From the NCBI GenBank assembly GCA_027729805.1, contig JAQCEO010000009.1, forward strand, positions 1 through 47,474: a stretch of DNA of 47,474 nucleotides, read 5' to 3'. Positions 1 through 47,474 of the stretch are shown in pieces (position 1 is the first letter of the stretch; the number at the start of each line of letters is the position of its first letter). The notes beneath the pieces are model-generated. The model was not told the DNA's origin and did not search any database. It saw nothing but the letters and a program-made list of their open reading frames with translations. Made by a program: the position numbers and the translations under genes. Source of the stretch: Actinomycetota bacterium (lineage in GTDB: Bacteria; Actinomycetota; Actinomycetes; S36-B12).

Positions 1-231
1 AATCTTAGGTAACTCGTAGGCGAACTTCGGGGCTATCAGATAGTGCACATGATTACTCATCACACACACCCCATGTACCTCAAAGTCATACCTGGCCTTA
101 GCCCGAAAAACCGCACCAAGTAACACATCACGACACTGGCTGCGATGCAACAAAAAATCCCGATTATTACAACGAACAGTCACATGATGACAATGCTCAT
201 CCGCCAATACCCGCGCCCGTCTACCCACCAC
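1..231 (-). CDS. Y1 (HUH) transposase, RAYT/IS200-like, 3' part cut by window edge
   Basis: An open frame reads leftward from a GTG at 231 (TTG at 234 is also possible) and runs off the window at base 1, giving 77 codons. It contains HHVTVRCNNRDFLL and, further on, VMSNHVHYLI. The second is the HUH motif of Y1 tyrosine transposases of the REP-associated/IS200 type. These enzymes nick single-stranded DNA at hairpins through one tyrosine, which lies in the missing C-terminal part. No ATG start is present. An AGG lies just upstream of the TTG/GTG cluster. No REP-like palindromes were seen close to it. The family call is firm. Whether the gene is intact cannot be judged from this fragment. Confidence 0.75.
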   Translation of the reverse strand, partial: MVGRRARVLADEHCHHVTVRCNNRDFLLHRSQCRDVLLGAVFRAKARYDFEVHGVCVMSNHVHYLIAPKFAYELPKI

Positions 232-284
232 CAACCCCCAAAACCTAGTTGACCCAAACCGCGTGCCCCAAGACGCCTGATTCG

Positions 285-2207
285 CTAGAGACCAGTGGCC
301 TTCTTGATGACACTGGCGTACGCGGCTGCCCCTTTTGCCGTGAGGTGCACCCCATCTGAGACGAAGTAGTCGCGCTTACCGGTGCTGGCGTTGTACCAGT
401 CGGCGATGACGGCATTTGGATAGTCGGGGACCACCTCGGCGACGACTTCGTTATTTGGGTCGCGCCAAACCCGCGGTACATGGCTATTTACGACGACAAC
501 CCGGGAGTAATCAGCGAGTTGATCGAGGATATTTCGCAAGATCGTCTCGGTTAACACACCGTTGCTGCCCGGGTGGATTACGACGACCGGTGCGAGTTTC
601 TCGGCCGCGATTAGCTCCCGAATATCGCCGATAAATGCACCGGGCATCCGCGCTACCGATGCGTCGACCCGGATGCCCGGTATCGCTTCCTTGACCGCGC
701 TTCGGGCGCCGAGCAGCACGGAGTCACCGATGGCACTGGCCGGGCCAAGATCTGGGCTTGGTGCCGGCGTGGGTGCTGGGCTGGTCGTCGGTGTTGGCGC
801 CGGAGTTAGCGCAGGGCTGGGTGCAGGAGTTGGCGCTGGGGACGAAGTCGCACTGGCGACCGGAATCGGGCTTTCGTCAAAGATGACTGCGGTAGTGCCA
901 GGCTGCCCATCCTCGATGGCCGCCACCACATCCGGGGCGACTGAGACTTCGGCCGTTGCCAAGGCAGTGCCAAGGGCCAGGACGCCAACTGTTGACCACA
1001 CGGCCACCCGCACGCCGATTCGAGTCTGACGTTTTCGAGCAGCACCGGATGACTCTCGCCAAGACTGCACCCATCGATCAATTACTCCACGCCGAATGGG
1101 CAACTCGATGAATCTAAAGCTGGCCTCGGCGATCGTAAATGTCAAAACCAATCTCAAGGCCAGCAGGGCGGGCCCGTCCAGTTCGATATCCAGCATTGGC
1201 CGGGTAACCATGAAGATCGGCCAATGCCAAAGATAAAGACCGTAGGAGCGCTGACCGATATACCGCCAAGGTTGGGAGCCGATCCAGCGACCAAGTGGTA
1301 ACCCCGGATGGCTCGCGCTGGCAATGAGGACCGCGGTGACAAGTGCGAGCCCTAAAAAGCCACCCCGGTAAAGCCAAGGACTGAACTCACCGGCCTGGAC
1401 AAATACCCCGATGATGGCTGCGAAAGCCAGAACACCAACGATGGTGCCTAGGGTGCGAGCGCTCCTTGGAATCACTGCGCTTAAGCGCCCGGGGCGCCAG
1501 AAGGTGGCAAGCAGCGCTCCGACTAGTAGCCCTGAGATATGTGAATCGGTACCGAAGTAGGCGCGGCTGGGATCAGCGAAATCGGGGTAACCATTTGCGG
1601 TAGTGAGGTAGAGCATCCACGCGGTCGAAAGCAATGCAACGAGTGCAGCGAGTAGCGCAACGCCGCTCCGGCCGAACCTTCGAACGCAAAGGTAGGCGAT
1701 CGCTGGCCAAATCAGATAGAACTGCTCTTCGACTGAGAGCGACCAAAGATGCTTGAGGAATGGTGGCCGGCCGGTGAACGCAAAGTATGACTGATCGGCG
1801 AAGATGTACCACCAGTTATTTACGTAGAAGATTGAGGCAAGTGCATCACTTGCAAATTGGTGTGCTGCATCGTGGTAGAAGATGGCAGTGGCGATACCGA
1901 CGACTATCAACATCAGCACCAACGCCGGCAGGAGACGTCGAGCGCGTCCTAGATAAAACTGTTTAAAGTCAATGCGCCCGAGCTTGTCGAACTCCTCGAG
2001 GATGATTGAAGTAATCAGGAATCCGCTCAGTACGAAGAAGACGTCGACACCGAGAAATCCACCCCGGAACCCACCGACATCACCGTGATAAAGAAGTACA
2101 CCGATGACCGCTAGTGCGCGAATACCGTCAAGGCCCGGCAGGTAACCCAAAGGCGAGCCGGATCGGTGCACCTGCCACGGCATGGCAGGGGTTACGGTGG
2201 TGCGCAT
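285..2207 (-). CDS. OafA/YrhL-type acyltransferase with C-terminal SGNH domain
   Basis: This 640-residue protein is a membrane O-acyltransferase expected to acetylate a surface glycan. The N-terminal ~370 residues are an acyltransferase-3 domain with many hydrophobic helices. It opens with LDGIRALAVIGVLLYHGD (the R-x10-H signature), then GVDVFFVLSGFLITS and RRLLPAL. A Pro/Thr/Ser-rich linker (about 450-490) leads to a periplasmic SGNH domain with GDSVLLGARS, HPGSNGV and DGVHL as the Ser, Asn and Asp-His blocks. That layout matches full-length OafA-like enzymes. The start has no clear Shine-Dalgarno; ATG at residue 9 is an alternative. It lies 19 bases downstream of ccr on the same strand, so it may be co-transcribed, but its role is unrelated. 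The substrate is unknown. Confidence 0.9.
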   Translation of the reverse strand: MRTTVTPAMPWQVHRSGSPLGYLPGLDGIRALAVIGVLLYHGDVGGFRGGFLGVDVFFVLSGFLITSIILEEFDKLGRIDFKQFYLGRARRLLPALVLMLIVVGIATAIFYHDAAHQFASDALASIFYVNNWWYIFADQSYFAFTGRPPFLKHLWSLSVEEQFYLIWPAIAYLCVRRFGRSGVALLAALVALLSTAWMLYLTTANGYPDFADPSRAYFGTDSHISGLLVGALLATFWRPGRLSAVIPRSARTLGTIVGVLAFAAIIGVFVQAGEFSPWLYRGGFLGLALVTAVLIASASHPGLPLGRWIGSQPWRYIGQRSYGLYLWHWPIFMVTRPMLDIELDGPALLALRLVLTFTIAEASFRFIELPIRRGVIDRWVQSWRESSGAARKRQTRIGVRVAVWSTVGVLALGTALATAEVSVAPDVVAAIEDGQPGTTAVIFDESPIPVASATSSPAPTPAPSPALTPAPTPTTSPAPTPAPSPDLGPASAIGDSVLLGARSAVKEAIPGIRVDASVARMPGAFIGDIRELIAAEKLAPVVVIHPGSNGVLTETILRNILDQLADYSRVVVVNSHVPRVWRDPNNEVVAEVVPDYPNAVIADWYNASTGKRDYFVSDGVHLTAKGAAAYASVIKKATGL

Positions 2208-2226
2208 GTACTGATTTTAAGTGCCC

Positions 2227-3564
2227 TCAGTTGGAATTACTAAAGCGGTTGATCTTAGCTAGGTGCTTGGCTCGCAGTTCGGAGTCCCTGACGCCAAGTC
2301 CTGCGGACGGGGCGAGGCAAAGTACCCCGACCTTGCCCTGATGCAGGTTGCGATGTACTTCGTAGGCAGCCGCACCGGCATCCGCCAGGGTGAATGTCTT
2401 CGAAAGTGTGGGGTGGATCATGCCGCGGGCGACCATCCGATTGGCTTCATGGGCCTCGCGGTAATTAGCGAAGTGGCTACCGATAATTCGCTTAAGGTTC
2501 ATCCACAAATATCGGTTGTCGTATTCATGCATATATCCCGAGGTGGACGCGCAGGTCACGATGGTGCCGCCTTTTCGAGCCACATATACACTGGCGCCGA
2601 AGGTTTCACGTCCGGGATGCTCGAAGACGATGTCGACGTCGTCGCCACGGGTTAATTCACGAATCGTCTTACCGAGGCGCTGCCACTCTTTTGGATCTTG
2701 AGTGTTTTCGTCCTTCCAGAAGCGGTAATCCTCAGCCGAACGATCGATTATCAATTCCGCGCCGAGGTCGCGGCAGATTTGTGCTTTCTGCGGGCTGGAA
2801 ACCACGCAGACTGGTGTGGCCCCGCCGTTGAGTGCGTACTGCGTGGCGTATGAGCCAAGCCCTCCGGATGCACCCCAGATTAGAACCATATCGCCTTGCT
2901 TCATGCCGGCGCCGTTGCGTGAAACCAATTGCCGGTAAGCGGTGGAGTTAACGAGGCCAGGTGCGGCCGCTTCCTCCCAGGTCAGGTGCGCGGGCTTTGG
3001 CAGCAGTTGATTCGATTTGACGATCGCGAGTTCGGCTAAACCGCCAAAATTGGTCTCAAAGCCCCAGATGCGCTGCTCTGGATCAAGCATAGTGTCGTTG
3101 TGGCCGAGTGGGGATTCCAACTCGACGCTTAGACAGTGCGCGACGACCTCGTCACCGGCTTGCCAAAAGTGCACTCCGGGCCCGGTGCGGAGCACTACGC
3201 CGGACGCATCAGAGCCGATGATGTGATACGGCAGGTCATGGCGTTTCGCGTGCGGGTTCAACTTGCCGTACCGCTCCAGGAAGCCAAATGTTGAGACCGG
3301 TTCGAAAATTGAGGTCCACACCGTGTTGTAGTTGATGCTGGAGGCCATAACGGCGATGAGCGCCTCACCCGGCGCCAGTTCAGGCACGGGGACCTCATCT
3401 AGATGCAGTGACAAGCGCGGATCTTTATCGCGGGAGGCCAGGCCCTCGAACATGTTGGCCTCGTCCTTGTGCACGGTGATGGCGCGATATGAATCCGGCA
3501 CCGGCAGTGCCGCGAAGTCCGCACTGGCTGCGCCGTCAGCGATGGCATCAATGAGGGATTGCAT
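2227..3564 (-). CDS. ccr: Crotonyl-CoA carboxylase/reductase
   Basis: Ccr catalyses NADPH-dependent reductive carboxylation of crotonyl-CoA to (2S)-ethylmalonyl-CoA, the defining step of the ethylmalonyl-CoA pathway and a source of extender units. The 445-residue length is typical. It is a medium-chain reductase with an N-terminal GroES-like domain, a nucleotide-binding loop WGASGGLGSYATQYA, and family blocks such as SSINYNTVWTSIFEP, HIIGSDASGVVLRTG and FEHPGRETFGASVYV. These separate it from ordinary quinone reductases. It follows the epimerase gene by 98 bases on the same strand. That gap holds a 7-bp inverted repeat (3597-3603/3623-3629) with no T-tract. No obvious ribosome binding site precedes the ATG. 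The identification is strong. Confidence 0.95.
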   Translation of the reverse strand: MQSLIDAIADGAASADFAALPVPDSYRAITVHKDEANMFEGLASRDKDPRLSLHLDEVPVPELAPGEALIAVMASSINYNTVWTSIFEPVSTFGFLERYGKLNPHAKRHDLPYHIIGSDASGVVLRTGPGVHFWQAGDEVVAHCLSVELESPLGHNDTMLDPEQRIWGFETNFGGLAELAIVKSNQLLPKPAHLTWEEAAAPGLVNSTAYRQLVSRNGAGMKQGDMVLIWGASGGLGSYATQYALNGGATPVCVVSSPQKAQICRDLGAELIIDRSAEDYRFWKDENTQDPKEWQRLGKTIRELTRGDDVDIVFEHPGRETFGASVYVARKGGTIVTCASTSGYMHEYDNRYLWMNLKRIIGSHFANYREAHEANRMVARGMIHPTLSKTFTLADAGAAAYEVHRNLHQGKVGVLCLAPSAGLGVRDSELRAKHLAKINRFSNSN

Positions 3565-3662
3565 CGGGAAAGGATGTCAGAAGTCCATTACGGGCGCCCC
3601 ACCAGCCCACGATTAGCAAAAGGGTGGGGGTCAAGTGCGTGACTATAGGTTTGCCGGATCCA

Positions 3663-4154
3663 TCAGTTTGCTGCTTGCACGAGCTCGATCAGCACCCCAC
3701 CGCAGTCTTTGGGATGGACGAAGTTCACGAGGGAACCCGCGGTGCCCGTTTTTGGCTCCTCATAGAGCACTCGGATCCCACGGGCGCGCAAGGTGTTGGC
3801 AACCGCGCGCACGTCGTTAACCCGGTAAGCCACCTGCTGGATCCCCGGCCCGGACCGGTCGATGAATTTGGCAATAGTTGATTCGGGGGTCAGGGGAGCG
3901 AGTAATTGGATAAAGGTATCGCCGACACCAAGCATCGCCTCGCGTACGCCCTGGGCCTCGTTGACTTCCTCGTGCACTACTTGGAGGCCAAAGACTTTGG
4001 CATAGAACTCTTTCGCAACCTCTAGGTCGGGCACCGCAAAGCCCACGTGGTCCAACTGGGTTAGTAAGGCTTCGCCGTGGTTTAGCAAGGTGTCTGGGGC
4101 ACCCGCCGGGGTCGAGTGCGCCGGGGTGGCCGGATTCGTAGAATGTGTGTTCAT
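3663..4154 (-). CDS. mce: Methylmalonyl-CoA/ethylmalonyl-CoA epimerase
   Basis: This 163-residue VOC-fold enzyme should interconvert the 2R and 2S epimers of methylmalonyl-CoA and probably ethylmalonyl-CoA, directly serving the Ccr product next door. About 30 N-terminal residues rich in Ala/Thr/Pro precede the core. The core shows LDHVGFAVPDLEVAKEFY, then QLLAPL, GPGIQQVAYRV and a final GVLIELVQ carrying the metal-ligand Glu. Where many epimerases have GLHHVA, this protein has GIQQVA, so a metal-binding His appears replaced by Gln. I recall similar QQ forms in other actinobacterial homologues, so the change need not inactivate it. It is divergent from the thiolase gene, with 60 bases between them, and upstream of ccr on the same strand. 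Confidence 0.88.
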   Translation of the reverse strand: MNTHSTNPATPAHSTPAGAPDTLLNHGEALLTQLDHVGFAVPDLEVAKEFYAKVFGLQVVHEEVNEAQGVREAMLGVGDTFIQLLAPLTPESTIAKFIDRSGPGIQQVAYRVNDVRAVANTLRARGIRVLYEEPKTGTAGSLVNFVHPKDCGGVLIELVQAAN

Positions 4155-4214
4155 AGTCCTATGGTTGCATTCCCAAGGCCAAACCGCTTACCCCGATGAC
4201 CTTAAGGAGCCCGC

Positions 4215-5411
4215 ATGTCGCTTAACAATGGTGCCGTAATTGTGGCCGGGGCGCGGACGCCGATTGGGCGCCTACTTGGCTCCTTGAAGTCATTTAGCAG
4301 CACCGACCTGGGCGGTATCGCAATTAAGGGCGCCCTGGAGCGGGCCGGGGTCCCGCCGGAGCAGGTCGACTACGTGATCATGGGTCAGGTCCTGCAGGCC
4401 GGTGCGGGTCAACTGCCAGCGCGGCAGGCGGCGGTCAAGGGCGGCATCAGCATGAACGTGCCGTCACTGCTGATTAACAAGGTATGCCTGTCGGGCATCG
4501 ATGCCATTGCCCTAGCCGATCAGTTGATCCGGGCGGGTGAGTTTGACTGCATCGTGGCCGGTGGCATGGAGTCGATGAGCAACGCACCCCACCTGCTGTT
4601 TGGCTCCCGAGAGGGCACCAAGTATGGCGATTGGAACATGGTCGACTCGATGGCCTATGACGCCCTGACCTGTGCATTTGATGAGTGCGGCATGGGTGAG
4701 AGCACCGAAAAGCACAATGCGCGCTATGACTTAACCCGTGCGGAGCAGGATGCATTCGCGGCTGCATCCCATCAGCGTGCCGCAACGGGTCAAAAAAATG
4801 GAGTATTCGACGACGAAATCACGCCGGTGCAAATTAAGCAGCGTAAGGGCGACCCGATCATTTTTAGTGCGGACGAAGGTGTGCGCGCCGACACCACGGC
4901 CGAATCCCTGGCGGCGCTACGCCCGGCATTCACCAAGGACGGCACCATCACAGCCGGTAGCGCATCGCAGATCTCCGACGGCGCCTGCGCGGTTGTTGTC
5001 ATGAGTAAGAAGAAGGCAAATGAGCTCGGTCTTACTTGGCTAGCGGAAATCGGTAGCCACGGGGTGGTGGCCGGCCCGGATGCCTCATTGCAGGAACAGC
5101 CGGCCAACGCGATCATCAAGGCCTGCCAGCGCGAGGGCATCGCCGTCAGCGATCTTGATCTACTTGAAATCAATGAGGCGTTCGCTGCGGTGGGGGTGGT
5201 GTCTAGCAAGGCACTTGGAGTTTCAGGCGACAAGGTCAACGTCAACGGTGGTGCGATAGCGGTAGGACACCCGGTCGGTATGTCAGGTGCCCGAATCGTC
5301 TTGCACCTAGCGCTGGAACTACAGCGGCGCGGTGGCGGTACCGGCGCGGCAGCGCTTTGTGGCGGTGGCGGCCAAGGTGATGCGCTGTTGCTGCGCGTGC
5401 CTAAAGCCTGA
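4215..5411 (+). CDS. Acetyl-CoA C-acetyltransferase (thiolase)
   Basis: This 398-residue thiolase should condense two acetyl-CoA to acetoacetyl-CoA or run in reverse. The nucleophilic Cys is at residue 91 in NKVCLSG. The [10 protein letters not shown] block carries the catalytic His and the C-terminal ALCGGGGQG the second Cys. Family blocks [25 protein letters not shown] and EINEAFAAV are all present. An AAGGAG Shine-Dalgarno lies a few bases before the ATG. Its stop codon abuts the start of meaB, so the two are translationally linked. In this neighbourhood it plausibly feeds acetoacetyl-CoA toward crotonyl-CoA and Ccr. Specificity for longer chains cannot be excluded from sequence. Confidence 0.93.
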
Positions 5412-6359
5412 TTGAATAAGTTGCGAGATGATCAGCGAGTGAATGTTCTTGACCTGATCGCCGGCGCACGGGCCGGTAAGCAGCGAGATATTGCCCGGTT
5501 GATCTCGTGTATCGAAGACGGTGCCACCGATGCCCGCGAAGCGGTGGCGGCCCTAGCTGGCTGCACCGGACGCGCGCACGTTATTGGTGTTACCGGAGCA
5601 CCCGGGGTCGGAAAATCCACCACGACTTCGGCGCTGGTAACGGCATTTCGGGCACGCGGTAATCGAGTTGCGGTGCTGGCGGTGGATCCGTCATCGCCAT
5701 TTTCTGGGGGCGCATTATTGGGTGATCGGATCCGGATGCAGCAACATGCGACGGATGAAGGTGTTTTCATTAGGTCGATGGCATCGCGCGGGCATCTAGG
5801 TGGACTGGCCGCAACTACTCCGCAAGTAATTCGGGTACTTGATTCGGCAGGATTTGACGCGGTGATTATCGAGACGGTTGGCGTTGGTCAATCTGAAGTT
5901 GAAATCGCGGCCACCGCCGATTCGTCCATCGTGCTAATTGCGCCAGGTATGGGTGACAGTATTCAAGCGGCAAAGGCCGGTATCCTCGAAATCGGCGACA
6001 TCTTCGTTGTCAATAAGGCCGATCGCGATGGGGCCGATACCACGGTCCGTGAGCTCCGCCACATGATCGCGCTTGGGCAACATGATGGCTGGGCGCCGCT
6101 GGTGTTGAAAACAGTTGCATCAACCGGTGTCGGAATCGAAGAACTAATCGTGGCGATAGATGAACATCGGGAATGGTTAATTGGCAGCGGGCAGGACCGA
6201 ATGCGAAAGCTGCGTCGAATTCGCGATGAGATCAGTGCCTTAGTAATCGGGGAGACCAGAGCAAGGCTCTCGGCACGGGCTGCTGAACTCGATGCACTTA
6301 GTGCCTGTGTACTAGATGGGACCATGGACACCTATCAAGCGGCGGAGCAACTTAGTTAG
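5412..6359 (+). CDS. meaB: Methylmalonyl-CoA mutase-associated GTPase MeaB
   Basis: MeaB is the G3E-type GTPase chaperone that loads and protects adenosylcobalamin in methylmalonyl-CoA or ethylmalonyl-CoA mutase. The 315-residue protein shows the P-loop GAPGVGKST, the switch region VDPSSPFSGGALLGDR, ETVGVGQSEVEI, and the guanine-specificity motif NKAD. A TTG start immediately after the thiolase stop is assumed. An in-frame GTG at 5439 is an alternative and would remove nine residues. No mutase gene is present in this window, so its partner must be elsewhere. Its last 8 bases overlap the convergent Rrf2 gene. Confidence 0.93.
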   Translation: MNKLRDDQRVNVLDLIAGARAGKQRDIARLISCIEDGATDAREAVAALAGCTGRAHVIGVTGAPGVGKSTTTSALVTAFRARGNRVAVLAVDPSSPFSGGALLGDRIRMQQHATDEGVFIRSMASRGHLGGLAATTPQVIRVLDSAGFDAVIIETVGVGQSEVEIAATADSSIVLIAPGMGDSIQAAKAGILEIGDIFVVNKADRDGADTTVRELRHMIALGQHDGWAPLVLKTVASTGVGIEELIVAIDEHREWLIGSGQDRMRKLRRIRDEISALVIGETRARLSARAAELDALSACVLDGTMDTYQAAEQLS

Positions 6360-6825
6360 TTCGTCGTTGCCAAGCGCCAGGTTTGGCTAGGAGCCCGGTT
6401 ACTTCGGCGGGCAGTTCGTTGGCGGCCACGTCGGCCAAGGTGATGTTCTCCAAGACATGGCGCATCGAGGCGCGAACAGCAATCCAGACTTCGCGTAGGT
6501 GTTCGGCGGCGCCTTGATAATTAACATCTTCGGGGCGTTGTCCGCGAACGGCGGCGAGGGGTCCGTCAAGTGCCCGGACGATATCGGCGATAGTGACTTC
6601 GGAGGGACTGCGATCTAGGCGATAGCCACCCTCGGCCCCGCGCTGGCTGGTGACAATTGCGGACTGACGCAATTGGCGCAAGATGCCTTCGAGGAATTTC
6701 AGCGGTATGCCTTGCGCGACCGCGATGGTCTCGCCTTTTACCAAGCGGTTGGGATCTTCGGCGTAGGCCACGGCGAGCACCAATAGGGCGCGCATCCCAT
6801 AGTCAGCCTTGGCTGAAATATGCAT
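6352..6825 (-). CDS. Rrf2-family transcriptional regulator
   Basis: This is a 157-residue winged-helix regulator. It starts MHISAKADYGMRALLVLA, the classic Rrf2 N-terminus, followed by a recognition-helix region with IPLKFLEGILRQLRQ and the wing SQRGAEGGYRL. An upstream ATG at 6936 would add 37 residues that do not look like the family, so the ATG at 6825 is chosen. The protein has no cysteine, so it cannot bind an iron-sulfur cluster the way IscR, NsrR or RsrR do; its signal must be different. It is divergent from the thioredoxin-TPR gene, with 62 bases between them, so it may control itself and that gene. It converges with meaB, with an 8-base overlap. Confidence 0.88.
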   Translation of the reverse strand: MHISAKADYGMRALLVLAVAYAEDPNRLVKGETIAVAQGIPLKFLEGILRQLRQSAIVTSQRGAEGGYRLDRSPSEVTIADIVRALDGPLAAVRGQRPEDVNYQGAAEHLREVWIAVRASMRHVLENITLADVAANELPAEVTGLLAKPGAWQRRTN

Positions 6826-6887
6826 CCGCTCAGTGTCCTCGCCGGGTATTGGATTAGGTGGGGGACCCCATAGTAGAAGATAGGGGC

Positions 6888-7835
6888 GTGACTTCAACTC
6901 CATTTTCTGGCCGCGGGGCAGTTGACCTGGGGGCACTTGCGACGGCGCGACAAAATCAGCAAAAAGCCGCAGCCGCGGTTGCAGGAGCCCCGGCCGGGGT
7001 GGTGATCAACGTCACCGAAGCGACTTTCCAAGCCGAGGTCATTGAACGATCATTGACGGTGCCCGTAGTACTTGACCTCTGGGCCGAATGGTGCGGCCCC
7101 TGCAAACAGTTATCGCCGGTCTTGGAGAAGTTGGCGGCCGAGGATGCCGGTCGGTGGATACTCGCCAAAGTAGACGTGGATGCCGAGAAGCGGGTTGCCG
7201 CAGCTTTCCAGGTGCAGTCCATCCCGGCGGTTTTTGCCGTCCTGAAAGGCCAGCCGGTGCCACTGTTCCAAGGTGCCTATCCGGAACCGCAAATCCGTCA
7301 GATTATAAATGAGTTGCTGAAAGTAGCCGCGGAGCAAGGAGTCACCGGAACTTTGGCTGACGACGTGGGTCCGCCGCCCGAGTTGGCGGAAGAGGCTTCG
7401 GCCCCGACCGAGCCGGCAACTGATCCCCGTTTTGACGCGGCATTTGATGCGATCGAAGCCGGTGACTGGGCTGCGGCTGAAGCGGCTTATCGATTAATTC
7501 TGGACGCCGACACCGCCGACCGTGATGCGCAGGCCGGGCTAGCGATGGTGGGCCTTTATCGGCGCACCGAAGGTGAGGACGAGGGGGCCTTGCGGGCCAT
7601 TGCCGAACAGGCCGATGCTAAAGGTGATGTGCGGGTGCAATGTGCTGCGGCGGACTTTGATGCGCTGTCCGGGCACTGGCCGGACGCCTTCGACCGACTT
7701 ATTGCCTGTGTGCGGGCCACGGCGGGCCCGGATCGGGAGTTGGTGCGGGCACGGTTACTTGAGTTGTTCATCCTTGCGGGCGAAGACCCTGCGGTTCCCA
7801 GTGCGCGCACGGCATTGGCCAACGCCTTGTTCTAG
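6888..7835 (+). CDS. Thioredoxin-TPR co-chaperone (YbbN/CnoX-like)
   Basis: The protein has about 315 residues. After an actinobacterial-style leader (FSGRGAVDLGALA) comes a thioredoxin fold with AEWCGPCKQ, so both redox Cys (69 and 72) are kept. The cis-Pro region IPAVFAV follows, then a C-terminal TPR-like helical part with AxxxFDAAFDAIEAGDW and repeated Ala-rich helices. YbbN/CnoX proteins guard chaperone clients and can pass them to GroEL/DnaK after oxidative stress. Unlike E. coli CnoX, this one retains a CGPC active site and may be a real oxidoreductase. The GTG at 6888 is preferred because it gives the usual N-terminus; GTG at 6858 is possible. It is divergent from the Rrf2 gene. Confidence 0.88.
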   Translation: MTSTPFSGRGAVDLGALATARQNQQKAAAAVAGAPAGVVINVTEATFQAEVIERSLTVPVVLDLWAEWCGPCKQLSPVLEKLAAEDAGRWILAKVDVDAEKRVAAAFQVQSIPAVFAVLKGQPVPLFQGAYPEPQIRQIINELLKVAAEQGVTGTLADDVGPPPELAEEASAPTEPATDPRFDAAFDAIEAGDWAAAEAAYRLILDADTADRDAQAGLAMVGLYRRTEGEDEGALRAIAEQADAKGDVRVQCAAADFDALSGHWPDAFDRLIACVRATAGPDRELVRARLLELFILAGEDPAVPSARTALANALF

Positions 7836-7933
7836 TCCCACCACGGCCACCGCAGCCATTCCAACCGATCCTCATTGGACCCAAGTTGCAGGCCCGCCCG
7901 GATCTTGATTGACCGATCAGTAGGCTCGACTGC

Positions 7934-8713
7934 ATGGGTGAATACGTATCTTTGGAGTTGGCCGGCGAGGTTGCAAGCATTGTGTTGTCGCGCCCGCCGA
8001 TGAACGCTCTTTCGCGTCAGGTGCAGGAGGAATTACGCGCAGCGGCAGGTGAGGTAAGTGCGCGGCGCGATATCGGTGCGGTAGTGGTCTACGGAGGCCC
8101 CAAAGTCTTCGCGGCTGGGGCTGATATAAGAGAGATGGCCGAAATGGACTACCAGGAGATGGCCCTGCAGTCGCGTGATCTCCAGTCCGCGTTCACCGCT
8201 ATCGCCAATATCCCGGTGCCAACGATCGCTGCCGTAACCGGTTACGCCTTAGGTGGTGGTTGTGAGTTAGCGCTTTGCTGTGACCTGCGTGTAGCTGGCG
8301 ACAACGCGAAATTTGGTCAACCCGAAGTGTTATTGGGCATCATCCCTGGTGCCGGGGGCACCCAGCGGCTTTCACGTTTGATTGGGCCGGCACGAGCAAA
8401 AGACTTAATTTTCAGTGGCCGTTTCGTGGGGGCTGAGGAAGCCATGCGCATTGGCCTCGTCGACAAAGTGGTCGCACCCGATGATGTCTATACCGAGGCG
8501 ATCGCCTGGGCTGAGCAATTCGCCGCCGGTTCGAGTACCGCCTTGCGTGCAGCCAAGCGCGCCATCAACTTCGGGCTCGAAGTAGATCTCAATACCGGCC
8601 TGGAAATCGAGCGCGGGGAGTTCACCGGGCTGTTTGCGACCGACGACCGAATTATCGGTATGACATCGTTTATGGAGAACGGTCCGGGTAAGGCCAAGTT
8701 CACCGGCCGGTGA
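7934..8713 (+). CDS. Enoyl-CoA hydratase/isomerase family protein
   Basis: This 259-residue crotonase-fold enzyme likely hydrates 2-enoyl-CoA (for example crotonyl-CoA) to 3-hydroxyacyl-CoA. The oxyanion-hole block FAAGADIREM is present, as is GYALGGGCELAL with the first catalytic Glu. PEVLLGIIPGAGGTQRL carries the second Glu, which points to a genuine hydratase rather than an isomerase alone. The C-terminus FMENGPGKAKFTGR is typical of short-chain hydratases. With thiolase and Ccr nearby it fits crotonyl-CoA supply or use. Its TGA stop is the first codon of a 25-bp tandem repeat. Confidence 0.92.
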   Translation: MGEYVSLELAGEVASIVLSRPPMNALSRQVQEELRAAAGEVSARRDIGAVVVYGGPKVFAAGADIREMAEMDYQEMALQSRDLQSAFTAIANIPVPTIAAVTGYALGGGCELALCCDLRVAGDNAKFGQPEVLLGIIPGAGGTQRLSRLIGPARAKDLIFSGRFVGAEEAMRIGLVDKVVAPDDVYTEAIAWAEQFAAGSSTALRAAKRAINFGLEVDLNTGLEIERGEFTGLFATDDRIIGMTSFMENGPGKAKFTGR

Positions 8714-8762
8714 CCAAAATGGGCGACCCGGCCGGTGACCAAAATGGGCGACCCGGCCGGTG
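8703..8762. repeat. 25-bp tandem repeat (two copies) starting at a stop codon
   Basis: Two perfect 25-base copies lie at 8711-8735 and 8736-8760. A CCGGCCGG flank precedes the first copy, so the GC-rich palindrome CCGGCCGG appears three times, separated by two identical AT-containing spacers. The first copy begins exactly with the TGA stop of the enoyl-CoA hydratase gene. The self-complementary blocks could form competing hairpins at the end of the transcript. Slipped-strand duplication is the simplest origin. Confidence 0.9.
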
Positions 8763-8964
8763 AGGGGATAAACCCGGGCGTTCCCCGACCCAAAACTCGC
8801 CAACTTGTTGTCGGTGCCCCTTTTGTGTGGGCTCTTGGGCTGGTAGTGGCACCGGATGCTGTTTGAGCACCCGCCAAGTGGCGAGATGGCCGCGCCAACT
8901 GGTGCGGCCAAGGCGCGCAAAACCGGGGAAACGGGCTAGTGGCGTGGGCCAAAGGCTAGTGGGG

Positions 8965-8994
8965 TTGACGGATGTCAGGGGGCCGGTCTAGGTT
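8965..8994 (+). promoter_or_regulatory. Predicted SOS operon promoter
   Basis: TTGACG (8965-8970) and TAGGTT (8989-8994) are separated by 18 bases, a good match to a housekeeping sigma-70-type promoter. The expected start of transcription, near 9001, falls at the left edge of the LexA palindrome, so bound LexA would block initiation. The prediction rests on motif and spacing only. Confidence 0.55.
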
Positions 8995-8998
8995 ACTC

Positions 8999-9022
8999 TT
9001 ATTCGAACACCTGTTCGAATAA
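8999..9022. promoter_or_regulatory. LexA operator (SOS box)
   Basis: The core TCGAAC-N4-GTTCGA at 9003-9018 is a perfect match to the actinobacterial/Gram-positive LexA box. The palindrome extends to 12-base TTA... and ...TAA arms on each side of the ACCT centre, making it unusually complete. It sits just after the predicted -10 element and about 15 bases before the ATG of the HEPN gene, with the ribosome site GTGAGGAG between them. LexA should repress the HEPN-dnaE2-dinB operon until RecA is activated by DNA damage. Confidence 0.92.
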
Positions 9023-9036
9023 GTGAGGAGATTGCC

Positions 9037-9498
9037 ATGACAGCCCTGCTGGCACACCGGTTGCCTAATACCCCGGTGCCTAGTACCCCGGTGCCCGGTG
9101 CCGCCCTCGATTTGGTGATGTCAGCGCGCCGTAGTTTGACCGAGGCGATGTTGGCTGCAACCCCGAGTGCGCGCTATGCCGCTGCGCACCTTGCCGCCCT
9201 TCGGGCCGCTGCCGCCGTGCTCGCAGCTCGCAGCCAGCCGGCGGGCCGGCGCCGCCGCCAGGTGCGCAGTGTCTGGGTGGTGCTGCCCGAGGTGGCCGCC
9301 GAGTTCACCGAGTGGGCAATGTTCTTCGCGGCCGGTGCGCGCAAACGAGCTGTGGCTGAAGCCGGGGTTGCCTGTGTTAGTGAGCGTGAAGCCGATGACC
9401 TCCTCCGCGATGCCGACACTTTCCTAGCCCGGATCGTCGGGTCCTTGGGTTTACCCCACCAGCCGATGCTGCTGGCTGAAATCTTAAGTACCAACTAA
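9037..9498 (+). CDS. SAV_6107-type HEPN protein, first gene of SOS operon
   Basis: This small, Ala/Arg-rich helical protein of 153 residues resembles the actinobacterial SAV_6107 HEPN family. That assignment is from memory of its central blocks (SARYAAAHLAALRAAAAVLAAR and VWVVLPEVAAEFTEWAMFFA). Its function is not established. It contains R46-x4-H51, which matches the R-x4-6-H pattern of HEPN RNases, but its position in an early helix means it may be structural. A GAGGAG ribosome site lies before the ATG. The LexA box places it under damage control, upstream of two translesion polymerases, so an accessory role in damage tolerance is inferred. Both ends of the gene carry 15-bp tandem repeats. 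Confidence 0.75.
   Translation: MTALLAHRLPNTPVPSTPVPGAALDLVMSARRSLTEAMLAATPSARYAAAHLAALRAAAAVLAARSQPAGRRRRQVRSVWVVLPEVAAEFTEWAMFFAAGARKRAVAEAGVACVSEREADDLLRDADTFLARIVGSLGLPHQPMLLAEILSTN
9063..9092 (+). repeat. 15-bp tandem repeat inside the 5' end of the HEPN gene
   Basis: Two 15-base units (9063-9077 and 9078-9092, one mismatch) encode the N-terminal repeat NTPV-PSTPV-PG. The period is a multiple of three, so copy changes would keep the frame. It lies before the helical core and probably lengthens a flexible leader. Confidence 0.8.
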
Positions 9499-9540
9499 CC
9501 AATGCGTAACTAACCAAGGCGTACCTAACCAAGGCGTACC
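9493..9540 (+). repeat. 15-bp tandem repeat (about three copies) at the HEPN stop codon
   Basis: Units at 9493-9507, 9508-9522 and 9523-9537 differ by one or two bases. Each carries an in-frame TAA, so the gene ends in three successive stops 15 bases apart. It begins at the last sense codon. This is the same kind of placement as the repeat at the enoyl-CoA hydratase stop. Confidence 0.85.
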
Positions 9541-9566
9541 GGTTGCCCTCCCGGCAATCGGTCCAG

Positions 9567-9614
9567 CAGCGGTCGAAGCCCAGTTCCCCGTCTCCCACCG
9601 GGCTTCGACCGCTG
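9567..9614 (+). terminator. Strong hairpin between HEPN gene and dnaE2
   Basis: The arms CAGCGGTCGAAGCCC (9567-9581) and GGGCTTCGACCGCTG (9600-9614) are perfectly complementary over 15 bp, with an 18-base loop. AATTTTAG follows, a weak T-run. It could be a leaky intrinsic terminator or attenuator that lowers dnaE2 and dinB relative to the HEPN gene, or an RNA processing site. The hairpin is certain; the termination role is inferred. Confidence 0.5.
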
Positions 9615-9671
9615 AATTTTAGGCACTTCAACTGACGGTTAACGACTATCAACAAAAGGGCTTGATCACTG

Positions 9672-12600
9672 ATGGCACGTTCTGGCGCAGCGGCTTATGC
9701 ACATCTGCAGGTGGCATCGGGATTTTCGCTGCAATACGGCACCGCGACTCCACTAGCTTTGGCCCAGCACGCGGCTGAGCTGGGCCAGGACATCGTCGGT
9801 TTAACCGATCGCGATGGGGTTTATGGAGCAGTGCAGTGGGTGCAGGCCTGCCAGCGGGTTGGGATTAGCCCGGTTCTTGGGGTTGAGCTGGCAATTGAAA
9901 CCGACCACCTCGCCCCGGGGCATAAAAAGCGTCGCACCCCGGTACATGGTGGCAGCTGGATTGATGAGCAGCGTCCACGGGTAGTTTTCCTTGCGCGCGG
10001 TGCCCGCGGGTGGGCCGCACTTTGCCGGTTGATCTCCGCGGCCCACGCAGATCGTGGCACCCCTTGGTTGCCGTGGGCTGCGATACCCGCCAATTCAAAA
10101 GGAGTTGTTGCGCTACTTGGTCCCGACTCGGAGCTCGGACGGCATTTCACCAAGCACGGCCAAACCGGAGCCGCGGCCATAGTTGAGCCCTGGCGCGAAA
10201 TCTTCGGCCCGGATTTATTCATTGCCGTCGTTAACCACCAGCGAATGGGCAGACACCCATATTCGAAAGCCACAGCTGCTCGGATGCTGGGTTGGGCGGT
10301 GCAGGCGCAACTCACCCCGGTACTGACTAATGCGGTGCGTTATCTAAATCAAGAAGATGCGCGCGTAGCTGATGTCCTTGATGCCGCTCGCCAGTTGGTG
10401 CCACTGACTTCACGCCAGCTTGAACTCGGCAATGGCGCCGCCGCATTCAAGGGCACTTCTGCGATGGTCGCCATTGCCGAAGATATCGCCAGTGCTGCCG
10501 GGTGCAGCGCGGCGGAGCTTCTTAGAAACACCCGAACACTTGCCGAATCCGCCGTGATTGATGGGCGCAGAGATCTTGGTCTAGGCGAGGTTTATGTCCC
10601 AGAACGTGAAGTGCTGGTCGGGTCCGCAATTGAAAAGAGGACAGCGCAGGCCCAACTGCAGTGGCAGTGTGAACAGCAAATCCCAAAAAACTACACGGCT
10701 CGCGCTGAGCAGCGACTCGCACGAGATCGGCTTACTGATGAGCTTCATGTCATCGGGCACTTAGGTTTTGCCGGCTACTTTTTGACGGTCGCCGAGGTGG
10801 TCAACATGATCAAGGACAGAGGTGTTCGAGTCGCTGCTCGGGGTTCGGGTGCTGGCTGCCTTGTTAATCATCTGCTTGGTATTTCCGGTGTTGACCCGAT
10901 TCGATACGGGTTGTTGATGGAACGCTTCTTGTCGCCATTACGCCGGGTACTGCCAGATATTGATATCGACGTCGAATCGGTTAGGCGACTTGAGGTTTAT
11001 GACTTGATCTATGAACGTTTTGGCACTGCGCGGGTGGCCTGCGTGTCAATGATGGAGACGTATCGGGTGCGGCATGCGGTTCGTGATGTAGGTGCAGCGC
11101 TTGGGTTACCACCAACCGAAATTGACTCATTTGCGAAAGCGTTCCCGCATATTCGGGCCCGTGATGCGCGCGCGGCCTTACGCGATTTACCCGAGTTGCG
11201 GTTATCGGGGTTTGGCCGATTGGCCGCAAGTGGTGAATTGGACAGTTTCCTAGGCTTGGTTGAGGCCCTTGATGGTTTGCCACGTAATGTGGCAATGCAT
11301 CCCTGCGGGGTATTGCTGTCGGATATTTCACTTCTTGATCGCACCCCGGTTGAGCCAAGTGCCGCTGGGTATCCGATGAGTCAGTTCGATAAGGACGATG
11401 TCGAGGAGATGGGTCTACTTAAACTTGATGTACTTGGTGTACGTATGCAGTCGTCAATTTCCCATTCCATTGACGAAGTTGAGCGTACCTCTGGCAGACG
11501 CGTACTTCTTGATGCCGAGCCCCTTGATGACCTCGCGACCTTCGATCTAATCAGGTCAACGCGCACTCTTGGCTGCTTCCAAATCGAATCACCGGGGCAA
11601 CGTGAGTTAATAGGCAAGTTCGCTCCGGAGACATTTAGTGATCTCATCATCGACATCTCGTTATTTCGCCCTGGCCCGGTTAAATCCGACATGATCACGC
11701 CGTTCTTGCGGGCAAGGCATGGGTGGAGTCAGGCGCGCTATGTGCACCAAGACTTACGCCCGGCTCTGGCCGAGACCTACGGAGTCGTGGTCTTCCATGA
11801 ACAAGTACTCCGAGTGCTATCTGTGATGACCGGATGCTCACTTGCTGAAGCAGATGAAACCCGACGCAGCATGAACTCACCCGAAGGGCTTGATGATGTG
11901 CGCGCCTGGTTTTATCCAGCAGCCGTAACCCGTGGTTATCAGCTAACTGTTGTCGATGAAGTCTGGGAGATCCTGCGCGCATTTGCATCCTTTGGATTCT
12001 GTAAAGCGCATGCAGCAGCATTTGCGCTACCGACTTATCAGTCGGCTTGGCTAAAGACCCACTATCCGGCTGCTTTCTATGCCGGTGTCCTTACCCATGA
12101 TCCAGGTATGTATCCGAAGCGGTTGATTCTTGACGATGCGCGCAACCACGGGGTGGGGGTACTAGGTCTTGATATTAATGCTTCGTCCGATACCTACCGT
12201 GTTGAAGTTGATTCCATTAGGGTCCCGTTCACTGATGTCAAAGGCATCTCGGCGAGTGAATGTGCGGGCATTATCGCCGGCCAGCCGTACTCGTCGATTG
12301 CAGATGCCTGGCAGCGCGCCGGGATGTCACGTCCAACAATTGAACGCATTGTCGTTGCTGGAGCTTTTGATTCACTGTATGGTTTTGGAGCCGGGGAGCG
12401 GGCCAAGCGCCGAGGTCAGTTGACCCGGCGGGATTTATTGCTGCATATCGCCGATCTCGCGCAGCATGAGCGCACGCGTAGTGACTGCACAAGGCAACTT
12501 GCCCTAGACCTAGGCGATGATCCAATGCTGGTTGAGCCCTCCGGCCTACCGGAGATGACAACTACCGAGTTGGTACGGGCCGAACTTGAGGTGCTCCAGA

Positions 12601-13034
12601 TGGATGTTCGCTGCCATGTTATTGATTTTTACGCCCCGATGCTCAAATCCCTCGGCACCGTTTGGTCAAGAAATATTTTGTTATGCAGATCAGAGCAGGA
12701 AGTATTAGTGGCCGGAGTGAAAGTTGCGACCCAGACGCCACCGGTGCGATCTGGTCGACGAGTTATCTTTCTCACCCTTGACGACAGCACCGGGCCCCTA
12801 GATGCGACATTCTTTGAAGATGCCCAGGGTGCATATGCGGGCACCGTCTTTAGTTCGTGGCTGGTTTTGGTGCGTGGACACATTAGGCGGACCGGGCCGC
12901 GGGGGGTATCGATCCGGGCTACCGGATGCTGGAGTTTGGGTTTGATCCGAGAACACTGGCTCACTGGGGGATCAAGTGCAGTTTTCGAGCTGTTAGCGGC
13001 TGAGCCCGATGTTGGTGGAAGATGGTCGGCATGA
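9672..13034 (+). CDS. dnaE2: Error-prone DNA polymerase III alpha subunit DnaE2
   Basis: This 1120-residue C-family polymerase makes damage-induced translesion synthesis possible and causes mutation. The palm has PDIDID with Asp 429, 431 and 433, and a further catalytic Asp 586 in LLKLDVLG. ARGSGAGCLVNHLLGIS and FRPGPVKSDMITPFL follow the family. SFGFCKAHAAAFALPTYQSAWLK matches the fingers/C-terminal part, and an OB-fold region lies near the end. The N-terminal PHP domain looks decayed: HLQVAS (11-16) replaces H-x-H-x-S, and TDRDG (45-49) replaces TDHDG, so proofreading-type phosphoesterase activity is unlikely. Its length and operon position favour DnaE2 over replicative DnaE1. dinB overlaps its stop. 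Confidence 0.9.
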   Translation: MARSGAAAYAHLQVASGFSLQYGTATPLALAQHAAELGQDIVGLTDRDGVYGAVQWVQACQRVGISPVLGVELAIETDHLAPGHKKRRTPVHGGSWIDEQRPRVVFLARGARGWAALCRLISAAHADRGTPWLPWAAIPANSKGVVALLGPDSELGRHFTKHGQTGAAAIVEPWREIFGPDLFIAVVNHQRMGRHPYSKATAARMLGWAVQAQLTPVLTNAVRYLNQEDARVADVLDAARQLVPLTSRQLELGNGAAAFKGTSAMVAIAEDIASAAGCSAAELLRNTRTLAESAVIDGRRDLGLGEVYVPEREVLVGSAIEKRTAQAQLQWQCEQQIPKNYTARAEQRLARDRLTDELHVIGHLGFAGYFLTVAEVVNMIKDRGVRVAARGSGAGCLVNHLLGISGVDPIRYGLLMERFLSPLRRVLPDIDIDVESVRRLEVYDLIYERFGTARVACVSMMETYRVRHAVRDVGAALGLPPTEIDSFAKAFPHIRARDARAALRDLPELRLSGFGRLAASGELDSFLGLVEALDGLPRNVAMHPCGVLLSDISLLDRTPVEPSAAGYPMSQFDKDDVEEMGLLKLDVLGVRMQSSISHSIDEVERTSGRRVLLDAEPLDDLATFDLIRSTRTLGCFQIESPGQRELIGKFAPETFSDLIIDISLFRPGPVKSDMITPFLRARHGWSQARYVHQDLRPALAETYGVVVFHEQVLRVLSVMTGCSLAEADETRRSMNSPEGLDDVRAWFYPAAVTRGYQLTVVDEVWEILRAFASFGFCKAHAAAFALPTYQSAWLKTHYPAAFYAGVLTHDPGMYPKRLILDDARNHGVGVLGLDINASSDTYRVEVDSIRVPFTDVKGISASECAGIIAGQPYSSIADAWQRAGMSRPTIERIVVAGAFDSLYGFGAGERAKRRGQLTRRDLLLHIADLAQHERTRSDCTRQLALDLGDDPMLVEPSGLPEMTTTELVRAELEVLQMDVRCHVIDFYAPMLKSLGTVWSRNILLCRSEQEVLVAGVKVATQTPPVRSGRRVIFLTLDDSTGPLDATFFEDAQGAYAGTVFSSWLVLVRGHIRRTGPRGVSIRATGCWSLGLIREHWLTGGSSAVFELLAAEPDVGGRWSA

Positions 13035-14287
13035 GCCGCAACCAGGCGCGTCGATCAAGTGGCCTCGGGCAGCGAGGTCCGCGAAATCATGGTGACGATA
13101 CCGGCTGCACCATTTTGCATATAGATATGGACGCATTCTTCGCACTAGTTGAGTTGCGCACTAGGCCAGAACTCCGCGGCAAACCGGTCATAGTAGGTGG
13201 CGGTAGCCGAGGGGTGGTGTTGTCTGCAACTTATGAGGCTCGCGCCCTGGGGGTGCATTCGGCGATGCCCATGTCAAGGGCCCGGCGCCTTGCCCCGGAG
13301 GCGGTAGTTATCGCCCCAGACCACCGGCGTTACACCGAAGTAAGTCGCAATGTGATGTCCCTATTCAATTCGGTTACGCCATTGGTGGAACCACTTAGTC
13401 TTGATGAAGCATTCTTGGATATCTCCGGCACTATCAGGCGACTTGGCTCACCAATCGCAGTTGCCGAACTAATTCGCTCGCGGGTTGTTGACGAACAGGG
13501 CATTACCTGTTCCGTGGGCATTGCCACCACGAAGTTTGTAGCGAAAATTGCATCTGCTAGATGCAAACCAGATGGGGTCTTGGTGGTGCCGGCTGACCAA
13601 GTCCTCGCCTTCTTGCATCCATTGCCGGTCGCCGTCTTGTGGGGGGTTGGGGAGCGGACCGAGGAGCAGTTGACCCGGTTGGGTCTTTATACGGTTGGTG
13701 ATATCGCCAATATGCCGGTCGCTACTTTGCGGCGCGCCTTGGGGCAGGCGACAGGTACGCACCTGCATACGTTGGCGTGGGGGATTGACCCGCGCGCGGT
13801 CACACCACATGAGCCAGAAAAAAGCATTAGTGCCGAGGAGACTTTTAACCAAGATATTGATGACCCGGAGTTGATTTACGCGAAACTCCTGCACTTAGCC
13901 GATGAAGTAGGCACCCGGGTCCGCGGCGCCGGATACGTCACCCGCACTATTGCAATCAAAGTCCGATTTTCAGACTTCACCACCGTTTCCCGCTCCCGGA
14001 CCCTGACCAGTCCGACCGACGTCACCCAAGAGCTCTATGAAACCGCCCGGGCCCTTTACGACAGCTTGGGGCTGGAGCGGGTCCGGGTCCGGCTAGTGGG
14101 GGTGCGGGCGGAGGGGCTCCAGGTCGCCGAGGGGGCCGCCCAGCAGTTGGTTTTAGGGGCCCCAGCCCACGGCCGGCGCGAAGCGGAAATGGCTGTCGAC
14201 GCGCTGCGGGCCAGATTTGGGGCCGGTGCGGTACTTCCGGGCCGGCTGGTGGAGCGGGCTGACCCGGCAGATAATTCAACCGAATGA
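13031..14287 (+). CDS. dinB: Y-family DNA polymerase IV
   Basis: This 418-residue polymerase should extend past damaged bases and mismatched ends. Catalytic residues are intact: HIDMDAFFALVE gives Asp 32 and PLSLDEAFLDIS gives Asp 125/Glu 126. It is therefore an active DinB and not the catalytically dead ImuB usually paired with DnaE2. TCSVGIATTKFVAKIASA and the helix-hairpin-helix region GVGERTEEQLTRLGL are present. QQLVLGA near residue 370 resembles a beta-clamp binding site. The ATG at 13031 overlaps the dnaE2 stop as ATGA and has GGAAGA upstream; an ATG at 13022 is less well placed. It is the last gene of the predicted LexA operon. Confidence 0.93.
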   Translation: MSRNQARRSSGLGQRGPRNHGDDTGCTILHIDMDAFFALVELRTRPELRGKPVIVGGGSRGVVLSATYEARALGVHSAMPMSRARRLAPEAVVIAPDHRRYTEVSRNVMSLFNSVTPLVEPLSLDEAFLDISGTIRRLGSPIAVAELIRSRVVDEQGITCSVGIATTKFVAKIASARCKPDGVLVVPADQVLAFLHPLPVAVLWGVGERTEEQLTRLGLYTVGDIANMPVATLRRALGQATGTHLHTLAWGIDPRAVTPHEPEKSISAEETFNQDIDDPELIYAKLLHLADEVGTRVRGAGYVTRTIAIKVRFSDFTTVSRSRTLTSPTDVTQELYETARALYDSLGLERVRVRLVGVRAEGLQVAEGAAQQLVLGAPAHGRREAEMAVDALRARFGAGAVLPGRLVERADPADNSTE

Positions 14288-14371
14288 GGTGGCTGGGTTT
14301 CGCTTCTGGCAAGTCCCGCCTATTGTGTTCCTTAGTAGGTAGATCCGGCCACCGGCGCGAGAGGAGTAGCG

Positions 14372-14758
14372 GTGCCACTTTCTGAGCATGAGCAGCGTCT
14401 CCTAGAGCAAATGGAGAAAGCCCTCTACGCCGAGGACCCTAAATTCGCCACCAGTTTGCGGTCGGCGAATAGCCGGGCCTCTCGTGGTCGCGCCGCCCTT
14501 GGCGTACTGGGCGTACTTGTTGGCATGGGCCTGATTTTGAGCGGCGTGGCAACCATGATGATCGCACTTGGCATCGCCGGGTTTGCGGTGATGCTCGCCA
14601 GCGCATTTATCGCTTATTCCGCATTCAGGGCACCGGCACCAGTGGTAGCCGAAAATGATGCGCCCGCCGCGCCGCGCAAGCAAAAGTCCTCGAACGGTTT
14701 CATGGATCGGATGGAAGATCGTTGGCGTAACCGCGGTGATGGCGCACCCGGGCAATAG
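14372..14758 (+). CDS. DUF3040 membrane protein
   Basis: This 128-residue actinobacterial protein begins PLSEHEQRLLEQMEKALYAEDPKFA, the DUF3040 signature, followed by two hydrophobic helices (about 47-65 and 67-88). The charged C-terminal tail (NGFMDRMEDRWRNRGD) should be cytoplasmic. The GTG start has a GAGGAG ribosome site. No biochemical function is known for the family. It is common near cell-division or repair genes in actinobacteria, and here it follows dinB after 84 bases. Confidence 0.88.
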   Translation: MPLSEHEQRLLEQMEKALYAEDPKFATSLRSANSRASRGRAALGVLGVLVGMGLILSGVATMMIALGIAGFAVMLASAFIAYSAFRAPAPVVAENDAPAAPRKQKSSNGFMDRMEDRWRNRGDGAPGQ

Positions 14759-14773
14759 TCCATACTTGCCCGC

Positions 14774-15310
14774 ATGACAACTTCTGATGCTGTTCAACCA
14801 GCTGTCCTAGGTCTTTTCTTTGAAGATTTCGTGGTCGGGACCACCTATCAGCACCCCTTTGGGCGCACCATTTCAGAAGCTGACTCAACGTGGTTCACGT
14901 TGTTGACGTGCAACACGAATCAGAACCACTTCAACGCGGACCTCGCCAAGAGTAATCCGATTACTGGCGGCCGAGTCATAGTTAACTCCGGATTTACCGT
15001 GGCGCTGGTCCTCGGCTTGTCGGTAATCGACATGAGTCAAAACGCAGTCGCGAATCTCGGGTGGACCGATATTAAGTTGACCCATCCCGTCTACATCGGT
15101 GACACGTTATATGCCGAATCTATCTGCTTGGAAAAACGTGAGAGCTCATCGAGGCCCGAACTTGGCATAATTCGGATGAAGACCCGCGGATTGAATCAAG
15201 ATGGTGATGTAATCGTCTCGTGGTTTCGGTCAGTCATGATACCCAAGCGGTCCTCGGGTATCGGTCAAAATTATTTCCCGACCGCGAAGACCGGGCCGCT
15301 AACCGCCTAA
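14774..15310 (+). CDS. MaoC-family hot-dog dehydratase, possible mesaconyl-CoA hydratase
   Basis: This 178-residue single hot-dog protein opens LFFEDFVVGTTYQHPFGRTISEAD, then NTNQNHFNADLA with the hydratase Asn/His pair, and GWTDIKLTHPVYIGDTLYAES. From memory it closely resembles the MaoC proteins found in Streptomyces ethylmalonyl-CoA gene sets, where they dehydrate beta-methylmalyl-CoA or hydrate mesaconyl-CoA. With ccr, epimerase and meaB in the same window that role is plausible, but specificity is an inference. It converges with the lipase gene; only 16 bases and a direct repeat separate the stops. Confidence 0.85.
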   Translation: MTTSDAVQPAVLGLFFEDFVVGTTYQHPFGRTISEADSTWFTLLTCNTNQNHFNADLAKSNPITGGRVIVNSGFTVALVLGLSVIDMSQNAVANLGWTDIKLTHPVYIGDTLYAESICLEKRESSSRPELGIIRMKTRGLNQDGDVIVSWFRSVMIPKRSSGIGQNYFPTAKTGPLTA

Positions 15311-15312
15311 TC

Positions 15313-15361
15313 CGCCAGCCGACGCACTAGCCGCTAAATGCGCCAGCCGGCGCACTAACCG
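15313..15361. repeat. Imperfect 21-base direct repeat at convergent gene ends
   Basis: Units at 15313-15333 and 15341-15361 differ at two positions and are spaced 28 bases apart. They span the region between the MaoC stop (15310) and the lipase stop (15327) and extend into the lipase 3' end. GCGCC-AGCC-GGCGC in the second copy can form a small hairpin, which may serve as a weak bidirectional terminator. Confidence 0.75.
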
Positions 15362-16568
15362 GCGGAGCTACATCGCAGGTGCGAGTTGCCGGTCGCCCGG
15401 CAAAACGATCGGCTAGCCAATCCACAACGGCGGGTCCGATCGTCATCGCGGTGTCCTGATGGCTCACCACGCCAATCCACAGTAGCTCGATCGTGGATCC
15501 AGTTTGGCACCACTTTTCTTGGAGCACCGCATTGGGCCAGGGCAGAACGACAGCATCGGCGGTACTTTGCCCGATGAAAACTGGCATTGAAGCCGGAAGC
15601 GGTGGCGGAGTTTGCTCACGTGCCTTGGTGTCCCACTCGGTGTTCGTCGGATCCACCATGAAGAACTTGTCGCCTAAGTCGGTGCGGATCAGACCCTCAA
15701 TCGCTGCCAGGGCGATACATTCGTTTGCTAATCGGGCAAAGTTTGCTAGGCCGGCCGGCGAGATGCTTCCATCGAGTGGCAAGTCGGGGTACACAACGGG
15801 CCAGGATTCGACAATTTCCGGCCCGATCACCCAACCGACTGCGGTATCCCATTGCGCCCCCATGATCAAAGCGAGTTCACCGGCGGGGGCCGCTGCGGCC
15901 ACCCCGATCAGGTTTAACTCCGGCGCTAACTTCGGTGCGAGGTGGCCAGCCCAAAGCGATGAATGTCCACCTTGTGAGTGCCCCCAAACAACGTAGTCGG
16001 TACTGGCGTTGCCGGGCGGGAACTCCTGAAGTGCACGAACTGAGTTGACGACGTCGCGCACCTCGGCCTGCGCTACCAGATAGAGATTAGGCCCGGGGGT
16101 GCCCAGCCCCGCGTAATCGGTAGAGACAACCACCCATCCCAGTTGCATCATCTGATCGAGCCAGTTCGTGGTGTCCTGAAGTGGATTGGTCGAACGTGAC
16201 GGGGTGCAGGCATCCCCTTGCCCAACCGTGCCGTGCGCCCAGGCGACAACCTTGCGGCCACCGGCCGGCGCGGGTCCGTCGGGGATAAACATCATGCCGC
16301 CGGATACTGATGGCGTGCCGTCGGGTCGTTGTGATGAATAGAGCATGCGGTACGCGGTTGCCCCGGGGACATCGACTTCGAGCGGTTCGGCTCTAATCAA
16401 GGTTCCGGGCTTAGTCGGTATAGGGCTCGGCGGGGTATAAAACGAATCCAGCCCACTTTGGGTCGTCTTGGTCTGCTGCGTCCCCGCGACGAAGACGGCG
16501 ATCAATATCATCAACAGCGAAAAAATCACGGCACCGATTACGAGTAGGGTCAATTTGGCCGCGTGCAC
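15327..16568 (-). CDS. Membrane-anchored or secreted lipase-like alpha/beta hydrolase
   Basis: The protein has 413 residues. A single N-terminal hydrophobic helix (about 5-28, LTLLVIGAVIFSLLMILIAV) should anchor or export it. The globular part has VVAWAHGTVGQGDACTPS, GWVVVSTDYAGLGTPGP and the nucleophile elbow VWGHSQGGHSS (Ser in GHSQG). A late ADAVV Asp and VSHQDT His probably complete the triad. This matches the secretory-lipase family (PF03583 type), which acts on triacylglycerol or other esters outside the cytoplasm. The substrate is unknown. It stands alone between convergent and same-strand neighbours. Confidence 0.82.
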   Translation of the reverse strand: MHAAKLTLLVIGAVIFSLLMILIAVFVAGTQQTKTTQSGLDSFYTPPSPIPTKPGTLIRAEPLEVDVPGATAYRMLYSSQRPDGTPSVSGGMMFIPDGPAPAGGRKVVAWAHGTVGQGDACTPSRSTNPLQDTTNWLDQMMQLGWVVVSTDYAGLGTPGPNLYLVAQAEVRDVVNSVRALQEFPPGNASTDYVVWGHSQGGHSSLWAGHLAPKLAPELNLIGVAAAAPAGELALIMGAQWDTAVGWVIGPEIVESWPVVYPDLPLDGSISPAGLANFARLANECIALAAIEGLIRTDLGDKFFMVDPTNTEWDTKAREQTPPPLPASMPVFIGQSTADAVVLPWPNAVLQEKWCQTGSTIELLWIGVVSHQDTAMTIGPAVVDWLADRFAGRPATRTCDVAPPVSAPAGAFSG

Positions 16569-16787
16569 AGTCTGCAGGATACCTCACGGTCGAGCGACTA
16601 TGGGCCCGCTGGCGATTGGTTGGTACCTAAGCCCACAGACTACAAGTGCAACCGGTTGTCTTGGGCGCTCGCGGCTCTAAGATCAATTTTCTCGATGGAG
16701 CTACCGATTGGCTTGCTTTGGGTTGTGGTGAGCCCAACTAACCGTTCGATTCAAGATACCGTTTTACGCACCAGCGTCGTGCACCAT

Positions 16788-16811
16788 TGGGCCGTTACCC
16801 TAGATGGCCCA
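16788..16811 (-). terminator. Possible hairpin after the DUF3048 gene
   Basis: TGGGCC (16788-16793) pairs with GGCCCA (16806-16811) across a 12-base loop, just downstream of the DUF3048 stop. There is no T-run, so an intrinsic terminator role is weak. The rest of the 247-base gap up to the lipase start holds nothing I recognise. Confidence 0.25.
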
Positions 16812-16815
16812 TTCG

Positions 16816-17904
16816 TCAAGGAATGATCTTTGCCGTTCGTTCGCGGTCTACCAGCACAACCCAAACCTGTCCGGGCTTAAATTGCATCGGCGTGCCGTCG
16901 GCTAGCGCAAAAGTGGTACCGAGCTCCTCACTCGGGCGATTCCAGATGACATCCCAGGCTTTGCCATCACGCAATACCAATGCTGTTCCGGTGCCTACCA
17001 TCTCGGCGACCGGGGTAATGCCACCTCCTCGGTCTTGGAATTGCGAGGCAGTTTGCCGGACGTACTGAATGATGACGGTGCTGGCCTGCTGGCTGCCGTC
17101 GATCTCCTCGCCCTTGGCTGGTGCACCATTTAGGCGGACGTTGTAATTACCCGTGATCGGGTCATAGACAAACCGGGCGCTGGAGTATGACCACTTTGTG
17201 GATAACTTGGTGGCCGGCCGACCACCAAGTGGGGTGGACTCGTCAAAGATGAATCCGATATCGGTGCTGACCGAGGCATCGGGCGCCCGCTCCAACATCA
17301 CGTTGCCATCGGCAAAGTAGTTGTACGGCGCTCGTCGGTCAAAGTCGCGCGAGTAGCCTTCACCACCTTTATTGGCAGAGACATCCTTGAAAGCGGCGGC
17401 CTCCAGCATTGGCCAAAGTTTTCCTTGTGCGCCGGAGAAAGAAAATGCTGGGCTGCCGTACTGGGCCAGCAGGTCGATATCGGTGATGCGCGCAGATCGC
17501 ACCGGGCCAATTCGGTTTGGAATGGCGGCGGAGAACACCGCGGCCAAACGGGTCATGCCCCATTCCACCTCCTCGATGTAGACGACATCGGCGGAATCAA
17601 GTCCGGCGTGGGGTTGCGCACTGAGGGTGTTATCGAGTTTGACTACCAGTACCGGTTTCGGGCTGGGTTCGGGCAGCCCGGTTAACGGGGACCGCAAAAC
17701 GATTGGCGTCGGTGTTGGGGTGGGCGTCGGGGTAGGTGATGGAGGAGCGGTGGGTTTGGGTGCGGTGCTCGCGGCAGGTGCACTGGAAGTCGAAGCTGGC
17801 TCCGGCGCGCTGGCCGAAGTGTCCGCGCTGCAGGAAGCAAGGAGCATGGTGGCACCTATTGCAGCGAGGCCGACGCGGACTTTGCCGACCGAAGTGCACA
17901 CCAT
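16816..17904 (-). CDS. DUF3048 (YerB-like) lipoprotein
   Basis: This 362-residue exported protein has a signal peptide ending in the lipobox LASC with Cys 25, so it should be lipid-anchored outside the membrane. A low-complexity Pro/Thr/Ser/Ala stretch (about 30-68, including PTPTPTPTPTP) acts as a spacer. The DUF3048 domain follows with SPLTGLPE, ARITDIDLLAQYGSPAFSFSG and NYNVRLNGAPAKGE. The family (YerB of Bacillus) has no proven activity. It is divergent from rnhB, with about 37 bases between the starts, so their promoters must overlap. Confidence 0.87.
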   Translation of the reverse strand: MVCTSVGKVRVGLAAIGATMLLASCSADTSASAPEPASTSSAPAASTAPKPTAPPSPTPTPTPTPTPIVLRSPLTGLPEPSPKPVLVVKLDNTLSAQPHAGLDSADVVYIEEVEWGMTRLAAVFSAAIPNRIGPVRSARITDIDLLAQYGSPAFSFSGAQGKLWPMLEAAAFKDVSANKGGEGYSRDFDRRAPYNYFADGNVMLERAPDASVSTDIGFIFDESTPLGGRPATKLSTKWSYSSARFVYDPITGNYNVRLNGAPAKGEEIDGSQQASTVIIQYVRQTASQFQDRGGGITPVAEMVGTGTALVLRDGKAWDVIWNRPSEELGTTFALADGTPMQFKPGQVWVVLVDRERTAKIIP

Positions 17905-17941
17905 GTGGGCACTCTATGTGTTGGGACCTGAATACCCGGGT

Positions 17942-18646
17942 ATGTGCGCCGTCAGCGATAGTTACGTCGTGACCACCACCGCGGCTGCCCCGACCTTGCG
18001 GGTGGAACGGGCACTGATGCGTGAGCACGGCGGCCTACTCGCGGCGATTGACGAGGTCGGCCGCGGAGCGTTGGCCGGGCCGGTCAGTGTTGGGGTAGTG
18101 GTCATCTCCGCGCAGACGATCGCAGCACCCGATGGAGTGCGCGATTCCAAATTACTAGCTGTTGCGCGCCGAGTCGAGTTGGCGCCGCTGATTGTGAATT
18201 GGTGCGTGGCTTCAAATGTTGGCCATGCCACCAATGCGGAGATTGATGTGATCGGAATTATCGCGGCGCTTCGACTCGCAGGGCGCCGAGCCCTTGGGGC
18301 CTTAGCTGACGCGGGGGTAAGACCAGCCGTGGTGCTACTGGACGGCAGTCACGATTGGCTGACGCCGCCCAGACTGAGTTTGTTCGACGATTTCACCGAT
18401 GATTGGCAACCACCTCCGGTAGTGATGAAAGTCAAGGCCGATATGACGTGCTCGGCGGTCGCGGCCGCAAGTGTATTGGCCAAGGTTGAGCGCGATGTGC
18501 AAATGGTTAAACATGCGAAGGACTATCCGGCATATGGTTGGGACGGTAATAAAGGTTACGCGGCGCCCGAGCATTTGGCGGCGTTGCGCAACACCGGTCC
18601 GACCCCGCTGCATCGGGTTTCCTGGAACCTCCCAGGTGTCAACTAG
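17942..18646 (+). CDS. rnhB: Ribonuclease HII
   Basis: RNase HII removes ribonucleotides from DNA by cutting RNA-DNA hybrids. The protein has about 234 residues. AIDEVGRGALAGPVSVGVV holds the first Asp-Glu of the DEDD site, DSKLLAVARR follows, and VVLLDGSHDW supplies a third acidic residue. VKADMTCSAVAAASVLAKVERD carries the final Asp, and YGWDGNKGYAAPEHL is a family block. The ATG at 17942 is chosen because longer frames run back over the divergent DUF3048 gene. It heads the conserved rnhB-yraN-comM-dprA-xerC row. Confidence 0.93.
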   Translation: MCAVSDSYVVTTTAAAPTLRVERALMREHGGLLAAIDEVGRGALAGPVSVGVVVISAQTIAAPDGVRDSKLLAVARRVELAPLIVNWCVASNVGHATNAEIDVIGIIAALRLAGRRALGALADAGVRPAVVLLDGSHDWLTPPRLSLFDDFTDDWQPPPVVMKVKADMTCSAVAAASVLAKVERDVQMVKHAKDYPAYGWDGNKGYAAPEHLAALRNTGPTPLHRVSWNLPGVN

Positions 18647-18743
18647 CGCTTATCCCCAACTACACCACTTTTCAGTCCCCATCCACAGCTCGAATTGAAG
18701 TGCTGGCGGTCACCTGTGCCACCCGAGAGAGTGGGCGCAGGGG

Positions 18744-19109
18744 GTGGTGCAGGTGCTGCGAAAAGACGCGCTTGGCCAATATGGCGAGGAAGTGGCGGCA
18801 CGCTATTTAAGTGGCCTCGGGATGACAGTAATCGAGCGAAATTGGCGCTGCGAAACCGGCGAGATCGACATTGTCGCCAGTGAAAACAATGCGCTGGTGG
18901 TTTGTGAGGTGAAGACTCGAAGCAGTGAGGCGTTCGGCAGTCCATTCGAAGCGATCACCCAACGCAAGTTACGTCGATTACGTCAATTAGCCACCAAGTG
19001 GCTAGAAGCCCACCAGATTTATGCACCGGTCGTGCGAATTGACGTTATCGGGATCGTCCAGGGTTCAATCGGCTCGCCGCGTATCAAGCATTTGCGTGGG
19101 GTTGAGTGA
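18744..19109 (+). CDS. YraN/UPF0102 family nuclease-like protein
   Basis: This 121-residue protein has the PD-(D/E)xK-like core RNWRCETGEIDIVA and VVCEVKTRSSEAFG, with an Asp and an E-x-K that could bind metal. YraN proteins are widespread and usually sit between rnhB and comM; their nuclease role is suspected but not firmly shown. The start is one of two adjacent GTG codons. Its TGA overlaps the GTG of comM as GTGA, so the two are translationally coupled. Confidence 0.9.
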   Translation: MVQVLRKDALGQYGEEVAARYLSGLGMTVIERNWRCETGEIDIVASENNALVVCEVKTRSSEAFGSPFEAITQRKLRRLRQLATKWLEAHQIYAPVVRIDVIGIVQGSIGSPRIKHLRGVE

Positions 19110-20638
19110 GCATGGTTGCACAGGTTCGTGGTGTGGTGGTTCCGGGTGTTGCCGGGCTGGTGATTAAAGTTGAAGTAGAAGTAGCCGCGGGCCTGCCGAG
19201 CGTAGGGGTAATCGGCCTAGCGGACGCAGCCGTCGGGGAATCGAAATGGCGAGTTCGCTCGGCGATCAGCAATGCCGGGTGCAAATGGCCGGCGGCTCGG
19301 GTAACCATCGGCCTATCACCGGCTGATATCCCCAAGCACGGCACCAGCTTGGATCTCCCGATTGCGGTCGGCGTTCTTCTTGCGACCGGGCAAATCCCCG
19401 AGGGCGCCACACAGGATGCAACTTTTATTGGTGAACTCGGCTTGGATGGTGAACTGCGGCCATTTCGCGCCGCATTGCCCGCGGCTATTGCAGCCAAGCG
19501 GTGTGGCATCAGCCGGGTATATGTGGCACCTGGCAGTGCCCAGCAGGTTGCAGTAGTACCCGGGGTTGAAGTCGTCGTTATTCGCGATCTCGGGCATTTG
19601 GTGTCGGTGCTCAGGGGCGAAGCTAAACCCGATGCGATACCAGACGCTCAACTAGTTACCCCCGCAAGTTCGATCATTGACATGCGAGATCTGCGTGGGC
19701 AAGCCCACGGCCGCTTCGCCCTCGAAGTTGCCGCCGCTGGAGGCCACCACCTCTCACTCCTTGGTCCACCCGGGGTTGGTAAGACCATGCTTGCCGAGAG
19801 GTTGCCAACGATATTGCCCGACCTCGATGAGCAAACTGCAATTGATGTCACGGCTATCCATGCGGTGGCAGGGCGTTTGCCGCCCGGAGCCGGACTGGTC
19901 CGGCGGCCGCCATTTCAAGCACCACACCACTCAGCGTCAGCAACCGCACTCTTGGGCACGGTGCGCAGTCACGGCGCCATCCCGGGTGCACTGACCTTGG
20001 CGCACGGTGGGGTGCTCTTTTTAGACGAGGCCCCAGAGTTCACTCGCCCAAGCCTGGAGGGTTTACGCCAACCGATGGAGTCAGGAATTGTGCGAATCAT
20101 GCGGGCCGCCGAAAGCGTTGACCTACCGGCGAGGTTTCAGTTGGTAATCGCAGCCAACCCGTGTCCATGTGGACATGGCGTCGGCAAAGGCGCCTCCTGT
20201 AGGTGCACGGCGATGGCGAAGCGCCGATATAGCGAGCGGTTGTCGGGGCCGTTACGTGATCGAATCGATATTCGTCTTGAAGTTTTGCGACCGACAATTG
20301 CTGAACTCGCCGCGTCGGCGGCCGAGGGGAGTGCGCAGATTGCAACTCGTGTCGGCCTGGCTCGAACCCGCGCGGCCGCGCGTTTCACCGAGTTACCTTG
20401 GTCACTTAACGCGCACCTGCCAGCAGGGGAGTTGCGGCGGCATTGGGCCCCTGACGTGGGCGGGTGCGCACTCCTAACCGAGGCCGAACATGGCGGATTG
20501 AGTCTGCGGGGGGCAGATCGCGTGGTGCGCGTCGCCTGGACCCTTGCCGACCTGTGCGAGGTCGATATGCCTGGCCGCGAGCACATTGCGATGGCGCTCG
20601 GGCTTCGTGGTGCAGATGGGGGTCCCCAAAATGATTGA
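19106..20638 (+). CDS. comM: ComM/YifB Mg-chelatase-like AAA+ ATPase
   Basis: ComM is a hexameric helicase that drives branch migration during natural transformation; in organisms not known to be competent its role is open. The protein has 510 residues: an N-terminal Lon-like domain (LPSVGVIGLADAAVGESKWRVRSAI), then an AAA+ core with Walker A GPPGVGKTML and Walker B GVLFLDEAPEF. The Cys-rich insert NPCPCGHGVGKGASCRC and the C-terminal Mg-chelatase region follow. GTG at 19106 or ATG at 19112 may be the start. dprA overlaps its stop. Confidence 0.93.
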   Translation: MSMVAQVRGVVVPGVAGLVIKVEVEVAAGLPSVGVIGLADAAVGESKWRVRSAISNAGCKWPAARVTIGLSPADIPKHGTSLDLPIAVGVLLATGQIPEGATQDATFIGELGLDGELRPFRAALPAAIAAKRCGISRVYVAPGSAQQVAVVPGVEVVVIRDLGHLVSVLRGEAKPDAIPDAQLVTPASSIIDMRDLRGQAHGRFALEVAAAGGHHLSLLGPPGVGKTMLAERLPTILPDLDEQTAIDVTAIHAVAGRLPPGAGLVRRPPFQAPHHSASATALLGTVRSHGAIPGALTLAHGGVLFLDEAPEFTRPSLEGLRQPMESGIVRIMRAAESVDLPARFQLVIAANPCPCGHGVGKGASCRCTAMAKRRYSERLSGPLRDRIDIRLEVLRPTIAELAASAAEGSAQIATRVGLARTRAAARFTELPWSLNAHLPAGELRRHWAPDVGGCALLTEAEHGGLSLRGADRVVRVAWTLADLCEVDMPGREHIAMALGLRGADGGPQND

Positions 20639-21752
20639 GAGCGAGGCTGATGCGCTGATTTGCTTGGCCCACCTTGGTGAGCCGGGCGACCAAGTACTCG
20701 GTGCCCATGTACGTCAACACGGTCCGGTGGCCACCGTTGAGGCAATCAAATCGCGCAGAAGTGGACTCCGCGATGAAGCGGGCCTCTATGCGCGCCTTGG
20801 GCTCGCTGACCCGCAGGCGGCCCGGGAGAAATGCCAGCGCATCGGCGCGCAGCTCATCACTCGGGGCACGGCCACCTGGCCAACCCAACTTGATGATCTA
20901 GGTGACGCGGCCCCGTTTGCCTTATGGGTGCAAGGTGTCGCCAGGCTACGACTCGTGGCATTGCGTTCGTTGGCCGTGATTGGCGCCAGAGCCTCAAGTA
21001 ATTATGGCGAAACCGTGTGCCGTGACTGGTGCGCGACTTTTGCCGATGCTGGTTGGACGGTGGTGTCCGGTGGCGCCTACGGGATTGATGCAGCCGCCCA
21101 TCGAGGTGCGCTTTCGGCAAGTGGCGTGACGGTTTGTGTTCTGGCCAGTGGCGTTGATGTGGCCTACCCGAAAGTCCATGCGGGTCTAATAGCTCAGATC
21201 GCTGATGCGGGCGTGGTTGTCAGTGAGTCACCACCGGGGCAGGGGGTACGCCGGCATAGGTTTTTGAGCCGCAATCGAATTATTGCGGCATTGACTCGGG
21301 CTACGGTTGTTATCGAAGCTTCGGTGCGATCGGGTACGACGTCAACCGCGAATGCCGCGATGGCATTGAACAGACATGTGCTGGCGGTGCCGGGGCCGGT
21401 CACCTCACCGATGTCTGCTGGTTGCCACAATTTGATTCGCGAACAAGGGGCAATCTTGGCCTCCTGTCCCGAAGACGTCCTTGAGGTGCTCGGGCCGCTT
21501 TCGGTGACCACCCCGCGGGGCGGACCTGATAGCCAGTTGTGGTCCGTTCCGCACCAGCCGACCGATGATCTATCGACCCGGGAAAAGCGGATTCTGGACG
21601 CATTTCCCAGCCGCGGCGAGGTATCGCTGAACCAATTGGTCTGCGATGCGGGGCTGGGCCCAATGGACGTCGCTGCCGCCCTGGGGATCTTGACGGCCGG
21701 GGGGTTCGTGCAGGCGAGTGGCTCGAAGTGGACCCGCGCTGGGCGCGCCTGA
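20631..21752 (+). CDS. dprA: DNA-processing protein DprA/Smf
   Basis: DprA loads RecA on incoming single-stranded DNA during transformation. The protein has about 373 residues. The Rossmann-like domain shows LAVIGARASSNYGE, VVSGGAYGIDAAAHRGAL and FLSRNRIIAALTRATVVIEA. A C-terminal winged-helix (DLSTREKRILDAF...SLNQLVCDAGL) is typical of full-length forms. The ATG at 20631 overlaps the comM stop and has GGGGG upstream; ATG at 20616 is an alternative. With comM it forms a conserved DNA-uptake pair, but no uptake pilus genes lie here. Confidence 0.93.
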   Translation: MIESEADALICLAHLGEPGDQVLGAHVRQHGPVATVEAIKSRRSGLRDEAGLYARLGLADPQAAREKCQRIGAQLITRGTATWPTQLDDLGDAAPFALWVQGVARLRLVALRSLAVIGARASSNYGETVCRDWCATFADAGWTVVSGGAYGIDAAAHRGALSASGVTVCVLASGVDVAYPKVHAGLIAQIADAGVVVSESPPGQGVRRHRFLSRNRIIAALTRATVVIEASVRSGTTSTANAAMALNRHVLAVPGPVTSPMSAGCHNLIREQGAILASCPEDVLEVLGPLSVTTPRGGPDSQLWSVPHQPTDDLSTREKRILDAFPSRGEVSLNQLVCDAGLGPMDVAAALGILTAGGFVQASGSKWTRAGRA

Positions 21753-21787
21753 AGCAGCAAACCGCCCAGTGTTGTCACGATGGTGTT

Positions 21788-22726
21788 ATGCCGGGTAACC
21801 GTGACACTGCGATTGACTTCGATGGGGCCTACGCCAGGTTCGCGAGCTATCTACGGGATGAACGCGGTCGCAGCCCGCATACGGTGCGCGCGTATCTTGC
21901 CGACCTTCGGGACCTTTTCAATTTCACGACGGAAAAAGGCGGCGCCGGCCCCAGTGACCTCACCTTGCCGTTACTTCGGGCTTGGTTGGCGACCTTGCAT
22001 GCTGCCGGCCAGTCCAGGGCGACCATTGCCAGAAAGGTGGCTTCGGGGAGGGCGTTCACGGCGTGGGCCTTGCGGCGTGGCTATGCGCAAACCGATCCCG
22101 GGTTGCGCTTGGCCAGCCCGCAGGTCGCTCGAACATTGCCGACCGTCCTTAATGTCGGTCAAGCAACCGCGGTGATGGATCACGCCGGTGTTGCCAGTGA
22201 CGACGGTGACCCAATCGCCATCCGCGATCGTTGTGTGGTGGAGTTGCTTTACGCGACTGGAATCCGAGTTTCGGAGTTGTGCGGTGTCGATCTTGCTGAC
22301 CTAGACCTTGGCCGGCGCACGGTTCGGGTAATTGGTAAAGGGGATAAGGAGCGGGTGGTGCCCTTTGGCGTGCCAGCGGCCCAGGCCCTCAGCGCATGGC
22401 TTCAGGTCCGGGGTCAAGTAGTTAAGCCAATCAGTGGTGCCGCACTTTTCGTGGGTGCCCGCGGTGGCCGACTTGATCAACGCGCGGTCCGTACCACTGT
22501 AGGGCGCCTGACGGCAGCGGCGGGGGGGCCACGTCTCGCACCGCACGGCCTGCGGCACACGGCCGCGACCCATGTACTGGAGGGCGGTGCGGATCTGCGC
22601 GCCGTACAGGAGTTATTGGGGCACGCCACCATGGCGACGACCCAGCGTTATACCCATGTGTCGGTCGAGCGACTGCGCAAGGCATTCGTGCAGGCGCACC
22701 CGCGAGCCGAAGATGAATCGGTTTGA
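21788..22726 (+). CDS. xerC: Tyrosine recombinase XerC
   Basis: This 312-residue site-specific recombinase resolves chromosome dimers at dif with XerD. The N-terminal SAM-like core-binding domain shows RFASYLRDERGRSPHTVRAYLADL. The catalytic domain has ATGIRVSELCG (Arg I), GKGDKERVVP (Lys), [15 protein letters not shown] (His-x-x-Arg) and [16 protein letters not shown] (His and Tyr nucleophile), so all six residues are present. The ATG at 21788 is chosen; a longer frame back to 21728 overlaps dprA. Its position in the rnhB-rpsB row is the standard xerC location. Its 3' end is overlapped on the other strand by the M23 peptidase frame. Confidence 0.93.
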   Translation: MPGNRDTAIDFDGAYARFASYLRDERGRSPHTVRAYLADLRDLFNFTTEKGGAGPSDLTLPLLRAWLATLHAAGQSRATIARKVASGRAFTAWALRRGYAQTDPGLRLASPQVARTLPTVLNVGQATAVMDHAGVASDDGDPIAIRDRCVVELLYATGIRVSELCGVDLADLDLGRRTVRVIGKGDKERVVPFGVPAAQALSAWLQVRGQVVKPISGAALFVGARGGRLDQRAVRTTVGRLTAAAGGPRLAPHGLRHTAATHVLEGGADLRAVQELLGHATMATTQRYTHVSVERLRKAFVQAHPRAEDESV

Positions 22727-23150
22727 GCACCGCTGGGCGCTGGCCCAGCAGCAGTAGCGGATCTAAGTACTCCCCACCAGACTTGATGCCAAGATGTAGG
22801 CAGCGATCAGCGCAGTGGCCGCCGGTGGCTACCTGGCCAATGACCTGCCCAACCCGCACCGCGTCACCGACTTCAACCAGGGCGCGTACCGGCTCGTAGG
22901 TTGATCGAAACTGCCCGTGGTCGATCGCGATGATCGGGCGGCCGGCAATCGAGCCCACATAGGCGACGGTGCCGGTACCGATGGCCCGCACCCGGCGACC
23001 GGGTTCGGTGACTAGGTCCACCCCGCGATGCCCGGCCGACCAAGACTGCTCGGGCGCCGCAAAGCCGGCAATCACGACCGCCGGGGTCACCGGCCAAACC
23101 CAGATGCCTAGGGCCAGTGGGACGAATTGGACCAGCAGGGAAAAGCTCAT
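22431..23150 (-). CDS. M23-family (LytM-type) peptidase with long antisense overlap
   Basis: The frame encodes 239 residues: an N-terminal hydrophobic export segment (about 1-30), then the M23 fold with GHRGVDL (His 41, Asp 45), [19 protein letters not shown] and [15 protein letters not shown] (His 119). These proteins cut peptidoglycan cross-links or activate amidases. Homologues usually stop soon after a DPLLLLG-type block, reached here near residue 136. This frame stays open for about 95 more residues, antisense to the xerC 3' end, down to 22431. The added tail looks like shadow sequence. Either a stop was lost or the overlap is real. The catalytic part is secure; the C-terminus is not. 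Confidence 0.78.
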
Positions 23151-23432
23151 GGCGCCAGCCTGCTGGTCAGATCTTGGTGCGGCCAGGGGCTCGGCCGAGC
23201 CGGTGGGCACCCGAGCGCCGACCTGTGGAGGAAGCGGCAGCGGCCCTCCCCTAGGATGGCTGCAAATACGCACGGCTTTCCCTTGGCGCTCTTCTCCCAT
23301 GGCCAAGGCCGAAACGGCACGGTCCCACCTCGGTGGGAGTCGGATTCGGAAGTCGTCAGGGGCATCGGCCACCCGGCCGAAGCCAAGAACCGAAGCGCCG
23401 GGTACTCCGGCGCGCTGAAGGAGTGCGCTGCC
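23151..23432 (+). promoter_or_regulatory. rpsB-tsf upstream leader region
   Basis: This 282-base region sits between the divergent M23 gene and rpsB. TAGGAT at 23252-23257 is a possible -10 element without a clear -35. In the expected leader, TCCCAC-CTCG-GTGGGA (about 23323-23338) and GCGCCGG-GTACT-CCGGCGC (23395-23413) form perfect hairpins; the second ends 4 bases before the GAAGGAG ribosome site. S2 autoregulation through leader structure is known in some bacteria, and these hairpins could act that way, but that is inference. Confidence 0.4.
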
Positions 23433-24266
23433 ATGGCTGTTGTGACCATGCGTCAACTGCTCGAAAGTGGTGTTCACTTCGGGCATCAGACCCGTCGCTG
23501 GAACCCCAAGATGAAGCGATTCATCTTCACCGAGCGCAATGGGATTTACATCATTGATATTCAGCAGTCGCTGTCGTATATCGATCGCGCCTATGAGTAC
23601 GTCCGCGAAACAGTTGCCCACGGCGGCACCATCATGTTCGTCGGCACCAAGAAGCAGGGCCAAGAGGCGATCGCCGAGCAAGCCACGCGAGTTGGCATGC
23701 CATATGTCAACCAGCGTTGGCTCGGTGGCATGCTCACCAACTTCAACACCGTTTCGATGCGTCTTCGTCGGATGAAAGAACTCGAATCGATCAACTTCGA
23801 TGACGTTACCGCATCCGGCTTGACCAAGAAAGAACTACTCATGATGCGGCGGGAGAAGGACAAGCTGGAAAAGACCCTCGGCGGTATCCGTGACATGACC
23901 AAAATCCCTAGCGCGGTGTGGATCATCGACACCAACAAGGAGCACATTGCCGTGGGTGAGGCGCATAAAATCGGTATCCCGGTGATCGCTGTGCTTGATA
24001 CCAACTGCGATCCTGATGTGGTCGACTTTCCGATCCCGGGCAATGACGATGCCATTCGGTCAGTCGCACTGCTCACGCGCGTGATAGCAGACGCAGTAGC
24101 CGAGGGCTTGATGGCCCGTTCGGGTCGCGCTACCGCAGATGCCGAAAGCTCTGAGGAGCCACTTGCCGAATGGGAGCGCGAGTTGCTCGTCGGCACCAGC
24201 GTTGACGAGGTTGTCCTTGTTCCGGAAGCCGCCCCGGTAGCAGTCGTAGAAACCGAAGTTCAATAA
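23433..24266 (+). CDS. rpsB: Small ribosomal subunit protein uS2
   Basis: This 277-residue S2 protein begins [26 protein letters not shown], an unmistakable S2 start, and includes [23 protein letters not shown] and [14 protein letters not shown] Glu/Ala-rich acidic C-terminal tail (after about 230) is usual in actinobacteria. The ATG at 23433 follows GAAGGAG; longer upstream frames are not real coding. It heads the rpsB-tsf-pyrH-frr-cdsA-rlmN translation and membrane row. Confidence 0.97.
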
Positions 24267-24288
24267 GCGAAAGGGATCAAAGATCATC

Positions 24289-25107
24289 ATGGCGAACATC
24301 ACCGCCGCAGAGGTAAAGAAACTCCGCGACAGCACAGCTGCCGGAATGATGGAGTGCAAGCGTGCCCTCGAGGAAGCCGATGGCGACTTTGACAAGGCCG
24401 TTGAGATTCTCCGGATTTCTGGTGCGGCGCGGGCGGCCAAGCGTGGTGAGGAGCGCACCGTGTCCAATGGCCTGGTTGCCGCTGATGGTAATGCGATGAT
24501 CGAGTTGCTCTGCGAGACCGACTTTGTTGCCAAGAGCGCTGACTTCCAAATGCTCTCGGATGCAATTGTTAAGACTGCGGTAGCAGGCCAAATCAGTGAC
24601 ATCGCGGCTTTGGGTGCTGCAAGTCTTGCTGACGGTAGCACCGTGAATGACGCGATCGCAAAGTTGGCTGGGGTTATCGGGGAGAAGATCGAACTGGGCA
24701 AAGTCGTCGTGCTGACTCCACCGGTGGCGATGTACCTACACCGTCGGGCCTCAGATCTGCCGCCGCAGGTTGGTGTGCTTGTTGCTTATAGCGGTGACGA
24801 AGAAGCTGCGCGCGGTGCTGCCATGCAGGTTGCCGCAATGCGGCCGCAGTTCGTCACGCGCGAGGAGGTGCCCGCGGACGTCGTCCAAAATGAGCGCCGC
24901 ATCGCCGAAGCCACCGCAAAAGAGGAGGGCAAGCCCGAGGCTGCTCTGTCCAAAATTGTCGAAGGTCGGGTAACCGGCTTCTACAAAGACACGGTTTTAC
25001 TCGAGCAGCCTAGTGTCGTGGATAGCAAGCGATCGGTGGCACAGGTACTCGGTGATGCCAAAACAACTGTGACGGCATTTGCTCGCTTTGAGGCTGGCCA
25101 GTCCTAG
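24289..25107 (+). CDS. tsf: Translation elongation factor Ts
   Basis: EF-Ts recharges EF-Tu with GTP. The 272-residue protein starts [26 protein letters not shown], the standard UBA-like N-terminal domain. The core block [15 protein letters not shown] (EF-Tu contact) and the C-terminal [16 protein letters not shown] follow. It lies 22 bases after rpsB, the conserved arrangement, and is almost certainly co-transcribed. Confidence 0.97.
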
Positions 25108-25148
25108 GTTGGCAGCATTCGACGCAATCGGGCGGAGGGATCAAGTAG

Positions 25149-25955
25149 ATGGCTCCAACAAGTAACCCGGGTGCGGTTCAGCCGTCCCTCGACGGCACCA
25201 TCGAGATTTGGCCTGGTGCTCCAGAAGGCGGCTGGAACAGAGTGCTTTTGAAGCTTTCGGGTGAGGCTTTTGCGGGTGTAGGTGCACTGGGGGTCGATCC
25301 CGATGTGGTTTCCTCGATTGCGCGCCAGATCGCTGATGTGGTCCGAGGGGGTACGCAAGTCGCGGTTGTCATCGGTGGTGGCAACTATTTCCGCGGAGCG
25401 CAACTTTCTGAGCGGGGGATGGATCGAGCCCGCGCTGACTACATGGGCATGCTGGGCACGGTGATAAATTGTCTGGCCCTGCAGGATTTCTGTGAGAAGC
25501 AGGGCATCGAGACGCGCGTACAAACCGCCATCGCGATGGGCCAAGTTGCTGAACCATATGTTCCGAGGCGGGCGATCCGACATCTGGAAAAGGGTCGTGT
25601 CGTTATTTTCGGTGCCGGCCTAGGCCAACCGTACTTTTCCACCGACACCACGGCTGCCCAGCGAGCCCTTGAAGTTGGTGCCGAAGTCGTCTTGATGGCC
25701 AAAGGTGTCGACGGCGTCTATGACGATGATCCGCGCACGAATCCCAAAGCGGTCAGGTTTAAGACTCTAACGGCTTCCGAGGTTTTAAGTCGCAACCTAA
25801 AAGTTGCTGATGCCACCGCGATTAGTTTGTGCCAGGACAACGACCTGCCAATTGTTGTTTTCAATTTACTGGTTGAGGGCAATATTGCTCGGGCCGTTCG
25901 CGGTGAGACCATTGGAACCTTAGTGTCCGCAGATAGTCAGCTGACTACTAGATGA
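25149..25955 (+). CDS. pyrH: UMP kinase
   Basis: UMP kinase phosphorylates UMP to UDP and is allosterically controlled by GTP and UTP in bacteria. The protein has 268 residues, including a ~30-residue N-terminal extension before [43 protein letters not shown] and [17 protein letters not shown] are the nucleotide- and UMP-binding blocks. GGAGGGATCAAGTAG upstream of the ATG contains the ribosome site. It continues the rpsB-tsf operon after 41 bases. Confidence 0.96.
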
Positions 25956-25983
25956 ACTGCAGTTATCCGATAAGGAGTGCACT

Positions 25984-26550
25984 GTGACTGAGCAAATTGA
26001 CTTGGTACTTCTCGAGGCCGAGGAGAAGATGGACAAAGCCATCGCCGTTGCCCGCGAGGATTTTGCGACAATTCGCACCGGTCGTGCCACCCCGGCAATG
26101 TTCAACAAAATCGTGGTCGATTACTACGACACTTTGACTCCGCTCAACCAACTGGCATCTTTCCAAACCCCAGAGGCGCGGATGATAATCATCGTGCCAT
26201 ATGACAAGGGTGCATTTGGCGCCATCGAAAAAGCACTGCGCGACAGCGACCTAGGCATCAATCCAACAAATGACGGTAATCTGATCCGAGTGGTGCTCCC
26301 GCAGTTAACGGAGGAGCGCCGGCGCGAATACATCAAGGTGGCGAAGAATAAAGCCGAGGAGGCTCGGGTTTCGGTTCGCAATATCCGCCGGCACGCGAAG
26401 GATCAACTTGACCGGATGCAAAAAGAAGGTGAAGCCGGTGAGGATGACATCCGTCGCGCGGAGAAGCACCTTGACGATGTTACGCACAAGCAGGTTGAGC
26501 ATATTGACGAGGTCTTAAAGCACAAAGAAGCAGAACTGCTCGAGGTCTGA
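25984..26550 (+). CDS. frr: Ribosome recycling factor
   Basis: RRF, with EF-G, splits post-termination ribosomes. This 188-residue protein has the expected domain-I helices and the conserved [21 protein letters not shown] and [30 protein letters not shown] blocks. The start is GTG at 25984 with AAGGAG just before it. It lies 28 bases after pyrH in the usual order. Confidence 0.96.
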
Positions 26551-26552
26551 TC

Positions 26553-27410
26553 TTGAGCGATAAGCCGGCAGTACCCAAGAGGAGGAAGTCCCGAGCGGGG
26601 CGTAACCTACCCGCTGCAATCGTGTCGGGTCTCATTCTTGGCACGGTTGTCTTGGTGAGCTTATTCACTATTAAGTGGCTTTTTACGATTGTGGTAATCG
26701 TAACTATCGTCGTGGCGGTAAGAGAGTTTGTCCAAGCCTTTAACCAGCGCGATATCCGCATTGCACGCGCGCCATTATTCATCGCAGCGGTTGCGCTACC
26801 GGCTACCGCTTATTTTTGGGGCCCGTTCGCGCAATTATTCGTTTTGGGCTTAACGATTCTCGCGGTGATGTTCTGGCGAATCCACCGTGGCACCGACGGC
26901 TACGTGCGTGACGTAACCGCGAGTGTCTTTGTTGCCGCCTATTTGCCGTTCATGGCGGCTTTTTTGATGCTCACCCTCGCCGCCGACAATGGGGCGCAGC
27001 GGGTCCTAGTTTTCATTCTGCTGACGGCCGCCAACGATATAGGCGGGTACGCAGCTGGTGTCTTTTTGGGCAAGCATCCGATTGCGGCGCAAATTAGTCC
27101 CAAGAAATCCTGGGAGGGCTTTGCCGGCTCGGTTTTATTGCAGGGTGCGGTTGGTGCGGCGTGTTTCGTCTGGCTCCTGGACGCACCGTGGTGGCAGGGG
27201 GTTATAGCGGGCGTGATACTGGCCATCACGGCCACCGCCGGCGATTTCGCCGAAAGTGCCATCAAGCGTGACTTAGGTCTGAAAGACATGGGGACTTTCT
27301 TGCCCGGCCACGGCGGGATGATGGATCGACTTGATTCACTCATCCCGAATGCTTTTACCTCGTGGGCGCTATTTGCACTATTCCTCGGCACCGGCCTAGC
27401 CGCCACCTGA
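26553..27410 (+). CDS. cdsA: Phosphatidate cytidylyltransferase
   Basis: CdsA makes CDP-diacylglycerol from phosphatidic acid and CTP, the branch point for membrane phospholipids. The 285-residue protein has several hydrophobic helices and the C-terminal signature [18 protein letters not shown]...[14 protein letters not shown] with the metal-binding Asp residues. A basic cytoplasmic N-terminus (KRRKSRAGR) precedes the first helix. The start is taken as TTG two bases after the frr stop. Its stop TGA shares one base with the rlmN ATG (TGATG). Confidence 0.94.
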
Positions 27411-28531
27411 TGAGTGATTCGAAGTCGGGGCTGCCACCGGGGGAGTTGCTGTTTGAGGCCCCAAAACGCGGCAAGCCACCCCGCCACCTAATGGACATGG
27501 CTCCAAAGGAACGTCGGGCGGCATTTGTTGAGTTGGGTCTACCGGCATTTCGTGCCGATCAAGTCTCGCGGCAGTGGCTCGGTCGCTTGTCCGATGCGCC
27601 ATCGACATGGTCGGATCTACCGGCGCAGATGCGCGAGCAGGTCGCCAAGATGTTTCTGCCGCAGTTGTTGACCCCGGTACGGTCAATCGATTGTGATGGT
27701 GGCACCACGGTTAAGTCGGTCTGGCGCCTGCACGACGGGGCGGTTATTGAGTCGGTGCTCATGCGTTACCCGGAGCGGGTCACGATGTGCATCTCCTCGC
27801 AGGCCGGGTGTGGCATGAACTGCCCATTTTGTGCGACCGGTCAGGTGGGGCTAACTCGAAATCTCTCAACGGCGGAGATCGTGGAACAAGTGCTCGAGGG
27901 CGCCCGGGCACTTGATCGAGGTTTGATCGCCGGCGGTCCAGGGCGGGTCTCGAATGTGGTGTTCATGGGCATGGGCGAGCCGATGGCCAACTACGGGGCA
28001 GTCGTCGAGGCTGTTCGAAGGTTGGTCTCATCGGCGCCGGCTGGGTTGGGTTTAAGTGCTCGCGGAATAACCGTTTCGACGGTCGGGTTAGTGCCTCGAA
28101 TAAAGCAACTCGCGACTGAAGGCCTACCTGTGACCTTAGCGCTATCACTGCATGCACCGGATGACGAGTTGCGAGATACGTTGGTACCCGTAAATACCCG
28201 CTGGCCGGTTGCCGAGGTGCTGAATGCGGCCTGGGAGTACGCCGATCAAACGCATCGGCGAATCAGTATTGAATACGCGTTGATTCGCGATATCAATGAT
28301 CAAGCCTGGCGGGCAGAACTGTTGGCGGATCTACTCGCCACCCACCTAGTTCATGTGAATCTCATCCCGCTGAACCCGACCCCCGGTTCGATCTGGACGG
28401 CCTCGCGGCCTGCTGATGAGGATGAGTTCGTCCGTATCCTGCGAGACCGCGGACTGGCAGTGACGGTGCGGGGGACTCGCGGCCGAGAGATCGACGGGGC
28501 GTGCGGCCAGCTAGCCGCCGCCACAAACTGA
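27410..28531 (+). CDS. rlmN: 23S rRNA/tRNA (adenine-C2) methyltransferase RlmN
   Basis: RlmN is a radical SAM enzyme that methylates A2503 of 23S rRNA and A37 of some tRNAs. The 373-residue protein carries the cluster motif CGMNCPFC in [41 protein letters not shown] and the C-terminal GACGQL with the methyl-carrying Cys are also present. The ATG at 27410 forms TGATG with the cdsA stop; a start at 27362 would overlap cdsA by 49 bases and is less likely. Confidence 0.96.
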
Positions 28532-28543
28532 CATAATTGGCCC

Positions 28544-29143
28544 ATGGCGACTTCACCTGGTGATGCGGTAACGGAGTTGGCGGTGATTCCCACCGGACTC
28601 AGCGGCTGGCAAAAGACGAAGATTATTCTCGTTTCGGTCTTTCGGACTCTACTCGGGATTTTTTTCATTGCCGCAGTGCTTGTTCTTGTCCCAGCTCGGC
28701 CCCACCTAAACATTTGGTTCCCAATTGTTGGTATCGCCTTGATGGTTGGCGGGTATATCTGGTATTTCCGACTGCAACTAAGGCGTATTCGCAAAGCGAA
28801 CTATCCTCAGGTGCAGGCAGCCGAGGCACTGATTCTCGTGGCGATTATGTTTCTTGCTATATTTGCCTTGACTTACGACATGATGTCGGGTGCAAACCCA
28901 GCCGCATTTACCGAAGATCTGGCTCGATTTTCGGCTTTTTACTTCGCCGTAACCGTATTGGCAACTGTTGGCTTTGGTGATATCACTCCGGTGACTACCG
29001 CGGCAAGGTCGGTGGTAATGCTCCAGATGGCAATTGATATCGCATTTCTCGCAGTCGCGGTGAAAATCGTGAGTGGGGCTGCCGCCAAGTCGTTGGCCCA
29101 ACGTAAAGCTGGCTCTAAAGCTGCCCAAAATCAAGCCTATTAA
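28544..29143 (+). CDS. Small potassium channel of the ion-channel-2 type
   Basis: This 199-residue membrane protein has four hydrophobic helices (about 25-47, 54-74, 92-112 and 145-167). A pore loop with the selectivity filter TVGFGD lies at FYFAVTVLATVGFGDITPVT, before the last helix. No RCK or other ligand-binding domain is attached, so it is a simple ungated or membrane-sensing channel. The C-terminal tail is basic (LAQRKAGSKAAQNQ). It starts 12 bases after rlmN, so it may be the last member of that transcript. Confidence 0.88.
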   Translation: MATSPGDAVTELAVIPTGLSGWQKTKIILVSVFRTLLGIFFIAAVLVLVPARPHLNIWFPIVGIALMVGGYIWYFRLQLRRIRKANYPQVQAAEALILVAIMFLAIFALTYDMMSGANPAAFTEDLARFSAFYFAVTVLATVGFGDITPVTTAARSVVMLQMAIDIAFLAVAVKIVSGAAAKSLAQRKAGSKAAQNQAY

Positions 29144-29172
29144 TCTCGAGCGCGAACTAGATCGGGGACCAT

Positions 29173-31062
29173 ATGGCTGGGTACCGCGAGGTTCGTCGGC
29201 TTTGGCAGGACGATCCGATCGGCTTTTGGCGGGCCGCCGCGAACCAGATAGACTGGATCAGCGCCCCCGAGGAAATTCTTGATCACAGCCGCGCACCGCT
29301 TTACCAATGGTACCCAGATGGCGTACTTAATACCTGCGCAAACGCCCTCGATCGCCAGGTGGCAGCTGGTCGAGGCGACCAGATTGCGATCTACTACGAC
29401 AGCCCACTGACCAACAGTAAACGGGCCATTTCCTATCTCGAACTACTCGATGAGGTGGCCGTATTCGCCGGTGGCTTGGCAAGCCTTGGCGTGCACAAAG
29501 GTGACCGAGTTTTGATATACCTGCCGATGGTTCCGCAGGCGGCGGTTGCGATGCTCGCATGTGCCAGGTTGGGTGCGGTGCACTCGGTGGTCTTCGGTGG
29601 TTTCGCCGCTGCTGAACTAGCAGCCCGGATCGACGATGCGGAACCCGTGGTAATCGTTAGTGCTTCCTGTGGCATCGAACCAGGGCGAATTGTTGAGTAT
29701 CAACCCATTGTCGAGGAAGCAATCAAGTTGGCAACCCACAAACCGACCGCGGTGGTTGTACTACAACGCCCGCAGTCACCCGCCGTGCTGGGTGAGCGCG
29801 AGGTTGACTGGCAGGACCTAATCGCAACTGCCACCAAGCATGATTTCGTGCCGGTGCACGCGAACGACCCGCTGTACATCCTTTACACATCTGGCACGAC
29901 GGGCAAACCCAAGGGAGTGGTGCGCGATAACGGTGGCCATGCGGTTGCGATGGCCTGGTCGTTCACCAATGTCTATGGCATGGGCCCGGGTGATATTTGG
30001 TGGGCAGCATCAGATGTTGGTTGGGTGGTCGGGCACTCCTACATTGTCTACGCGCCGCTGATATGTGGCGCGACCACGGTGATATACGAGGGCAAACCGG
30101 TCGGCACGCCAGATGCCGGGGCTTTTTGGCGAGTGATCGGGGAGTATCGGGTAAACGGGCTCTTCGTGGCCCCGACAGCAATTCGAGCCATCCGACGCGA
30201 GGATGCGACCGGCTCCCACTTAAGGGAGCACGATTTAACGTCATTGCGAACGTTATTCCTTGCCGGGGAGCGACTGGACCCGAGCACTTACCAGTGGGCA
30301 ACCGACCAGTTAGGCATACCGGTCGTTGACAACTGGTGGCAAACTGAAAGCGGTTGGCCCATCGCCTCGAACCTGCGCGGGTTAGACCCGATGCCGATCA
30401 AATCCGGATCACCAAGTGTGATCGTCCCCGGGTATGACGTGCAAGTCGTTGATGGCGAGGGCGGAGTCGTACCAACAGGAACCGAGGGCGCGATCGTGAT
30501 CAAACTACCCATGCCCCCGGGTACCTTGCCCACATTGTGGGGCGATGATCAACGTTTCATCGATTCGTATTTGACCATGTTCCCCGGTTACTACACCACC
30601 GGTGATGGTGGCTACTTTGACGAGGATGACTACCTGCACGTTATGGGCCGCACCGATGATGTGATCAATGTCGCCGGCCACCGGCTATCGACCGGCTCCA
30701 TGGAAGCGGTAGTAGCAGCCAATTCGATGGTGGCCGAATGTGCGGTAATTGGCGTCCATGATGAGCTAAAAGGCCAGATTCCGCGGGCTTTCGTGGTACT
30801 AAAAGCTGGAGTCGAAGTAGATCCGAAAGACCTACGTGCCTCAATCGTGGCCGCGGTGCGCGATGAGATCGGGCCGGTGGCCGCACTCAAGGAAGTTGTT
30901 ATCGTCCCAGCACTACCGAAAACGCGCTCGGGTAAAATCCTGCGGGCCACCATGCGAGGCATTGCTGACGGGCGTGATGTCGTGGTACCAAGCACGATTG
31001 AGGATGTGCGCGTGCTTGAGGCAATAACCCCGTTATTGGCTGGGGATGGTGCGGACCCTTAA
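29173..31062 (+). CDS. prpE: Propionyl-CoA synthetase (PrpE-type acyl-CoA synthetase)
   Basis: PrpE activates propionate (and acetate less well) with ATP and CoA. The 629-residue ANL enzyme shows ILYTSGTTGKPKGVVRDNGGH, DVGWVVGHSYIVYAPL and WWQTESGWPI. The Trp-Pro after QTESG marks PrpE rather than acetyl-CoA synthetase, where the motif is QTETGG. YYTTGDGGYFDEDDYLHVMGRTDDVINVAGHR and the acetylatable Lys in RSGKILR close the protein. Propionyl-CoA would feed methylmalonyl-CoA through carboxylase, epimerase and mutase, of which epimerase and MeaB are here. It converges with the GntR gene; the coding ends overlap by 4 bases. Confidence 0.92.
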   Translation: MAGYREVRRLWQDDPIGFWRAAANQIDWISAPEEILDHSRAPLYQWYPDGVLNTCANALDRQVAAGRGDQIAIYYDSPLTNSKRAISYLELLDEVAVFAGGLASLGVHKGDRVLIYLPMVPQAAVAMLACARLGAVHSVVFGGFAAAELAARIDDAEPVVIVSASCGIEPGRIVEYQPIVEEAIKLATHKPTAVVVLQRPQSPAVLGEREVDWQDLIATATKHDFVPVHANDPLYILYTSGTTGKPKGVVRDNGGHAVAMAWSFTNVYGMGPGDIWWAASDVGWVVGHSYIVYAPLICGATTVIYEGKPVGTPDAGAFWRVIGEYRVNGLFVAPTAIRAIRREDATGSHLREHDLTSLRTLFLAGERLDPSTYQWATDQLGIPVVDNWWQTESGWPIASNLRGLDPMPIKSGSPSVIVPGYDVQVVDGEGGVVPTGTEGAIVIKLPMPPGTLPTLWGDDQRFIDSYLTMFPGYYTTGDGGYFDEDDYLHVMGRTDDVINVAGHRLSTGSMEAVVAANSMVAECAVIGVHDELKGQIPRAFVVLKAGVEVDPKDLRASIVAAVRDEIGPVAALKEVVIVPALPKTRSGKILRATMRGIADGRDVVVPSTIEDVRVLEAITPLLAGDGADP

Positions 31063-31706
31063 CCAGCGATCACGGCACTTACACTCGCGACCGAGTTATC
31101 ACGGTGGGTGTCATGCCACCTAACAGAAAGAGCCACGCTGCGGGCGCTTAGCGCATTTAGGATCTCGTCGTGCTCGAGCAAAATACGATCCCTATTGGTC
31201 GCATGCGCGAAGTAGACCGAGCGATAAACATCGGTGGCGTCCCAAAGTTGGCGCAGTAGGCGGACCAGTCGCGGCATCTCACTAAGTTCAAAAATTGCGA
31301 AGTGGAAAGACCGATTTGCCGCGGTGATGGCAAGTACTTCACCGGTTGCGGTGGCCTTGCGTACTTTCTTCGCGAGCTCGGCGATCGTTAATAGATCGCG
31401 TTCGGTGATATTTGCAACTGCGGCAGTTACAGCCTCACACTCAAGTAGCGCGCGCAGACGGTACACCTCGTGCAAGTCACCGATACTCAACTCTGCTACG
31501 AAGTAGCCGCGGTGCGGGTGGTAGGCAACTTGGCCTTCGCCTTCTAAAATCTTCAGGGCCTCACGCAGCGGGACCCGGCTCACACCGAATTTCTCGGCGA
31601 GTGCATCTTGTACGATTTGTTGACCTGGATTAAGTGCTCCGGTGAGGATCTCGACTCGTAACAGGGCGAGGACTTCCTCCTGCGTGGTCAAGGGCTTTGT
31701 GTTCAT
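31059..31706 (-). CDS. GntR-family (FCD domain) regulator
   Basis: This 215-residue repressor-type protein has an N-terminal winged helix (QDALAEKFGVSRVPLREALKILEGEGQVAYHPHRGYF). A helical FCD ligand domain follows (EVYRLRALLECEAVTAAV, NRSFHFAIF, late RWHDTHRD); its His residues may hold a metal for carboxylate sensing. It is the third gene of the glutaryl-CoA-type operon, overlapping the CoA-transferase by 4 bases. It probably controls that operon from the palindromes at 34059-34089. An acyl-CoA or dicarboxylate effector is a guess. Confidence 0.9.
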   Translation of the reverse strand: MNTKPLTTQEEVLALLRVEILTGALNPGQQIVQDALAEKFGVSRVPLREALKILEGEGQVAYHPHRGYFVAELSIGDLHEVYRLRALLECEAVTAAVANITERDLLTIAELAKKVRKATATGEVLAITAANRSFHFAIFELSEMPRLVRLLRQLWDATDVYRSVYFAHATNRDRILLEHDEILNALSARSVALSVRWHDTHRDNSVASVSAVIAG

Positions 31707-32842
31707 ATCAGATCAAATTCCGCGATAATGGCCGCGTTATCTTGACCAACCAGTGGGGGTGATAGGTGGTAGGTAGCCGGAGTAACCGAATACTTGACCG
31801 GATTCGCAACCTGCTTCGCCCCATTTGCTGCGGTGCCGACTACTGCGATTGGGTCCAGCCCGAGTTCGATTGCCAGGTCAAAGGCCTGCGAAACATCGTT
31901 AATAGGCCCGCATGGCACATTGACCGCGGTCAGCACTTGGCGCCAGTGATCCGCGCCTTCGGTGGCCAGGGCAAGGGTCAGCTCGGTGGCCAGCGCCGAG
32001 CGGTTCGCAACCCGTGCGGGATTGGTGGCAAACCGGTTGTCGGTGGCTAGGTGGGGGCAGTTAATCGCCGTTGCGAGCGCGGTGAATTGGCCGTCATTGC
32101 CAACCGCAATGACAAGTGGCCGATCTGCGGTTTGATAAACCTCATAAGGTGCGATTGATGGATGGGCATTACCCATGAAGGCTGGGATCACCCCGGCCCC
32201 GACGTAACCTGATGCCTGATTAACCAGGGCTGATAGCAAACTAGAAAGAAGTGAGACTTCAACAAGTTGCCCGGCACCGGTTAACTCGCGGTAACGCAGC
32301 GCGGCAAGGATCGCGACGGTTGCGTGTAGTCCGGTAAGAACGTCCACCACCGCAACTCCGGCTTTGGTTGGCTCATCGGTGCCGGTAATACTCATTAGTC
32401 CGCCCATGGCTTGAACGAGCAGGTCGTATCCGGGTAGATCAGCGCCAGCGCCAGTTCCGAAACCGCTGATCGAGCAGTAAATAACACTTGGGTTAGTGGC
32501 AAAGACCGACCGATAATCCAGTCCGTAGCGGCCAAGCGCACCAGGTTTGAAATTCTCGAGGACGATATCGGCACGCTCGGCCAGACGTTGGGCGATCCGC
32601 TGATCGGCGGCGAGGCCGATATCTAATGCCAGAGATCTCTTATTTCGGTTTACCGCGTGGAAGTAAGTTGACTGACCATCCGCAGAAAAAGGTGGCCCCC
32701 AGGTGCGGGTATCGTCTCCGGCGCCTGGGCGTTCAACTTTGATAACCGTGGCGCCAAGGTCGGCCAGCAACATTGAGGCATATGGCCCGGCAAGTACTCG
32801 GGAGAAGTCCGCTACCAGTACACCATCTAGAGCCCCGGCCAT
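31703..32842 (-). CDS. Family III CoA-transferase (CaiB/BaiF type), putative glutarate CoA-transferase
   Basis: This 379-residue protein has the family blocks VADFSRVLAGPYASMLLADLGATVIKVERPGAGDDTR and ENFKPGALGRYGLDY. SGFGTGAGADLPGYDLLVQAMGG carries the catalytic Asp that forms the acyl-enzyme anhydride. Its stop/start overlap with the dehydrogenase and GntR genes ties it to that pathway. In mammals and other bacteria a CaiB-type enzyme (SUGCT) makes glutaryl-CoA from succinyl-CoA, so glutarate is the leading substrate. The substrate itself is not visible in the sequence. Confidence 0.88.
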   Translation of the reverse strand: MAGALDGVLVADFSRVLAGPYASMLLADLGATVIKVERPGAGDDTRTWGPPFSADGQSTYFHAVNRNKRSLALDIGLAADQRIAQRLAERADIVLENFKPGALGRYGLDYRSVFATNPSVIYCSISGFGTGAGADLPGYDLLVQAMGGLMSITGTDEPTKAGVAVVDVLTGLHATVAILAALRYRELTGAGQLVEVSLLSSLLSALVNQASGYVGAGVIPAFMGNAHPSIAPYEVYQTADRPLVIAVGNDGQFTALATAINCPHLATDNRFATNPARVANRSALATELTLALATEGADHWRQVLTAVNVPCGPINDVSQAFDLAIELGLDPIAVVGTAANGAKQVANPVKYSVTPATYHLSPPLVGQDNAAIIAEFDLI

Positions 32843-34020
32843 TAGCGGTAGGCCGCGATTCCGGTGAGTGCCTCACCAACAACAAGGGTGTGCATTTCGT
32901 TGGTGCCTTCATAGGTGAACACCGACTCGAGGTTGTTCATATGCCGAATAATCGGGTATTCAAGGGTGATGCCGTTACCGCCAAGAATGCCCCGGCACTC
33001 GCGCGCGATATTTAAAGCTTCGCGCGCATTATTCAATTTGCCGATGCTGATCTGCTCCGGTCGAAGCAGGTGCTCATCTTTGAGTCGGCCAAGGTGCAGT
33101 GCTAGCAAGGTGCCCTTGCCGAGTTCAAGGGCCATATCGGCCAGCTTCTTTTGGGTGAGTTGGAAACTAGCAATAGGCTTATCGAACTGCTCACGGTCAA
33201 GTGAATAGGAGATAGCTGTCTCGAGGCAATCGCGAGCGGCACCCATAGTGCCGAAGATGATGCCGAAGCGGGCTTCGTTGAGGCAGGACAGTGGCCCCTT
33301 TAGGCCTTTGACACCGGGTAGCATCGCAGTACTTGGCAATCGGATGTCGGTGAATACAAGTTCACTAGTGACCGATGCGCGAAGTGACATCTTCATGTGA
33401 ATTGCATTGGCGACAAAGCCGGGGGAGTCGGTCGGAACCACAAATCCGCGGATACCGTCATCGGTTTGGGCCCAAACCACCGCAACGTCAGCGATATTGC
33501 CATTGGTGATCCACATTTTGGAGCCGTTTAGGACCCAGTCGTCACCATCGCGTTTTGCATTGGTTCGCATGCCCGATGGGTTGGAGCCGAAGTCAGCTTC
33601 GGTGAGCCCGAAGCATCCGATCGCTGAGCCAACGGCCATTCTTGGTAACCAGGTTACTTTTTGCTCCTCGGAGCCAAATTCGTGTATCGCGTACATCGCC
33701 AACGAACCCTGCACACTCACCAGCGAGCGGATCCCGGAGTCACCGGCTTCCAACTCCATGCAGGCCAAGCCGTAAGCCACGGCCGAAGTGCCAGCGCAGT
33801 CGTAGCCAGCTAGGTGCATGCCCAAGACCCCGAGTTCACCGAGTTCCAGTGCCAATTCGCGGGCGGGTAGCTCACCGGACTCAAACCAACCGGCGACCCG
33901 CGGCTTGATCTGGGCATCGACATAGGCCCGCACGACATCGCGCATTGCCCGCTCTTCCTCGGATAGCAGGTGGTCAATTGCGAAGAGGCCAAGTGGACTT
34001 TGGGGTGAGGTTGTCATCAA
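32842..34020 (-). CDS. gcdH: Acyl-CoA dehydrogenase, probably glutaryl-CoA dehydrogenase
   Basis: This 392-residue flavoprotein has GCFGLTEADFGSNPSGMRTNA and KMWITNGNIADVAVVWAQT. The C-terminal SVFTYEGTNEMHTLVVGEALTG carries the catalytic Glu, as in GcdH. GDSGIRSLVSVQGSLAM contains the Arg expected to hold the distal carboxylate of glutaryl-CoA. The reaction oxidises and decarboxylates glutaryl-CoA to crotonyl-CoA, the substrate of Ccr in this window. It is first in a three-gene operon behind palindromic operators. The fit to GcdH over other short-chain acyl-CoA dehydrogenases is good but not certain. Confidence 0.83.
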   Translation of the reverse strand: MMTTSPQSPLGLFAIDHLLSEEERAMRDVVRAYVDAQIKPRVAGWFESGELPARELALELGELGVLGMHLAGYDCAGTSAVAYGLACMELEAGDSGIRSLVSVQGSLAMYAIHEFGSEEQKVTWLPRMAVGSAIGCFGLTEADFGSNPSGMRTNAKRDGDDWVLNGSKMWITNGNIADVAVVWAQTDDGIRGFVVPTDSPGFVANAIHMKMSLRASVTSELVFTDIRLPSTAMLPGVKGLKGPLSCLNEARFGIIFGTMGAARDCLETAISYSLDREQFDKPIASFQLTQKKLADMALELGKGTLLALHLGRLKDEHLLRPEQISIGKLNNAREALNIARECRGILGGNGITLEYPIIRHMNNLESVFTYEGTNEMHTLVVGEALTGIAAYR

Positions 34021-34474
34021 AACTCCTGGGTTAGTGGGCCGGTAACCGAGCTAGGTAAATTGTATCCAATATCCGTGATTGGATCCAATCATAGGGCACG
34101 GCTGCCGGATACGGTTTTGGAGGCAGGCGGGGCGAAGAATCAGATGGTGATTTCGAAACTAGGACACCGCCGAAATCTCCCCGACCTCCTGGGTGGCATT
34201 GGCACTAGGCACTTTCGTGGCAGTTACGATTATTGACGCCCCGAGTGATCGTTTCTGAACCTATTCTTGGTTGCCGCTGCATGTCCTCGCCGCGCCACTT
34301 GTACTACACCTAATCCTTGAAGTGTCCAGCACGCACGCCCACTAGGGCACAGTGTCAACCAAGGTGATAGCACTTGCTTCGGAGAGATCGCGTCTGAGGA
34401 CTTTATGATAAACACGCGTTGAATATCGATCGTTGGCTGGTATCTTTAAAATCCCAATTCGCAGGAGGAATGCA
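34021..34474. other. Intergenic boundary region between gcdH operon and accessory region
   Basis: About 450 bases without a supportable gene. The left end carries the two GntR-like palindromes. GATTTCG (34149-34155) pairs with CGAAATC (34171-34177) as a hairpin. TATGAT at 34404-34409 may be a -10 element for the YCII gene, with no convincing -35. The sequence looks more AT-rich and less codon-like than what lies to the left. No tRNA or attachment-site repeat was seen. Confidence 0.55.
34059..34089. promoter_or_regulatory. Paired palindromic operators for the GntR regulator
   Basis: ATTGTATCCAAT (34059-34070) and the perfect palindrome ATTGGATCCAAT (34078-34089) differ by one base and have centres 19 bp apart, so two dimers would bind nearly the same DNA face. 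They lie 40-70 bases before gcdH. FCD-type GntR proteins typically bind such short AT-flanked palindromes, so autoregulation of gcdH-CoA transferase-gntR is likely. Confidence 0.7.
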
Positions 34475-34795
34475 ATGACTAGGTACGTGCTAATTTACTC
34501 GGGCCCGCAGACCTCTGAGTCCCGCGAGGAGCAGGACGCGATCATCGCCGACTGGGAGGCCTGGTACTCGAAGATGGGTGATGCCATCGCCGAAGGAGGC
34601 GACCCTCTCGGTGCTTCGAAACACATTTCCGCTGTCGGCGCGCCAGTTGCCGACGGAGACGGTGGCTTGCCTGCGTCGGGGTACACGGTCATCGAAGCTG
34701 ATTCGCTCGACGACGCTGCTGCCGCCTGTGCTGACCACCCACACCTGGCCCACGGCGGTCAGGTCCATATCTTCGAGGCCATCGACCTCCATTGA
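34475..34795 (+). CDS. YCII-related domain protein
   Basis: This 106-residue protein starts TRYVLIYSGPQTSESREEQDAI and ends HPHLAHGGQVHIFEAIDL, the pattern of the YCII/DGPF family (ferredoxin-like fold, with a His-Asp pair proposed for catalysis). Some members are chlorophenol or sigma-factor related; no role can be given here. The ATG at 34475 follows AGGAGG closely. It is the first gene of the accessory stretch and ends a few bases before the broken dehydrogenase. Confidence 0.8.
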   Translation: MTRYVLIYSGPQTSESREEQDAIIADWEAWYSKMGDAIAEGGDPLGASKHISAVGAPVADGDGGLPASGYTVIEADSLDDAAAACADHPHLAHGGQVHIFEAIDLH

Positions 34796-34799
34796 TTCC

Positions 34800-35396
34800 G
34801 GTTGGGGGATTTTGTACATAATCGACGGCTGGGAACGCGTCCTGTCTAAAGATTCAGATATTCGAAGTGCTGTTGTGGCCGTTGGGCTGATCGCATCAAT
34901 CGGTGCTCGAGTGGTTGCCGTGGATCGCAGTGCACGCAGGCTTGATGTGGTCCTTACCCTTGGCGCCTCTGCCGTTGTGAGCACGGACAATTGTGAGGAT
35001 GAAGTCGACTTGCAAGAGGCTCGTCTCTGAGCCACTGGGGCTCCCGGATTCGACATAACCATCGAGTGCTCCGGAGCTCCGATTCTTCAGGCAATAACGT
35101 TGAGCGTTGCCGCCCAGCGAGGTCGCGTTCTCTTCCTCGGCCTAGCGCACTCACCTGCGACGAACGTGTCCTTGTACAACATTCAACGACGTGAGTTGCT
35201 CATACGAGCGTCCACTGCTGCCGAAGAATTGGCGTGGCGAGCAGCCATCCGCCTGCTTGTAGAAACCGGTCTTGACCTCACCCCAGTCATTTCTGACGTA
35301 GTTGCTTTCAGTGATAGCCGCACTGCAATTGAGGCGGCATCCGATCCAGCGCATCACTCCAAAGCCCTTCTTCAACCGAATGAAGTCCCCAGCTAG
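34800..35396 (+). pseudogene. Broken MDR (alcohol dehydrogenase-like) gene
   Basis: One frame reads through this region, interrupted by a single TGA at 35028-35030. Before it, VVAVGLIASIGARVVAVDRSARRL and LGASAVVST look like the nucleotide-binding half of a medium-chain dehydrogenase. After it, GAPGFDITIECSGAP, RGRVLFLGLAH and a normal C-terminus (AIEAASDPAHHSKALL) continue. The N-terminal catalytic-domain half is missing. The glycine loop expected before VVAVGL (normally GxGPxG) has become KDSDIR. So the gene is truncated, loop-degraded and stopped; readthrough would not restore function. Confidence 0.82.
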
Positions 35397-35695
35397 GCCA
35401 GAACTATGTGGACTTCAAACCTTGTCCAGAGTTTGCCGGATAATCACGTGTGACCGCGACACGTCGCACACCAGACCTGCTGACATACCCAAAGAAGGCT
35501 GGCGCGTGAATTGGTAAACGGGAATCTGGGCCCGCACCAGGAAATGTCAATTTCAGACGGTGCTTGAACAGCGCAAATAATCCACCGCTTCCATCCTGCT
35601 CAGCCAAAGGTTTTTGCACAGTCGGTGGCACGAGATGCGGTGGTCAGGCTAACATACGCATGTAGTTAATTGCACGATCCTCTGGAGAGGAAATA

Positions 35696-36553
35696 ATGAC
35701 AGCAAATCCGTTAAGCCCGCCACTATTCGACGATCAGGGCAAGTCTGTAATGGCACGAATCAGTCCCGAAGACGTAGGTCGTTATGTCATTCTTTCGGTG
35801 CACGATCCACTAGGCTATGAGAAAGATGTCGCCGAGGTCATAGGCAGCTATATGACTGATGCTCGCCTAATTGCAGATACGCACATGTTCGTGACCTATA
35901 CCGGTACTTACCATGATGTCCCGATAACGGTCTGCTCGACGGGAAGCGGTGCCCCCGAGACAGAGATCGCGCTGGTGGAGTTTTTCAGATTTTCCCAGGC
36001 TGACACTTTCATTCGCGCTGGGACGTCAGGAACGTACCTCGAGGAAATCGATGTGGGAGATCTCGTTATCGCCTCTGGAGCCGTTCGCGACGAGGGTACC
36101 TCCGCAGCGTATGTAGTCCCGACGTATCCGGCCATCGCGAACCATGAGGTTATGCTCGCGTTGGCGGAGGCCGCTGAGGCTTTGGGTATTAGATACCACG
36201 TTGGAATTACGCGCTCTACCGACTCCTGCCAAGCGGGCCAAGGGCGACCGGTGCTGGACTATCTGCAAGAGGACAGCGCCCGGATCCCCGAGTACTGGCG
36301 CAAAGTTGGTATCAAGAACTTTGAGCGCGAAACTTCGATAATTTATGTCCTATGCAGCTTGTTTGGGTTCCGGGCCGGTGCAATTAACGCAGTTGTAAAC
36401 AGCACGCCGAAGGGGAATCTAGAAGTGGGGGCGGGTTCGGACGCCGTCTTCCGCACAGTCTTAGAGGGGATACGGACCTTAGCCGCTTGGGACGCAATCA
36501 AGGAGCGCACGGGCCGCTCATTTCTATTACCATCGATGCTGAACGAGACATGA
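35696..36553 (+). CDS. Nucleoside phosphorylase (PNP/UDP family)
   Basis: This 285-residue protein should split a nucleoside-type N-glycoside with phosphate into base and sugar-1-phosphate. YTGTYHDVPITVCSTGSGAPETEIAL, IRAGTSGTYLEEIDVGDLVIASGAVRDEG and YVVPTYPAIAN are uridine-phosphorylase-like. The late NFERETSIIYVLCSLFGFRAGAI replaces the usual EMES-type ribose-binding block with ERET, so substrate choice may be unusual. GGAGAGGAAATA precedes the ATG. The next gene starts inside its last codons, giving a tight operon with SDR and Gfo/Idh enzymes. The 299 bases upstream hold no gene I can support. Confidence 0.85.
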   Translation: MTANPLSPPLFDDQGKSVMARISPEDVGRYVILSVHDPLGYEKDVAEVIGSYMTDARLIADTHMFVTYTGTYHDVPITVCSTGSGAPETEIALVEFFRFSQADTFIRAGTSGTYLEEIDVGDLVIASGAVRDEGTSAAYVVPTYPAIANHEVMLALAEAAEALGIRYHVGITRSTDSCQAGQGRPVLDYLQEDSARIPEYWRKVGIKNFERETSIIYVLCSLFGFRAGAINAVVNSTPKGNLEVGAGSDAVFRTVLEGIRTLAAWDAIKERTGRSFLLPSMLNET

Positions 36554-37311
36554 GAATCACACCTTTCGACTTGAGTGGTCGGGTTGCAATCGTCACAGGA
36601 GCTGGAAGTGGCATAGGTCAGGCTGTCGCTTGTGGGCTGGCCAATGCAGGTGCTGACGTGGCACTTACCTACCGCACGGATGCCAATCAGACCGCATCCC
36701 AGATTCAAGCCATAGGCAGAACCGCTCGTACGTATGCCTGCGATTTTTCTGTTGCGGGCGCCTCCGAGTTTTCGCAATTGGTGAAAGAGGTACTCCGTGA
36801 ATTTGGCCGGATAGACATCCTGGTTAACAACGCGGGTAGCATTACTGTGGCGCCAGCCTTGGATCTGAGCCAAGTAGAGTGGCAGGCAGAACTACAAGTA
36901 AACCTAACTAGCGCCTTCTTGATGAGTCAAGCCGTGGCGCACGGCTTCGGAGGTGCCCCGGGAGTCATCATCAACATTGGGTCGGTGCTGTCCTTTCAGG
37001 GCTCAAGTAGCGTGGTCGCCTACACGGCAGCAAAGAGTGGGCTTGCGGGTATGACTAGAGCTCTGGCGGTCGAATGGGCAGCGTTGGGTATCCGAGTGAA
37101 CGCGGTGGCACCTGGATATGTCAGAACTGCGATGGTAAGGCGCCTTGAGGAGGACGACAATCTTCGGGCGCCGATTGATGCGCGGATACCTATTGGGCGC
37201 TGGGCCGAACCAGCGGACATCGCGGCCCCTGTCACTTTTCTTGCCAGTGATGCGGCTGCGTACGTGACAGGCGTAGTACTCCCGGTTGACGGTGGCTGGC
37301 TTGCTGGGTAA
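36550..37311 (+). CDS. Short-chain dehydrogenase/reductase
   Basis: This 253-residue classical SDR has GAGSGIGQAVACGLA (NAD(P) loop), NNAG, IGSVLSFQG (catalytic Ser) and the YTAAK pair (Tyr and Lys). VNAVAPGYVRTAMVRRL and YVTGVVLPVDGGWLAG are the usual C-terminal blocks. The ATG overlaps the nucleoside phosphorylase stop as ATGA; its own end overlaps the next gene by 26 bases. It is probably a sugar or polyol dehydrogenase in the same pathway. Acidic or basic coenzyme-specificity residues were not resolved. Confidence 0.9.
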   Translation: MRITPFDLSGRVAIVTGAGSGIGQAVACGLANAGADVALTYRTDANQTASQIQAIGRTARTYACDFSVAGASEFSQLVKEVLREFGRIDILVNNAGSITVAPALDLSQVEWQAELQVNLTSAFLMSQAVAHGFGGAPGVIINIGSVLSFQGSSSVVAYTAAKSGLAGMTRALAVEWAALGIRVNAVAPGYVRTAMVRRLEEDDNLRAPIDARIPIGRWAEPADIAAPVTFLASDAAAYVTGVVLPVDGGWLAG

Positions 37312-38401
37312 GGACGCCCGCGTCGGCGTCGGTATAGTTGGTCTCGGCGATATCAGCTCGACCTACATAAGAAACTTGACAACGCGTTTCAATGAGGACA
37401 TTCACGTTGTCGGTGGAACGGACGTGGATGCTCATCGTGTGGATGTGGCGCTGAAGAAGTTCGACTTGTTTGGCTACCGGGACCTCTTCGAGATGTTAGC
37501 TGACCCTCGGGTCGAGATGGTCTTAAACCTGACCAACCCTTTGTCGCATGCAGCGGTCAGTGAGGCCGCTGTAGCTGCCGGAAAGCATGTGTATTCAGAG
37601 AAGCCATTAACCGTCGACTATGAGGATGCGTGCAGACTCCTTGAGCAAGCACAGAAAGCCGGGGTGCTGGTCGGTTGTGCGCCGGACACGTTCCTTGGCG
37701 ATGGTTTGCAGACCTGCCGTCGAACGATAGATGCCGGGGAGATCGGGGATCCGATTGCCGCTACGGCATTCATGGTCTGCCACGGTCACGAAAGCTGGCA
37801 CCCATCGCCCGCGTTCTTCTACCGACGAGGGGCTGGCCCGATGATGGATATGGGTCCCTACTACCTGACGGCTCTGGTGAGCCTGATGGGTCCGATCAGG
37901 CGAGTGACGGGGTTTGAGCAAAAAACTTTCCCGACCCGCACAATCACCAGTCAGCCCCTAGTGGGAGATACGATCGATGTAGAGATACCCACGCATGTCT
38001 CCGCAATACTTGAGTTTGTGCGAGGAGCAATTGCAACCGTAGTGATGTCCTTCGATGTGTGGGCGGCGCAGGTCCCGCATTTAGAGATCTACGGAACCGC
38101 TGGGTCTCTCAGCTTGCCAGACCCGAACACATTCGGTGGACCGGTGTCGGTGCAACTAGCGAATGCGAGAGCGTGGCGCCCTATAGATGTAATTGGCTCA
38201 GCGCAGGATGACAGTCGCGGATTGGGCATTGCTGACTTGGCTCTTGCAGTTCGCTCCGGCGCTACTCCGCGAGCCTCGGGAGAGCTTGCATGCCACGTGT
38301 TGGAGGCCATGCACGGTATTCATGCATCGTCGATGAACGGCAGAGTTTATGTTATGCAGACCAGGTGCCTCTTGCCGCCTCCTGCGCGGGACATGACGTG
38401 A
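37286..38401 (+). CDS. Gfo/Idh/MocA-family oxidoreductase
   Basis: This 371-residue NAD-dependent sugar/inositol-type dehydrogenase has GVGIVGLGDISSTYIRNL (Rossmann loop), VLNLTNPLSHAAVSEAAVAAGKHVYSEKPLTVD with the conserved EKP catalytic Lys, and MMDMGPYYLTALVSLMGP. The start is probably the TTG at 37286, overlapping the SDR gene by 26 bases; a GTG six bases later is possible. With the phosphorylase and SDR it likely oxidises a sugar, cyclitol or nucleoside fragment. It is not certain that this protein relates to the MocD/MocE pair further right. Confidence 0.88.
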   Translation: MTVAGLLGKDARVGVGIVGLGDISSTYIRNLTTRFNEDIHVVGGTDVDAHRVDVALKKFDLFGYRDLFEMLADPRVEMVLNLTNPLSHAAVSEAAVAAGKHVYSEKPLTVDYEDACRLLEQAQKAGVLVGCAPDTFLGDGLQTCRRTIDAGEIGDPIAATAFMVCHGHESWHPSPAFFYRRGAGPMMDMGPYYLTALVSLMGPIRRVTGFEQKTFPTRTITSQPLVGDTIDVEIPTHVSAILEFVRGAIATVVMSFDVWAAQVPHLEIYGTAGSLSLPDPNTFGGPVSVQLANARAWRPIDVIGSAQDDSRGLGIADLALAVRSGATPRASGELACHVLEAMHGIHASSMNGRVYVMQTRCLLPPPARDMT

Positions 38402-38763
38402 TTCAGAGGTATCCAAAAGCGGAGACAGTATGTGAATGAGGGCGTAAGAAGTAATGAAGGTCATCAGTGCCAGCGGCCATCATCAGCATTGCCAAGCCTA
38501 GATTTGATCCTTGGATCGGACCAGCTAGAGCTGTTTTTCACTTCGATTTCTCCGAACCCTAAGTCCGCTGCAATGCCTGGCAAGCCCCTTCCGGCTTACT
38601 AAACAGGAGTCCAAACTCAGCTGGAAGCTTTGTGTCCTTCACATCGTGCGGTCGCGCAGGATCTACCTTTGGCTAAGTAGAGATCAGAATTGGCATGAGC
38701 CTTTCTTCAACTTTTGCTTTGGCTATTCTATGCCAGAGTCCTGTGATCACCTTTAGGAGCGCA
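38402..38763. other. Gap before the P450 gene
   Basis: About 360 bases with no recognised gene. One short open frame from a GTG at 38432 to 38602 (56 codons) has no motif I know and is probably chance. TTTAGGAG at 38753-38760 is the P450 ribosome site. No clear promoter or terminator was found. Confidence 0.5.
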
Positions 38764-39954
38764 ATGGATGAGACGAGCCCAGTACTGCCCTTCGATCCGC
38801 ATTCTGCGCAGATGATTGCCGATCCTTACCCAACCTACGATGCTCTGCGTTTAGCCGGGGCTGTGCACCACTCTCCGGAGTTGAATCTCTGGGTACTCGC
38901 ACGTCACAGTGATGTACGCGCAGCGCTGCACAACTGGCAAGTTTTTTCGAGCACAAGCGGTGTGGAGCTAGGTGAACCCCTTTTTGGCACCGGTGATCCG
39001 ATCGTCAATGACCCTCCGCAGCACAGCGTGTTGCGTGATTTGGTCGGTAGACACTTCCATAGTCGCGTCGTCGAGAACCTGCGTCCTGTCGTTCGGTCGA
39101 GGTGCGAGCAACTCCTAGATTCGATCTCGGATCGCTCTGATATTGACTTCGTTGGACAATACGCCGGTCGAATTCCTGGTACGACCATGTGCTCTATGCT
39201 TAGTTTCCCGTCTGATGATGAATCGTGGATTACCGCCAAGGTAAATGAAATGATGAATCGCTCGCTGGAAGCATCCGATCTGTTTCGTGCTGAGGCTGCC
39301 AAGGCCGCTCTTTGGTATTACGTTGAGGAGCAGATCTCTCTCGGCACGCGACCTGCTAATGGCCGGAACGTAACACCGCTCCTCTCGCAAATCTGTAAGG
39401 CACGAACTGACGGCCTCATATTGACTGACGACGCGGTAGGGCTGTGCCTGAGCCTTCTCACTGCGGGGACGGAGACAACGACCGCACTGATTACTACTAT
39501 TTTGTGGAGACTGGTGCGAGGAGACATCACTATGCCAGACTTAATTCCAGATGGTGACGTCATCGCCGGTCGTGCAATCGATGAGGTCTTACGCTTCGAC
39601 AGCCCTATCCAGTGGCTCACTAGAACAACGACTCAGGAAGTGGATGTCTCTGGGGAGGTGGTACCCGCAGGATCGCGAGTAGTGCTCCTCTTTGCATCAG
39701 CGAATCGAGACTCCAAGGCTTTCCAGAACCCAGACGTAATCAACGTCTATCGTGATCAGTCCAGGAGTTTATCGTTTGGCGGCGGGATTCACTTCTGCCT
39801 CGGTCGGCTTCTCGCTCGCGTTGAGACCAAGGAAGCCCTTGGGGTCTTTGTTAGGCGATATCAGGTTCCACAATTGTCTGATACGCCGGTTCGGTATCCG
39901 TCTTCATGGCTCCGCAGTTTCTCCTCGCTGCCCATAAAAATTGAGGCCCGATAA
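38764..39954 (+). CDS. Cytochrome P450
   Basis: This 396-residue soluble bacterial P450 has the I-helix oxygen-activation block LTAGTETTTALI, the K-helix ExxR in EVLRFDSPIQWLTR and the heme loop FGGGIHFCLGRLLAR with the proximal Cys. VNDPPQHSVLRDLVGRHF is the usual C-helix region. The ATG at 38764 follows TTTAGGAG; an upstream ATG at 38695 would add residues unlike the family. No ferredoxin or reductase is adjacent, so electrons must come from elsewhere, unless the Rieske protein at 45972 serves it. The substrate is unknown; the neighbours suggest a catabolic role. Confidence 0.93.
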   Translation: MDETSPVLPFDPHSAQMIADPYPTYDALRLAGAVHHSPELNLWVLARHSDVRAALHNWQVFSSTSGVELGEPLFGTGDPIVNDPPQHSVLRDLVGRHFHSRVVENLRPVVRSRCEQLLDSISDRSDIDFVGQYAGRIPGTTMCSMLSFPSDDESWITAKVNEMMNRSLEASDLFRAEAAKAALWYYVEEQISLGTRPANGRNVTPLLSQICKARTDGLILTDDAVGLCLSLLTAGTETTTALITTILWRLVRGDITMPDLIPDGDVIAGRAIDEVLRFDSPIQWLTRTTTQEVDVSGEVVPAGSRVVLLFASANRDSKAFQNPDVINVYRDQSRSLSFGGGIHFCLGRLLARVETKEALGVFVRRYQVPQLSDTPVRYPSSWLRSFSSLPIKIEAR

Positions 39955-40010
39955 GTCACAAAATCAGTTCCAATCACAATCCATTTTCTGGAAGAGAGGG
40001 CTTGACTCTG

Positions 40011-40130
40011 ATGAAGACCAGCCAGCAATTGGGAGCCAAACATACCTTAGACGTCGTTAGGGAGTTATTTTCTTTTGGTAATGCCATGTATGCACCGCAT
40101 GCATGGCCACGTGTCTTTGAATTGCACTGA
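40011..40130 (+). CDS. Possible small protein after the P450 gene
   Basis: An ATG frame of 39 residues (MKTSQQLGAKHTLDVV...) lies in the 264-base gap between convergent genes. A purine-rich GAGAGGG sits about 10 bases upstream. No family is recognised. A hairpin, GCCATGTATGC (40083-40093) with GCATGCATGGC (40097-40107), lies inside it, so this may instead be transcript-end structure. Confidence 0.2.
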   Translation: MKTSQQLGAKHTLDVVRELFSFGNAMYAPHAWPRVFELH

Positions 40131-40218
40131 GTCCAGCTTTTCTGCTTGTGCATGGGAGTGCTGCTCGCGAGCTGGCTCCTTGGGTGCGGGTGTGGCTGCA
40201 CATATCCGCACAATTTAC

Positions 40219-41625
40219 TCAGTGTCCGGTTTTGCGGGCCAATATCGCCGCGCGGCGCGACGGCCGCCCGGTACGTTCTTCAACCACATCGGCACTCGTA
40301 ATGGCCCGCAGCGCGAGATTGGTGGCTAGCCAGCGCAGTGGTTCTGGTTCCCATTTTTTCGACCGGTGATTGACCCAAGGCAAGGTGGTGAGTTCATTTG
40401 CTGACTGCACCTGGCCGGTGATCAATTCGGTTAACGTCCGGCCGGCCAAATTGGTGGTGGCCACGCCATCGCCCACATACCCGCCGGCCCAGGCCAGACC
40501 GGTGTGGTGGTCGAATCCGCAGGAAGCCCACCAATCCCTCGCTATCCCAAGGGGTCCACCCCAGGTGTGGGTGACACGCACCTCACTTACCGCCGGAAAT
40601 AGATCGGTCAGGACCCGCCAAAGGTCCGCGTGCACATCCGGATTGCGGTCCTGCTCCGGGGTAATTTTGGAGCCGAAGAAATACGGGGCACCGCGCCCGC
40701 CGAAGGCGAGCCGCCCATCGGCGGTGCGCTGGCCGTAGATAATCAAGTGGCGACCATCGCTGAAGGTCTGGCGCTGGCCTAAACCAATTGACGCCCAAAC
40801 CTGCTCACTTAGTGGCTCAGTAGCCAGCATCAGGGAGTAAAACGGTGCCAAGGTGCGTTTTTCGCCAGCGAGGGAAGGGGTGTACCCCTCGGTTGCGCGC
40901 ACGATGACTTCGGCGCGGATCGAGCCACGTGCCGTGCGCAAGATCCCTGGCTCGATGATCTCAACCCGGGTGTCTTCATAAAGCTTGGCGCCCATGGCGG
41001 TGACAGTGCGCGCCAAGTTGCGTACCAAGAGCGCGGGGTTGATCGCGGCACAGTGCGGGGTGAAAGTCCCGCCCAAGACGTCGGTCGCGTTAGCCATGTT
41101 CTTGGCAGCAGTAGCATCAAGTAGGGCGTAATCCCCTTCGCCGAATCCCCAGGCGCGGTAGTCTGATATCTCGGCGCGAGCGCTTTCAAGTTGCAATGGT
41201 GTGCGTGCGAGCACGACGGTGCCGCCCTGCTGCCAGTTGATATCCCAGCCCTCCGCAGTTGCCACCCTGCCAATTTCGGTGACCGTCGCGAACATCTCGC
41301 GATTCATTCTTATCGCATCAGTCCGGGAACTTGCCCGTGCCAATGCGTTTATCCCCACGGGGAAAAGAGCCGAAACCCAGCCCCCGTTGCGGCCGCTGGC
41401 ACCAAACCCAGCGCAGTTAGCTTCCACGATGGCAACCCTTAAGGAGGGGTTGGCTTTAAGTAAGTAGTAAGCCGTCCAGAGTCCGGTGAAGCCGGCACCG
41501 ACTATTGCAATATCTGCTGTTGCATCACCGGGAAGTGGGGCGCCGATGGGCACGGCAAGGTCGGCGGGAAGGGTGTTCCACCAAAGTGACAAGTCGGTGG
41601 GACTTTGAGTCACGGGCGCTTCCAC
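40219..41625 (-). CDS. FAD-dependent amine oxidoreductase (DAO type, PuuB-like)
   Basis: This 468-residue protein has an N-terminal FAD loop IAIVGAGFTGLWTAYYLL, then FGASGRNGGWVSAL, the block seen in PuuB/gamma-glutamylputrescine oxidase-type and other DAO enzymes. A C-terminal AGGYVGDGVATTNLAGRTLTELI carries the second flavin contact. It likely oxidises an amine or amino acid to imine and hydrogen peroxide. It overlaps the PNPOx-like gene by 16 bases and sits in an operon with a class-III aminotransferase, consistent with polyamine breakdown. The exact substrate cannot be read from sequence. Confidence 0.87.
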   Translation of the reverse strand: MEAPVTQSPTDLSLWWNTLPADLAVPIGAPLPGDATADIAIVGAGFTGLWTAYYLLKANPSLRVAIVEANCAGFGASGRNGGWVSALFPVGINALARASSRTDAIRMNREMFATVTEIGRVATAEGWDINWQQGGTVVLARTPLQLESARAEISDYRAWGFGEGDYALLDATAAKNMANATDVLGGTFTPHCAAINPALLVRNLARTVTAMGAKLYEDTRVEIIEPGILRTARGSIRAEVIVRATEGYTPSLAGEKRTLAPFYSLMLATEPLSEQVWASIGLGQRQTFSDGRHLIIYGQRTADGRLAFGGRGAPYFFGSKITPEQDRNPDVHADLWRVLTDLFPAVSEVRVTHTWGGPLGIARDWWASCGFDHHTGLAWAGGYVGDGVATTNLAGRTLTELITGQVQSANELTTLPWVNHRSKKWEPEPLRWLATNLALRAITSADVVEERTGRPSRRAAILARKTGH

Positions 41626-42296
41626 CCAGTGATGTACTCGGGGACCTTGACTTCCGGGGGCGTGTGCTCATCGGTCACCGGGCTCTGGAATCCATCGATT
41701 ATCGGGACAACACCGGCCCAGATTTTGCTATAGATCGGATCCACCAAGTCGGCGGGGTCATCATCAGGGCCACCGGTTCGGATCTTCACCGAACACTCAC
41801 TCAACTCCAAGGCCAAGGTCAAGGTCGCGGCCCGTTCCTTAGCCGATGGGTGCCGGCACTGTGCCCAACGGCCAGGCAGTAGGTGTTCGGTAATGCACGC
41901 AAGTGCGTCGAGTTCATCGTCACCACTTAATTTGGTCGCTACGCCAAGAACCATCGCGGCTCGGTAGTTCATGCTCGATTCAAATGCACTTCGGGCCAAC
42001 ACCAAGCCATCGAGCAAGGTCACCGTTAGGCAGGTGGGTTGCCCTGCTGCCAAGCCACGAAAAAGGCGGGAGCCGGTGGAGCCATGGAAAAGAACCTGAT
42101 CACCGCGACGGGCATAGGCCACTGGAAGCACATATGGCTGTCCGGACTCATCCGCGACGGCAACATGGGCAACTAAGCCGGCGTCTAGTACCTCATGCAA
42201 TGCAGCGGTATCGGTAACGGAGTTCTCCGGGATACGCCGTCCCTTGGTTCGATCAGTTGACCCGGGGGCTGCCGCGGCGTTCACAGGACCGACCAC
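41610..42296 (-). CDS. Pyridoxamine 5'-phosphate oxidase-related flavin-binding protein
   Basis: This 228-residue protein has the split-barrel pattern GLVAHVAVADESGQPYVLPVAYARRGDQVLFHGSTGSRLFR, close to the Pyridox_ox_2 family (PF12900 type) that binds FMN or F420. SMNYRAAMVLGVA and the late blocks are also typical. It is not a clear vitamin-B6 enzyme. It overlaps both neighbours by 16 bases, so it is translated with the aminotransferase and the amine oxidoreductase. A helper role in detoxifying or reducing a pathway intermediate is inferred. Confidence 0.83.
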   Translation of the reverse strand: MVGPVNAAAAPGSTDRTKGRRIPENSVTDTAALHEVLDAGLVAHVAVADESGQPYVLPVAYARRGDQVLFHGSTGSRLFRGLAAGQPTCLTVTLLDGLVLARSAFESSMNYRAAMVLGVATKLSGDDELDALACITEHLLPGRWAQCRHPSAKERAATLTLALELSECSVKIRTGGPDDDPADLVDPIYSKIWAGVVPIIDGFQSPVTDEHTPPEVKVPEYITGWKRP

Positions 42297-43681
42297 GCTT
42301 CGGTGAGTACGGTCCGCAAGATTGCCTCAATCTCGTCGAACTCCTTTTGCCCGCAGGTTAATGGGGGAGCTAGTTGCACGACCGGGTCGCCGCGATCATC
42401 GGCCCGGCAGTAAAGACCATGGTCAAAGAGGGCCTCGGACAAGAAGCCGCGAAGTAGCCGCTCTGCTTCCTCATCGCTGAAGGTCTCGCGCGTAATCTTG
42501 TCTTTGACTAATTCGATTCCGTAGAAGTAACCGGCACCTCGCACATCTCCGACGATCGGTAGGTCACTTAGTTTGTCCAGGGTCCGCTTGAAGTTAGCCT
42601 CATTTGCCAGCACATTTTGGATGATGCCCTCGGACTCGAATAGGTCAAGATTTGCCAGCGCGACGGCGGCCGCGACCGGATGGCCACCCCAGGTGTAGCC
42701 GTGCAGGAAGGCGGTGGAGCCATGCTTGAAGGGCTCAAAGAGTCGCTCGCTGGCGATCATGGCACCGATAGCCGCATAGCCAGAGGACATGCCCTTGGCG
42801 CAGGTGATGATGTCAGGGGTTACGCCGAAGCGATTCATCGCGAAGATGTCGCCGATTCGTCCGAACCCGGTGATGGTTTCGTCCGCAACCATCAATACGT
42901 CGTATTCGTCGCAGATCTCGCGCACGCGCTCTAAGTAGCCAGGGGGTGGCGGGAAGCAACCACCGGAGTTCTGTACCGGTTCGATGAAGACTGCAGCGAC
43001 ACTTTCGGGTCCTTCGAACTCGATGGCTTCTGCAATGCGGCCCGCCGCCCACAGTCCGAATGCTTTCTCATCGTGCCGGTACTTCTCGTCGGCTCGATAG
43101 AAGTTAGTGTTCGGGACTTTGATGCCGCCGGGCACCAATGGCTCGAACGGGATTTTGGCCTCGGGTATACCGGTGATGGAAAGCGCCCCTTGCGTGGTGC
43201 CGTGGTAAGCAATGTCGCGGCTAATCACCTTGTACTTGGTGGGTTTTCCAGTGAGCTTGAAGTATTGTTTTGCTAGTTTCCACGCGGACTCGACCGCTTC
43301 ACCGCCACCTGAGGTAAAGAATACCCGGCTGAGATCACCGGGGGCCTGATTCGCAAGGCGTTCTGCGAGTTCAATGGCGCGCGGGTGGGCGTAGGACCAG
43401 ATCGGGAAAAAAGCCAGCTCCTCGGCCTGCTTGGCACCTGCCAGCGCAAGCTCCTTGCGCCCATGTCCTACCTGAACCACGAAAAGGCCTGAGAGCCCAT
43501 CGAAGTACCGCTTGCCCTGATCATCCCAGATGTAGGGGCCGTCACCCTTGACGATTACCGGCACGTGGCGACCCTTGTAAAAGGAAGAGTGGCGCGTGAA
43601 GTGCAGCCAAAGGTGGTCCCGGGCGGAGCGAGCCATCGCGTCATTGCCGGGCTCGGTCACGTTCTGCGGGGTGGTTGTCAT
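42281..43681 (-). CDS. Class-III aminotransferase (putrescine/omega-amine type)
   Basis: This 466-residue PLP enzyme has YIWDDQGKRYFDGLSGLFVVQVGHGR, VFFTSGGGEAVESAWKLA and DIAYHGTTQGALSITG. VADETITGFGRIG carries the PLP-binding Asp and ITCAKGMSSGYAAIGAMI the Schiff-base Lys. The order and blocks resemble SpuC-type putrescine/omega-amino acid:pyruvate aminotransferases. The product would be an aminoaldehyde, which the divergent aldehyde dehydrogenase could oxidise (for putrescine, to GABA). It overlaps the Lrp gene by 4 bases. Confidence 0.9.
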   Translation of the reverse strand: MTTTPQNVTEPGNDAMARSARDHLWLHFTRHSSFYKGRHVPVIVKGDGPYIWDDQGKRYFDGLSGLFVVQVGHGRKELALAGAKQAEELAFFPIWSYAHPRAIELAERLANQAPGDLSRVFFTSGGGEAVESAWKLAKQYFKLTGKPTKYKVISRDIAYHGTTQGALSITGIPEAKIPFEPLVPGGIKVPNTNFYRADEKYRHDEKAFGLWAAGRIAEAIEFEGPESVAAVFIEPVQNSGGCFPPPPGYLERVREICDEYDVLMVADETITGFGRIGDIFAMNRFGVTPDIITCAKGMSSGYAAIGAMIASERLFEPFKHGSTAFLHGYTWGGHPVAAAVALANLDLFESEGIIQNVLANEANFKRTLDKLSDLPIVGDVRGAGYFYGIELVKDKITRETFSDEEAERLLRGFLSEALFDHGLYCRADDRGDPVVQLAPPLTCGQKEFDEIEAILRTVLTEAWSVL

Positions 43682-44148
43682 CTCTTTCCCCAGGTGTAGA
43701 TCTGTTTGCGCAGTTTTAGGTAGACGAATGTCTCGGTGGAGCGAACGCCGGGTATGGAGCGGATGTGTCGGTTGACCACGTCGAGCAAATGATCGTCATC
43801 TTCGGCGATAACTTCTGCCAGGATGTCAAATGACCCAGCGCAAACCACGAGGTAATCAACCTCCGGCATCAACTCCATCTTTTCGGCGACCACTTCAATG
43901 TCACCATCAACCCGAACCCCGATCATAGCTGCGCTGGTGAACCCTAGTTGGACTGGATCAGTGATGGCCACTATCGCCATAACACCGCAGTCCTGAAGGC
44001 GCTGCACTCGTTGCCGCACGGCAGCTTCGGACAAGCCGACCGCTTTTCCAATGCTGGCGTAAGGGCGTCTGCCGTCTTGTTGTAGTTGCTCGATGATGGC
44101 TTTTGAGACGTCATCGAGGGCTACCGGTACCCGCTCGCGCGTGGTCAT
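43678..44148 (-). CDS. Lrp/AsnC-family regulator
   Basis: This 156-residue protein has an N-terminal helix-turn-helix (LDDVSKAIIEQLQQDGRRPYASIGKAVGLSEAAVRQRVQRL) and a C-terminal RAM ligand domain (GVRVDGDIEVVAEKM, then SFDILAEVIAEDDDHLL). The ATG at 44148 is chosen; a longer frame to 44529 would cross into the divergent ALDH gene. It heads the minus-strand amine operon and is divergent from the aldehyde dehydrogenase, so it likely controls both sides. The effector could be an amino acid or amine. Confidence 0.93.
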   Translation of the reverse strand: MTTRERVPVALDDVSKAIIEQLQQDGRRPYASIGKAVGLSEAAVRQRVQRLQDCGVMAIVAITDPVQLGFTSAAMIGVRVDGDIEVVAEKMELMPEVDYLVVCAGSFDILAEVIAEDDDHLLDVVNRHIRSIPGVRSTETFVYLKLRKQIYTWGKR

Positions 44149-44155
44149 GGTTCCT

Positions 44156-44201
44156 ATGTTGGCGTAACATTTGGCATTTGGCAAGTGATTTAGTCGCTTG
44201 C
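44156..44201. promoter_or_regulatory. Candidate Lrp operator sites between divergent genes
   Basis: ATGTT-N5-AACAT (44156-44170) is a perfect short palindrome. GCAAGTGA...TCGCTTGC (44181-44201) is a longer imperfect one with 7 of 9 matching positions per arm. Both lie just upstream of the Lrp gene in the 174-base divergent region. Spaced palindromes like these are what multi-dimer Lrp proteins bind. Confidence 0.45.
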
Positions 44202-44322
44202 ACCCCTTTAAATTGCGAAATCCGTAAGTATTTGCCCATAGGGCTGCCGAAACCGGTGGTGGGGCGATACGCTTGTGGGGCCTTGGCATTTCCTTATCTC
44301 GCCTTCGACAATTGGAGTTCAC

Positions 44323-45771
44323 GTGAGCGGCAATCTGGTTCTGCGTAATTTCGTAAATGGTAAAAGTGTCGATGCAGCCGATGGCCGCACCAGCGACCTG
44401 ATCAACCCCTCGACCGGCGAAATCTTTGCGTCGGCTCCAGTGTCGAGCGCGACCGATGTGGATCGCGCTTATGTCGCGGCCGATGCGGCATTTGAGAGCT
44501 GGAGCAATTCGACCCCGTCGGAAAGGCAAAAGGCATTACTGACTATTGCCGATGCTTTTGAAGCCCACGCTGATGAACTGGTGGCCCTCGAAAGTGAGAA
44601 CACCGGTAAGCCGGTGGCGCTTACCGCCTCGGAAGAAATCCCACCGATGATTGACCAGATCCGGTTCTTTGCGGGTGCGGCTCGAGTCCTCGAAGGTCGG
44701 GCGGCGGGGGAGTACGCAAAGGGCCTCACCTCGATCATTCGCCGCGAGCCAATTGGGGTAATTGGGCAGGTCACTCCGTGGAACTACCCGATGCTGATGG
44801 CGGTCTGGAAGTTTGCCCCAGCGATTGCGGCTGGCAACACCGTAGTGCTAAAGCCCAGCGACACCACTCCGGTAAGCACCGTGCGGATGGCGGAAATCAT
44901 CGCGGAATCTGATGCACTGCCCCCGGGTGTCCTGAACGTGATCTGTGGTGACCGTGATACCGGCCGCGCGCTCGTCGAGCACAAGACCCCTCAGATGGTG
45001 TCGATCACCGGCTCTGTTCGTGCTGGTATGCAAGTTGCCGAGTCGGCGGCCCGCGATTTAAAGCGCGTGCATCTCGAACTGGGCGGCAACGCGCCGGTGG
45101 TGATATTCGATGATGCGGATGTGGAGGCCGCGGCGGAGTGGTTGGCCGTCACCGGTTACTTCAATGCTGGCCAGGACTGCACCGCGGCAAGCCGGATGAT
45201 TGTTGGTCCAAGAATTTATGACGACTTCGTCGCCGCCCTGGCTGAGCAAGCCAAAGGCACACTAACTACATTTGCCGACGGCCCCGGTGGTGACGCACTA
45301 GTCCCGCCCGTAAACAACGTCAACCAGATGGAGCGGGTGCTCGGCTTCATCGAGCGCGCCCCGGGCCATGCCTCGGTGGTGACCGGCGGTAAGCGTCAAG
45401 GTGATCGCGGCTACTACATAGAGCCCACGGTTATCGCAAACCTTAAGCAAGACGATGAAATGGTCCAGAACGAGATCTTCGGACCGGTAATCACAGTGCA
45501 GAAGTTTTCCGATGAGGCTGAAGCTTTGCGTTGGGCCAATGGCGTGCCTTATGGCCTCGCCTCCTCGGTTTGGACCAAGGACTTTGGCCGCGCGATGCGG
45601 ATGGCCAAGGGTTTGAACTTTGGCTGCGTCTGGATCAACACCCATATCCCACTGGTTGCCGAGATGCCCCATGGTGGCTTCCGGCATTCAGGTTATGGCA
45701 AGGATCTATCCATGTATGGGTTCGAGGACTACACCCGCATTAAGCACGTGATGTCCAACCTCGATAGTTAA
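44323..45771 (+). CDS. Aldehyde dehydrogenase, probably aminobutyraldehyde-type
   Basis: This 482-residue NAD(P)-dependent ALDH has [33 protein letters not shown] and [18 protein letters not shown] with the general-base Glu. [14 protein letters not shown] carries the catalytic Cys, and [10 protein letters not shown] is also present. The overall blocks ([13 protein letters not shown]...[14 protein letters not shown]) resemble gamma-aminobutyraldehyde dehydrogenases. The GTG at 44323 with TTGGAG upstream gives the normal N-terminus; an ATG at 44275 is too far upstream. It would take the product of the aminotransferase or amine oxidase encoded divergently to an amino acid such as GABA. Confidence 0.92.
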
Positions 45772-45788
45772 GGCTCGCAATTCCCTGA

Positions 45789-45965
45789 TCACCAACGCGC
45801 AGCCGCCAGCCAACACCAGCGATCGCCGCCCAACCCGCAAGGCCCTTGACCCCACCCTCGCCGAGGCCGGCGACGCGCTCGACTGCTCACTGGTGAAGAT
45901 CGAGCCATGCCCGCATGCACTCCGGCAAGGCCTGTTCCGACTATGACCATGTCGGTGTTACTCAT
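45789..45965 (-). pseudogene. Stump of a ferredoxin reductase (MocF/BenC-type)
   Basis: Six bases after the Rieske gene, the minus strand opens with ATG and reads MSNTDMVIVGTGLAGVHAGMA. This is the FAD-binding GxGxxG start of a ferredoxin-NAD(P)+ reductase. After about 20 residues it turns into Arg/Pro/Gly-rich, GC-rich sequence with no family features, and it stops at 45789 (58 codons). So the gene is cut short, with unrelated DNA joined near 45905. The gene order oxygenase-ferredoxin-reductase is what a mocDEF-like operon would show, which supports the call. A chance match over so few residues is possible but unlikely. Confidence 0.6.
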
Positions 45966-45971
45966 CCGCGA

Positions 45972-46286
45972 TCATTCGATGTCGATGAGAACGCGGCCGT
46001 CTTCGACCCTGGTCGGGTAGGTGCGCAAGGCCTCAAGCACCGGGGGACCCATCGGCGCCCCGGTGCGGTAGTCGAACCGCCCGTGGTGCTTGGGGCACTC
46101 GATGATATTTCCCATGACGAGGCCGTCGCAAAGCAACTGCCTCTCGTGGGTGCAGTGCCCATCCGTCGCGAAGTACTCGTTGTCTACTGAGCGATATAGG
46201 GCGTATTTCATGCCCCCGTACTCGAAGGGAATGACGTCCTCCACATCAATGTCCTCAAGACCGCAAGCATCTATCCAGGTCGGCAT
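45972..46286 (-). CDS. Rieske [2Fe-2S] ferredoxin, MocE-like
   Basis: This 104-residue protein has the Rieske pair C-T-H in DGHCTHERQLL and C-P-K-H in ECPKHHGRFDY, 16-17 residues apart. These bind the [2Fe-2S] cluster. FDYRTGAPMGPPVLEALRTYP is the usual loop after the second ligand. Small ferredoxins like this feed electrons to oxygenases; MocE of Sinorhizobium rhizopine catabolism is the closest remembered match. It lies 40 bases downstream of the desaturase-like oxygenase on the same strand, and a reductase stump follows. Confidence 0.9.
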   Translation of the reverse strand: MPTWIDACGLEDIDVEDVIPFEYGGMKYALYRSVDNEYFATDGHCTHERQLLCDGLVMGNIIECPKHHGRFDYRTGAPMGPPVLEALRTYPTRVEDGRVLIDIE

Positions 46287-46326
46287 GGCAGTACTCCCTA
46301 GGGTTCGAACTCAAAGTGTTGGGAAT

Positions 46327-47412
46327 CTACGGCGCGGGCGTTTGGATCGGCTCGTAGAATGGCGCCGCGCCCGGTGGAAGCTCGCGACGAACGCCATAGG
46401 TCGGGTCCTTGAATTGCCGCAAGACTGCCGGAATGATTTCCTTATATGCCGCCCAGATCGACGGGTACATGGCGGGAAGGTCGTGCTTGATATCCGCGTG
46501 GAGGTCTGGCAGCTTGTGCGAAGGAACCATCGGAAACATGTGGTGCTCTACGTGGTAGTTCATGTTCCAGTAGATGAATCTGTTGACCCAGCACATCTTG
46601 ATAGTGCGGCAATTGAGACGGTGATCCAGGGCGTTCTCCTGCAGCCCCGCGTGCTGCGTAAGTGCATATATGACTTGCATGAAGGTGCCGTAGATTCGGG
46701 GCCCTCCGATGAGTAGCAAAGGCAGAATCGACCAGGTGAAAATGCTCGTTGCTATCGCTGCTGCGTAGATCAGCAGCCAAATGCGCGCGGTTCGATACAC
46801 CTTGTACTGCTCCTGCGACGGCACCACCATCGCTTCATCGCGAGTGAGCCTGCCGAATGCATGCATGAACATCAATTTAAATGACACCGGAACGTCGTAC
46901 AGTCCGGCAAAATTGACGATGATTCGAGCGAGCCGCGCGGGCCGCATAGCCTGGATCTCCGGATCCATTCCCACAATGATCGTGTCGGTGTGGTGACGGG
47001 TGTGATTCCATCGCCAAACCGTAGGCTCGCGCATCATCATGAAGGAGGCGATCTGGTAGACGACCACGTTCATCCAGCGTGTCTCGAACGGAGTGCCATG
47101 GCCCGTCTCGTGCCAACGCGAGTCCCCTCCCGACCCGTAGAGGATGCCGTAAACCAACAGGAAAACAATTGCGTACCACGCTCCCCACGTGGCGATAGCG
47201 AGCCCGGCAGACACGAGCATCACTCCGAGCCATAAGGCCGTCCAGCGGATCGCCGGCATGTCCTCACGACGCATTAACTCCTTCATCCGCTTACGTGGGA
47301 CATCGGAGTGGAACCACTCCGCGTTGGCCAGTCCGATCGCGTTGGCGCGGTCCGCCGCTGGGCTGTCTAGGGCGTACATTGCGAGTCTCTCGCGTCGCTC
47401 AGTGCGGTCCAT
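46327..47412 (-). CDS. Fatty-acid desaturase-fold oxygenase, MocD-like
   Basis: This 361-residue membrane di-iron enzyme has HETGH, HTRHH and HVEHH, the three His boxes that hold the iron. At least four hydrophobic helices surround them. It is shorter than plant-type desaturases and close in layout to MocD-type hydroxylases, which with a ferredoxin and reductase remove a methyl group or hydroxylate a small substrate. The adjacent Rieske gene supports that reading over a simple lipid desaturase, though alkane or fatty-acid hydroxylation cannot be ruled out. The start follows a purine-rich GGAATGGAGAT. A palindrome lies about 30 bases upstream. Confidence 0.87.
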   Translation of the reverse strand: MDRTERRERLAMYALDSPAADRANAIGLANAEWFHSDVPRKRMKELMRREDMPAIRWTALWLGVMLVSAGLAIATWGAWYAIVFLLVYGILYGSGGDSRWHETGHGTPFETRWMNVVVYQIASFMMMREPTVWRWNHTRHHTDTIIVGMDPEIQAMRPARLARIIVNFAGLYDVPVSFKLMFMHAFGRLTRDEAMVVPSQEQYKVYRTARIWLLIYAAAIATSIFTWSILPLLLIGGPRIYGTFMQVIYALTQHAGLQENALDHRLNCRTIKMCWVNRFIYWNMNYHVEHHMFPMVPSHKLPDLHADIKHDLPAMYPSIWAAYKEIIPAVLRQFKDPTYGVRRELPPGAAPFYEPIQTPAP

Positions 47413-47443
47413 CTGAAATCTCCATTCCGAGGATCTCGACCTG

Positions 47444-47459
47444 ATTAGACCGGTCCAAT
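47444..47459. promoter_or_regulatory. Palindromic operator upstream of MocD-like gene
   Basis: ATTAGACCGGTCCAAT pairs with itself at 7 of 8 positions around CCGG. It lies 31-47 bases before the oxygenase ATG, in the expected promoter. The AT-flanked GACC/GGTC form suits a GntR or TetR-type repressor. The regulator is not in the window. Confidence 0.5.
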
Positions 47460-47474
47460 AGTTGCTAACATACT

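Follow-up and report, generated by a model that had tools for sequence, protein, structure and literature searches.

The window (the whole stretch of DNA analysed, 47,474 nucleotides) carries on its forward strand three consecutive genes, for a HEPN protein, DnaE2 and DinB, which probably form a damage-induced operon. The features considered are as follows.

8998 to 9023, no strand assigned: inverted repeat with perfect 11-bp arms holding a LexA box (core TCGAACACCTGTTCGA, 9003 to 9018); from a motif search that also placed the motif before recA, ruvC and lexA
9037 to 9498, + strand: HEPN_SAV_6107 protein (PF18726), 153 aa, first gene of the putative operon; profile match (E 1.8e-31) and AlphaFold2 model
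9460 to 9474, + strand: codons for QPMLL (residues 142 to 146), the QPxL of the HEPN C-tail, resembling a sliding-clamp motif; from tail-motif counts, function putative
9672 to 13034, + strand: DnaE2, error-prone C-family polymerase, in the clade of Streptomyces-type DnaE2 (published as DnaE2B); profile match and tree
13031 to 14287, + strand: DinB (PolY), the second error-prone polymerase, catalytic residues intact, in ATGA overlap with dnaE2; IMS match (E 7.6e-51), with no other IMS protein detected genome-wide
14144 to 14158, + strand: codons for QLVLG in DinB, resembling a clamp motif; similar to the consensus QL(S/D)LF
14174 to 14236, + strand: part of the DinB tail similar to the RecA N-terminal motif (RREAEMAVDALRARFGAGAVL); strict regular expression
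14372 to 14758, + strand: neighbouring gene of the DUF3040/SCO2097 family, not claimed for the SOS unit; profile search

The ATGA at 13031 to 13034 joins the stop codon of dnaE2 to the start of dinB. The longest dinB open reading frame starts at 13022; the start was placed at 13031 because the relatives begin with MSRNQ or MSRSQ. The initial annotation had described this gene set and its ATGA coupling, and both were confirmed by the profile matches and the coordinates.

The LexA box

The genome of the window contains both a lexA gene and the LexA box. The core, 18 bp upstream of the HEPN gene, is the only mismatch-free LexA-box match in the window, and is embedded in the sequence CTTATTCGAAC-ACCT-GTTCGAATAAG. 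In the 2.03-Mb genome, mismatch-free copies of CGAACNNNNGTTCG were found at four places: at the HEPN operon, upstream of recA (L032), immediately ahead of the conserved N-terminal part of ruvC (L035), and next to polysaccharide-type genes (L034), where the match is probably due to chance. Single-mismatch matches to this 14-mer are common, since allowing up to one mismatch gave 133 matches in the genome vs. 84 for the reversed pattern; three one-mismatch matches were clustered within approximately 85 bp upstream of lexA. The perfect extended box reported in the initial annotation was thus upheld, with a mismatch-free core, perfect arms, and the same type of box before recA, ruvC and lexA.

Boxes were then scored at HEPN genes of related genomes. 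A box with no more than one mismatch was present at the HEPN gene, or at a DUF6504 gene preceding it, in 76 of 78 non-Streptomyces loci, 63 times without any mismatch, although such counts overstate independence because related sequences share boxes by descent. The box was found in all 39 loci with DnaE2 downstream, in all 13 with DinB only, in all four with ImuA', and in 20 of the 22 with no polymerase gene in the fetched stretch, meaning none detected by tblastn within the downstream 2.8 kb (L142) or 5.8 to 9.0 kb (the other 21). Box matches were concentrated upstream, with 80 in 64.8 kb there vs. 6 in the remaining 1,059 kb of these loci. The 74 named Streptomyces HEPN loci were counted separately; none had an exact box and two had a box with one mismatch.

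The sample was defined as follows. Forty stretches of the class (L140 to L179) were chosen, about one or two per family, from 138 HEPN-matching genomes before any boxes were inspected. A scan of 500 bp upstream misses boxes located before DUF6504, and longer stretches were used for 20 of the 30 loci scanned in that way. The other ten, scanned over 500 bp only, were kept out of the 78; a box with one mismatch or none was seen in nine of them, and the tenth (L029), which contains masked or unknown bases, lacked one. Also outside the count were L077 to L079, the loci without HEPN (L181, L182 and L188 to L193), and three Streptomyces-type loci (L069, L070 and L074, with boxes of 2, 4 and 3 mismatches). 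L231, titled as a spirochaete MAG yet carrying an actinobacterial operon and probably misbinned, was included. This distribution suggests that HEPN_SAV_6107 is under LexA control independently of the polymerase genes. Such apparent regulation is the new result here, and the boxes at HEPN genes throughout the class were missed by the initial annotation.

The polymerase genes

A single IMS (Y-family) protein was found in the genome. It is the DinB of the window, which retains HIDMDAFF and SLDEAF, and both catalytic regular expressions were passed by 43 of 49 DinB proteins. The inactive Y-family protein ImuB was not found in the genome, and neither was ImuA' (genome 96% complete), for which profile NF058630 matched only RecA, at 31.8 bits with a cut-off of 65. 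Two proposals of the initial annotation, the pairing of DnaE2 with a DinB that appears active and the absence of ImuA' and ImuB, therefore held, with no imuA'-imuB pair detected elsewhere in the genome. Among 59 relatives, six had an ImuA' match above the cut-off.

In a tree of 49 DnaE proteins made by a quick method, the DnaE2 of the window grouped with Streptomyces-type DnaE2 and apart from DnaE2 linked to ImuA', with both clades at 100; the two Streptomyces-type rows (f9 and g31) are from genomes whose HEPN loci share the gene order of the named Streptomyces loci. The strict RecA N-terminal expression matched 35 of 49 DinB tails, including that of the window, whose score against the RecA of its own genome was reached by 72 of 2000 shuffles and is weak by itself.

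Modules of DnaE2 and PolY without ImuA or ImuB were published in 2019 and 2026 (PMC6511836, PMC12926913), so the pairing of DnaE2 with an active PolY is not new, and the contrast with the usual mutasome drawn in the initial annotation loses its novelty. Genomes with DnaE2B lack imuA and imuB, and DnaE2B is often associated with PolY plus RecA (PMC12926913).

The HEPN protein and its neighbors

The match to PF18726 scored 109 bits against a cut-off of 27.2. The AlphaFold2 model (pLDDT 90.1) of this small helical protein has a HEPN fold, with Z 14.8 to 2hsb, and HEPN domains headed the fold search. The literature search found no function for PF18726, no mention of DUF6504 by name, and no paper naming HEPN together with dnaE2.

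Among distinct HEPN C-tails, Qxx[LMIF] was present in 41 of the 75 from outside Streptomyces (shuffle mean 9.1, maximum 17), the other 34 lacking it, and in 65 of the 78 from Streptomyces (shuffle mean 15.6, maximum 27); here too, shared descent makes the tails less independent than the counts imply. These sets came from 176 HEPN proteins, 10 of them without the anchor, with identical tails counted once. In a set with longer tails (76 plus 78), 39 of 74 non-Streptomyces tails had the Q at the same fixed position. The QPxLP that many tails carry resembles sliding-clamp motifs, although its P at position 2 departs from the classic QL(S/D)LF, the consensus quoted in PMC9690074. A positioned QPxLP suggests a clamp tether, and HEPN is possibly held to the sliding clamp by its C-tail.

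Of 52 genomes with both HEPN and DnaE2, 45 had the two genes side by side, as did 45 of 47 when genomes with ImuA' were set aside. A profile search detected no HEPN in 59 of 197 genomes of the class or in 6 of the 59 relatives. Two of those six (G043 and G055) retain DUF6504-DnaE2-DinB, so HEPN is dispensable there. Beyond the class, weak PF18726 matches made up 7 of 20 matching genomes in a phylum sample (n = 197), and the window proteins had no match in those seven short loci or in three longer stretches. A mobile origin was not supported, as tblastn with the HEPN protein (E 1e-3) gave no match among 72,556 plasmid records and 50,697 phage records.

The relatives also contain a gene overlooked by the initial annotation. 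By profile, 33 of 59 relatives had DUF6504, always next to HEPN in genomes with both genes, and none of 10 genomes of the window genus, three of them at least 95% complete, had it. Its model is all-beta with six strands. Comparison with ImuB-C by hhalign gave a probability of 0.9% (E 0.06; 9 and 7 sequences) and, with a larger set, 1.9% (E 0.025; 27 and 8 sequences), and in the larger set the alignment reached both C-termini only under a permissive setting. The full-length ImuB of L072 had no match to the DUF6504 model at E 0.01. Because the hhalign result is weak and the model all-beta, DUF6504 is at most a candidate for a stand-alone ImuB-C.

Discussion

Damage-induced mutagenesis aids bacterial adaptation and drug resistance; in actinobacteria its recognized components are LexA, RecA and the polymerase modules. 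HEPN is small and has retained a LexA box in many families while the polymerases beside it were exchanged or lost, which makes it a candidate for a missing SOS part. The box before HEPN genes even without a polymerase gene marks HEPN as an overlooked candidate for the damage response, and work on it could supply a function for PF18726.

The reading that we somewhat favor, judging from sequence, is that the locus is an SOS operon in which a DnaE2B-type DnaE2 and DinB take the place of ImuA'-ImuB-DnaE2, and that HEPN is a general, non-catalytic, clamp-tethered accessory. LexA bound at 9003 to 9018 would repress the operon; upon DNA damage, RecA filaments would trigger LexA cleavage, leading to joint production of HEPN, DnaE2 and DinB. 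DnaE2 and DinB would then act as a translesion module, probably together with the sliding clamp and with RecA held by the DinB tail, replacing ImuA'-ImuB-DnaE2 in this genome. HEPN would belong to the damage response as such rather than being a module-specific subunit, and, tethered to the clamp, would help to manage access of the polymerases or of the fork. More tentatively, a broader reading is possible, in which HEPN_SAV_6107 may be an unrecognized core SOS protein of actinobacteria, non-catalytic, clamp-tethered by QPxLP, and under LexA control whichever module adjoins it (DnaE2B-DinB, ImuA'-ImuB-DnaE2, DinB alone, or none), that would act as a general manager of damaged forks.

The initial annotation had offered two roles for HEPN, and neither fared well. 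One was to replace ImuA' as a bridge between DnaE2 and DinB, which would fit with the six relatives having ImuA', none of which has DnaE2 beside HEPN (G045 has no HEPN). However, HEPN directly precedes ImuA'-ImuB-DnaE2 in four loci of two families (L072, L155, L161 and L174), and in 22 of the 78 no polymerase gene was found beside it in the fetched stretch; HEPN is therefore not a substitute for ImuA', and, as the two DUF6504-DnaE2-DinB operons also lack it, we consider a bridging role very unlikely. The other, an SOS-induced RNase acting through R46-x4-H51, is still harder to credit. HEPN RNases follow the rule R-x4-6-H at the catalytic position, and the window protein does contain a literal R-x4-H, with R at position 46 in 47 of 49 relatives and K in the other two. 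Position 51 is the only alignment column with His in at least 10 of the 49 sequences, but it is H in 39 and Q, Y or R in the other 10. In solved HEPN toxins the catalytic residues (R102, H107 and Y109, from entry titles) are in the last third of the chain. Toxin residues 5 to 140 span model residues 19 to 140, which by end points puts the catalytic place near model residues 100 to 110, where there is no conserved His. Most toxin domains of the superfamily have RNase activity according to the abstract of a 2013 survey, but a table of that survey has "No" for SAV_6107 where other families are "Mostly conserved" (PMC3710099). We rejected R46/H51 as a catalytic site, and HEPN would be a non-catalytic accessory.

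The solo copies bear on two further alternatives. HEPN could be carried as a passenger in a conserved gene block ahead of the division cluster, the box serving only the polymerase genes: DUF3040 shares the strand of HEPN in 54 of 78 loci, mraZ lies behind DUF3040 in 5 of 54 stretches scanned, and Streptomyces retain HEPN in that block without a good box. The persistence of the box in nearly all loci with no polymerase gene found in the fetched stretch makes this improbable. The same boxed solo copies would suit a checkpoint role in the SOS response, in which HEPN slows replication or division instead of assisting translesion synthesis, as would the proximity of DUF3040, of the SCO2097 "morphological protein" family, and of mraZ in some loci; SocB, a small protein that blocks the clamp, provides a precedent (PMC9690074). 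But HEPN often adjoins polymerase genes, and the fold search, headed by HEPN domains, gave no known inhibitor, so we regard a checkpoint role as unlikely, if less so than a passenger.

Comparison with known systems

Closest to the window are the DnaE2B-PolY-(ImuB-C)-RecA modules, such as that of Tessaracoccus lapidicaptus (PMC12926913, PMC6511836), with which it shares a DnaE2 outside the ImuA' clade, an apparently active PolY whose tail may resemble the RecA N-terminus, and a genome in which imuA and imuB were not found. Relatives of the window add DUF6504, the candidate ImuB-C, which was not found in the 10 genomes of its own genus. The window operon has a leading HEPN gene, whereas the main text of PMC12926913 does not mention one.

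The LexA-controlled dnaE2-dinP operon of Streptomyces venezuelae (PMC9380542) and DinB2-DnaE2 of S. coelicolor (PMC6511836) resemble the window in DnaE2 clade, LexA control and a PolY beside DnaE2. The S. coelicolor DinB2 is described as inactive (PMC6511836, PMC12926913), whereas the window DinB is apparently active, and 72 of 74 named Streptomyces HEPN loci have the order HEPN-methyltransferase-DUF3040 in place of a boxed HEPN-DnaE2-DinB. The Mycobacterium ImuA'-ImuB-DnaE2 mutasome is likewise an SOS-controlled DnaE2 module, the type found behind HEPN in four loci, but its DnaE2 is of the other clade and its ImuA' and ImuB have no counterpart found in the genome of the window. The HEPN-MNT toxins (7ae2, 8xeh and 5yep) share the fold (Z about 9); the window HEPN differs in having no conserved catalytic His at the matching place and, among nine window proteins scanned, no nucleotidyltransferase.

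In Corynebacterium glutamicum, cg2381 is a damage-induced conserved hypothetical gene of the LexA regulon (ciprofloxacin M 3.86; PMC5055667). PF18726 was present in this genome, used as a control, and the order HEPN-DUF3040-mraZ occurs in L073, L164 and L176. With mraZ, which we take to be cg2378, as the reference point, its position suggests that cg2381 may be the HEPN gene.

The HEPN gene and its LexA box

The HEPN gene itself, rather than the pairing of DnaE2 with DinB, is the outstanding point of this locus. What stands out from sequence comparison is that HEPN appears to be a member of the predicted LexA regulon that is widespread and independent of the mutasome, and that it may be tethered to the clamp. 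A literature search, with most subscription papers outside its reach, found no paper joining HEPN with dnaE2. The LexA-boxed HEPN-DnaE2-DinB operon of the initial annotation is real, and its features are:

8998-9023: inverted repeat with perfect 11-bp arms, containing a perfect LexA box
9037-9498, + strand: HEPN (PF18726, 109 bits)
9672-13034, + strand: DnaE2
13031-13034, + strand: ATGA, in which the DinB start overlaps the DnaE2 stop
next rightwards after DinB: DUF3040 gene, SCO2097 family

This is the only exact LexA box within the window. The actinobacterial source genome (2.03 Mb in 92 contigs, 96% complete; the window is contig C22) contains four exact copies of the 14-mer box core: at the HEPN operon, before recA, immediately ahead of the conserved ruvC N-terminus, and beside polysaccharide-type genes. 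Copies with one mismatch are common (133 matches vs 84 for the reversed pattern), but three of these are grouped in the roughly 85 bp preceding lexA. With exact copies before recA and ruvC and one-mismatch copies before lexA, the operon's box is of the type used by this cell's own SOS genes. The fourth exact copy (stretch L034, 1501-1514), which has sugar- and methyltransferase-type genes on either side, is probably due to chance. Short tandem repeats precede the LexA box (8703-8763; 25 bp x 2.4, 100% match), and others lie between HEPN and DnaE2 (9495-9540; 15 bp x 3.1, 93%).

In 78 non-Streptomyces loci, boxes were counted over the 800 bp ahead of HEPN, or ahead of DUF6504 where that gene precedes HEPN. 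A box with at most one mismatch was found in 76 (exact in 63), and the remaining two loci (L073 and L176) had two mismatches. The box was also present in 20 of the 22 loci whose retrieved stretch yielded no polymerase gene. In the same loci the pattern had 80 matches in 64.8 kb of upstream regions vs 6 in 1,059 kb elsewhere. The predicted LexA box appears to belong to the HEPN gene. Among 74 named Streptomyces loci, of which 72 have the order HEPN-methyltransferase-DUF3040, none had an exact box and two had one with a single mismatch. A two-mismatch form, CCGAAC....GATCGA, recurs near the Streptomyces HEPN start (e.g., L204, L216) and is perhaps a decayed LexA box. Within the block of locus L177, another exact LexA box lies 2294 bases after the DUF6504 start and before methyltransferase-DinB.

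A PF18726 protein is present in Corynebacterium glutamicum, used as a control genome. From the gene order HEPN-DUF3040-mraZ in L073, L164, and L176, and from the number of C. glutamicum mraZ, cg2378, we infer that cg2381 is the HEPN gene of this species. PMC5055667 gives cg2381 as a conserved hypothetical of the LexA regulon, up with ciprofloxacin (M 3.86); this induction would be a hint, from an independent source, of LexA control of HEPN.

Gene order around HEPN

HEPN was found in 138 of 197 class genomes. The gene after HEPN was DnaE2 in 29 of 30 order loci and DinB in one, and HEPN and DnaE2 were adjacent in 45 of the 52 genomes having both. Of the seven exceptions, five were ImuA' genomes, G028 was a true relocation, and G037 was a contig end, for which L187 shows that DnaE2 starts behind HEPN. 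ImuA' scored over the cut-off in six genomes; DnaE2 was next to HEPN in none of them (G045 is without HEPN), and none contained DUF6504. The fullest form in the class was box-DUF6504-HEPN-DnaE2-methyltransferase-DinB-DUF3040 (e.g., L143, L145, L154, L158, L160, L168). In four loci from two families (L072, L155, L161, L174) HEPN still leads and the middle is ImuA'-ImuB-DnaE2, as if the SOS leader gene had stayed in place while the mutasome after it was swapped. Other class loci had HEPN-methyltransferase-DinB, or HEPN unaccompanied by any of these genes over the stretch covered, and two genomes (G043 and G055; L181 and L182) kept a DUF6504-DnaE2-DinB operon without HEPN. Because of these variants, the proposal that HEPN replaces ImuA' fails, HEPN directly leading ImuA'-ImuB-DnaE2 in four loci, and HEPN is not strictly required by the polymerase module.

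In many class families (L071, L075, L076, L143, and others) a methyltransferase gene separates DinB from DnaE2 (or from HEPN), and such a gene lies behind ImuA'-ImuB-DnaE2 in L072, L155, L161, and L174, with DinB too in L155; tblastn detected none in the window or in L080-L099, which are 20 loci of the order. In L181 and L182 the DnaE2 match begins almost at the DUF6504 end. A contig titled as a Spirochaetaceae MAG (L231) has a DUF6504-HEPN-DnaE2 operon with an exact LexA box, and is probably actinobacterial and misbinned.

A profile built from the small gene first seen between the LexA box and HEPN in relatives matched 33 of 59 relatives; all nine members scanned matched Pfam DUF6504, and DUF6504 and HEPN were adjacent in 31/31 genomes where both were found. 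Its model is a six-strand all-beta domain, and hhalign pairs it very weakly with the ImuB C-terminus (probability 1.9%, E 0.025). A stand-alone ImuB-C has been reported alongside DnaE2B and an active PolY, and DUF6504 is a candidate for it; the same literature search, equally limited for subscription papers, found no paper on DUF6504. Because the profile found no DUF6504 in the window's genus (0/10 genomes, including three with a completeness of 95% or more), the window operon looks like a reduced form.

Polymerases of the window genome

The genome encodes two DnaE proteins and one Y-family protein, the operon's DinB. A search with the NCBIfam model of ImuA' (NF058630) matched only RecA, below the cut-off. 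In a tree of 49 DnaE proteins made by a quick method, the window DnaE2 fell within a fully supported clade of 34, together with 28 other HEPN-linked DnaE2, three relatives' DnaE2 not beside HEPN, and two from Streptomyces-type genomes. A separate clade held eight ImuA'-linked DnaE2 and two from genomes labeled f10/g32, presumably mycobacteria. These two clades agree with the DnaE2B vs DnaE2A split published in PMC12926913. The window DinB keeps both catalytic motifs, and its tail has a clamp-like motif, QLVLG, and after it a stretch similar to the N-terminal motif of RecA. That stretch is conserved among relatives' DinB (strict regular expression, 35/49 tails); the window tail and RecA as a pair alone are weakly significant (score reached by 72/2000 shuffles). 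Given the DnaE2 clade, the intact DinB with its possibly RecA-like tail, and the ImuA' search, the operon would best be filed as a DnaE2-PolY-RecA module without ImuA and ImuB. Such modules are already published, so the novelty claimed for coupling DnaE2 to DinB is largely in print.

Fold and tail of HEPN

The AlphaFold2 model of HEPN (pLDDT 90.1) has the HEPN fold. A fold search gave Z scores of 14.8 to 2hsb, 13.2 to the sacsin HEPN domain, and about 9 to HEPN toxins; such values come easily for helical bundles, but the top matches were HEPN domains or relatives, concordant with Pfam. The initial annotation had suggested that HEPN could act on RNA, pointing to R46-x4-H51. The catalytic residues of the toxins, named in entry titles as R102, H107, and Y109, belong to the final third of the chain, whereas R46 and H51 fall on the model's second helix; the place that matches the toxin site was estimated from alignment end points. 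Of 49 relatives, 39 have H at position 51 and the others have Q, Y, or R, and the SAV_6107 family entry in a 2013 survey table (PMC3710099) is 'No' where others are 'Mostly conserved'. For these reasons an RNase activity is unlikely.

After the last long helix the model has a tail of lower confidence, in which Q-P-x-L keeps a single position (LG-L-P-H-Q-P-x-L-P). The pattern Qxx[LMIF] occurred in 41 of 75 distinct non-Streptomyces tails (shuffle mean 9.1, maximum 17) and 65 of 78 Streptomyces tails (mean 15.6, maximum 27), counts that overstate independence because related sequences share tails by descent. The clamp motif of MutL is QPLLIP. The HEPN Q-P-x-L resembles bacterial clamp motifs, whose consensus QL(S/D)LF possibly allows much variability (PMC9690074), and the tail may be a clamp tether.

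Follow-up and report, generated by a model that had tools for sequence, protein, structure and literature searches.

The window analysed here, a stretch of 47,474 nt, is the entire contig C22 of an actinobacterial genome (G000; 2.03 Mb in 92 contigs, with an estimated completeness of ~96 %). Its right end carries, on the minus strand, a pair of mocD-like and mocE-like genes, the order, strands and coordinates of which were confirmed. The first (46327–47412) specifies a 361 aa membrane di-iron oxygenase of the fatty-acid-desaturase superfamily (PF00487, FA_desaturase; E-value 1.5 × 10−34) with the three histidine boxes HETGH (residue 101), HTRHH (137) and HVEHH (287), the histidines of which are invariant across 15 homologues. 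The second (45972–46286) specifies a 104 aa Rieske [2Fe–2S] ferredoxin that scored 138.3 bits against the NCBIfam model MocE_fam_FeS (TIGR02377), passing its curated cut-off of 136.15, and has the Rieske ligands (C-x-H-x16-C-x2-H, residue 45); the next NCBIfam models for this protein include the AndAb and HcaC ferredoxins. The MocDE-like module proposed in an initial annotation of this DNA was therefore confirmed. Only 62 bp (47413–47474) separate mocD from the contig end upstream of it, such that the remainder of the island described below lies outside the assembly; the terminal 23-mer of C22 had no second occurrence in the genome, nor did any other contig share this end. On the other side, convergent with mocDE, is the native flank: an aminobutyraldehyde-dehydrogenase-type gene (ALDH; 44275–45771, plus strand; NF010000, 695.5 bits against a cut-off of 615), the listed start of which is probably too far upstream. 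This gene is present in nine of ten genomes of the genus, and the mocDE pair abuts a native amine-catabolism operon.

MocD was ~55–67 % identical to MocD-like proteins encoded beside mocE, with its closest relatives (~65–69 %) found in Kineosporia sp. R_H_3 (L028) and Pseudonocardia spinosispora (L026). In the MocD tree it grouped with actinobacterial homologues and not in the clade that includes MocD of the true moc cluster, and on the basis of this position among actinobacteria a recent transfer from rhizobia was rejected. Across a sample of 394 genomes of the class, a strong mocD match was found in the window genome only. The predicted structure of MocD was a low-confidence model (mean pLDDT 67) for which no PDB match fell below an E-value of 1 × 10−3; the match to FtAlkB (E-value 0.14, probability 0.99) lends weak support to a possible AlkB-like fold.

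Immediately downstream of mocE we found the stump of a third, reductase-type gene (45906–45965, minus strand), comprising a start codon and ~20 codons with an FAD/NAD-binding motif (VIVGTGLAGVHAG). Its ATG, at 45965, is 6 bp past the mocE stop, and the stump reads MSNTDMVIVGTGLAGVHAGMA; homology ends near 45906, with the ORF continuing through unrelated sequence to a stop at 45789. The Rossmann motif is not a chance occurrence; it was the sole match in an ORF of < 100 aa when 81 stretches, amounting to 2.07 million codons in six frames, were scanned, and the reversed window gave 0 matches. The best Pfam match of the stump was FAD_binding_2 (E-value 0.15), the stump being too short to allow a family call, and against the MocF profile it scored 5.6 bits over 18 residues, again too short to decide. 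Furthermore, it has GLAG where the rhizobial and Streptomyces MocF proteins have GECG, and as such represents a reductase-type start that is not demonstrably MocF. Judged by these residues, the lost third gene appears to have been of the ferredoxin-reductase type; the chopped reductase, which the initial annotation had described as breaking off near 45905, is present. No complete mocDEF operon exists here, as mocE is followed by no intact reductase gene, only by the ~20-codon stump. The 134 bp of GC-rich (69 %) DNA between the stump and ALDH (45772–45905) had no Pfam match in three reading frames and no convincing DNA match in the fetched loci. We rejected the idea that this DNA is what remains of the reductase tail, since it matched neither the MocF profile nor Pfam.

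The comparison of relatives across this junction, which the initial annotation had suggested, was provided by genome G005 (71 % complete), from another species of the genus, which has a mocDE pair beside the corresponding ALDH gene, on a contig (C31) that ends inside mocD. In G005 the mocE stop and ALDH lie nearly back to back, with 183 bp missing relative to the window, including the stump and most of the GC-rich DNA. This deletion is clean, has left no reductase trace and lies between TGATC direct repeats, the two copies of which bound the segment in the window at 45787–45791 (minus strand) and at 45970–45974, where the repeat overlaps the stop codon of mocE. To the left of the junction, four native genes shared 74–81 % nucleotide identity between G000 and G005 (ALDH, 81 %), whereas mocE shared 95.5 %; at four-fold sites, 374 of 650 differed in the native genes vs 8 of 65 in mocE plus the mocD tail (Fisher test, P = 6 × 10−13). 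Because of this step in divergence, the junction is a genuine boundary of horizontal exchange, as the initial annotation had proposed in calling it a recombination edge, and the distribution now seen for the island arose after the two species had diverged. The same step led us to reject vertical descent, in both species, from a single ancient insertion. An assembly chimera was likewise rejected, as G005 has the matching neighbours at identities (81 and 95.5 %, as above) diverged enough to preclude a shared assembly error. In seven other genomes of the genus with the ALDH 3′ end, different DNA adjoins it and mocDE is absent; in most of these the adjoining gene is one that we take, by eye, to encode an LLM-class flavin oxidoreductase. 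Moreover, genome G002, the ALDH gene of which is more similar to that of G000 than the G005 gene is, does not have mocDE. In the search for the remainder of the island, viral contigs gave no relative.

With regard to the broken reductase, the initial annotation had offered two consequences, loss of function or the use of another reductase. Between G000 and G005, mocE showed 3 replacements vs 11 silent codon changes (dN 0.012, dS 0.18–0.21, dN/dS about 0.06–0.07). The gene is under purifying selection, as measured over 104 codons in two genomes, and part of this signal may have arisen before the reductase was lost. This selection, together with the recurrence of reductase-less mocDE in other actinobacteria, makes loss of function the less likely consequence, and favours that half of the proposal in which another reductase is used. 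We consider it unlikely that the pair is a decaying remnant, put out of action when its reductase was lost, in which mocD and mocE have simply not yet had the time to degrade. The destruction of the reductase in both genomes and the recent sharing of the island (mocE dS 0.18) would suit such decay, as would the 30 C-terminal mocD codons available in G005, four of which had changed in amino acid with 0 four-fold-site changes. The excess of silent changes in mocE, however, argues against it, as do the metal-ligand motifs kept in both mocD and mocE and the reductase-less pairs seen elsewhere.

Such pairs are in fact the rule among the four other actinobacterial loci, three of which have no adjacent reductase and instead carry other genes downstream (Pseudonocardia L026, Kineosporia L028 and L004 of the same-family genome G021); the order D–E–F was found in Streptomyces (L027) and in nearly all rhizobial loci. 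It is therefore plausible that MocDE of the window would use a reductase encoded elsewhere. A Pyr_redox_2 search of the genome returned a single reductase with a clear resemblance to MocF, encoded on contig C69 (252.8 bits against a MocF profile; next best 100.9) in a cluster of aromatic-catabolic appearance; it was not found in G005, a genome that is 71 % complete. The nearest NCBIfam models for this protein are HcaD and AndAa, and because the partner ferredoxins of these are the next-nearest models to the window MocE, we regard the C69 reductase as a reasonable donor and, putatively, the best candidate. That a reductase and other partners are instead encoded upstream of mocD, in the part of the island past the contig end, is rather improbable. 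This side is indeed unseen, with the window contig ending 62 bp before mocD and that of G005 inside it; however, where a reductase is adjacent in the fetched relatives it is downstream of mocE, the stump places the lost reductase downstream here also, and the sole clearly MocF-like reductase of a ~96 % complete genome lies in its own cluster on C69. A more tentative extension of supply in trans, which we consider possible but would not favour, is that actinobacterial MocDE constitutes a distinct, mobile, two-component form of MocDEF, now free of a reductase of its own and served by a housekeeping or aromatic-pathway one, which would allow the pair to spread from genome to genome as a small catabolic cassette for methylated plant cyclitols.

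The reading that we consider probable is that mocD and mocE, shared horizontally, encode an O-demethylase (or hydroxylase) pair that acts on a methylated compound resembling a cyclitol or sugar, with its reductase supplied in trans. The two genes would be the retained core of a three-component oxygenase, within an accessory island that was exchanged horizontally among species of the genus and that ends just past the stop codon of the native ALDH gene. MocE would pass electrons to MocD, which would in turn act as the hydroxylase on a small methylated substrate of the cyclitol or sugar type, the probable target being an O-methyl (or N-methyl) group, with the methyl released as formaldehyde. The neighbouring reductase was lost through deletion, and the electrons would come from one encoded elsewhere, that on C69 being the best candidate. 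We infer this chemistry and substrate class in large part from neighbouring genes at other loci. In a true moc cluster, recognised by a score of 756.5 bits against the MocR equivalog model, mocDEF is followed by PanB-like and PurU folate genes, and one or both of these lie downstream of mocDEF in many other loci; Kineosporia has a PanB-like gene downstream of mocDE, and inositol-type neighbours occur in Kineosporia, Pseudonocardia and Nitratireductor. Taken together, these neighbours fit an oxidative demethylation of a methylated cyclitol or sugar, in which the methyl group is released as formaldehyde. No PanB-like or PurU gene is visible beside the window pair on the assembled side. The PanB-like gene that follows rhizobial mocDEF (L029–L105, L106, L107, L147 and L149), sometimes with PurU as well, scored well below the PanB cut-off, which suggests that it may have a dedicated one-carbon role and not one in pantothenate synthesis.

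The initial annotation had also linked the module to rhizopine, and this link was not supported. The mocDEF genes are described, in the passages of PMC5132102 and PMC10107442 that cite Bahar et al. (1998), as the ferredoxin oxygenase complex of rhizopine catabolism in Sinorhizobium meliloti L5-30 and Rhizobium leguminosarum. The locus resembles these in its order of di-iron oxygenase, MocE-family Rieske ferredoxin and reductase start, and its MocD and MocE are each ~57 % identical to those of the moc cluster L147; in contrast to rhizobial mocDEF, its reductase is destroyed, its MocD belongs to the actinobacterial clade, outside that of the true moc-cluster proteins, and no mocR, mocB, mocA or mocC lies beside mocDE on the assembled side. 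Across the genome, the one Peripla_BP_4 binding protein and those Gfo/Idh/MocA-type genes that were examined showed < 30 % identity to MocB and MocA, respectively, and none of these distant homologues adjoins mocDE. Furthermore, mocDEF is common outside moc clusters, where most rhizobial MocDEF sets are located: Pseudomonas syringae has it without mocCABR (PMC5132102), and in rhizobia it is found next to fixV/TIM-barrel genes (PMC3538637). As such, and despite the mocDE order, the MocE-family membership and the IolE-like and Gfo/Idh/MocA genes beside mocDE in Kineosporia and Pseudonocardia, we consider it very unlikely that the locus is a true catabolic module for rhizopine (3-O-methyl-scyllo-inosamine) in an actinobacterium. 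Least probable of all is that the first gene encodes an ordinary lipid desaturase in an incidental arrangement, an outcome that the initial annotation had named as fatal to its proposal and for which the FA_desaturase assignment speaks. Against it, the sole curated NCBIfam desaturase model matched by MocD scored 35.1 bits with a cut-off of 500, and the 55–67 % homologues of MocD adjoin mocE, mostly with an FAD-dependent oxidoreductase.

Amongst known systems, the favoured O-demethylase pair is like the LacI/TIM-barrel-associated mocDEF of rhizobia, which is accompanied by PanB-like or PurU, as in Rhizobium etli p42e (cf. PMC3538637, beside fixV homologues), in that MocDE lies outside a moc cluster, and unlike it in that neither a reductase nor a LacI regulator, TIM-barrel or folate gene is visible nearby; the rhizobial MocDE of this type presumably acts on an inositol derivative, and the window pair likewise. 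With the Kineosporia and Pseudonocardia pairs it shares the lack of an adjacent reductase and the closest MocD relationship, whereas those pairs reside in inositol-type clusters (IolE-like, Gfo/Idh/MocA and sugar ABC transporter genes) and that of the window abuts an amine-catabolism operon. The Hca and AndA aromatic dioxygenase systems have a ferredoxin and a reductase that are similar to MocE and the C69 reductase, respectively; the terminal oxygenase of the window, unlike theirs, is a membrane di-iron protein and not a Rieske oxygenase. What makes the locus informative is the jump in divergence across the junction, along with the recurring lack of the reductase among actinobacteria. These findings indicate that mocDE-like genes should not be read as a rhizopine marker and that an accessory island carries the pair from one species to another; they also point to a dedicated reductase that seems dispensable in actinobacteria, with the window offering a concrete case for an oxygenase–ferredoxin pair fed by a borrowed reductase.

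A number of minor observations were also made. Within the window, ~1.7 kb between long genes (34021–35695) contains no clear long ORF, and genes for an SDR dehydrogenase, a Gfo/Idh/MocA-family oxidoreductase and a cytochrome P450 lie consecutively at 36487–39954, the Gfo/Idh protein being 22 % identical to the moc-cluster MocA. In S. meliloti RCAM1115 (L147, CP050559.1), the moc-cluster mocD (~6730–7990) aligns as two overlapping pieces and is unannotated, and is thus probably frameshifted in this strain. Additionally, in Rhizobium leucaenae (L033 and L044) a single genome has two mocDE copies and mocF accompanies only one of them; it is possible that one reductase serves both pairs.
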